A DNA stretch of 64,000 bases, taken from Onchidella celtica. Taxonomy: Eukaryota > Mollusca > Gastropoda > Systellommatophora > Onchidiidae. The DNA lies in assembly GCA_963931925.1 (NCBI GenBank), contig OZ007571.1, positions 39,693,550-39,757,549 of the forward strand, read 5' to 3'. Both the position numbers and the translations under genes were made by a program. Every line of letters begins with the position of its first letter. The stretch's first letter is position 1. Below the pieces are notes generated by a model. That model was not told where the DNA came from and did not search any database. It saw only the letters and a program-made list of their open reading frames with translations. Below, in pieces: positions 1 through 64,000 of this stretch.

Positions 1-635
1 CCTTTACTTTAGCCGCTGGGCCAAGCCGCCAGGCTAACGGGTGTATGACACTACTATACACAGTACATAAGATAAAGTGTACATTATTCTTATAAAACCA
101 TGTCCTTTACACTACTTACGAAACTCATCTAATAATACATCTGGATAACTATAATACATGCACATGATATATGTGTCGCCGAGACTCATTGTAACACGTG
201 AAACTCACTGAAACAATGTTAATTCCTCGTCACACATAGAAGTACAATTCTGGGGCTCACCCGTGTTAGACTGATACTAACCAATACATCTCAAGCGCTA
301 AGCATGTAATAATTATAATAAAACTGCTAATTTACAGCATAGCGGTAAGGTGCACAAGCACGCCGTGATACTAATACAATCAAGTGCGTTGTGCCGTTCA
401 CTATAGAATGAATCATCCACACTAACATGTATGTATATATCAAGAAATCCTCACTGCCTACAACAAGGCAATGTTACACATGCACACCGGCAAATCGTAA
501 TATCTTGGCTAGCGAGCCATCGTTAACAACTAGCACCGCAAACTTTAACTTTGACAATAAAGTCACAATATCAAGACACTGCACTGCACCGCGCATCTTA
601 TTCTTACACGTCTAATGACAATGGCAATTACCGTT
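1..635 (+). repeat. Dispersed repeat, left copy (cut by window edge)
   Basis: This stretch is clearly alignable, in the same orientation, with 63341-64000 at the other end of the window. Shared blocks include the start (CCTTT..TTAGCCGC), CATCTGGATAACTATAAT, and the segment around TGACAATGGCAATTACCGTT, where the right copy stops at the window edge. Identity is roughly 80% by eye with small indels. Short open frames at 427-615 and 63792-63980 resemble each other only because the DNA is repeated; I do not think they are genes. The family is unknown; an LTR or the body of a larger element are both possible. Confidence 0.8.
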
Positions 636-2756
636 GATCCGGTCTCACAATAGTCTCTGTAGATCAGCATTTTCTACGCGGCATCCCCGAGAGGGGGAGG
701 GGGTGCGCAATTAAAGTCACTTCTAATATAGTTTCCAACTCACCCAAAGTTTCTCCGGGTCCTGTGCTACCGCTTCATGCCTTATGGGGCGGGGTGGCGA
801 TGGCAAGCCTCTGAACTTCTACGGGGTTGCTGGTCTGGGTTCACTGTGCGGTCGGCTCTTGTCTCTGCGTCTTTGATGGAGTGTACTGACCAGCGGTAGT
901 AGATCTTTCTTTTTGGAGGTTCGCTGCCCTGTGCATTTGTGCCTCACCCGCCAACGGTAGTAGATAGTGTACTGACCACCCGAACTGGCATCTTATTATA
1001 TGAGCTCACGCGGACGTAGGAGGGGGCTAGTACGTAGTCCAGTTTTGGACAAGTGAAATGTTTGGGCATGGAGTCCAGCCCTGCAATATAACTGGTTAGG
1101 GTCCTAACACAATCGAATTCACAGTGCGGTTAAAAAGGTGCGCACAAAAGTCAATTGGATATCCCAGTAAACTGCAGAAATTACTCTAACGTCCCCTCCA
1201 GCTATAATTGAATAAATTTGACCCAGGTTGGATTTATCGGGGAAAACACGCGTCTAACTCATAGTTTACTTTAAATCCGAGACCCTCTTATTAATTATTT
1301 CAGTAGGATATGTGCATCAAAGTACAACAAAATTAGTACCACTATAAAGTAGAAACTCGCTGCTAAAATTCTAACTGGCTACTTTTACCAGAAACCCGGT
1401 AATAGTTTTAATATAAATTTTCGAAGTGACAGGACTAACAATATTTGACAAATTTGTGCGGGATACTTTAGTCCATTAATCTGACATAATTATCTCCGTT
1501 GATAACAAACATTATCGTGAGTACCTATATTGTACCGATAGGGTATTGCCTACTCTCAAAAATGAATTCAGGTTCCTGTCTTTCTGTCGGTTGATAATAA
1601 CGAATGAGCGAGTTGTAAGAAACTTAAAGCCATGATATAAGAGCTGGAAGCCCGGTGGTCAACATTTCCAATTGACCAATCAAAATGCGCGCTTTCCACC
1701 GTGATGTGAAGAATTGGTCCCGCGCTAGTATTACAAGGGAAATAATCCAATTAATGGTACTCGGCCAAGTGCCCATAAACTACTATGAGTGGCCGTCCCT
1801 CACTCACACACTAGCATTACCATGAAAGCACATTAATAATAGAAAATCATTCATCCTCTCACACTATTATCCCAATTGATATAATCAGAGTATATATATT
1901 TTTTGTCTGATAGTATCAATTACTGCAAACCACCATGCACATACAGGCACCTATAAAAATATCAGTAAATTTCTATTTAAGGTTTGCTTTCTCTCTCCTG
2001 AACGAAACAAGCTATGTTTACTTAGAAAGGTGAAATGAAGGAGCAACTTGAAATAAAGAAGAACACCCATGAATGTCCACTGCCATTTAAAAAACCTTAA
2101 CTGTTTCATAATTGGTCTGGAAATAATATTTCTTAACTGTGCATCTCGAGCTGATTGTTTTTGTATTACTGCATACTTATTTAAAAATTTTTCCTGGACC
2201 GATCGGCACTCTCCCACGACTCACAGAACTGGTACTCACCCTTGAAGGGCTTTGTTGAGGGTGAACACATATTTTTCTACCTTGAGGGGGGAGGACATCT
2301 CTGCGGTGTTAATATGAGGTCGACCTTTTGGTTTGAAGTAGTGAAGTCTGCGAGGTCATAATCGCACTTTGCTGCACACAAGGGCATGATTGCTGTCAGT
2401 CCACAATGTAGTCAGGGGCGAGGCTTCCTCATAATCAAATAATCAGTGATTACCATTCGAATATTAATTCTAGAATTACTACGCTTTTCAGATCGAGCCC
2501 AACTCCAAGTCCATTTTGTCAGTTCAGCATTCTGTTCTACCTCGCTATTTTGGGTTTGTTGTTACAGTCTAACACCCCTCACCGAAAAGCATCTTTGAAG
2601 GGACCTACACCATATGAACTGGTCCAAAATCAGTGATTAACAAAGACGAAGAAGACTTGACTACACCCAGAAGTCGCGCCGCAGACAGCAAAATAGTTGG
2701 GGGAAAAAATTGGATCATAACAGAGAGTGATCATAATCAAATTTTGACCCGATTTT
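636..2756. other. No gene recognised
   Basis: About 2.1 kb without a recognisable exon or element end. The GC-richer part at 660-1100 has two related phrases, one around 890-905 and one around 950-975 (gtgtactgacca and cggtagtagat), so it may be part of an old repeat. Open frames at 1568-1750 and 1951-2217 (- strand) have no recognisable motif. Confidence 0.5.
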
Positions 2757-2768
2757 ACGTACCTATGC

Positions 2769-3833
2769 TCTGAGAAATTCAACAGCATAGAGAATCACCC
2801 AATGAAAGAGAAGCTAGGAGACCTGGCAAGGGGAAGGCTGAAACGTACGAGCTTTATTCACAAGGCAAAGCGAATAAGAAGACAGCTATCACACCTTCCC
2901 CAGATTGCCCACCCCCTGACATCTGTACCTGAACAGACCCCTTGGACGGAGGAGACAGAGACCCAAGTCCAGATACACACAGACGTTGATGGTGTCTTCA
3001 ACAAGGGAGAACAAAGTGAAGTAGAAAGAAGAACTGCTGTACTCGGCCTACTTGATGACAAGTATCCAAGCGAATCATGGGTTCGAGTCTACACAGATGG
3101 CTCTGCTGAGAATGCTGTAACAAACGGAGGTGCCGGAGTGTATATAGAGTATCCAGACTCGACAAGAACGGCAATTAGCATGCCAACCGGAACCTTCTGC
3201 AATAATTATGGATCAGAAGCCAAAGCTCTCATGACAGCTGCCACAGAGCTTCAAGTAGAGGACAGCAACATCGTCTTCCTCACAGATGCAAGATCAGTCC
3301 TTGAGGCCCTTCAAGCTGGCAAGCTTAACGACCTGAAGAAATGTTTTACACAGCTTGGAAATAGAAGCAGGATAGTCCTACAGTGGATACCATCACATTG
3401 TGGAGTCCCAGGCAGTGAGAAGGCAGACCAACTGGCCAAGGAGGGCTCCGGCCTGGAGCAGCCACAGTGCCTCCTAAACTACTATGAGAAGAAAAACCTC
3501 ATCAAAAACAACAGACGGCAGCAAATAAACCAACAGGATAAATATCATCTCCTGAACAGAGAGGATCAAGTACTATTGTTCAGACTAAGAACTGGTCACA
3601 ATAGGCTCCACCACCACATGTTCACCAAGTTCAAAATAGGAACATCTGCCATATGCGAGTGCAGCCAGTCTCCTCAAAACACGGAGCATATATTGCAGAA
3701 CTGCACACTCCTCTCAGCACTGCGAGAAACATATTGGCCCCAACCCACCGACCTGAATATCAAACTCTATGGTGCTCTGCCAGAACTGCAGAAAACCGTA
3801 GATTTTATTAAAAGAACAAATCTGCAGATTTAG
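2769..3833 (+). pseudogene. Retrotransposon ORF2 fragment: RT tail plus RNase H
   Basis: The frame is open from the element's left edge to the TAG stop, with the first Met at 2802. The encoded RNase HI domain keeps all four acidic catalytic positions: D in YTDGSAE, E in SEAKAL, D in FLTDARS and D in EKADQLAKEG. Before it comes the basic linker typical of BS/Jockey-like ORF2 (NHPMKEKLGDLARGRLKR). After it comes a Cys/His region with the spacing C-E-C-x6-EHIL-x2-C seen at the C-termini of these proteins. The endonuclease and RT palm are missing, so the copy is dead on arrival although its remaining frame is uninterrupted, which suggests a young insertion. Confidence 0.9.
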
Positions 3834-3863
3834 ATTGGTGAACGAAAGAAGAAGAAGAAGAAG
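2769..3863 (+). mobile_element. 5'-truncated Jockey/BS-like LINE with RNase H and GAA tail
   Basis: The insertion is bounded by a perfect 12-bp target-site duplication, ACGTACCTATGC, at 2757-2768 and 3864-3875. It begins in the C-terminal tail of the reverse-transcriptase ORF, runs through an RNase H domain, and ends about 30 bp after the stop codon in a (GAA)n tail. 5' truncation plus a simple-repeat 3' tail is the expected product of target-primed reverse transcription. A second copy of the same family, with a near-identical 3' end, lies on the - strand at 10680-14501. Confidence 0.92.
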
Positions 3864-3875
3864 ACGTACCTATGC

Positions 3876-4842
3876 AGGTTTTTCACTATGCGGTCGTTTT
3901 CATCCTAATCGAAAGGTAGAGAGTAGAGTGAAAGAGTTTGTGTGGATTTTTGTTTGTTTGTTTGAGGTAATCAAAATTTACCAAAGCATAATAATGTATA
4001 GTCTAGATCTAGATATAACTGATCAGTAGAACGAATTAAGAACATCAATTTACTTGATAGGTCGCTCGAACCTGTACCGAAACGGCAGATAGCCACTTCT
4101 CCGATACCGCTGCACAGCGTTGTGTCACAGAGATGCCAGTTAAGCACTTTCTGCCATTTAATATTAATGGGTCTCTTTCGAGAAACTTTATGAGATGGTA
4201 GAATGACAAAATCTCTGGCTATGAATATGACAATGAAAACGTGCTGTTCAAATTATATTTTAAAAAATGGATGAAAAATATGAGTCTATAAGTTTGTTAG
4301 TATGAATGAATGATATTTTCAGATTAGTTTGGCTTGTAAATTGCTGCAGTCCTGTCCTGTTGATAAGGAATAGTCCGCTCTTCAGATTTTGCAGTGCCTA
4401 GCACCCGTTTCATTGTTTTAGACCCTGCGTTTATAATTATGTAAATATGATGAAGCGATACGTCCTACTATTATAAGGATCTTACTAGCTTAAATTCTGA
4501 TTACCCTCTGCAGAGGGCCACGCTTCGCCCCTGACTGTGGTAACTTTTCATGATGAGTAGGCCCACACTGTTGAGGGCAGAGTGCCAAGTGAATAAATCC
4601 CAACCAGTGTTTACTAGACAGGTAGATCTAGATGATTACCGAATAAACTTTGATAAGTATAGACCAGAGTTAAGATACATCAAAATAGTGTTCCACACTA
4701 CATTGTTTTCATCAGCTTGCAAACAAATACATCTCTATTGCTAATGTGAAATATTGTTTAAAAGAGGAAATTGAGAAAAAAAATCCTGGTGCAGTAGGAG
4801 GGAATGTGATTTCGTACCAGGCTGTAAAATCATTATAATATA
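3876..4842. other. Intergenic, nothing recognised
   Basis: AT-rich sequence between the LINE insertion and the tandem repeat upstream of AKAP7. The short + frames at 3835-4029 and 4550-4744 show no domain or splice signals that I can support. Confidence 0.5.
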
Positions 4843-5112
4843 ATGGTGAAATTTTTTATCCAAGGAAAGGTGAAAAAGTAATAATAATTTTTATCCAAGA
4901 CTAGGTGAAAAACATGTGCATTTTTGCCGCACCTTGAAATATTTGAGAAAAAACAGGTGGGACATATCTGTAATGATAAGGGTGATAATTTTTATCCGAG
5001 GAAGGGTGAAAAAGTAATCATAATTTTTTATCCAAGACTAGGTGAGAACCAAATGTGCATTTGGCCGCATCTTGAAATATCTGAGAAAAAAAAGGTGGGA
5101 CATATCTGTAAT
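4843..5112 (+). repeat. Two-copy tandem repeat, period about 137 bp
   Basis: Two adjacent units share the order: GGTGAtAATTTTTATCC, gaaaaagtaat.ataattttt, ATCCAAGACTAGGTGA, TGTGCATTTggCCGCA, CTTGAAATAT.TGAGAAAAA and GGTGGGACATATCTGTAAT. The second unit ends about 140 bp before the AKAP7-like start codon, so the duplication lies in the presumed promoter or 5' leader region. Confidence 0.85.
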
Positions 5113-5251
5113 AACACAGCGGAACTCATCAAATTCAACTATTTTTATGTTAAATATTAAATCAGCTGTAAGGTATCAGTGCATTGAACCGAAGAGATAC
5201 ATTGGAATAGACCGTCAGCTGTCTGTAAGTGTATCTTTCTCATGGCTACCA

Positions 5252-8200
5252 ATGGCGGAGAATTCAGAGAATTGGACCGTGGAAAGCAAACAAAGTGGAA
5301 AGCCCGCATCATTTCAAGATATTACAAAATCATTTGACAGCTGTGAGAAACAACATGTTCTTCCTGCATCAGTTTTGATGCAGTTGAAATCATTGGTCAA
5401 GGACAAAACAGATGCCATCTCCAAAGAAATAATAAGTTATGGCGTTGGACCAGTGCCGCCAGGGACAGATGATCTTGAACTTGTCAAAGACATTAATGAT
5501 GGTAATTTTACGTGTTAAAAATTATATAGCAATCATAGAAGGAGGGGGAAAAAACTGCTTTTGATGTTTTATTCTCCTGCTACTAGGTCTAGTACTTCTG
5601 AGAAATCATTCTTATAGATATGTGTGCAAATTTTGGAATACCATTTTTTTAAAACTTGTCATTTACACCAGTGCAAAGCTATGGTGATATCTACCCCAAA
5701 CTGATTTTGGAAAGTGGCTGTATCAATAGGACATTATAAGTTTTGTCTTCCAATGGATAAATCTCAGTATTCTAAGAATTTTGATACCAAATTTGTCTCT
5801 GTATCTCCATATTTAAGAAAGTTATGACATTTTGATTTTTTTTTAATTGGTGGTATTGTGTCATCAGCCACGAAGCCAACTTTGACCTCCCATAAAATGA
5901 CGGTTTATTGAGCCACGGCATTAAAAATTCTCAGTATAAATCCAAATCAAGGGGGTGTACACTACGCTTAATTTTTTTTGATGGGTACAAACATAATACA
6001 AGCATCTCATTTTACTTTTTTTAGACAGCAAACGTCATCCGACGTCATTTTTTTGTGAACTCTTACAGGGGAGACAAAAATAATGTTTTTGTTTTTTTTT
6101 TATTGAAAAGGAGGTCAACCGTGTCACCATTGACTTAGCACTGAGTCAGTTAGTGTCGGACAAAGGTGATGAAATCAAGCATTGGATGGGTCTCTAAAAA
6201 CAGGCGGTGCTTGGCTCCGAAACATGCCCCATGTCTCATCTTGGCATCCCCTTATAATACAAAGGCTGATGTTTATTTGCGTATTATTTTGCTCCTGATC
6301 AGTAAAAGTTTACGCTAGTTTCTCGGCCTACGAACTTTTCAACAAATGGTTTTCAAAAGATTTTCAACTTAAAACACGAAGAAAAATACATTGAATTAAA
6401 CCTCATTTATCTGGCTTTCTGTGTGAGTTATTTTCAAACATGTGTGCTACATCAGATTTTTTCCTAATGCGTACTGCATCTGATTTTTATCCCTTAATGC
6501 ATTTCTCACATATCTACATGTATTTGACAGATTCCTGGCCGGATTTTAAGTTTCCTGACCTGTTTGAGTGCTCAGACTCAGAGACATCAGAGAGGAAACC
6601 AAAGCACAAGCACGGAAAGAAAGAGACATCGAAGAAAGAGTTAAAACAAGGAAAGAAAAAGCAGAAGTGTCAGGTTTGGAGCAAGTTCACCTAGAATTTG
6701 AATGTTAAGGACTTGAACCTAAGTTTGTCCATTCTCTTTTTAGTAGTACAGCAAACCTCAAGCATAACGGCCTTGGATTGAGCGAGACCTTGGGCACAGT
6801 GGGATAATGTGTAATCCCCATTCATATACTCTTTTCATAAGTAATAAATTTTTGTTTATGATGGTGGCAAATGAAGAACACCTGTTACAGCGCATTTTTT
6901 GTTCCACGCGACACATCGAGCTTAATGATGTCCGACTGAGAGGTCAGGAGGTGGAATACAGGAAGAAAGATGGTAGTGGTGTGAAAGAGGACCAGCCACA
7001 AGTCTTTTGTATGGGTATGCATAGGCCTCTCTGTGGAATTGGGGTGGTGTGGTGGATATGGGCAATGAGGTAATATTAGCGGCATGCATTACCAGTCCTT
7101 TGTATTACGGTATAGTCAGTGGCTTGCGGGTAGATGGAGCTTGTGATGTGGGGTTCATGTGTGTGTGACTGTAAACTTATTTTTCAGAGGTCATTCTGCT
7201 TGTGACCTGTAGACAGGCTGATTTCCCTGTCACTTTGCCTGAAATGGTTCTTTGGTTAGAACAAAAGTTTTGCAGTAATCAAGTCAACCGCACTATATCC
7301 AAGTTTTACTCAATTACTGCAGTATAAAGGCAGATTCACCTGTGCACAATCTTTCAGCTGTCATGAGTATAGAAGTTTTATGTTTATTTAAATGCTTCAG
7401 CATTTTTATGTGAAGTTTCTATAATTTACCCCTATATCTTATGAATATATCAGAGCCAAGACCTACAGAAACAGCCTGGCGATACACATCGTAAAAGAGG
7501 TAGAGCTAGTTCTGGAGGGGATGCAGTTGTGAAGATGAAAAAGGAGAGGCCAAACTATTTTATTGCAGTGCAGGTTACAAATCCTGAGGTAAATGTTCTT
7601 TCAGGGAGACACTAACCATAGCCAGGAATAAGTGGGCAATGAATGATCAAGGTCTGTGAAGGAAGGCTGTTGTTGTTGGGGGACTCAAAAGTCTAATTAC
7701 AAAGTCAAATAGAGGAAATACTGAGTTGTGTTCACTGTTCAGCTGTATGGCTAACTATGTAAAATATTACACTCCTCTAACAACAGCCTTCAAGAAAAGT
7801 ACAGTGCAATCCTAATATCTCGACAACAATGGGACCGTCTGACTTGTGTCGATAGCAGATTAGTGGTGGAAGAGAAAAAAAAAAGTGGTGGGAAACCAAA
7901 CATCACCATTATGGGAAAAGTGTCCAATGCAATTACACATCAAATGCGCAGTGTTTTACTATTTCTTTTTAACCCCGACTTGACTGTTTCTTCAGAAGAA
8001 GTGATGATACCGATACACACACAGTACGGCAGTTAACCAAGAGATCTAGGTCAAGGCCTAGTATCAACGGCGCACGAATGTTTTGTGAACAAAAAAAATT
8101 ACTCAGTCTGTAGCACTTTGTACTTTTACTACCGTGCGTTTATGCATGGCACTCCACACTCGCGTTACTGAAGCCAAGGGTCATCCTCTGTGTCCCCTTA

Positions 8201-11200
8201 CCCCCTCTCCTACCCCTCCCTGCTAGCTTTGCAAAAAGAAATAACGAGGTCTTATATGCGGGGAGTTGCCTGGGCATTTTTGGTAGCACATTAGTATAGC
8301 CAGTGCACCTGTGCTCTGGTCGGAGAGAAATGAGTCGATTTATGAGGAAAGAATGGAATAACATATCAAGTTATGGGGAAATACTTAGTAGCATTAAAGA
8401 CTTAAAAATTGTGTCGAGTTACCCAGAATGTCGACAAAAGCCATGGCGAGATAAGTGGATTAGACTAAATATAAATGAAAACTGCAGCTCCCTCAATAAC
8501 TGTCATTTGGCTTTATGAGTTATTTCAGAGCAGCTGGTGCAACTTACAGGAAAGAGCTGATTATATTTCCATGAGAATATAGCTAAGATTTCCAATCTAA
8601 CTCAGCATAAAAGAAAAAGTGATTCTGTCAGCATATGGTAGTCCGCCTTTTAAAAACAAAACAGCATGAGCAACAGGGATCGTGGGCTGGGTTGGATTAA
8701 GAATAATTTCAAGAAATTCATTTGGAAATAAGTACATGTATTTTTAGTTTTCTGTAAGTTATTTTAAAGAATTTGATTTTGCAGAAAAGAAAATCTTAAA
8801 ACAGAACATTTTTGGTTTAAGTAATTAGTTTTTGATTGTAGTCTTTTCACTTCTTTATGCATTCAGATTCACAGTATTGCCAAGAAGATCCAGACTGGTA
8901 TACAAGAGAATTCAAATGTAGATCTGAAACGTGCTTTCATTGGAGTGGAGAAATTTCACTTAACTTTAATGGTAATGCATTTGCCAGAAGCAGAGGAAAT
9001 TAAGAGGTTAGTAGTGGAAAGATCAGTGAATTCAGTATTTCCCAGTCTTGTGGCTCTTGATACCATGTAATCATTATGTACTCAGAATGCCTGTATTCCC
9101 AGCTACCTTATTTATCTATTATGCACTATGTAAGATTTCCATTCTCTGTTTTAATGTCAGTGAGTAAAAGTTTGAATTGAAAGTTGCTTTTATGTTTTGT
9201 TTATAGATTAAATTTTTCTTGGTTGCCCATCATCGTTCTCAAAATGTGTAAGTGTGCAAGTTTAAGAATATGATAGTTAATCCCTCTATCAATTCACCGT
9301 CTTCGCCACTATTACCCTGAAGACACAATGAGTCTACTAAAAGCTAAGAGGATTATGCATGAGGTGCAAGACCACGTAGCAACTTCATCTCTCCATGACC
9401 AAGTCAAGAGGAGCTAATCTCAATAACACATTTTTCACTTTTCCATACCATCTATAAATTTGAGAAATTGATGCTTATACTAGTATAGTGGTATGACTTT
9501 TAGAAATACTTACAAATTGCACTGCACACTTTATCTGCTTGATATTTTGACACACAATGGAGAAAGCTTGTAGAAGCAGTCTGCAGTGTGTAACTCATTT
9601 CAGTCAAAAAGTGGAGATTGAAGCGTGTCATTCTCAGGGGACGATATGTTGCTACTTTCCCAGTGGTCCGTACATGGTGTTCTGTTAACTGGGGTGAGCT
9701 GTACAATGATTGGTCTGTTCTTTGGATACTGGGAATTTTTGCATTGCATGTACATCAGTCGGTCCTCAGTTGGCTGCTGTGCTACGTTCGTGAATGGCAT
9801 GTGGATCATTTTCATAACAGTGGGAATATCAAATGTACATGTACTTGTTTGGGCCTCAAAGGATCAAATGTGGATATTCTGATAATGTTCTGTGACACCT
9901 AAGCCTACATATCCTTATGCGCGACGCGACATTGAGTCGCTCACGATCGTTGCTCGAGATCAGTCGCGCGAAGTGTCTCCTTATGCGCTAAGATTCGCTA
10001 GCGAAAATCCAGGGTCAAGCGATGTCGCTCGATCGCTCGAGTCAAAAGTGTCTCCTTATGCGCGAGCGACGTCTCGTAGACGTCGCGTGTCAAGTCGCCA
10101 TGTTTGACTTTTTTCTTTGCGAGTATAGACCCAAGACCCACTACGTCAGGACGGTGCAATTGAGCACTTCCGTCCGCCGAGTCAGGAGTTTCTAAAAATA
10201 GTTCGGCGCGCACAATCATAAACACAGGCATGCTGTCATTACATGCGATTCGTCGTTCGTGTTGATCTTGGAGAAAATCCTGCACCTTATTTGTAATTAC
10301 TGCAGATGTAGACATTATCAATCAAGACATTTGACACTAGTGGCTGTAAAAGAATATGATGGTAGCACAGGTGAAGGGCTGGCAAGACCTAGCACAACCT
10401 TGATAGAGTCTAGATTTGTTGTTTTCCAAACAGACATTGCAAAATGCTAAAGTCAAGACAACATACGCCACCACTTTCAAAGCAAGTTAAAACATCTACC
10501 TTGCACACTCAAGCACAAGTATTCCAAATGCAACTGTTGCACACCGGATGATGTTGTTAATTTGTTCCTGACAATTCGACTGCATCACCAGATCAGCCTA
10601 AGAAATAGTACATCAAAACAGAAAATTTCAGGAAAGAAACTTGGAAAACTGAAGAAGCTGCAACATAAGTAACACTTTCTTCTTCTGCTTTCGTTCATCA
10701 TCATCATCATTGCCTTTCTCACCCTGGATCAGGGTATAGGCCACCAACAAACACTTTCCATCCCTCTCTATCATGGGCCAGTCTCTTTACATTATTCCAA
10801 GTCTTTCCGCTTCGTTGCACATCATTTTCTCTGGCTCTTCTCCACGTTCCGCGCGGCCTTCCTCTTGATCTCTTGCCCTGGGGATTCCAATCCAATACCT
10901 TCTTCGTGATGCTGTTTCCTGGCCTCCTGAGAGTGTGGCCGATCCATCTCCATCGCCTCCTACCAATTTCCTCTCTGACTGGGCTCTGTCTTGTTCTTTT
11001 CCATACAATTTCATTGCTGACCTTGTCTGTCCATCTGATCTTAAGTAGCTTCCTCAAACATCTGTTGATGAAAACTTGGATTCTCTTTATGCAGGCCTGG
11101 GACGCATTCCAAGTTTCACATCCATACAACAGGACTGACTTCACGTTCGAGTTGAATATCCTCAGCTTTGTTTTTAGAGATATATCCTTGGTTCTCCAAA

Positions 11201-14200
11201 TCTTGCTTAAGGACGTGAAAGCTGCCTGTGCCTTTCCAATTCGTGCTTTGACTTCTGCCTCTGTTCCTCCCTTATTGTCAATGATACTACCAAGATAGCA
11301 GAAGGACTCTACATCTTCCAGTGGTTGATCTCCTACTCTGACTTGTGCGCTTGGGGGTGCAACAATTTTTAGGACCTTCGACTTCGCAGGATGTATCCTC
11401 AATCCAATAGATTCTGAAATTTTGTTTAGAGCTGTAGTCTTTGCTTGCATCTGGTCGTGTGTGTGCGACAATAGTGCCAAGTCATCTGCACAATCTAGAT
11501 CGTCCAGCTGTGTCCATGGGGTCCATTGTATGCCATTTCTTCCTCCACTGGTGGTTTCTTTCATAAGCCAATCAATCACCAGGACAAACAGAAATGGGGA
11601 CAGCAAACAACCCTGCCTAACCCCAGTCTTGATATCAAAGCTGTCAGTAAGCTCGCCATCGTGTACGACTCTGCAACTTGTCCCCTCGTACATGCTCTTG
11701 ATAAGGTTCACCATCTTCTCTGGGATTCCATAATGTCTCAATATTCTCCACAGTGTTTCTCTATCGATGCTATCAAAGGCCTTCTCGTAGTCAAGGAAGT
11801 TCACTATCAGTTGGGAGTTCCACTCTAGCGACTGCTCTACTATGATTCTCAGCGTGGCGATCTGGTCGGTGGTTGATCGATTACTCCTGAAACCAGCTTG
11901 CTCCTCACGAAGTTTTGGGTCTGTTGCATTCTGTATTCGCTTGAGAATAATCCGGTTGAAAACCTTTCCTGGGATGGAGAGAAGTGTGATTCCTCTGTAG
12001 TTACTACAATTGCTGAGGTCCCCTTTTTTTGAAAGCTTCACGAGGTGTCCTTCCTTCCAGTCCTTTGGAAACTTGCCTCCGATCCAACTCCTCGAGAATA
12101 GCGAGTGCAGACCCTCTGCAGCCCCAGCAGCATCTGCCTTCAGCGCCTCTGGTGGGATCTGATCTGGTCCAGCTGCCTTGCCTCGATTTAACTGCTTTAT
12201 GGCATCATTAATCTCTGCTTTAGTCGGAGGGTCGCAACTGATCGGTAAATCATTTCTTGCGGGTAGAATGTCGGGTGGGTTGCTTGGTGGAGGTCTGTTC
12301 AAGAGGCTGTTAAAATGTTCTATCCATCTTTTTGCCTGAGCTTCCTTTCCAAAAATAGCCATCCTGTTGTAATCCTTGACAGGAACTTCAGGTTTTCCAT
12401 ATTTTCCAGCAAGAGTCTTTGTAGTCTGGTAGAGGATCCTCATGTGTCCTCCTGTTGCTGCCTTCTCTGCTTTCTCTGCTAACATTCCTATGAACTCCTC
12501 TTTGTCTTTTTTAATTGATTTTTTGACCTCTTTAGCTGATGCTCGGTACTCTTCCTGGTTACCAACTCTTGAGCTTCTTGTACGACTTGCATTTACCTGT
12601 TCTTTTAGGTCTCTTCTTATCCTTATCAAGTCCAGTGATTTTTGACTGATCCATTCCTTGTGTTCCACTTTCTTTTCCCCAAGAACATCCTGGCATGTCG
12701 ATGTAAATACTCCTTTTATCTTAGCCCAGTGAGTCTCCAAATCTACTGTCTCTTCGAGGTCAACAAGGGGTTTGAATCTATTCCTCAGTGTCAGCTGGAA
12801 CTCTTCCTTCTTGTCTCCATCCAGAAGGCTCACTTGAAACTTTCTCCTCTTTGTTCCTGCTCTGGTACCTTGTTTCTTGAGGCGGAGTTTGAGTCTTGCC
12901 AGCAGCATGTGATGGTCAGATCCAACATCAGCTCCTCTCTGTACTATGACATCCTCCAGTGAGCGTCTGAATCGTCGGGTGATGCAAAAGTGGTCAATCT
13001 GGTTTTCAGTTACTCCATCCGGTGAAATCCAAGTGGCCTTATGGATCCTCTTGTGTGGGAATACTGAACCTCCAATCACATAGCTGTTAAATGCGCAGAA
13101 ACTTGCAAACCGCTCTCCATTCTCATTCATTTGTCCCAAAGCATTGCACCCCATAATGTCCTCATACCCTGTATTGTCCTGTCCTATCTTGGCATTGGCG
13201 TCTCCCATTATAATGTTCACATCTTTTCTTGGCAATGTGTCAACTATTTCCTGAAGCTGGTTGTAGAAATCGTCCTTGTCCTCATCGGTTGCTTCGTTTG
13301 TTGGGGCGTATATCTGCACAATGTTCATGTTGATGTTCTTGTTCTTTGTAGTAAATGATGCCAATATAATTCTCCTTCCGTAGGGTTCCCATCCCCTCAG
13401 TGACCTCTGGGCGTGCTTGCTCAAGATGATCGCTACTCCTTCTGTATGCTTTTTGTCCTCCCTTCCAGAATACAAAATCTTTTCCCCAGAATTAAGTTGT
13501 TTCAGTCCGGACTGTATCCAGCGGGTCTCGCTAACTCCAAGTATGTGCAGTCTGTATCGCCTCATCTCCATTGTAACCTGGGCACTCTTTCCTGCTTCAT
13601 ACATGGAGCGGACATTCCATGACGCAATCCGGAGTGACTTGTTTGATGAAGGAGCAGTCAGGCCAGTGGAGTCCTTTCGGCTTTGTCCATTGTCCTTCAT
13701 TGAATCTACAGGTGCAGATGCTCCCCCTTCTCCCAAGATAAAAGACTGATTTAAAGTATTTGCTTGTGTTTCTGTAACTGGTTTATTTTTACAGGGTGGG
13801 TAGTTGGCCCACCGCCAACTGGCTCTTCTCGGGAGACCAGGACCTTTGCACCTTTAGTCGCCTCTTACGACACGCAGTATCACGTCAGATGTATTCTTTG
13901 CTGTCCCTCTTCTGCAAGAGGGCCCCGCATCTGCACGGGCGCTGCTTTCGTTCACCAAATCTAAATCTGCAGATTTGTTCTTTTAAGAAAATCTATGGCT
14001 TTCTGCAGTTGTGACAGAGCACCATAGAGTTTGACATTCAGGTCGGTGGGTTTGGGCCAATATGTTTCCCGTAGTACTAAGAGGAGTCTGCAGTTCTGCA
14101 ATATAATGCTCTTTGTTTTGAGGAGACGGGCTGCACTCACATTTTTATGGCAGATGTTTCTATTTCAAACTTTGTGAACATATTGTGGTGGAGCCTATTG

Positions 14201-17200
14201 TGGCCAGTTCTTAGTCTGAACAATATCACTTGATCCTCTCTGTTCAGGAGATGATATTTATCCTGTTGGTTTATTTTGCTGCCGTCTGTTGTTTTTGATG
14301 ATGTTTTTCTTGTTATATTAGTTTAAGAGGCACTGTGGCTGCTCCAAGCCAGAACCCTCCTTGGCCAGTTGGTCTGCTTTCTCAATGCCTGGCACTCCAC
14401 AATGTGATGGTATCCACTGTATGACTATCCTGTTTTGATTTCCAAGGTGCGTAAAACATTTCTTCAAGTTGTTAAGCTTGCCAGCTTGAAGGGCGGTAGC
14501 GGTAACACTTTCAAATTTCATTATCATCAGAATATTACGGATGGAATTTGGTGAGTTCTTGTTGTTTTTTTAATCGCCTATCTGGTCACTTTTCCTACTT
14601 CATTACCCTTTTTCTGCTACCCTGGTTATCTCTACACTTTTCCGTAAAATTAGATGACGTAAATTCTGGTCTGATGTATGTGAGAACTTCATTCAAAGTT
14701 TGCATTTTATACCCATTTATTTGTTTTAGTCATTGAAATAATCGCACATCTGGTCTCTTTTCCTACTTAATTACTCTTGTTCGGCTACCTTGGTTATCCC
14801 TACACTTTTTCATAAGATTAGAAGATGTACAGTTCCCCTATGGTCTTGTGTATGTAAGAACTTCATTCAAAGTTTGCAGTTTATACTCATTTATTTGCTT
14901 TAATCATTAAATCAATTACTTGAATAGATTATCTATTGTACCATGGCGTAGTGGGTCTTGGGATAGACGTTCAAGATGTATGTAGTGCAAGGAAAAAGTA
15001 CTACACATGGTGCGCACAATGAATCAGCACACGCAAGATATTTCGACCAATGGCTATGCTTTAAATCAGACACACCTCCAGACAGTCTGACGTGACCACC
15101 TAGCCGATCGCGACATGACTTGATCTCACGCGATGGTCGCTCGAGACTAAACGTCGCGTCGCGTATAAGGAGATGGCCTCTCACAAATCTTACTCGATTG
15201 ATTTTGGACCGACAACAATCGCAAGCGACTCAACGTCGCGTCGCGCATAAGGATACGTAGGCTAAGTCATTATTTTTTTTTCTTTACTATTAGGGCAGCT
15301 GACAGCCTGGACAAGTGTGTGCCTGCCATTAATGAAAGAACTTGTGGTCAACCTGTCACTCTTGACTTTGAGGGTCTTTCAACCTTTGGTGGAGGAAGAG
15401 TTCTTTTTGCATCATTGAAACCATCAGATGGACTGGATCAATTACACTTTATGGCTGGTCAGTTCAATGACTATTGCATTTAATACCAACTTATGCCCGT
15501 AGTGCATTATTGTTACTACTACAGTCGACTCCACTTAAAGTGAAGTCGCTTAACTCTCAAACGTTTTCTCATATGGATATCGACCACCGGTGATCGACAC
15601 ATGTAACAATGATTTTTTGCATGAAAATTAATACATATAAATATCAAAATAAACGTTCTTGAGAGATAAATGCCATATTTAACGATATTAGACCGAAAAA
15701 AGTGCATTGCAATCATTTTTAACAAAAAATGATGATGCGATTTGTAAACAACTTGTGTTTCCCCTTTCGCCGCCATCTTGGATTTGTGCGAATACGTCAT
15801 TCGACAGCGAAGCTAAATAAACGGCTGAAAATGGACGAAGAAACATCTTCCGATGAAGAAATTTTGTATGAATCAAGCGATGAGGAGGTGTGGATTGAGG
15901 AGGAAGAATCAGATTCTAGCGACGAGGAGAATAGGGCCCCTACGACCAGCGGAAATGTTCGGGAGCGAGGGTGAGTTTTTCATTCTTTACCATTGCGTGA
16001 CGCCGCATTGGTGTTTTAGCTACCAAAACCTAAAATTAGTGCCACAAGTGATACTTTCAGCTGTTTCTGCAGTTAGCATATACAATTCCTCCCAACATAT
16101 GGAACTCATGACTAAAACTTAGTCATTATTAGTGATGTATTTAGCCGATGATGACACCACCTGAGATCACACATAGACCTAGCAACCTGGCAGTTGCACT
16201 TGTTGACATTGGTTACCGCTGCCTATTATAAATAAATAAATATACTAATGAGCTAGGGCCTACTCTTCAACCGTATAGTAATTGCAACAATCTAGTTATT
16301 AGATTTTGATGTTTTTGTTCATGTGGGTTTTTTTTTTTTTTTTTCGTAACTACCCAGTTATTTGTCACAGTCTAATGACAGATGATCATGGTCCTGTCTT
16401 GTCCTTCTTCCATTATCAGTTATGGTGATTTTGATGCTGGGCCACCAAAAGCCATCCCACCCTTCCGGCCAGAGCGACCACCTGGGGCACAGATTCCTGA
16501 CAGCACCACAAGAGAGGCCAGGCGGAAGTTCCTCAGCCCCCTCTCCATGTTCAAGCTGTATTTTACAGCAACATTAGTGCAACAGCTCTGCAGCTTCACC
16601 AACAAGAATGCAGCAGTTGTGGGACCAACAAAGCCTTCTATGTACTGTAACTGGGTGGACCTCACTGAAGATGAGTTTTATAGGATTGTGGGCCTCCTCA
16701 TGTACATGGGGATGGTCCAAGTTCCTAATGTAGACCTTTACTGGTGTAAGAAAAGTTTGTATAATGGTCTTTGGGCACGTGCATTCATGTCAAAATTTCG
16801 TTTTCGGCAGATTCTTTGTTTTCTGAAAGTTTCAGATGCAGAAAGAGAAAGGGGTGATGATAAACTCTGTAAAGTTCGTCTGTTGTTTGAATTCCTGCGC
16901 AGGAAATGCATGAAATTATATCAGCCAGACATGAATATTTCAATTGATGAAAGGATGGTTCGGAATAAGGGAAGATTTTCTTTTAGACAGTATATCAGGG
17001 ATAAGCCAACAAAATGGGGTATGAAGCTTTGGGTTTTGGCTGATTCTAGATCTGGTTACACATTTAATTTCGATGTTTATTTAGGGAAGAATGGAAGGGA
17101 AAATTCAAAATATGGTTTAGCCTATGATGTTGTAATGAATTTGGTTCATATGCTTTGTGGCCAAGGTTACCGTCTCTTTGTTGACAATTTTTATACAAGT

Positions 17201-20200
17201 GTTCAATTGTTTTTTGATCTATTGAAAAAGGGGATTGCAGCGTGTGGTACAATTTTGTCCAACAGAAAGGGATTTCCTGCAGATTTGAAGAATGTGAAGC
17301 AGTGGGAGAAGAGCAAAGATCGGGGAGCTATGAGATGGAGCAGGCAGCAAGAGATTTTGGGACTTCAGTGGAAGGACAATAAAACCGTCTCTTTCATTTC
17401 TACTATTCATTCTGCAAATGATATAAATGTAGCTAAAAGAAGATCTAAGGTAAATGGTGTTTTTGAAAGTTTGGAGGTTAGGCAGCCAGATCTTGTTAGG
17501 GATTACAATGTAAACATGGGAGGGGTCGATAAAAGTGATCAACTGTTGACCAAGTACAACATGCTGCGGAAAACAAATAAGTACTGGAAGACTCTTTTCT
17601 TTCATTTTTTGGATATTGCTCGAGTTAATAGTTATATTCTTTTTAATGACTGGAGGGAACAGAACAAAGACCTGATAGAGTTGAAAAGGAGTTCAAAATA
17701 CAATCAGCTTGCATATACAGAGGAACTGATCAGACAGTTAGCAGGAATCGACCCATTAGATGATGTACCATTAGCAGCTAAACCAAAAATACTTACAGCT
17801 CATGCTATTATTCCTGTAATGGTCCCATCCTCCAAGAGGAGAAATTGTAAAAAATGTTATAGTGAATATAATCTTGAGAGGAAATCTAGGACATATTGCT
17901 CAGTGTGTAATGTCTTTCTGTGTTTTCAAGATGACAGGAATTGTCTTGTTGACTATCATAAAGTATAATTAGCATATTTAATTAATTTGTCCATTTCGGC
18001 CACAGTTTTATTATCATACATTGGAATGCAACCTATATTGATGTATAAATTAAGATTTTTATGAGTTAAGACTAAGAGACCCAGTTATGAGCATTATTTC
18101 CTAATATTATGTTCTTTCTTTCATGTTCGCACATTTATGTGGCGATTTTTGGTAATTTACATGGATTATTTAAAAAAAGCTCTATTTCAGTCAAATGTCA
18201 ATCAAATTTCATGAAATTTGGATATATGTTGCAAAAATGGGTGTACTTTATGAATATTATAAATTGGTGAAGTTTACCTCAAGTATGTGTTTTTTTCCTT
18301 CTTACCACTTTTGGTGTGGTCCTGTGAGAGCATACTATTTTTTCGTTTTTATCTGTAAAACAAGACCTAAAACTACACATAATGATAGAAGACAAACATT
18401 AGACCACATTATAATGATAGCACATTCAATGCTGAAAAGATTGATATATAATATGTTAGACTAACTTACTCATGGAGGAAAATATTTTGCATCAAACCAA
18501 TCCATATGAACATCTGAGTAAAATACCCGAAAAACCAAAAAACGTTTGAGGGCTAATGTGATCTTTTTGTATGATGTTTTTCTTTTATCCCTTCCCCAAT
18601 GCCTCATTTCCGTAGGAAAAAAACGCTTAGTATGACATCTTTCTATCCGTTTTTACTCTTTGTGTGATCTTACTTTGAAGTCCCAAAGAAGAAAAAAAAT
18701 GCTTAATATGATTTTCCTAAACCGTGTCATGGTCAAAATACACGCCATTAGCTTTCGTAATCGTCGTTTCACTACAGCTTCTACCTGCCATTGTTCTGTG
18801 TATGCTTCGCCATGCTGACATCTGTTATGTCACCTACCCAGCGTGCACCCGAGGCGCCATGCGTACGACTGGATGAGGTCGCCTTGTCCATGAGTGTAGG
18901 ATTTTACAAATTTTATTCTGCTGGCATCACCGATCCCTCGCACTCACGCGAGCTCAAATATGTTGCCATGTGTTATTCATCAGGTGGGTCGATAATGCAA
19001 TGTAATAGTAAATGATGCATCAGATATCGTAAGGTTCACAGGGCCACTGATTTTATTCAGGTCGGGCATTGAGAGCAGAGGTTACGATAGGGAGAAAGAG
19101 CAAAGGATTACCCATGTGGAGATACCATAACACGCGTGGCCACAATCTGTTGTTGTTTTTTTTTAAATTACGCATTAGAGATTCAATCGTTTTCACAGGA
19201 CACGGAACAGAGGCAGTCGGCGCCAGCAAGTCCACGAAGGTGTCAAATACCATGCTCACTCGGTGACCGCAGATGGGCGATGTTTATTGTGTTAGTTTAG
19301 GCTCAGTGCTACATGATGCGGGTGTGGCCAGTAGGAGGGTCTTATATGATATTCACATTTAAATAAATAATATAGGAAAATGCAGGCTACCTTTGTTTGG
19401 TTGGCGTATATTGCATGCTGACAGACACAAAACAACATCATGTTAAGTTAATTGACAGGTAATATTGTGTGCAAATTTTTGCCCTTTGTTTATAATGGAA
19501 ACAGAACATTTTACTCAGAAATGTTCAGACACCATCGCTCTGGATGAATATTTTTTTTTATTTAAACAATATCCCCTCACACACCCTAATAGTAATACAT
19601 GTAGGCCTACACACAAAAAATACCCCCGCCTTAGATGGAAAAAAAACAACCAAAGGTTACCTACATAACAATCCTGCTTCCATCCTTTATCCACATAGTT
19701 TATCTAGGGTAGATAACTCAATAAATGCTTAATATGATTTAACGGATAATAATTATGATGTTAAATTTTATGTCCCCTGGACATCATCTTAAGCAATGTC
19801 GACTGTAACGAGTTATATTTGAGGTGACAGACCATAAATGTGTTGGAATAAAATGTATTGCATTGTTATTCTGGGTGGAAATCTTTCAAAGAAATGATCC
19901 AAAAGAGAATGTGTACAGTTGCGAATGGGCAATTATCAAATTTAGAGTAATATGATGGAGTGGTGAAAAAGTAAGCATCAAATGAAATAGATCTCAAATT
20001 TATTACTTTAAGGAATTGTGTGCTGGTAATTGTGTTAGTCAGTATGTGTTACTAAGTTTAAGTGAGAGTTGTTAAAGACATTATGTGGATGCAGTATTTA
20101 GAAATTTTATTATTTTTTTGTATCCATCCTAATAATTAAGTACTGTTCAAATACATAGGTGAAGTTTCCAAGCAGATGAATCTGACTGGGATATATTCTA

Positions 20201-23200
20201 CTGAAGGTTCTGCTAAAAAATTCAGTCCTCACCTTACACTAATGAAATTTCAAGGGGACAAAACTCTACTTAAACATGGTAAGTCACTGTGTTGAATTTA
20301 AAAAAAAAAAAAAAGTTGCATGTCATACTACTAAGAGTAGTAAGAGCGCAAGGAAATACATCTTTGTACCTAAAGGTCATGAATAAGGGATAAATCCTTA
20401 ATGTCTGTAGCTTCCTACCATATGAGGCACTGGCACTGTCAAAAGCCAATTTGTTGTTTAAGGAAAGATCGAAAATTGGAAATTAAGCTATGAATACATG
20501 TCTTAAGTTCAAACAGAGAACCAGACTGCAGTCATGTCATGGTAACAGTGCCATGAAGACCACAAGCAAGAAATGAAGTGCCAATGGCATGGAAAGCGTA
20601 CTATATGGGAAGATTTGAATGGATATTTGTGTAAGGAAATAACATTTTGCTCATTTTGCTTGAATGAAGATACATGTACTAAACATTGAAGAGAATGTAA
20701 GTTAAATGGACTGTCCTTTAGATAAATGAATTGAGACAAATCCGTGATGTCACAGTTTGGAGAAGGGGGAGTGACATCAGGCTAAATTTGTGAGAATGAT
20801 AGATCCAGTAGATTTTTAAATCAATTTGGAATAAAATTATGTCTTTCCTAAATTGCCAAAGCCAAGAAATGTACTTTGAGAGAATTTTAATCACTCGTGC
20901 TTTATCACAAAATGGATATTGCCTACATTTATCATTTGTATCAATTCAGGTCAGTTGCTTCAAATTTGTGTTTATATACATTTCTAATTTTCTGTGGCAG
21001 CGATTCAGGACTTTGGTTACACTGAGCAGAACTTTCTAATTAGTGCCCTCTGAATTAATAGTAGCAAACTGTAAGTAGGTATCCCAAACTCACGCCTCGC
21101 GGCGGTGAAAAACGGCGCCCGGGACCTGAAAATTGGCCCTTTTCAACCGACAATAACTCGCATAATATTTCACCAATTTTAATCCTGTTTGAAAATTTTA
21201 TAAATTGAACAATCGCTTTTACTAAAAACCAAGTCGTTTTGGTCGGTATACTGTTTTGAATCACATAAATTGCTTTGAATATAGGTCACCGCGATGCCCC
21301 AAACTGCGGTTTTCGCGATCTTTTTCGAGGCCTGAAAATCGAGGTCGCTTCACAAAAACTGCTCGCGCTAAGCGGCAGAGTGTGCTAGCGTCATGAAACT
21401 AAGTGTGTTGAAACCTGCTTTGAATGGGCTTTCTTATGGTATCTTCCGCTTGATGCTAAATTAAGCCTTTGACCCAGAAATTTTGAGTTATATTTTTAGA
21501 TTGGAAAATTCCAACCCTTAGCGTTGGTTGGTCGAAATAAAAATTATACCACGTGAGACTATGTCATGTTACTAAAATTGTGTGAAAAAATCCCCACGAT
21601 TGGTCCAACAGCCATTGAGCGCCATCTGTTGGAAGTAGAGAGGGGTCAACAACACACACACGCTCTGTCTGAGTCTCTGACCCAGAAAAGGCATTTTCTT
21701 GAGAGGCATATTGTTCTTAATGATAAAACAACTCTCTCCCTGGGTTTCTCTGAAGTAGCAGTTGATGATGCAGATACTTTATTAGCTAAAACTGTGGAGA
21801 TTCTTGATAACCTTACTGAAATTTACTGCACTAATGTTCATAACCAACCCAAAGATGAAGTTTTCAAAGACATAATAAAAAAAATGAAATGTTTAATGTC
21901 AGACCGTGCTGCCGTAATGAAGAGTTTTGATAAAAAAAATGGCTCAGCATAAAAAAGATCTTTTAGGTGACAATGAGTCATCCATCCATTTCCTTTTCTG
22001 TAATGCACATTTCGTTTTGGGCCTGGCTCAGTCTACAGGAGAAGCAGTTTCTTAAATAGAAAAAAATTTAGGTAAACTTGGGAGAGATTTGGATGCATTA
22101 TTTGCGAGATATTCAAATTCAAATGAATGTTCTGTTTTCCGTTTAATTAGAACTGCTGCGGAGTTGCTTGGTCTACGTGGAGATGAAAAAAATGGCTGTA
22201 GGCAAGAGTGGCATGCTTATTGTGATACGATTAGAAAGTCTTCCAAATTCACAAGTTACAGAAGCAACAGATTCAATAATCTTTTTGAAAATGCATTGGC
22301 CATAATAGAACATCAGTCAGACATACTTACCTTTTTAAATGATTTTGTGTCACATTCAAATTTGAAACTCAGAAGTGTTTGTGCTCATTTACAAGACAAA
22401 ACATTGCTTGCATCTGTTGCTTCTGTTGCCTTATTTCATAAATGCTTCACAGGTCCATACTGGAAGCTAATGAATAGTCATAAGTCTTATGGGGAATTCC
22501 CGCACTATGTTTCTAAGATAACAACGGCTCTCGACATCTGGGACTCTGCTGAATTTGATATTCTTTTTCTTTCATTTGTCTTTGATGAAGATGAGTTCAT
22601 TTTAGAAAAAACAAATTTGACAGCATTTTTATCATCTCCAGAGTGTGATCTTGAAGTTGTAAAATTGTGTTTTAATGCAATTGTCAAGAAATTATCAATT
22701 GTACTTGAACGCCAGCTTGCTGACTTTTTACCTGGGGGGGTATATGGGGGAGTTCTTGATGGTGAAGTTCAAAAGTTGCTTTATACATGTCCAATGACTA
22801 ATTTAACAGGTGAGCGCATTTTTGGAGACTTTGATTTTGATTTGTATAAAAGAAGGAATGCCTCCCTGCATCTAGAACCACACTGAATATGTGGAAAAGA
22901 AACAGAACAGCCACCTGGCTTCAAAAACAAAATGCTAGAAAAGCTCAAAAACTGCTTGCCCATGCTCGCAAATATGCCTCAAGGTGGAAGTAGAGATAGA
23001 GAGGTGGATGTCAGAAATAAGATTAAGGAAAAGATAAAGGAAAATATGAAAAAAAAGAAAGACAAAGAAATTAGGAAAATGGAAGACAGAACTGAAATAT
23101 TGACCTCTGTTTTGGATCAAGGTGGACTTTGCACAACTAAAGAGGAGTTAGATAACCTCATAGCAAAACCAAATGCTCTGCAAAATCTGAAGGTCCAAAT

Positions 23201-26200
23201 CAGATACCGTAAAATTATCTTGGGTGAGAAAATTCTCTTAGCAGGCAATGTAAGAACTTTATACAGAAGACTGTGTAATCATTTAGGTTTTGATGCCTCT
23301 GATGATATGCCACCAAGGAAGCGAGCCCGTCCACAGTGATGGATACATTATTCAACTTTTCCTGACTCTTACCCCTTAGTCTGAAATAAATTCATGGCAG
23401 TTGTAATTTGTATGCTTATCTTACTGCTCTCAAATTTCAATTACAGGAAAGACAGAAAAAATACATGTATGTGTGAATTGAATACTTAGGCTGTAAATAA
23501 GTCATATTTTGCCTGATTTTTAATAGAAAACTATGTTGTCAATGTATTACTGTTCCTTCTATCAAAAAATGAATAGCAGAGAACTAACAGTAACAGCATA
23601 GTTGTACAATTATTTGTTAGCATATTTTGGTATAAATTGGTGTTTCAGTGTCTCGTGGTCTTGTTTACTCTTCAGTTATTGAGTGTCAAGCATTCAAGTT
23701 TGCTAATAACTTGGTAAATTCACTTGCAATCCAAAAAAGAGTGCCAGAAATGGATACCTTGCCCCAAAAAACAGGTTCATGCAAAGTTTCATGCATGTAT
23801 CTTAATTTTTGCAATTTTTATGTTGAAAATTGTGTTTTCGTCAAATTTTTTTCCAAATGGCCGTTTTGCCTGCTCAACAAATTTTGTAAAGCAATAATTC
23901 AGAGAATATTCATACTATCTGTCCAAAAAAAATTGGGCTTTCACACTGTTACTCTGACTTTACTCAGAAGGAATTTCTGGAGATTTGTATGGAAAACACT
24001 AGATTTATGAACCTGTAAAAATCACATTTTTAGCTTTTTGGTTCGAATTCGTATAAAAAATTATGTTATTTTTCTCAATTTTTACATGGTTTTTAAATAA
24101 ACAAGATCAAGACCTACTTATTCTTTCTCATTTTTCTGCATTTATTTACATATGTCATTGGAATGCATGTAAAATAACACAGTTTCGTTTGTTATTGTGA
24201 GTTCTACAGTACCGCAAACATGGGACATCGCAGCTTTGAAAATCGAGTATGAAAATTCTAAGTCAAAAAATAATTTTAAAATTCATAACTTTTTTATTTC
24301 TTAACCGATTTTGATGATTTAAAAACTGGGATTCATGTTTTCTTGAGCACTATCTGAATCAGTTAAAAAATACTGCGTTTTAATGAAATGGAAAATTAGT
24401 TTGGGATACCTACTGTAAGATAAATATGCACTTCCGGTCGAGGAGACGACGCTTTTTCTGAGAGCTCCAAATTTACACCCCCCTTTTGATGAATTTACCA
24501 ATTTTTAATACGTATATTATACCAACAGTGTTTTCACTGTACTTTTATATGAATTGGAAGTGAATGGGAATTATAATTTGACTAAATTTTTAATCTCTTG
24601 GTCCCAGATTGTGATTATAACTGGAAGGTAAGGGTGGACTGAAAAGTTCCAATATGGCGACCGCTTGTGCCGGTGGGAAGTCCACGTCTTGTGCCATTAT
24701 TAAGAGTGAGATAGTGAGATAGTGAGATCTCTCCTCTTAATGTCGATAAGTTTATTGTTCACCGTTTTAGTATATAGATCTAGACCAGAACTGTATTCAC
24801 TTGGATGTAGATGGGATATTAGATCTAGATCTAAACATGAGGCTAATTATAACAACTGGAAATTTAGTGTTGTCAACTCGCCTAAATCCAGGACCTCATT
24901 AATAAACACCTGGTCTGTCCTCGGACAGAAAAGTAGATATAGATCTAGAACCAGTCCGAAATTTAGGCTAAATAGTTCTTCAAATACAATGAACATCTCT
25001 CTGGTATTGTTCTTACTACTGTCATTATCGGGTGACGTGGAGCTCAACCCTGGACCCCAGACTAGATTCCCCCCGTGCCCCGTTTGCCTTAAAAAATGTG
25101 CCTGGAAAACGAGGGCCATCGCATGTGATAGTTGTGACCGCTGGTACCACATTGACTGTATGGGAATAAACTCAGTAATGTATGAAACACTGGGCAATAG
25201 CAGTGCCGCATGGGAATGTATCCAGTGTGGTATGCCAAATTTTAGTTCCAGCTTATTCACTGATTTTCAATTAAACTTAGACTGTAGTAGATCAAGATCC
25301 CACAATAGTTTTGATATCTTACAACATTTAGATACTAATAAAAGTAACACAGAAATACCAATCTTTGAACCAAAATATTCGTCAACCCCACACCCCAAAT
25401 CCAAGAAAAAAGAGCCAGCCAAAGAGAAAACCACGTTCAGAACCCAGGTTATAAATTTTCAAAGCATTTGGAACAAGAAAGAAGAACTGAGCTCATTTTT
25501 GAACGAAACTAAACCTGACGTAATCATCGGAACAGAAACATGGCTAAACGAAAATATAAAAACCAGTGAAATTTCAATTAATGATGATTATGAAATCTAC
25601 AGAAATGATAGGAAGAAGAGAAGGGGAGGTGGGGTGTTGATAGCAGTGAAGAAGAACTTAGTGAAAAAATACCTAGTGAGGAAGCAGGAGAAACTGTTCT
25701 CTGTAAGATTAGAGTGCAGGGTAAACCTCCTCTTGTTGTGGGTGCAGTCTATCGACCTCCTGGTAGTGACTTGGAAACTAGTAAGAACATTTGTAATGAA
25801 CTTCTCAGTGCCTACCAAAAGAACAAAAAGGCTACCATCTGGATAGGAGGAGATTTCAATTTACCTGATATAAACTGGGAAGAAGGAAATGTGAAGAGTT
25901 GCCAAAACTTAAGAGAAATAAATGACCAGTGCTGCGGATATAGGCCTAGAGCAAGCAGTAAAAGAGACCACTCGAGGAGATGCACTGTTAGACCTATTCT
26001 TTACTAATTTCCCTAACCTTACAAGAGAGATCAAAATACTTCCTGGACTAGGGGACCATGACATAGTCCAGATTGATTCAGAACTGAAACCCTTTAAGAA
26101 AAGACCTATTAGGCGACAGATTTACCTATGGAATCAGACAGACGAAAATAATTTGAAAAGGGAGGCAGCAACTTTTGGCACTTTTTTCATGAAATACCAC

Positions 26201-28623
26201 TCTTCAAAAACTGAGGCAAACAAACTCTGGGACTGTATCAAGTTAAATTTGAACATGATCATGGAAAATGTCCCAACAAAAATGTCATCCACAAAAATTC
26301 ACCAACCCTGGATAAATACTTTAACGAAAAGATTAGTACGGAAAAAATATAAATGGTTAAAAAAAATGAAACAGTGCAACTCCGAACGAGTGAAAAACAA
26401 ATATCTAGAAATTAAAAGATTGACACAGAAAGAATGCCGGGAAGCTCATAATAATTATATCCATGAGATGATAAGTGATTCATCTGATAACAGTAAAAAA
26501 CTTTGGAGATATGTGAAAAGTAAAAATAAAGAAAACTTAGGAGTAGCCGCACTGAACGATGAGAGAGGGCACCCACAGCAAGATGCCCAAAAAAGAGCCA
26601 ATATCTTAAATACTCAATTTTGTAAGGTCTTTTCCGACCCAGGGGGAGTCTTCTCGGGAGAGCTGAGTGATGCCAAACTGCCGGATATGGATGAAATATT
26701 TGTCACAGAAAATGGAGTACTGAAACTTTTGGAAAACCTTAACGAAAATAAAGCTACAGGGCCTGATGGAATTCCCGCCAAATTACTGAAACTCTGTGCC
26801 AAGGAAATTGCCCCTGTTTACACTTTGTTATTTAGAGCTTCAATTGAACAAGGAAAAATACCGGAAGACTGGAAAAAAGCAAATGTAGTACCCATTTTTA
26901 AGAAAGGAAATAGAGCTAGTCCTGAAAATTATAGACCAGTCTCCCTGACATCAATATCTTGTATACCAGCATCATGAAGCATCTCGAGAAACACTCAGTT
27001 TTAACACATGTACAGCATGGTTTTAGAAAACACAGGTCGTGTGAGTCCCAGCTGGTCACAACTTGCAATGATTTTGTTAATAACTTGAATAACAACAGGC
27101 AGACTGATACCATCTTATTAGATTTCAGTAAAGCCTTCGATAAAGTGCACCATGCTAGTCTCTTGACTAAACTAAACCATTATGGAGTTAGAAACAGTAC
27201 TTTGAAGTGGATTAAGTCTTTCTTAGAAAATAGAACACAGATAGTCGTCATTGATGGAAAGTCATCCAATCCTGCAGCTGTTCTCTCGGGAGTACCCCAG
27301 GGTACTGTAATGGGCCCCTTACTATTCCTAGTTTATATTAACGATATGCCAAGTAAGATCTCTCCAGGCACTAAATTACGACTGTTTGCTGATGATAGCC
27401 TCCTCTATAGAACAATAAACTCAAAAGAAGATACGGAAATTTTACAGAAAGATCTAGACAGTCTACAAAAATGGGAGAGGGACTGGCGTATGGAATTCCA
27501 CCCCAATAAATGCCAAGTCCTGAGAATTTCAAATAAAAAACACAACATCACCTCAGACTACTTTATACACGACGAAAAATTGAGCGAAACACATGAGGCT
27601 AAATATTTGGGAGTTACATTGGACAGAAAACTTACATGGAACCAACACATTAATAACACATGTAACAAAGCAAACGGTATACTAGCATTTCTAAAAAGGA
27701 ACATCTCTAACTGCGATAGGAAAGTAAAAGAAAAATGCTATAACACCTTTGTGAGGCCCTCCCCAGAGTATGGCTGCAGTGTCTGGGACCCCCACTGTCG
27801 AATAAACATAGACCAACTGGAAAGGGTCCAGAGGAGAGCTGCCCGCTTTGTGACAAATGACTATACTAGAAGTAGTAGTGTAAATAAAATGATGAGAGAC
27901 CTCGAGTGGACACCATTAGAAGAGAGGAGAGCAAAAAACAAAGTAAAAATATTTTATAAAGGCAGGGAAGGAAATATCCATATCCCACTGAACCACCTCA
28001 CCATTAATACCAGAGGCAACAGAAGGAATAATATAAAATATAACATCCCAAGCTCACGGGTTAACAGCCATCTTTATTCTTTTTACCCTAATGTCATCAG
28101 GATGTGGAACAACCTCCCGGCAGAAGTCCAAACACTATCGTCTGCAACAACTTTCGACAATGAATTTAAGAACATTATTATCCGTTGCAGCTACTATTGT
28201 AATTAAAGTGCGGTTTGTATTTCTGTGCACAATCTGGAAACCAAGAGATATTTATACCAGAGTTATATATACAAAAGACTTTATACAACTAATATATTTT
28301 TAAATGGTCTTAACATCTATGTAAGATTTTACCCTGTTTTTAGCCTCAGAGGAGCGACGTTGAGTCGCATATACTATAGTGCAGTTGGGGAATCGTCTTA
28401 TAGACGAACCAACTATAAAAGAAGAAGAAGAAGAAGAAGATAAAAGTAAAATCACTTTGATTATTTGACAGGTATCAAGAAGGTGAAGGATGACCAGTAT
28501 CTGCCATTTGCCAAAGAGATGTTTGGTGCTCAGACAGTGTGTAGCATGCAGCTTTGCAACATGACACGGAAGAGGGAGGATGGCTACTATTTTGTGGAAC
28601 ATGAAGTTTTCTTTTGCAAGTGA
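5252..28623 (+). CDS. AKAP7: AKAP7-like protein with 2H phosphoesterase domain
   Basis: Seven exons: 5252-5501, 6531-6673, 7454-7588, 8867-9006, 15294-15457, 20159-20278, 28472-28623. All introns are GT-AG, the phases match, and the sum is 1104 nt, giving 367 aa. Residues 1-131 form a poorly conserved, lysine-rich N-terminus with a likely nuclear-localisation run at about 112-131 (KHKHGKKETSKKELKQGKKK). The central domain matches AKAP7 (AKAP18) gamma: PNYFIAVQVTN at 164-174, first HxT at 207-209 (FHLTLMVM), second HxT at 302-304 (PHLTLMKF), and the end motif NGYYxxE as DGYYFVEHE. The two HxT motifs define the 2H fold, which in mammalian AKAP7 binds AMP and cleaves 2-5A. The protein stops right after this domain, so the C-terminal amphipathic helix that binds the PKA regulatory subunit in vertebrates is absent. 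Start chosen at ATGGCGG (5252); an ATG at 5242 is out of frame. Introns 4-6 are swollen by transposons. Confidence 0.9.
5502..8866 (+). other. AKAP7 introns 1-3 (with small exons 2 and 3)
   Basis: Introns 5502-6530, 6674-7453 and 7589-8866 hold no recognisable element ends or domains. They are AT-rich with oligo-T runs. Small open frames here (for example 6807-7073 and 8303-8518) extend through stop-rich intron sequence and have no motif. Confidence 0.6.
10698..13941 (-). mobile_element. Apparently full-length RTE-type LINE
   Basis: The element is bounded by a perfect 13-bp duplication, CTGCTTTCGTTCA, at 10685-10697 and 13942-13954. It carries one long ORF, a 5' leader of about 240 bp and a very short 3' UTR ending in a (GAT)n microsatellite (10698-10711). 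A single APE-RT ORF with a tiny 3' UTR and simple-repeat tail is typical of the RTE clade. The target site is the 3' tail of the older Jockey-like copy. Confidence 0.93.
10719..13700 (-). CDS. RTE ORF: AP-endonuclease plus reverse transcriptase, intact
   Basis: The frame encodes 993 aa from ATG 13700; the frame is open a little further upstream, but only a non-ATG codon precedes it. The N-terminal apurinic-type endonuclease that nicks the target (about residues 23-270) has ASWNVRSM at 26, SETRW at 57, GDANAKIG at 166 and SDHHML at 261, so the catalytic Asn/Glu/Asp/His set is present. Reverse transcriptase (about 500-780) has DYEKAFDS at 637, GVRQGCLLSPFLF near 693 and the active-site box as CADD at 737-740 instead of YADD or FADD. 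The C-terminus has the Arg-rich GKRSRGRPRGTW segment common in this clade. There is no stop or frameshift, so the copy could be active or recently so. Such proteins are often mislabelled craniofacial development protein 2-like. Confidence 0.93.
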   Translation of the reverse strand: MKDNGQSRKDSTGLTAPSSNKSLRIASWNVRSMYEAGKSAQVTMEMRRYRLHILGVSETRWIQSGLKQLNSGEKILYSGREDKKHTEGVAIILSKHAQRSLRGWEPYGRRIILASFTTKNKNINMNIVQIYAPTNEATDEDKDDFYNQLQEIVDTLPRKDVNIIMGDANAKIGQDNTGYEDIMGCNALGQMNENGERFASFCAFNSYVIGGSVFPHKRIHKATWISPDGVTENQIDHFCITRRFRRSLEDVIVQRGADVGSDHHMLLARLKLRLKKQGTRAGTKRRKFQVSLLDGDKKEEFQLTLRNRFKPLVDLEETVDLETHWAKIKGVFTSTCQDVLGEKKVEHKEWISQKSLDLIRIRRDLKEQVNASRTRSSRVGNQEEYRASAKEVKKSIKKDKEEFIGMLAEKAEKAATGGHMRILYQTTKTLAGKYGKPEVPVKDYNRMAIFGKEAQAKRWIEHFNSLLNRPPPSNPPDILPARNDLPISCDPPTKAEINDAIKQLNRGKAAGPDQIPPEALKADAAGAAEGLHSLFSRSWIGGKFPKDWKEGHLVKLSKKGDLSNCSNYRGITLLSIPGKVFNRIILKRIQNATDPKLREEQAGFRSNRSTTDQIATLRIIVEQSLEWNSQLIVNFLDYEKAFDSIDRETLWRILRHYGIPEKMVNLIKSMYEGTSCRVVHDGELTDSFDIKTGVRQGCLLSPFLFVLVIDWLMKETTSGGRNGIQWTPWTQLDDLDCADDLALLSHTHDQMQAKTTALNKISESIGLRIHPAKSKVLKIVAPPSAQVRVGDQPLEDVESFCYLGSIIDNKGGTEAEVKARIGKAQAAFTSLSKIWRTKDISLKTKLRIFNSNVKSVLLYGCETWNASQACIKRIQVFINRCLRKLLKIRWTDKVSNEIVWKRTRQSPVREEIGRRRWRWIGHTLRRPGNSITKKVLDWNPQGKRSRGRPRGTWRRARENDVQRSGKTWNNVKRLAHDREGWKVFVGGLYPDPG
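14572..14910 (+). repeat. Two-copy tandem repeat, period about 168 bp
   Basis: Unit 1 starts AATCGCctATCTGGTC at 14572 and unit 2 starts AATCGCacATCTGGTC at 14740. Both continue through TTTTCCTACTT, the CTACaCTTTT block and GAACTTCATTCAAAGTTTGCA. The repeat lies inside the Harbinger-like element, right of the nested LINEs. Confidence 0.85.
15554..18552 (+). mobile_element. piggyBac-like DNA transposon, 3.0 kb
   Basis: Terminal inverted repeats are CTCTCAAACGTTTTCT at 15554 and, reverse-complemented at the right end, CCCTCAAACGTTTTTT. The left flank is TTAA (15550-15553), the obligatory piggyBac target; the right flank is CTAA (18553-18556), one transition away. Inside is a complete two-exon transposase in the same orientation as AKAP7. 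The element lies in AKAP7 intron 5. Confidence 0.85.
15831..17968 (+). CDS. piggyBac transposase, intact, two exons
   Basis: Exons 15831-15970 and 16420-17968; the intron is GT-AG with a clear phase-2 junction, and the product is 562 aa. Exon 1 encodes a strongly acidic N-terminus (SSDEE, IEEEESDSSDEE), common in PGBD-type proteins. The DDE_Tnp_1_7 core carries the catalytic Asp triad: D223 in SIDERMV, D302 in LFVDNFYTS, and D417 and D420 in NMGGVDKSDQL. Residues about 530-555 form a Cys-rich C-terminal finger (CKKCYSEY, YCSVCNVFLC). It cuts and pastes at TTAA. No stop or frameshift is visible, so the copy may be functional or recently so. Exon 2 can be read 38 bp upstream to an ATG at 16382, but that lies in the intron. 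Confidence 0.92.
18557..20158 (+). other. Remainder of AKAP7 intron 5
   Basis: Right part of the TA-flanked element (to 19805), then ordinary AT-rich intron up to the acceptor before exon 6 (20159). No coding signal recognised; GCTTAATATGATTT occurs near 18703 and again near 19727. Confidence 0.5.
21074..24414 (+). mobile_element. Unclassified TIR DNA transposon, 3.34 kb
   Basis: A 17-bp perfect terminal inverted repeat, AGTAGGTATCCCAAACT, starts at 21074 and, in inverted form, ends at 24414. GTA flanks both ends (21071-21073 and 24415-24417), suggesting a 3-bp target duplication. Between them lies a broken gene whose product has a transposase-like CxxH motif. The TIR does not start CAG as in hAT, and a 3-bp duplication does not fit hAT (8 bp), so the superfamily is unresolved. 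Located in AKAP7 intron 6. Confidence 0.75.
21566..23339 (+). pseudogene. Decayed transposase-like gene of unknown superfamily
   Basis: Pieces in three frames form one protein: 21566-21949, a frameshift in an A-run near 21935, a premature TAA at about 22052, continuation to 22886, a shift into another frame (LNMWKRNRTATWLQKQ), and a final shift to 22932-23339. Motifs in order: MSDRAAVMKSFD (Asp in the RNase H-fold style), CNAHFVLGLAQ (C-x2-H, reminiscent of hAT CxxH), TNLTGERIFGDFDFD, then a Lys/Glu-rich coiled coil and an ending IRYRKIILGEKIL..PRKRARPQ. I have a memory of similar uncharacterised proteins repeated in invertebrate genomes but cannot name the family. Confidence 0.7.
24740..28206 (+). 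pseudogene. CR1-like polyprotein, three frame breaks
   Basis: Met at 24740, or internal Met at 24989. Order of parts: hydrophobic leader and 2A-type motif (GDVELNPGP, to 25057), PHD-type zinc finger (CPVCLKKC, CDSCDRWYHIDC, WECIQCG), endonuclease (PDVIIGTETWL, GAVYRPP, GGDFNLPDINW, GLGDHDIVQ), RT (LLDFSKAFDKVHH, SGVPQGTVMGPLLFLVYIND, RLFADDSLLYR) and a CR1/L2-type C-terminus (RRAARFV, MWNNLPAEV). Frame changes fall near 25700, 25920 and 26960, the last with an apparent small deletion in RT. The protein is therefore not expressible as a whole, but the 5' part is open for over 900 nt. Confidence 0.88.
24989..25057 (+). other. Hydrophobic leader plus 2A-type ribosome-skipping motif
   Basis: From the ATG at 24989 the reading is MNISLVLFLLLSLSG followed by DVELNPGP. 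The last eight residues fit the 2A consensus D-V/I-E-x-N-P-G-P, with the skipped bond between G (25052-25054) and P (25055-25057). 2A-like sequences are known at the N-termini of APE-type LINE ORFs in several marine invertebrates, where some double as signal sequences. The preceding stretch here is a plausible signal peptide core. Confidence 0.85.
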
Positions 28624-29437
28624 AGAAAAGACTGTCACAAGGTGCCATAATCCCTAAGAACATGTAATTCACTCTTTGTCTGTAGATCTCATGATGTCAA
28701 CAAATTATGAAATCTTTTTTGAGATATTTTCTGAAGTGTTCAGTTCGCAATTTGCAGGATATGAAACTGCCTCAGTGATAAGCCGGTTAGAATGTAATAA
28801 GGTTGAAATGGTTTACTGCAATTACTTTATAAATCCTGAAAATTATTTTCCAATTGCAGTTTACTCTTGCCAAGAATTGTTCATAATTTCAGAAGTCTGA
28901 AGGCCATGTTTTTTTGTGGTAAAAGTGTGCCATTATTGTTTTCTCTAAAGTATTCTTTGTGAATGCATTATGACATATTGTAATACTGGTAACAGCTTTT
29001 CCAACAAGGCAAATGCTATGAACAAAATGAATCTTGTCTGATGAACTTAAGATGAGCAGTTCATGCAGTAAAATTTTGTTTACCTTTGAGGAAGCTCTTG
29101 AAGTATGTAGAGATACAGCCTTGCTACTCCAGTGCCAAAAACAGATTAGTCAAGTGTTAATTTGTCCTGTGCCTTTTTGCGCAATAATGAAATATTTGGC
29201 AGCAAAATTTATATCTTCTTAATTCATGTACGAAGTATAAGTTGTATATTTTGAAACAAGAGTTTATGTACTAATACTAATAGTAATTGCATCTTAAATT
29301 TAGAATATTTAATTTTGGGGTTCGGTTATGGTATTTTTAATGTGATATGAGTTATGCTGCCGAAGATGCTCAAATGCTATGGTACAAATTATTTAAATTA
29401 TGCGTTTTCATTGTGGCATAATGCTTCATTGGGTATA
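28624..29437 (+). other. AKAP7 3' UTR region
   Basis: Downstream of the AKAP7 stop codon there is no further coding signal. The first good AATAAA outside a transposon is at 30115-30120, beyond the MITE at 29438-30042, so the transcript may read through that element. Confidence 0.5.
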
Positions 29438-30042
29438 CAGTACACCTCGAATCCAATGAACTTGGACTCAAAGAACACCTTGCCTTCAACGAATTGAGAA
29501 AAATCCCGTTTTTTTTCCTTCACTTACTTTATTAAATATCTTTTACCGAACGAACTAATCTCAGACCCACCCTCGGTTCCAACGAACCAGAAGTGTAGGC
29601 AAGCTCACAATAAATTGCTTGTCTACCTAGAAATCTATTTGAAATTCGAAATTCAAAAGGTCTGCTGTCGGCTGACAATAAATAAATAATTAATAAGTGT
29701 ACCGTAGGCTATATTATGCCATGTAATAGGGGTAGGGCAAGGTGTGGACACACAGGGAGAAAATTATGAACAGACAGAGGGGAGGGGGAAGGGGTGGCAG
29801 CCGTCGAACAGCCGATGCGTGGGAGAACATGATAAGGGATCAAAGAGACAAAGCCGCCAGAACTTGAATAGTGGGTGGGAAGGGTAAAGAGTGGTTGTAG
29901 GCCTATAGACAAGCAATGCGGGGCAAAGGGAAGGTTGTGGATAGAGGGGGGATTGGCTTGTGTAGAATTGGCTCCAACGAACCTTGCATCCAACGAACTT
30001 TTAAAAATGACCGAACTAGTTCGTTGAGTCCGAGTTCTACTG
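29438..30042 (+). mobile_element. pogo/Tigger-like MITE, 605 bp
   Basis: Ends CAGTACACCTCGAATCCAAT and (reverse complement of right end) CAGTAGAACTCGGACTCAAC match at about 19 of 25 positions and are flanked by TA (29436-29437 and 30043-30044). The phrase CCAACGAAC or CGAACT recurs inside. No ORF of note. TA target and CAG-starting TIRs fit pogo/Tigger non-autonomous elements. Confidence 0.75.
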
Positions 30043-30334
30043 TATTTGCTCACTAGTATTTTTTACATGCTTTCTATTTATTTATCATTTGTTAGGCGTG
30101 TCATAGTAAACCACAATAAAATAATGTCTTTCAATAAATTTCATTGTGTTGTGCAGTTGCTTTTGATGACCCATGATAAGGAAACTGCATCTTCGTCAGA
30201 AGAGCAACAGTGAAGCAATTGATTAGAGTAGTTTATTTCTTAATTGAGAGTTGTCAGTGTCAATGCTAAGTCGTTATTTTAATGGAAAACAATGAAAAAA
30301 AAGGAGCTATCATTCCCACGAAAAAGGGAGGTAT

Positions 30335-30340
30335 TTTATT
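30335..30340 (-). terminator. Candidate POLR2E polyadenylation signal
   Basis: AATAAA on the - strand about 295 nt after the POLR2E stop codon, and about 215 bp beyond the opposing + strand AATAAA at 30115-30120 that could serve AKAP7. Motif only. Confidence 0.45.
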
Positions 30341-30633
30341 TCCTGGCATAAATGACCAACAAATAACATTAGTGTCCTTGCTGACAACAAAATCCAATAC
30401 ACAAGCATTCCATCATACATTTTTTAAAGACATTTGTTACTGATACAAATATGCATACTGTTTAGCCATTAGACTGACTCAGATGCTTATTTTCAGACAG
30501 GAGTAACCTGCTGATGGAGTTAATTTCACTGAGATGTGTATGAAATGATGCTCATTCACAAGCCTTTCTAACTTTTAAACAATATCTAAGTCATAAAATG
30601 ATCAGTGATGATGAAGAGATGGATGAAAGGGTG

Positions 30634-42418
<11,785 letters not shown>

Positions 42419-43675
42419 GGAATATCATCTATGATAGGCACCACCTTCTTTCAGCTGAAAATAAACTCTATTATATTTTTACTCGGGATAGTAACGATGA
42501 TCTTTCCTCAGACTTCACCAGGTAAACATGAGACTGTCTCTGTTGAGAAATAGAAATTTAGATAGAGTTACCTACCATGGATACGTCAATAAAAGAGCCA
42601 ATTTAAGGCAAAGTGTAATTACTGTTTCTTTTTCAAAATCGAGATCGATGTTTCAAAGCTTAAATCAATATTAATTTTTAAAAAATGACGGTCACAAATA
42701 ATTTTCAACAACCATTGAAAATAGTGTTGAGATATAATTTACATGTGCGAAACTGACACCGTTTTCAATAAATCATGATTATGTAAACAAAAACGGCTTG
42801 GCTTTGAATACCTGATTCTCCTGATCCGGACATTTCTGCCCAAATCTCAGAACATACGGCGTACAGAGAACAAAATTAATTACACTTATATGCTTCCCCC
42901 ATTCCTAGCTTTAACCTTATACACATTTACCCCATTCCCAGCTTTAATCTTATCCTTTAGAGAAACCGCCTTAAAGGAATCTTTCTTCCAAGAAAGCCCA
43001 ATTCAATTTGCTCTGTCCATCTGAAAAAATCGGAGGATTTCATGTTTGTTAATGTTATACTGGGATGTTATCTATAACCTATCCGATGAGGTCTTTTGCA
43101 ATTACATTACGTGTTTTGTCAACCAACCTCAAAAATAGTTCATCTTTTGACTTATAATCGGTGCAATGTGAGCTTGAGAGCTAAGATTGCAGAATCGTTA
43201 AGCCCAAACTATCGTATGATTGATAAAGAGTTAATCACCGGGTGAATCAGAGTTCAGACCATAGGTGCTTCTCATTAAAAACATTTCAGTGTATTGGCCT
43301 GCACATGTCGTTTGGTCAGAGATGTTTACCATTAATGTTAATTTGATGTAAACTTCGTGACAGTAATACATGTAATTCTATTTTTTTTTAAATGTTTTAA
43401 AGGACCGTGGGGAAGGAGCGGCAATATTATGTTAGGGCCTACTTGTCTCACGAAAGTGAGTTGATGAACCCGCCAGGATTTGCACATTACATCAGTTCTC
43501 ATACAATTGACTCTCAGATAACGGGAATATAATTTTAAAAAACCAAACTCATGGCAGATTAACCAGGGAGGAGTTTCATGGAGTACATGTATTTCATGTA
43601 CAATCGTAGACACAGAAGCTACAGCTCAGTTGTCCGGACCAATAGACATTGGAAGAGGAGTGGTGTTCGCCCGTG
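42419..43675. promoter_or_regulatory. Shared divergent POLR2E / GPX4 upstream region
   Basis: The two start codons lie 1258 bp apart, head to head. No TATA box can be assigned with confidence. It should contain both 5' UTRs and promoters, by position only. Confidence 0.45.
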
Positions 43676-46600
43676 ATGTTCTTGTCTTGTTACGTGTGTC
43701 GATCGGGCCGCACTCTGTTGTCAACGAGCGGTCGTTACATCGTTATATCGCTGGCTCGGCGTCAGCCTCCCACCACCACCACCATTGGGTCCTGTTCCAG
43801 TAGCTCAGTTTCCACCATGGTAAGTACACCGTGCCGTCTATTAGTATTACTGGACGAGGTCTAGAGTAGACCTACTTAAGTAGGCCTACAGTGATTTTTG
43901 CTCACTTCTTTTTGTGTAGATTACTGAAATGCCAATTTTAGGGATTTTTTAAAAAACAATCTGAGAAGTTGATTTTTAATCAGATTCTCTCTGACCACTG
44001 GATTCTTCCTTCACTTTCAATATATCAGCAAGAAAAAGGAATCTTTGGTGTACCCCACCTTGCCATACAATACATCATTACATGGAATAGATCTGGTCTG
44101 TCCATTGTAGAGACATCTAAGATCTATAAATTGTACTTAGATCTAGAGTCTAGGTCTATGACACTGCTTCCCAGCAAGTCACTGCAATGCAGGTGGAATT
44201 TTTTTTTAGTTTTATTTAGGCCCCCTACTTCCCTAGATCTATTTATCTTTTTTTTTTTTTTAAAGAAATAGATCTAGACTCTAGATCTAGATTCTAGATC
44301 TAGATCTAGACTAGATCTAGATCTAGATCTACACATAGGCCTATAGCGTATTTTGCAGTTCGGGTGTCATCCAAAATATATTACACTCATAAAAAGATGA
44401 GATCTAGAGGTAAAAGTGCAGTTTAGTACCCCAAATTGTGTTGGGCATTTTCATTAGGCCCTACTTAGTATCGATTACTATTATAGATGATTTTAACAAA
44501 GGGGTAGGAGTCAGGAAGGAATTCCGTACGAGATCCGCACTGTTGCCGACAAAGCGCCAAAGACCAGAAACTAACACAACTACCCCAGCCCCTTTTCGCC
44601 TGAGTAGTCAATCTGACTACCGCCCATTGATACAAACTGACTAGACCCTCACGCCCCCAACATTGCTTTTTTTCCAATGACAATTGGATAAACTAACAAA
44701 ATTAATAAGTAGGCCTACCGAAAAAATGTATAGGGTTTTTTATCAAAAAGTGCGGATCTCGTAAGGAATTCCTCCCAGGAGTCATTTAGTAATCAAAGTA
44801 ACCCGTACGAAGTATTCAAAATGCCTAATACTATTTGGGGGCCTAAACTGCACTTTTACCCATCAAGAAATATATAGATCTAGATCTATAGTTTTTGCTG
44901 TCATGTAAAGGGTATACGAAGGGTAATGACAGCATAGTGTTCAGAGATTGTATAGCCTAATAGTCAATACTAATAGTAATAATTACATACCGCAATTTAA
45001 AGGCAAAGTCTTGACGGGTGAACAGCACTAAACATGAAAAAATGAAATTATATTTAGGTTAGGTGCAGCTGTTAAGACGACGTTTAGCAAGTACTCACAA
45101 TATTAAATAGGCCCTACTGTTCTACTTTTAGTAACTAACTTGTAGTGGAAAGAGACAGCTAGAACACCTGTGAGAATTTATCACAGTCAAAGTTACCAGG
45201 CATCCAAGTTCCAACCATTTGGATAGTATCCAACCGTAATGAATCATTCAGTAAAATGGAAAATGAGGAACACAGAATCTATATTTACGACATTCAAATC
45301 ACTGAGTGTTTCCCACAGAGAGATGTGGACTTGTTACCTACCATCAGCTTTAATAAGTTTGATTGCTGTGATGTCTTGATTTATCGTGGATTGAACTAGA
45401 ACCTGGCAATATAATGATCACAATCAGATTTGATATTGTGGCTCTGCAAATGAGGCTTCCACAGTTCTAGTGTCAGAACGTAGAAAGTGGCCCATTGACA
45501 AAAGAGAAACTGAGAACACTGTTTGCACAGAATCTGCTTTCCATTTTGTAGCATCAGGATGTCATCTAGAGAAAAACATTTCAAATCTTTGGGCCTGCAT
45601 TGAGCACATCCAGTAATGTGTGAAATGTAATCTAGCAGGAAGAGCCTAATTAATTCAATACTTCAGCTCTTTAGCGGACATCATGCCACCTTGGATTTCT
45701 CACAATTTCGTCTACAACCTTGCATGGAATAGACATCACATGGTGTAAACAGCTGTATTGCAGTAAGGCTTGGCACAAAAGTTAACATGTTGCAAAAAAA
45801 TATTGTGTCCTTGTTGCCGGAAATGACATCAGATAAAATTATACATCTAGTAAAAGATTAGTTGTAAAGGTAGAGAAATCCTGGAGCTTCTCATGATAAA
45901 AGCAGAAATATTTTTCCCGTCATAGGGGTGATGTGATAAAATCTCTGCACCAAGTATCATTCACAGCAGTAGGCGCTTTTTTTCTATTAAGTGCAATGAG
46001 GAAGGCAGACAGATTGTTGCCAGGGTCTTTTAGGAGGAGCCAGCAAGCACACATATCTTGTGCATTAATAACTGCTTAGAACAAATTTCCAACTGTGAGT
46101 TATCACTGCAAAGGTGTGGATGAAGATCTGTGACTGTTGTTGTTACTGGCCACAAATGATTTATTGATACCACTTCATATCACTTAAACAGTTTCAGCAG
46201 CAGACTTCTTCTGCTTATTTTGTCCAATGCTTTTAATTTTTATTGTGTAGTGAAAATTTTCTTCACCTATTACCTATGATTCTATGTCAGGTGTAGATAG
46301 ACAGAAAAATGCTAATTACTGGCATGTTCATTTGATTGAATCATATGAACTTTTCTCCACAGGCGTCGGGTGGAGATGACTGGAAAAATGCCAAATCTAT
46401 CTATGAATTTAATGCTTTAGATATTGATGGCAATGATGTGTCACTAGAGAAGTACAGGTGAATATTCTGGCCGTTGTCATACCCATTCTGTTTCGGTGAA
46501 ATTATAATCACTGATGATTGTTGACATATCTTGTCTGTGTTATTATTTTTAAAAATTTGTTTACTACAAGATACCGAGAACAATTTTATTAGTGCGCAGA

Positions 46601-49600
46601 TTTTATGTTGAATGTGAATTAGAAAATTTCACCGTATAGTACATGTATTTGAAAACTGAAATTGGATTAAAGTCATCTGAAGTTAAAAGTAAAAAGACAC
46701 CTGCCAATAGTTTCATGCACAAATCTCCCAATAAAAAAAAACATTTTGGGGGAGGGGGTGCGGGTGCACTCATTCTGTGTTTAAAACTAATAAAAGATAC
46801 CAGGTAACACAACAGACATTAAATATTTTAATAAAATTTAAAAAAAAAAGTAAACTCAAACTGTATCAGTTCACTCTTTCCACATTAGGTTTTTCTCCAC
46901 CCCTCTCCCCCCTAAAAGTTACTGTTCTGTGACATGAGTGGTTTGTACTCAAGACCAAGGATGTTACTCACATTTTACTTTTATTCCATTATTATTTTAT
47001 TTGTTACTGGTATAAAGATTCTGTCATTTCTCGAGATGCACCCAGAATAGTTCTGATGAGATGTGAAAACTTCTGAGTCAATACCGAAATCTTCTGAAAT
47101 GCTGAAAGAGCACACTTGGGAGAATATAGAATCGAATTCTAAATACATGTAGATGGAATGTGCATACACATTGAGATTTATTATAATAATAATAATAATG
47201 AAGATCATTTATATAGCGTCAAATATGTTCATTAAAATAAGCTGATACCATCACAGAAGTTTTATTAGGAGAATCATAAATTACAGCAATGTGTGTTTGT
47301 TATTAGCAAGAATGAACATCTCATTTTGCAACATATTCCATTTGAAGATAGGAAAATCATTACAAGAAGAGGACAAATGTACCTGAGTACCTGAGAGATA
47401 GCAAAGAAATACTACTCAACAATCATATCATTTGTTCTCTATAAAGTTTCAAGGTGGTTTTTCTCACTTCAGTTGTCACCTTTGGACCCTCTTATCTTGA
47501 GCAGTATTTGTCCAGCGAACCACAAGATAAAAAATAAATGAGGTCAAGCCCTGTGCATAGCTGTAACCTCAAGTTGTGGATGCAATATTTGATAAGCTTT
47601 GCCTCTGGCCATGGGTTTGCAGAACCAACTCCCACTGAACAATACCTGCATAAGCTGCTTGTGCTACAGCTAAATGTACTTGCGAAGAGAAACACTAATG
47701 GAAATATTTCTATATTATTTGATAAACAAACAAACAAAGAAAAAAGGTTAATTTTGGAATTTATTCGAGCACACTGAACTTTTATGGAACAAAAATTTAT
47801 TGAATTGGTTAGGCATCTACTTTCTATAATTTTTAGTTTTGGGAAAATGAATGCGGTCGGAAAGAAAGAAGAAAAAGAAACTCACCTGAAGAATGAACAT
47901 TATGTTCTCTTGTCCATGTCAAATTCAGTCAGAATTCCAGCTCTTAATGTAACTGTACCTTTAGTGTTTTAGATAGACTAAACAACCTCATGACATCTGC
48001 ACATATAAAAGCTTCAGGTTTTCACTGAGTCAGCACTAGTGAAAGAGGCTGTTTGGTGTTCAAGTGTTTACATAAAGGATGTGCCTGACAAACAGAGAAA
48101 TGCGTAAGATTTTAAACACTCGGTTTGCTTTATTAGTAGACGTGACTCTAGGGCAACTGAAATTTAGCCCTGAGCAGTGCAAATTTTGTGACTTGAACAA
48201 TGGACTTTCCTGCCCAGTAGTTTACTTGTAAGAAACTGTCTTTTGTTTTGTGGCACAAAATCAGTCACACATTCATGTTTGCTAGATTGGCATTTTAGCC
48301 AAGGAAAGGAAAATGCTTTTTAAATGAAAGAGATGGTGCAACTAGCTCTGTTTGGAGAACCACTAATTACCTCTCACTGTTTGGAGAGCCTCTAACTCTG
48401 TCGCATTGTTCGTGTTGAACCAGTATGTTTTTGTCCTGTATTTGATCATGCTTGCCTCAATCACATCAAACAGGCTATTATTGGTTTACAAGTGATCCCT
48501 ATGAAAGCACATTATATAACCGTATGATTCAAAGAGGGTGATCATTTTTAGAAGTTTGTTACATGGTAATTAGGTTGCATGTAAGATCATAATGTTGGAA
48601 GCCAATTTGTAAAATAAAATATGACAGTTATTATAATGCTGCCTATGCCACACAGCATTCATCAGTCTTGTAGTCTGATACATGCCAGATAGGCCCTGTG
48701 TACATTGTCATTATTGTCAGTGTCAGTGGTAGATATGACATAATGAAGTGTTCCTTTATATTCTCCTAGAATGTGTTGTAGAGGTGATCCAAACAGATGT
48801 ATGCCCACAAGAAATCGCATTATGCAAGTAGACAATGCATGGCTCTATGCATACCAAGTTCTCTCTATATGGATTTCATTTTTGTGGGCATTGGCAGTGA
48901 AAGCTTTTGTGTTCATTTTACTTGCACTAGAATGTCCATTATTTTTTCACTTCATATTCTGCAGAGGTAAAGTCTGTCTCATTGTCAATGTGGCCTCGAA
49001 ATGAGGTTTCACCAACAAGAACTATACTCAGCTGCAGGCTCTGCATGCCAAGCTGGCTGAGAAAGGACTGGCTATTCTTGCATTCCCATGCAATCAGTTT
49101 GGGAGTCAGGTAATTATTTGTTGGGCAGTAGAACACATTTACGGTACCTCTTCCGTTGGTGCAAATGAATGTCATGCAAGAAGGGACTCAGTGTGAGGTT
49201 TAAATGTAAAGTATCTAGCAAAGTTGCATTGAAATATCATTATGGGCTCCAAGGTGGAGGAGAAAGGCATATTTGCTTTCATCCACATTAATCCTATTTT
49301 AACCTTCGTCTGGCATTGAGTGAACTCGTCCACATAACGCTCTGTGCAGGGATAGCCAGTGGCCAGTCTGCCAATCGTTCGCGTGTTGCTGATAACCTCG
49401 GCAGTTGGGTCAATCGGATCCCTTTGAACACGTATCGTGTTTACTTTAGGACGCAATAACAACAATTGTGGTGGATAAATGGTAAGGGTCCCCTATGATA
49501 TTTGGATAAAGTACTTGTGATGAAATGCAGTAAGTTTTGTGGTTAAATAGAAGGCCCATAATCAAGAACTTTCTGCATTTACATGCTGTTTTACACATGC

Positions 49601-52600
49601 ATTATCCATTTTCCAAAAGGTATGCGTTTGTTTTGTCCTTAAGTCAGGACATTCATATGAACAGATTATTTTTTAAGCTAGGCACTTAATTTACTAACTA
49701 CATGTATCGTGGCAGTGTCTTCTCCCCCCCCCCCCCCCCCCCCAAACTATGTAACGGTTCCACATACTATGATGTTAGTTTTCTTAGTGCGTCTAGCCAG
49801 AGATTTGATTTCCAACTCGTAGAGTACATACATGTACAGAAAAAAGGTTTAATCAAAGCAACACAATGTATCTCTAATTACCACATCAAATCGCGGGTAT
49901 AGAACGAAATTGTTGTATCTCCAGTGATATGAACATGGGAGCTTACTCGGAAATACCACAATATTGGTCTCATTTTTAAGGGAGATACAACAATACTGCT
50001 TCTCTGTAACTTGGAACTGGTTAAAGATGGTGAAATAACGAAAAACTTGCAAGCAGCAGTTTGTCATTATTACAGTATTGCCATTATGAACCCCAATTCA
50101 TATCACTGGAGATACAACAATTTTGCTCTATACCCACGAAATTCAGACAACGACCAACAGCAAAGTCGGTCATTTGCTCCCAGTTTCCCCTGATGAAAAA
50201 CCTATCTACAGACGCCCTTATGTAGCATTCCCTAGTATTACATCGGAATTCATCATCGCAGGCATAGAACAGTTTCTCAAATACGCAGATGGCCCCTTTT
50301 CTCTTAATTCCTATGTAGACAACAACCAGCATCAAAATAAGTTTCCCCAAGATTTTCCCTAGTTCGAACTTTAGACCGTCAGTATGAGGTATACATGAGT
50401 ATGACGAATAGTTACAAATAGTTGGATTGTAATAAACGTAATCGGACGATACCATTTTGTTAGACATAATAAGAGTGGCAGGATAGATAAACAAGCGGAA
50501 TAGTGTAGGGAAAAAATGTGAAAAAAAAAAAGATGTTGCGGCAACCGAATAAACAAAACACGAGGAGCAGCGTTGCAACACAATATATTGGCCTCCTGCA
50601 GGACCCGGTTTGCAATATGTAGGCCACAATATTGGCCTCGCGTGTTGCGCGGGGAGACCAACATAGTGGCATCCCGCAGGACGAGAGTTAATCTCAGTGG
50701 CTCATATTCCAATACATACCTAGTTGGACCTATCAGACCCAGACTCTCAAATAGAGGAAACTGACGAAACACTTCTATTTGTACTCATGAGGTCTGTCAA
50801 ACCCAGACTATCATTTGTACCTCATGGGGTCTGTCAGACCCGAGCCTCAACAGAGAGGGGAAACACAACTAAACACTACTGATTAGTACAATGTACTGTA
50901 CATTGTGGGACTTACCACACACAAATTCATTGATAAAAGGCAAAATTGTTGATCTGAGTCTGACAGGCCCCAGGAGTGCATAATAGGAATAAACCAAACT
51001 GATGATCAATAGCCACTCATTCACTGACTTTTGTGAAGGAGTGGCATTATTGATAGTTATGTACTGTTATGTCATAACTTTTTAGCAGAAAGATCCAGAT
51101 GTTAACAAAAAATAATGCAGTTTCTTGCAAAGCTGTGGTAAAAAACAAGATGCTCGGGTTCTGACAGACCAACTGGGCTGAAAAAAGGTACAGTCAAAAA
51201 GATGAACATTTGGGGGTGGATGGACGTGTTTTTTTTTTTTTAATTGCCAAATGGAAGTGAATTCTTCAGAACAGATGTGGAAAAGAAGTGGTTTGTTGTG
51301 ACAGTCTTTGTTCGTTACTCCCACATTTGCTGAAGCCCATAAAAGTATCAATGTTTTTGTTGCTGTAGTCATTTCTTTGCATCCTTTTGGTGCAAGTCAA
51401 CTGTATTGCAAAAGTCTGTTCTTTAAGATTATAGAACAGCAGGAAATGATATGTAAATCAGTAAAAGTATTCCCTTTACGGACATTGGATTTGTCTGCTG
51501 ATTCATCAGTCATAATTTTCAGTTGTTTTTTTTTTTTAAATTAAAATTCGCAAGGAACAATAAGTGATGGTAACAAACTTTAAAGCATCATATTGTGAAA
51601 GCTTTTAGTCTGTTCATGCATGACCTATGTTGTGAGAAGTAATCTTTGAAGTGGTAGAGACTGAATTTGAATTTAATTCCTGAATCAAAGTGAAGTGACA
51701 TGATACAGCTGTTGTATTTATTATTGAGACAGCCCTTACATAATTCATAAACTTCTTTTACGACTTTATACTTTCTTCCTTTTGTGAGTTTTCAATCGTA
51801 GTCCCTCTTTAATTCTTGGAAAAGACACTCAAAATTGAGTAGATCATCAGCTCTGTTGATAATGGCTGTGGATGTCCATTTTGATTTTTCAGGAGCCAGG
51901 AACTAATGAGCAAATAAAAAAATTTGCTCAAGACAGTTTTGGGGTCCAGTTTGACTTGTTCAGCAAGATTGATGTGAATGGGAAGAATGCACATCCATTG
52001 TTTAACTACCTCAAGCATGAGCAGAAAGGGACACTTGGAAAGTAAGGGATTCAGAAGTTACTTTTGATATTTCGTCGGTTTCATGATGAAAGGGTGAATT
52101 GATAACAACAGCTGTACAACGAAAACGTGAATGCTTATCTGTATACAGTATGACAAAGGGGCAAATGGGCCAAATTTGAGATAGGTACTCTTTTGTGGTT
52201 ATCAAAAGTATATTGCTGGGAACTTTACCCAATACAAACAATTTTGTTAAATCTGATTTAGTTTTTGTGTTATGTAATATAACAAGCTTTGGAGAAATCG
52301 ATGATGAGAATAACACAAAATTTTCAAAACTGAATTTCTGGCAACACTGATTTTGGCGGTTGGCCCCTTCGTCATGAACTGACGATTTGAACTGCACACA
52401 CATAACAAGTAAATCATTTTGCATACAGAACAAAGTAAGCACTGCCCAAGATGAGCTTAATTACAGAAAGCTTAAGTCAGATTGTTTTCTGAATGAATTA
52501 TTTACCTCCACTTGAAACTTAGGTGAAATGAAGAAAATATGCTGCTTTTGGGTAGATCTCTTTGTGGAAACTGAATTTCTTTATGATAGTCTTGGCATAT

Positions 52601-53819
52601 ACTTTTTTTTATTGAAATGTGATAATTTATGTAAAGTGGAAAATGCTTGCAAGTTTTTCCTTTCATCGTTTACTTTGCAGCAGAAAGAGTAAAACAAATT
52701 TGTTAACAATTTGTTATCACTATTTGTAATTTATTTCTCTTTCTCTTTGCTCAAATTTTCAGTTTTATAAAGTGGAACTTTTCCAAGTTTTTGGTCAACA
52801 GGGAAGGAAAGCCGGTCAATCGTTATGCACCAAATGTAGAACCAGCTGTAAGTATTTATCCATTTGATTACCTGTTCAGTAAACCATGTTATCCTTTTCT
52901 GAGCTATTTTGTAGCCACAAACATCATACCACCCTCAAACATCAATAAGTAGAGCTGTAATGATTTTGGAACAGATAATATATCAGTGACATAATGATAG
53001 AAAAGGAATGCTTTCAGTTAATTTTCTAAATCAACCCCTAAACCTGTTGATTCATAGACACAAAAAAAAAAAAAAAACGTAACTGAAATGGTTGCCATTA
53101 TTTTACCGTGACATGTATGTCAAAGAGTCAGCAAATTACATAAAAAAATAGAATTTTTAGAGAAATTAATGAAATTTCAAAAACTAGTAGATCATCTCCG
53201 AAAAAGAACAAATCTCACTTACGCTGCATCCATCTAGCCACTGAAAGTCGGTCCGGATACATGTCAGTCTTCCCATACTAATTTATAAACTTTGTGTAAA
53301 TTGCAGAGCAGACATTTCTGGATTTAGGCATCTTCATTTTAATTTTTCTGTTATCTTCATTTTAATTTTTCTGTTACTTCTATCCAGGGTCAAGTATTCA
53401 TTGTTTTGCCCTTGTTTAATTCCTTGGGTGAGGGAAAAGAAGAAACAGTATATCAAAGTGCTATGTGCACAGGGACGGCGATTTGAGGGAATATAGGAAT
53501 CTGAAATGGTAAAAAAATTCAGTTACCAGGCTGTGGCTTACATTGTCTGTTAGGTGAGAAGTTCTTAGGGTTGTTCAGATGAAGGGAAAGTGAACCATTT
53601 TGCAAACTTGAATAGACACACTCTTTTATGGAGTGGATGGAAATTGTTCTGTGGCAAGTAGAACATGGCAAGTTGACTTATCTCTACGGCTTAGGAAGTT
53701 TTAGCTGAAAATTACTACCTTAGCAGACCCATTTTTTCAGTAATATTATGGTAAACTCAGTCCATAATCTTCTTTACTATTTGCAGGCAATTGAGAAGGA
53801 CATTCAGAAGTTACTCTAG
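43676..53819 (+). CDS. GPX4: GPX4-type selenoprotein glutathione peroxidase
   Basis: Six exons: 43676-43819, 46363-46457, 48965-49109, 51893-52041, 52763-52847, 53787-53819; GT-AG, phases consistent. The product is 216 aa from ATG 43676, or 169 aa from ATG 43817, which has a strong Kozak context (CCACCATGG) and is the last codon of exon 1. It reduces phospholipid hydroperoxides with glutathione. The catalytic tetrad in short-form numbering is Sec46 (VNVASKUG, TGA at 49002-49004), Gln81 (FPCNQFG), Trp135 and Asn136 (KWNF), nearly the human numbering. The long-form N-terminus ([20 protein letters not shown]) is rich in Arg/Ser with no acidic residue, as in a mitochondrial presequence. Mammalian GPX4 uses the same two-start strategy. 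The SECIS candidate is at 54735-54778. A naive gene finder would stop at the TGA. Confidence 0.95.
44269..44331. repeat. AGATCT/TCTAGA hexamer array
   Basis: About 60 bp made almost only of TAGATC units with small slips, in GPX4 intron 1, followed by ATAGGCCTAT. Palindromic units mean both strands read alike. Confidence 0.93.
44409..44860. mobile_element. Fold-back MITE, 452 bp, with long imperfect arms
   Basis: Left arm starts GGTAAAAGTGCAGTTTAG and contains GGAATTCCGTACGAGATCC; the right arm, reverse-complemented, has GGTAAAAGTGCAGTTTAG and GGAATTCCTTACGAGATCC at matching positions. Arms of about 130 bp are alignable with gaps. The loop is the 0.08-kb repeat (44580-44659) also present at 39750-39830. 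No clear target duplication. GPX4 intron 1. Confidence 0.8.
44580..44659 (+). repeat. 0.08-kb repeat, copy 2
   Basis: Partner of 39750-39830, located in the loop of the fold-back element 44409-44860. Confidence 0.88.
44861..48964 (+). other. GPX4 introns 1 (3' part) and 2, around exon 2
   Basis: Apart from exon 2 (46363-46457) no coding signal or element end is recognised. Frames at 47538-47777 and 48771-48964 run into exon 3 or overlap noise. Confidence 0.55.
49002..49004 (+). other. Selenocysteine TGA codon of GPX4
   Basis: In-frame TGA between VNVASK and [10 protein letters not shown], at the position of Sec in all GPX4 homologues. The frame continues cleanly to the exon's splice donor with conserved FPCNQFG. 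Confidence 0.95.
49724..49743 (+). repeat. C20 homopolymer
   Basis: Twenty consecutive C in GPX4 intron 3; exact length should be treated with caution. Confidence 0.95.
49895..50135. mobile_element. Hairpin MITE, 241 bp
   Basis: Arms GGGTATAGAaCGAAATTGTT and (inverted) GGGTATAGAgCAAAATTGTT continue through GTATCTCCAGTGATATGAA with few mismatches, giving about 44-bp arms around a 150-bp loop. GPX4 intron 3. Confidence 0.8.
50136..51892 (+). other. Remainder of GPX4 intron 3
   Basis: Non-coding. Between 50730 and 51180 the palindrome-like phrase GGTCTGTCAGACCC recurs in variants (50731, 50792, 50824, 50955, 51158), two of them in a roughly 33-bp tandem register. Probably repeat-derived but no element ends found. 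Confidence 0.5.
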
Positions 53820-54734
53820 GAGACCACCAGTGATGGACTTTTTGTCACCTGTGCCTATATTGGGCCACCCAGCCATATTTTGATCTCTGTCAGTAAATTT
53901 GCACAGAAACTTACATTTGAAAAAAATGGATTGTGATAGAACAAGTCAGTTTGATATGCTTCATAAAATATGACCTTAACCATTCAACATTTGATGTGGC
54001 CATCGAAGCTGTTTTTGGGATATTTGGCACTAAGATTATTTAAGATTTACAGCCTCTAGGCCTACTTTGCCACTACTTGCATGTTTCTATGTTTGTTAGT
54101 TGTTTTGTTGTTTTTTTTTACAGGCAAAGGATATCAAATTTTACAATTAAACATTCAGTTTGGAGCTCCTGACAACTTGGAAAATACAATTTTGCTTACT
54201 GAAATTAGAGGTTATTTTCTTCACATACAAGCATATTGACTGCTTTGATTGTGTTAAGCCTATTTACTTAAAATAATGTAAAATTGAATGGTAAGGCTAT
54301 TGATCTGACTATTGGCGTGAAAGCCTGCGACAGCGTAAATGTTTAGCCAGGTAGTAGAAAGTGGCAATCATTTATCAGTAATACAGCCTCTGCAATATAA
54401 CATACAAGCCACAGGTGTATGTTATACATTGCAAAGGTTACAGTGTCAGGGTTGGAGATGTGAGGATTCACTGAGTGATCTTGATGTTCATTTAGGCGTA
54501 TCCTGAAGTTTGCTGTCCAAATATCAGACGGTGTGTTTGAAATTGATTGTGTCAGTTCATTGGAGAAGTGATTATTTTTGTTTTCACAATGAAGGACATA
54601 GTCAACTCTTGCAGTGAATAAGAAGAATAAATTATTAACCTATCCAATTTTTTCAAATGTGTTGACCTTTGCATTGTCACATTGAAGAGGCAGAATGAGA
54701 TTTCTAGTCCAGGTGTCTGTTTCCAGACAGATTG

Positions 54735-54778
54735 ATGAAGACATATCTATAAACCTTGAAAGGTTGGATTTGTCAGAA
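54735..54778 (+). promoter_or_regulatory. Candidate SECIS element (type 2)
   Basis: ATGA (54735-54738) followed by GACATATC pairs with GATTTGTC (7 of 8 positions), immediately followed by AGAA (54775-54778). This puts UGAA opposite AGAA with the central tandem G.A/A.G pairs of the SECIS quartet. The apical region has AAA (54751-54753) followed by a mini-hairpin CCTT-GA-AAGG, as in type 2 SECIS. It lies 916 nt after the GPX4 stop. The lower helix I is weak by eye. Confidence 0.8.
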
Positions 54779-56123
54779 TACAGCAAGTGCAGATGCTGTG
54801 CTGGTCTGGTAGCTGAACGAGACTTTCGGGAATCTTAACGCTCTCTCTTGATGATGATTCTACTCTACATCAATAATGCATTATATTTTAATTTTTGTAT
54901 TAAAAATGTATTTATTGTTTTTCTAATAACTTGTCCTAAAACTATGAAAATGCCCTTGGCTTGTTGATCTGTTGTAGGTTTTGTGAAATGAGTTGTGCTG
55001 AACAATCTTTTATGGCAAATGTCAGTGATACCTCACTGTGTCAGTTCTTTGGTTGATGTTTGAAACTCTACATTTTAAATAATATTTTGTAGTATATCTC
55101 TTGCTTTTCAACAGGTCACCCCGATTCCTTTTCCTTTTGGCTGCAATGGTAGCATCTTACAGCTGTGTTTTGAAATTTACGATTGTTTAGGTACAAAATA
55201 TGTACGTGTAAAGCACACTCAATTGCCAGTGCTGTTTGCACTTGTTAAAGAGTTGGTGGTGTGCCAAAGTAACCATCTAGTCAGCAAAGAGAACCTTGTC
55301 TCCAATGAAGGAAAACAGGCATGTAATTCAATCCCATGGGACAATTGGTACGCTGGTCTACATACTATAACAATAGTGTTTGTGAATTTTTACTTTGCCA
55401 GAAATATTGTCACTGCCATTTCACAAGTTTTTTGGCCTCCAGTGTAGGAGATGTCCTCCAATATGACATATCCATCTGTAATGTATTGTGATAATACATA
55501 AACGAGATGCATGCAATTCTGCTGGTCACAAGTTTTTAGATACTGTGTAGAAATGCGAAGTGATAATTAGAACGTTTTCTTATATCTGATGTTCATTTTC
55601 ATAAAATTCATATATATATATATAATTCTTCAACCCAGGTACCAGTTTAATATCATCAATTACATGCTAAGTATCCCAGAATTTTGTCTGATGACTAATT
55701 AAATCCTTATTGCTTTAATTAATGTTAGCAAATATCTACAAAGGCATGGTAAAGATTCTGATATTTGCCTTGGAGCAGCTCTTGATGGTTTTGAAAAGAT
55801 TTGTGGAGCATTTGCCATGTTTGTAATATTTTCCCACCAAGAAAGAATTAAAGAGTATAAAAGGATGTAAACAGTTTTCATTATCAGTGAACTACATTCA
55901 TATGTTTTCTAAGCCACATTTACCTCCAGCCCCATAGGGCTGTTGTGAACCATATTAATATTTTTCTTTGCTTCGTGATCCACATGGCTTCGGTATACTA
56001 TCATAAGTGTTTACACCATTTTTGTTTTTCTAGCCCAGTGTTTAGTGGTTTTGTTATGCAACTTTGCCTGATTCCAAAGGTGCATTCGTAGTTGTTCTAT
56101 GTCTCTTGTACTTTGATACATAC

Positions 56124-56129
56124 AATAAA
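56124..56129 (+). terminator. Candidate GPX4 polyadenylation signal
   Basis: AATAAA about 2.3 kb after the GPX4 stop and 1.35 kb after the SECIS candidate. Motif and position only. Confidence 0.4.
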
Positions 56130-56409
56130 CAGAACAACTACTTTATATATCACTGTTTGTTTTTCAGTGCATTTGTGGGTGTGAGATTTGTTACATTTAG
56201 TGATTTTCATATTTTCCATTACTGTTCAAGGGTCTGACTGTAACTGTAAGGAGTTTATTCATTTACCACTGTGCTTCACCACCTCGATTCTTTTCACCTT
56301 GCCAGTTGTCATTCATTATTTCAGATCTTTGTTAGGACTGGACACATAAATTGTCTCATTTGTGCACAGAGATAAACTTTTTTGACTGTTAGGCAGACAT
56401 CTGTAACGT

Positions 56410-58286
56410 TATTCTAAATCAGATGACATTTTTCCCCCTCAAGGTCACTCCTTGCCGCCGGTGAGGGGGCTTTAGTAACTCCACCAGGGGTGTGAAACCA
56501 ATGTGACCGAACCATCTCGCAGAGCATGAACAAATTCTGCCCTAGCAAAATAAGCTGAAAAAGGAGGTATCTGGCCAGAGTAGGGCGCCTAACCTGGATA
56601 CCACGTACCCTTTTCACTATTATGTTTAAGTCTGCAGTTAATTATCGTCATGGTGCTCGCCCTGTGAAGTCCCCCCAGGCAGCGGCAGTGCCGGGCCCCC
56701 CAGCCTCGAAGGGGCCCACCTAAGCTACTGGAGGTCCCTCTCGACTGCCCCGGGGGGCAGGAGAGGAATGCTACTGGCCAAACCATCAAGAATAAGGAAA
56801 ACCATCAGAGACCAAAGGAGCAACCTTTAAAGATAATACACTGGAATGCTGAAGGAATCAACGGTGAGAAAGATGGATACAGCAAGAAGTTAGAGCTAGA
56901 AAACATCCTTTTTGAAGAGAAAGTATCTGCTGCATCCAAGAAACCCACCTCAGCAAAGACGTTGCTTTCAAGGTAAGAGGATACCAGTGCTTTAGAAACG
57001 ACCGGACAGACAGAAGGAAAGGAGGAATTCTAACCATGGTGAGAAACAACATCAGAGCAAGCCAAAATTCAAGTGCTCATGGAAGGAGCAGAATATCATC
57101 TACTACACATCGGGACAGATCAGACGGAATTCCACATCCTCAATTATTACTGCCCAAACGACCGATCCATGTCCCTGGATACAATTCCCTTTAGAGGTAG
57201 GCTAATAGCATGTGGAGACTTCAACGGCCACTCCCAAAGCTGGGGCTATGACCACATGGACAAGAGAGGTGAGGAGGTTGAAACATGGCAGGATGAGTTA
57301 GGACTGCTTCTCATAAATCAGCCCACAGACCCACCTACATTTTACTCAAGATGCTGGCATACCACCTCAACACCGGATATAGCCTTCTATACACCAGACC
57401 TGGACTGGAAGATCATAAGGACTGGGGAAACAACTTGGAGGAAGTGACCATCGCCCTGTTTTCATCATGGTGGAAAACGAGCTAATAAAGAGCAGCAGCA
57501 CCCTTTGCCAGATGGAACTACAAGAAGGCCAATTGGATGATGTTCAGACACAGAACAAGCGTGCTTGCCACAAGTATAATTTCAACAGGGAAAAACATCA
57601 ACACCATTGTGCAAGAGTTCAACTCATGTATTCTTCAAGCTGCCAAGGAAACAATACCTCGTGGAGCACGAAAGAACTACAAACCATACTGGAACAAGGA
57701 TCTTGACGAACTCCATCAAGAAGTAGAAAAGGCACGAATACAGACTGAAAACAACCCAGGACAACAGCATCACAATGCCCTCCAGCAAGCCAAGGCAAGA
57801 TTTCAAAGAGGAAAGTTCCAGGCACGACGCAAGAGCTGGACAGAGAAAACAGCCTCCCTCAATTTTGAAAAAGACGGCAGGAAACTATGGAACCTGGTTA
57901 AAGCTTTAAATGATGAATTAACAGATAGTAACATCAGAGTCACTTTGCAAGAGAATGGCAAGACCCTAACCAAGAAAACAGCAGCGAATATTTTTGCAGA
58001 TGAGTTTGCTAAGGACTGTAACTGTAACATAGAGGTAAGTACAAGCAAGTTAAAGGAAGCAAGAAGTGACAGGGCCCCGGAGAGAAACAAAGGAGACCAG
58101 CCAGAAGTCATGAACACAAAGATCACATGGCAAGAACTAGACTTCGCCATTAATAAACTAAAAATGCGGAAGTCACCAGGTGCAGATGGAATAACAAATG
58201 AGATGATCAAGAAACTCGGATCCGGAGCTCTGAATAAGTTACTAGAGATCTTCAACATCAGCTGGAAAACTGGAGAAGTACCACTG
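56410..58286 (+). mobile_element. Jockey/BS-like LINE, 5' part (endonuclease and RT start)
   Basis: A GC-rich leader (56440-56770) precedes coding pieces in shifting frames: IIHWNAEGI (56836 on), then RNDRTDRRKGGILTMV, YHLLHIGTDQTEFHILNYYC, CGDFNGHSQSWG, TPDIAFY, GSDHRPVFIM, and RT N-terminal PYWNKDLDELH and MRKSPGADGITNEMIKKLG. At least two frameshifts (before 57073 and near 57445). The coding stops abruptly inside RT at WKTGEVPL (58286), where an L2-like element is inserted; RT resumes at about 62076 (WREAIMVPIPKNGKDKG). Left boundary is approximate. Confidence 0.82.
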
Positions 58287-61200
58287 TCACGAACACAATG
58301 TCTTCTAAATGCAGTGCTAGGTCACGACGTTCAGTGAGTAAATTTTCACGACTTGTGAATTCTAACCAGCGTAATTTGTCCTTGAGTTGTTCTCGTGGGC
58401 AGTTTGTTTTGAACACTTAGAAGGGAAGAGAAGGGGCGGATAAGGATAGATAGTTTAAAGACGCTTAGTCGCGTTCAGAAATTCGTACATAAAATGCAGA
58501 AAGCACGAGGGTTTAAAGATTTCAGTAATTGTTTTGACATTTTAAATTGACCTTGTCTGTTTTAGTACAAGGCCGTGGCCAACTCCCACGTAGAATATAT
58601 TAATACTGCGAGATCAGCTCGCATGGATGCACCAATCAAATCTAGGGATTTGGACGGTAGTTTGCAGGTGGCTACACAGTATAAAAGTGTAGCCATACCT
58701 ATGTCCAGGACTCCATACAGAAAACTCCAATCTGTGCAGGCGTCGGCACGATTCTGCCTGAAGAATCATAGTTTTGTACGACTTCATGTCTAGTCCACTA
58801 TAGACATTTGAGATGAATCCATATGCCTGAATGAGATATGCGCACCGCTATTGTCCATCGTTCCCTGGTTTCTAACACCAGGCAATAATCGTAAGTGTTT
58901 GTCTATTGATGACTCAACAATGAACGAGGAGCTGAACATAACAGTTATCCAGTAGGACAGGATTGTCGCATATACTAGGAGTGCTACCCAAGAATGCAAG
59001 ATAAAGATATACATAGACTTGCAACTAGTATGAATGTATGGCATACACATCTATGAATTGTGATTCATTTGTCTGGATGAGGCTGGGAATTGCCAGCCCA
59101 TCCTAGAGTAGATCTCTAGAGTTAACTACGTCAGTTTGTATTGACGGGCTCGATTCATTATAAGCGTTAGGCACAAATAGCTGAGATGGCATTGTCGCCA
59201 GAGACCATAATTTTAGTATATTGATTGACATATAGTAGGCAGACCAGATCTGAGATATATATAATTAGTACTTAGATTATTAGTGAGTCAGAAGTATCAT
59301 AATATTATAGGAATCTAGAGTAGACTTCTAGTGACGTATTATTGAATTTGGATTTGATGCTGCTGATGTTGTCTTTACTATATAATAGATCTAGACAAAA
59401 TTGTTAGGGTAATTAATGTAATTAAATTTGTGGCCCTGCAGGTCTGTTTATGAAACTTATTCAGATTGTTCTTAGTGTGTGGCATGGTACGAAAGATTAG
59501 ATATTAAATACCTCTCGATTTAAATGCAGTCATAATACCATCATTGAGAAGACCCTCTCTGTAACACCGGAGGGCACATCCTTCCCATATAACCCAAGTC
59601 ATAACAACTGGCGGGGACATTGGTCGAGCCCCGTAACACTCGAGGGGACTTCGACTATTGTCCCAGAAGAATCTGCCACCCTTCCTGAATTGGGAACCCT
59701 GAAACCTAACACTAGAGGAGACCAGCTTCGTAACAACCACAGAGACGAGAACACTCTGGACTTATTTTATTGTAATATCACTGGCGCCTATCGTTCTTTC
59801 CCTCTACCACCACTGGGGAACTCAGACCATCTTATGATATCTATGCAACCAAAGTATCGACCTGTGTTAAGAACTTATAAAGCAGACACCAAAGTAATAA
59901 AAACATGGACAGACGAGGCCTGCGACCAACTTCAAGCCTGTTTTGACTGCACGGATTGGGGCATTTTTACAAACACATGTACTAATTTAGACGACCTTGT
60001 TCTTACTGTTAACTCCTACATCCAGTTTTGTGAAGATCTAATTATACCTAAGAAAAGTGTGTGTGTGTATCCAAATAGTAAACCATGGTTAACAAAAGAA
60101 TGCCTTGAAGCTATTGTTGACAAAAAAAGACTCCGAAAAAACTATAGTAAAAGCGACCTCGCTAAAGTAAACAAACAAATTAAAAAGAGAATCAAAGTGT
60201 GTAAAAAAGAATACAAAGATAAAATTGAAGCAAGTTTTAAATCAAATGACATGTCATCTGTGTGGAAGGGAATGAAACAGGTTACGGGGTACGATTGTAT
60301 GAAGAATAAAGTGAATGAAAGCGAATTTGCCAATGAATTGAATCAGTTCTACTGTCGCTTTGACAAACACGATTTCTCCAACCAACACCAGGAAATAAGA
60401 GACAGTTTTGATTTTGATAATGATGAATGTAATATTTGTTTTGATTATGATGCTGTTGTGAAACAATTTAAATCTGTTAAGGAAAGAAAGGCATCTGGAC
60501 CAGATAACATTGGAAGCAAAGTAGTGAGAACATGTGCTGAACAACTAGCAAAAATTTTTACTTCCAATCTTCAACAAATCCTTTCAAAACCATTACTACA
60601 TACCAAACATTTGGAGATTGTCAAAAATCTTACCTGTCCCCAAAAAACCAAAAATATCTGAAATGAACGACCTTCGCCCAGTTGCATTAACTTCCATTAT
60701 CTTTAAATGCTTTGAAAAACTTGTTTTAACTGAACTAACGAAGGAGGTCAAACAAAATCTCGATCCTTTGCAATTTGCATACAAAGAAAACAGGAACACA
60801 GAAGACGCCTTATTGTTTTTATTGCATAACATCTACAGTCATTTAGACACTGGTAAAACCTGTGTTCGTGTGCTCCTAGTCGATTTTTCGTCTGCGTTTA
60901 ACACCATACAACCGCACTTAATGTTTCAAAAGCTTACCAACCTACACGTGAGTTTTTTTTTAAAGAGCTGGATCTTCGAATTTCTAACACAGAGAAGCCA
61001 GTTTGTGGATATAAACAACACATTTTCCAAATTACTCACAACAAACACAGGAGCGCCACAAGGCTGCGTGCTGTCACCTGCCTTGTATACATTGTATACA
61101 AATGATTTCACTGTGACACACAACAACGTTTACCTTCTTAAATTTGCCGACGACTCTGCCATTTTAGGCCTTTTACCTAACTCTGGCCACGAATATTCTA

Positions 61201-62075
61201 ACATTGTACAATCCTTCCATTGTTGGTGTAATAACAACTATCTTCTACTGAATGTTAAGAAAACAAAAGAGCTTGTTTTTGACTTTAGGAAAAATAACAA
61301 CGATCCTGTTTGCCCTCTTACTATCAACAATGAAGAGGTTGAAATTGTCACAGAGGCCAAATATCTTGGCATTACTATTGATTCATTGCTTAACTGGCAT
61401 GCGCATGTAACATATGTATACAAGAAAGCCAACCAGCGCATGTATTTCCTCAGAAAGCTCCGCTTTTTAAAAGTTAGCAAAAGCATTCTGAAAATATTTT
61501 ACACCATGGCTATTCAGAGCGTTTTGATGTATGGAGTTGTCTGTTGGGGAGGAAACATCTTACAAAAAGATAAAAATAAGATCAATAATTTAATTAAAAA
61601 AGCATCCAAAATTTGTATCTGTGATCTGCCATATTTTGATGAGCTGTACACTGGTGCTTGTATTAAAAAAGCTAATATTATTATAAATGACCCCCAACAT
61701 CCCCTGAACAAGGAATATATAAGATCTGTAAGAAGTTTAAGGCTGTTGTCAAAGAAAACTAAAACTGAGCGCTACTTTAAATCGTTTCTTCCATCATCAA
61801 CTAGGATGTTACAATAATGTCGTCATCTTGATCGTAATCTGTGCACAGTTGAATTATGTCCTGCGTGTCAGGTCAATGTGTTTTAGTTAGGGAAGCATAT
61901 TGTGTGCACTGTTAATTTTGTTAATTTAGTTAATTTATCAGTGTGTGTGTATATATGTGTGTGTGCGAGCTATGTATCATACTTTCTGCTTCTGTAACTG
62001 TATTGTTATGTATTCAATGATCAAAACAAATTTCCTTGTACAAGGACGAATAAAATTTATCTTATCTTATCTTAG
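58287..62075 (+). mobile_element. L2-like LINE inserted in the Jockey-like RT
   Basis: The left junction follows GTACCACTG inside the outer RT and the right junction precedes ATCTGGCGAGAAGC, where the outer RT continues in frame. The insert ends in AAAATTTATC with TTATC repeats, a simple tail typical of L2/CR1-superfamily LINEs. Its 5' 1.4 kb (58287-59690) has a short frame from ATG 58299 and degraded coding pieces (58575-58793) that I cannot classify. No clear target duplication. Confidence 0.78.
59690..61817 (+). pseudogene. L2-like ORF2: endonuclease end plus reverse transcriptase
   Basis: First frame about 59690-60610: end of the endonuclease (DENTLDLFYCNITGAYRSF, PPLGNSDHLMISMQPKYR), linker, and RT start (KERKASGPDNIGSKVVRTC). 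A frameshift near 60610 moves to the frame 60618-61817: ILPVPKKPKISEMNDLRPVALTS, LLVDFSSAFNTIQPHL, TGAPQGCVLSPALYTLYTND, LLKFADDSAILGL, YLGITIDSLLNWHAHV, and the usual FLRKLRFLKVS. RT residues incl. FADD are intact. One frameshift and no N-terminal endonuclease, hence a pseudogene. Confidence 0.87.
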
Positions 62076-62570
62076 ATCTGGCGAGAAGCAATCATGGTCC
62101 CAATACCCAAAAATGGAAAGGACAAAGGAACAGCAAGAAACTATCGACCAATAAGCTTGACAAGCTGCCTCTGCAAGACCATGGAACGGATCGTCAACCA
62201 CAGAATGAAGTGGTGCCTGGAGAGCAACCACCTACTGGCTGATCAGCAAGCAGGGTTCCATCAATGTTATTCCACAGAGGATCAAGCAACCTATCTGTCA
62301 CAGGACATTGAAGATGCCTTCCAGGACAAGAAACAAGTATTAGCAGTGTGGATCGACCTTTGCAAGGCCTTTGGCAAAGTCTGGAAAGATGGACTACTCA
62401 GGAAGCTGCGAGACAACAACATGACTGGTAGCATGTACAAGTGGACCCAGGGCCTTCTACACAACAGAAGAGCAAGAGTCCAGCTGGATGGATGTCAAAG
62501 CAAGAAGGTACTGCTGAGACACGGTGTGTCACAGGGAGGAGTAATATCACCCACCTTATTCCTGATCTTC
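62076..62570 (+). mobile_element. Jockey/BS-like LINE, RT continuation, truncated
   Basis: Continuation of the RT begun at 56410-58286: ARNYRPISLTSCLCKTMERI, LADQQAGFHQCYSTEDQ, VWIDLCKAFGKVWKDG and HGVSQGGVISPTLFLIF in one open frame. Homology stops after LIF at about 62570, before the FADD box, where a different repeat begins. RNase H and tail are therefore missing here. Confidence 0.85.
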
Positions 62571-62712
62571 GTGTTGGGTGAACTACGAGTGGCTAATGTG
62601 GTTACTGCGTGGGTTCAATAATAACTCCCTTAAGGATACACAGGATTAACAAACACAGGGTTCTGCTGGCAATCCTATTTATTCAAAAAGCCTAACAACG
62701 GTATCACTACCA

Positions 62713-62805
62713 AACAAAAAAAGCCCAAAAAAAAGAAACCCCGAAAAAGAAGCCCAAAAAAAGAAGAAGCCCATAAAAAGAAGAAGCCCATAAAAAGAAG
62801 CCCAA
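62713..62805 (+). repeat. A-rich minisatellite based on AAGAAGCCCA
   Basis: About six irregular units of AAGAAGCCCAtAAAA / AAGCCCAAAAAA over 93 bp. Confidence 0.9.
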
Positions 62806-63340
62806 CCAGCCATAAGCTGGAACAAGAGAAAAAGACGAAAATATGATTAGGATATAATGACGAACATTAATCAGGCAATCAATGGTGGACATACATAGTA
62901 ATAGTATTAAGTATTAAATCAAACAACAACAATATAATATAGAATTTAAGCAATAACCAACTGGATATGTATGCATGGAGTAAAATAGCGCTAAGGTTAA
63001 TGAATAACAACTACAAGTGGCTATAGCATATACACAAGGAGTTTCCTAGTACACTGGCAACATAAACTAATTAATGTACTAATCAAAGTATGAAGGACAT
63101 AACAAATGAAGGGGCAAGAACACAATAGTTTCGCTCCACTGAGCCGGTGTACAACACATCCAGAGTGGCCATTCCATTTAATAACGCAGTGGCCAACATG
63201 ACCCACTGACCGTCCATAACACAGACGCTGCATCCCGATGCAGGCCATCCTCATAGGCCCACTCCCATTATTAGTACTAACCCGCCCCAGGGCTATTGTA
63301 TTGGTTACTTCCCTTCCCAATCGATACTGAAGGGTCATGC

Positions 63341-64000
63341 CCTTTGACCTTAGCCGCGGAGCTATGCCGCCAGGCTAACATGTGTATGACACACCACTAG
63401 ATACATAAAGTAATGTGTACATTCCTTAAAATGAAACTGTCCTTCACACACTTACGAAACTCATAGAAGCATAATACATCTGGATAACTATAATGCATGC
63501 ACATGATATATATATATATGTCGGCGAGACTCATTGCAACATGTGTAGACTCACTGAAACATTGTTCATCCACCGCCGCACATAGAACAATCCTGGGGCT
63601 CACCCATGTGAGGCCCAACTAATATTATACATCCCCAATACCTGTAATTAATTACACATCTTAAACACTAAACACGCAATCACAATCACACTGCTCTCTA
63701 TAGCATAGTGGTACTGGCAAGGTACACAAATACCCGTAATACAATCAAGCGTATAGTGCCGCTCGCTGTAACATAAGCCATCCACATCAACATGTCAGGA
63801 AATCCTCACTGCCTACCACAACAAGGCAATGCTACACATACACTATATATATGCACACAAGCAAATCTTGATAGCTTGGTTAGCGAGCCATCATTATCAT
63901 CTAGCACCGCAAACGTTAACTTTGACAATAAAGTCACAATATCAAGACACTGTACTGCAAAGCGCATCTTACACGAATAATGACAATGGCAATTACCGTT
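63341..64000 (+). repeat. Dispersed repeat, right copy (cut by window edge)
   Basis: Same-orientation match to 1-635: CCTTTgacCTTAGCCGC at the left, CATCTGGATAACTATAAT in the middle, TGACAATGGCAATTACCGTT at the right edge. Slightly longer than the left copy owing to small insertions such as an extra (TA)n at about 63509. Confidence 0.8.

Follow-up and report, generated by a model that had tools for sequence, protein, structure and literature searches.

The window, the whole 64-kb stretch of DNA that was analysed, contains a single occurrence of the pattern D(V/I)ExNPGP in its six reading frames, and this lies in a LINE copy on the forward strand with the following layout:

24428..28440 (+), frame-broken LINE copy that runs from GCACTTCCGGTCGAGGAGACG to the (AAG)n tail
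24654..25033 (+), pre-2A coding stretch, from ATGGCG to the 2A core; 121–127 codons in intact copies
24740..24742 (+), in-frame internal methionine codon named in the initial annotation; weak start context
24837..24902 (+), upstream ORF MRLIITTGNLVLSTRLNPGPH in another frame, closing with an NPGP that lacks DVE; the resemblance is probably due to chance
24989..25033 (+), leucine-rich leader MNISLVLFLLLSLSG; likely the upstream context of a StopGo site
25034..25057 (+), 2A / StopGo core DVELNPGP, assigned by sequence; protein identical in 37 of 40 copies
25076..25228 (+), PHD finger (PF00628, E 7.3e-07)
25478..25929 (+), endonuclease remains in two frames (PF14529, E 3.5e-07; PF03372, E 0.068, below cut-off)
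26971..27621 (+), reverse transcriptase domain (PF00078, E 5.9e-32); its ORF extends to 28206

The element has endonuclease and reverse transcriptase domains, copies dispersed on many contigs, shared ends and no LTRs, as an APE-type LINE does, and the label CR1-like given to it in the initial annotation is plausible. As that annotation had described, the ATG at 24989, the leader, GDVELNPGP (25031–25057) and the PHD finger are joined in one open frame, both in the letters and in the Pfam match (PF00628); the solved structures nearest to the finger are MLL1 PHD3 and then Pygopus. The accompanying remark that the rest is broken holds for the window copy, where the ORF from ATG 24989 amounts to 285 aa, but not for the family, in which 10 of 40 copies keep 1083–1084 aa. 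In the window copy, an insertion of 8 nt in the GATAGTGA tandem at ~24704–24728 disrupts the pre-2A frame and leaves its ATGGCG out of frame. The element in the window is a decayed copy of a young LINE with several near-intact copies.

A host exon (28472–28623, +) lies 31 nt past the 3' end of the LINE and is preceded by an AG splice-site-like end. Translated, this exon gives 50 residues similar to the C-terminal portion of the central domain of AKAP7/AKAP18 (5jj2, E 2.1e-04), so that the LINE apparently occupies the final intron of an AKAP7-like gene, very near the acceptor site. Two further ORFs are found upstream of the LINE, at 22089–22886 (+, 265 aa) and 22932–23339 (+, 135 aa), the former giving no Pfam match up to E 0.1.

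Family copies and conservation of the 2A core

The source genome (1.14 Gb, 43 contigs) was searched at the DNA level with positions 24740–25300 as query, and 40 of 282 candidates, including the window copy, were scored, each having at least 99% identity across 24740–25300. Besides the window's own copy, 39 others were fetched; the match starts at 24420–24437 in 27 of these, and many finish near 28440 in the (AAG)n tail. By eye, no clear target-site duplication was seen in the 19 copies, again including that of the window, whose ends were set side by side. From the leader methionine, 10 of the 40 scored copies can be read without interruption for 1083 or 1084 aa, and an eleventh for 1048 aa.

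A whole-genome search for D[V/I/M]ExNPGP returned 213 matches (99 forward, 114 reverse), compared with one in the reversed control. Among the matches listed are the window's subfamily, mostly with GACGTG at the start of the core, a second subfamily with GACGTA, and two DIEQNPGP places. We sampled 14 of the pattern places, the downstream parts of five of those, and 20 further GACGTG places. The PHD finger, endonuclease and reverse transcriptase share one frame in 10 of the 40 copies and in the GACGTA copy L051, which has a single open ORF of 1205 codons, 121 of them ahead of the core; the ORF is broken in the GACGTA copies L050 and L052. The two DIEQ copies, which share 43–58% identity with the window family in the part following the leader, are both broken, and in each of them a leucine-rich stretch and DIEQNPGP remain in frame with cysteines arranged as in a PHD finger. 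Viral contigs probed for relatives contained one stretch that fitted a pattern, and none was confirmed. Also among the matches listed, three motif places on contig 5 (58002835, 58007961 and 58013086) lie on the same strand with spacings of 5126 and 5125 bases, which suggests a tandem array in which the element is included.

In 37 of the 40 copies the core is DVELNPGP, in frame, the deviant cores being DVELKPGP (L013), DVELNPGS (L014) and DVELNPRP (L020). L014 and L020 belong to the ten complete-ORF copies, so that a complete ORF and an intact core are not perfectly coincident; their core changes look like single-copy mutations. Conservation of the core stretch among the 40 copies is partly built in, since they were picked by similarity within 24740–25300, and the conservation seen at 24740–25100 in a first alignment was set aside for the same reason.

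A comparison of the two subfamilies (L038 versus L051) gave 6 silent changes and 1 replacement in the leader and 2A core, corresponding to an omega of 0.04, the strongest constraint anywhere in the ORF; the PHD finger has 0.19, the linker 0.16, the endonuclease 0.15 and the reverse transcriptase part 0.17. The initial annotation had looked to purifying selection on leader and NPGP, and had named intact relatives lacking NPGP, or with the motif out of frame, as evidence that would count against it. Strong purifying selection is indeed observed between subfamilies, and the 2A core is in frame with PHD, endonuclease and reverse transcriptase in the complete-ORF relatives, which largely carry NPGP, with the exceptions of L014 and L020. 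The broken frame of the window copy would fit a view of NPGP as a chance or relic resemblance that causes no skipping; however, the excess of genomic matches over the control, the omega of 0.04 and the retention of a core in the DIEQ family, with its 43–58% identity downstream, make this highly improbable.

The segment LLSLSG ahead of DVELNPGP fits, by eye, a leucine-rich StopGo class of RNA viruses, which the available text of PMC12846837 describes as leucine-rich, ending in (A/S/C)G and having a D-type core; there, one of its leucine-rich motifs 2 and 6 was tested and was active in vitro. Our segment shares with this class, as presented in that text, its richness in leucine, the SG ending and the D at the first core position, but the viral class favours S at the variable core position, which is L here (PMC12846837). 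Since a leucine-rich stretch ending in SG also lies just ahead of one class of StopGo sites, the hydrophobicity of the leader does not by itself call for a signal peptide. The leader is likely the upstream context of a StopGo site, judging from its sequence, and a role as a signal peptide is only putative. The leader of L061 contains a long insertion, probably another repeat, which by eye resembles, in reverse complement, the sequence that precedes the DIEQ element of L048.

The reading frame ahead of the 2A core

In most copies an ATGG start that opens the 2A frame is found 363–381 nt (121–127 codons) ahead of the core. Among 72 copies of the window's element, 50 have the frame open from this start to the core, 9 have it broken (the window copy included), and 13 lack a start in range; the two DIEQ copies are excluded from this count. 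Within copies L067–L086, 12 are open, 3 are broken and 5 have no ATGG start. When three copies were resampled with the same dinucleotide make-up, the frame stayed open in only ~0.0001 of cases. One DIEQ copy, L049, is open for 109 codons from an ATGGCG (chance 0.0027); the second lacks the 5' part of L049 and has a 4-nt gap, so that the DIEQ evidence for the pre-2A stretch comes from one copy.

The frame is also kept by the gaps between copies. In a seven-copy alignment the pre-2A gap patterns measure 3, 6, 3, 3, 6, 12 and 18 nt, all seven being multiples of three, whereas those of the 5'UTR measure 1, 1, 1, 1, 5, 6, 1 and 1 nt, one of eight being a multiple of three (Fisher p 0.0014, rising to 0.0047 if the two hexamer-repeat gaps are left out, both values being approximate because one event may underlie several overlapping patterns and L051 alone accounts for the 5- and 6-nt gaps). 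With these 5- and 6-nt gaps removed, L051 lying there outside the element, none of the six remaining 5'UTR patterns is a multiple of three. Pairwise comparisons likewise give pre-2A gaps of 3, 6, 12 and 18 nt and 5'UTR gaps of mostly 1 and 2 nt, with the exception of a 3 or 6 nt gap found once in the 5'UTR, in pairs with L052. Hexamer units of the TAGATCTAGA type (window 24940–24949; L053, L058 and L060), read as Arg-Ser, differ in number between subfamilies and extend a basic RS stretch without breaking the frame.

These observations bear on the start codon. The initial annotation had the ORF begin at ATG 24989 with a signal-like leader, and mentioned a further methionine at 24740. The latter is real and in frame with 2A; it is an internal methionine in weak context (T at −3, T at +4). 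A start at ATG 24989 is disfavoured by the ATGG-to-core frame, open in 50 of 72 copies, and by the gaps between subfamilies, whose lengths are multiples of three. Only ATGGCG, among the ATGs of the five copies listed, combines A at −3 with G at +4, weaker ATGs being present upstream of it and between it and 2A; the leader methionine has the A at −3 only, L081 has lost it, and the DIEQ family has no equivalent. Upstream frame-keeping, this loss and absence, and the better context of ATGGCG together make the leader methionine the less likely start, and the ATGGCG at 24654, overlooked in the initial annotation, the likelier one.

According to the model proposed initially by analogy, translation would start at ATG 24989 and the leader would be a signal sequence as well as part of 2A, such that uncut protein would be secretory and cut protein cytosolic; in a mixed version, both starts would be used via leaky scanning. 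The constraint does rise sharply from the leader methionine onward, this codon does have A at −3, and L040 and L046 retain a complete downstream ORF with a broken pre-2A frame. There is also a precedent in the sea urchin NLR proteins, in which an N-terminal 2A of 26 aa works as both signal and 2A according to the available text of PMC4981915. There, as here, a hydrophobic stretch runs directly into the 2A core, but in the portion available it belongs to the N-terminus of a host immune protein, in contrast to a retrotransposon whose frame most likely starts 121–127 codons earlier (PMC4981915). A 2A within ~26 residues of the N-terminus is possible from Met 24989; the frame evidence favours a start 121–127 codons ahead. 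The gaps and open frame upstream, the context of ATGGCG, the loss of the leader methionine in L081 and its absence from the DIEQ family, and the fact that StopGo itself accounts for the leucine-richness leave this model unlikely in our view.

A second NPGP, at 24885, was considered as a duplicated 2A and rejected; it lies in another frame, lacks DVE, and is probably a product of chance. NPGP arises in the resampled 5' region with a probability of 0.00175. Of 1000 resamples, 22 did as well as a global alignment of the two NPGP regions with hand-set bounds, and 750 did as well as the local alignment. This NPGP is present in 39 of the 40 scored copies, in none of 10 GTA copies, and in 16 of the 20 further GACGTG copies (subfamilies A and B and one D copy). 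The upstream ORF 24837–24902, with its C-terminal LNPGP followed by a stop, is kept in A and B; C keeps the ATG and not NPGP.

Constraint is lower ahead of the leader. Between L038 and L051 the pre-2A stretch without the leader has 10.5 silent and 19.5 replacement changes, an omega of 0.54 that is not distinguishable from neutral (p 0.14). Subfamilies A, B and C were compared as majorities of chosen open copies, with L069 excluded. A versus B gave 0 silent and 13 replacement changes in the pre-2A stretch minus its last 15 codons, and no change in those last 15 codons. The corresponding values are 9.5 silent and 19.5 replacement (A versus C) and 9 silent and 23 replacement (B versus C), with 5 silent and 1 replacement in the last 15 codons in each case. 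The 13-to-0 excess has a neutral probability of ~0.03, calculated by arithmetic from site counts and being the most extreme of six comparisons. Within the window's subfamily, variants are uninformative on constraint because 66 of 72 are singletons (35 usable of 40 copies, 5 having been dropped as lacking the ATGG start). Thus the pre-2A frame is kept while its sequence is free or pushed to change, with constraint rising at the leader.

The encoded first product would be basic, with a net charge of +12, +11 and +6 in three representatives, and hydropathy places a hydrophobic segment near its N-terminus (residues 19–40 in A, 18–42 in C and 1–20 in L049). A Pfam search of the pre-2A stretch of four members gave only a weak hit (0.021) in one of them. 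The DIEQ pre-2A stretch cannot be aligned to that of the window family, and the likeness of the first products is therefore one of layout only: both families have ATGGCG, a hydrophobic N-terminal segment and a basic RS stretch, as seen in one DIEQ copy.

It is conceivable, then, that the pre-2A stretch is translated and kept in frame, that its product has no function, and that 2A only sheds an unwanted N-terminal extension from the PHD-endonuclease-reverse transcriptase protein. The near-neutral omega, the scarcity of Pfam matches and the failure of the DIEQ stretch to align would all agree with this, although the layout common to both families, albeit from one DIEQ copy, and the A/B replacement excess, which hints at more than drift, argue against it. 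We consider it less probable than not, and it can be compatible with the frame and the skipping of the explanation preferred below, the probabilities of the alternatives overlapping.

A possible two-product LINE and its known counterparts

The explanation that we regard as probable is that the window holds the decayed remains of one member of a young LINE family with a single ORF, which StopGo splits into a small ORF1-like protein and a PHD-endonuclease-reverse transcriptase protein. In intact copies, translation would start at the ATGGCG 121–127 codons ahead of the 2A core, and the first product would be a basic polypeptide of ~128–134 residues that carries, close to the N-terminus, a hydrophobic segment resembling a membrane anchor. 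The leucine-rich leader and DVELNPG would then occupy the ribosome exit tunnel and cause the chain to be released at the glycine, after which the ribosome would resume at the proline to make the PHD-endonuclease-reverse transcriptase protein. The first product would thereby substitute for a separate ORF1 protein.

If the hydrophobic segment were to engage the ER, skipping might be modulated there. Such an influence has some precedent in artificial polyproteins with N-terminal signals, where, in the available text of PMC2978324, some sequences directly before 2A inhibited the reaction in cells. A bolder extension is that the apparent 5'UTR hides an ORF1 for a small, basic, membrane-anchored protein that is released by StopGo and is under selection for change, with the ribosome anchored at the ER and the efficiency of skipping setting the proportions of freed and tethered reverse transcriptase. 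We hold this extension to be speculative and rather unlikely.

Odon et al. 2013, a study cited in other papers, reportedly described 2A in APE-type LINEs, linked to one-ORF elements, Heras et al. 2006 are said to have found 2A in L1Tc of Trypanosoma cruzi, and Rao et al. 2025 reportedly surveyed eukaryotic 2A sequences. The LINE 2As of Odon et al. 2013 and of L1Tc reportedly resemble the present one in having the 2A core in frame ahead of the endonuclease and reverse transcriptase; they are not known to include a frame-kept, fast-changing, basic pre-2A product with a hydrophobic segment like that predicted for the present element. 2A in one-ORF LINEs is already known, and the pre-2A frame is the part for which we found no description. 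That search covered titles and the beginnings of abstracts; a frame-kept, fast-changing pre-2A product in LINEs was not described in them, the most relevant papers lay beyond it, and no priority is claimed.

An N-terminal PHD is described for single-ORF CR1 subgroup 6 and L2 subgroup 4 elements in the available text of PMC4120745. Like the present element, these are presented there as having one ORF, a PHD before the endonuclease and no separate ORF1 (PMC4120745). In the portion available, their descriptions include neither a 2A nor a product ahead of the PHD, whereas the present element has a 2A (PMC4120745).

The family described here is a young one that links a 2A site to selection, to complete ORFs and to an upstream frame easily mistaken for a 5'UTR. 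It would also offer an example from nature of StopGo following a chain that may be targeted to membranes. The family suggests that LINEs called one-ORF may still yield two proteins.
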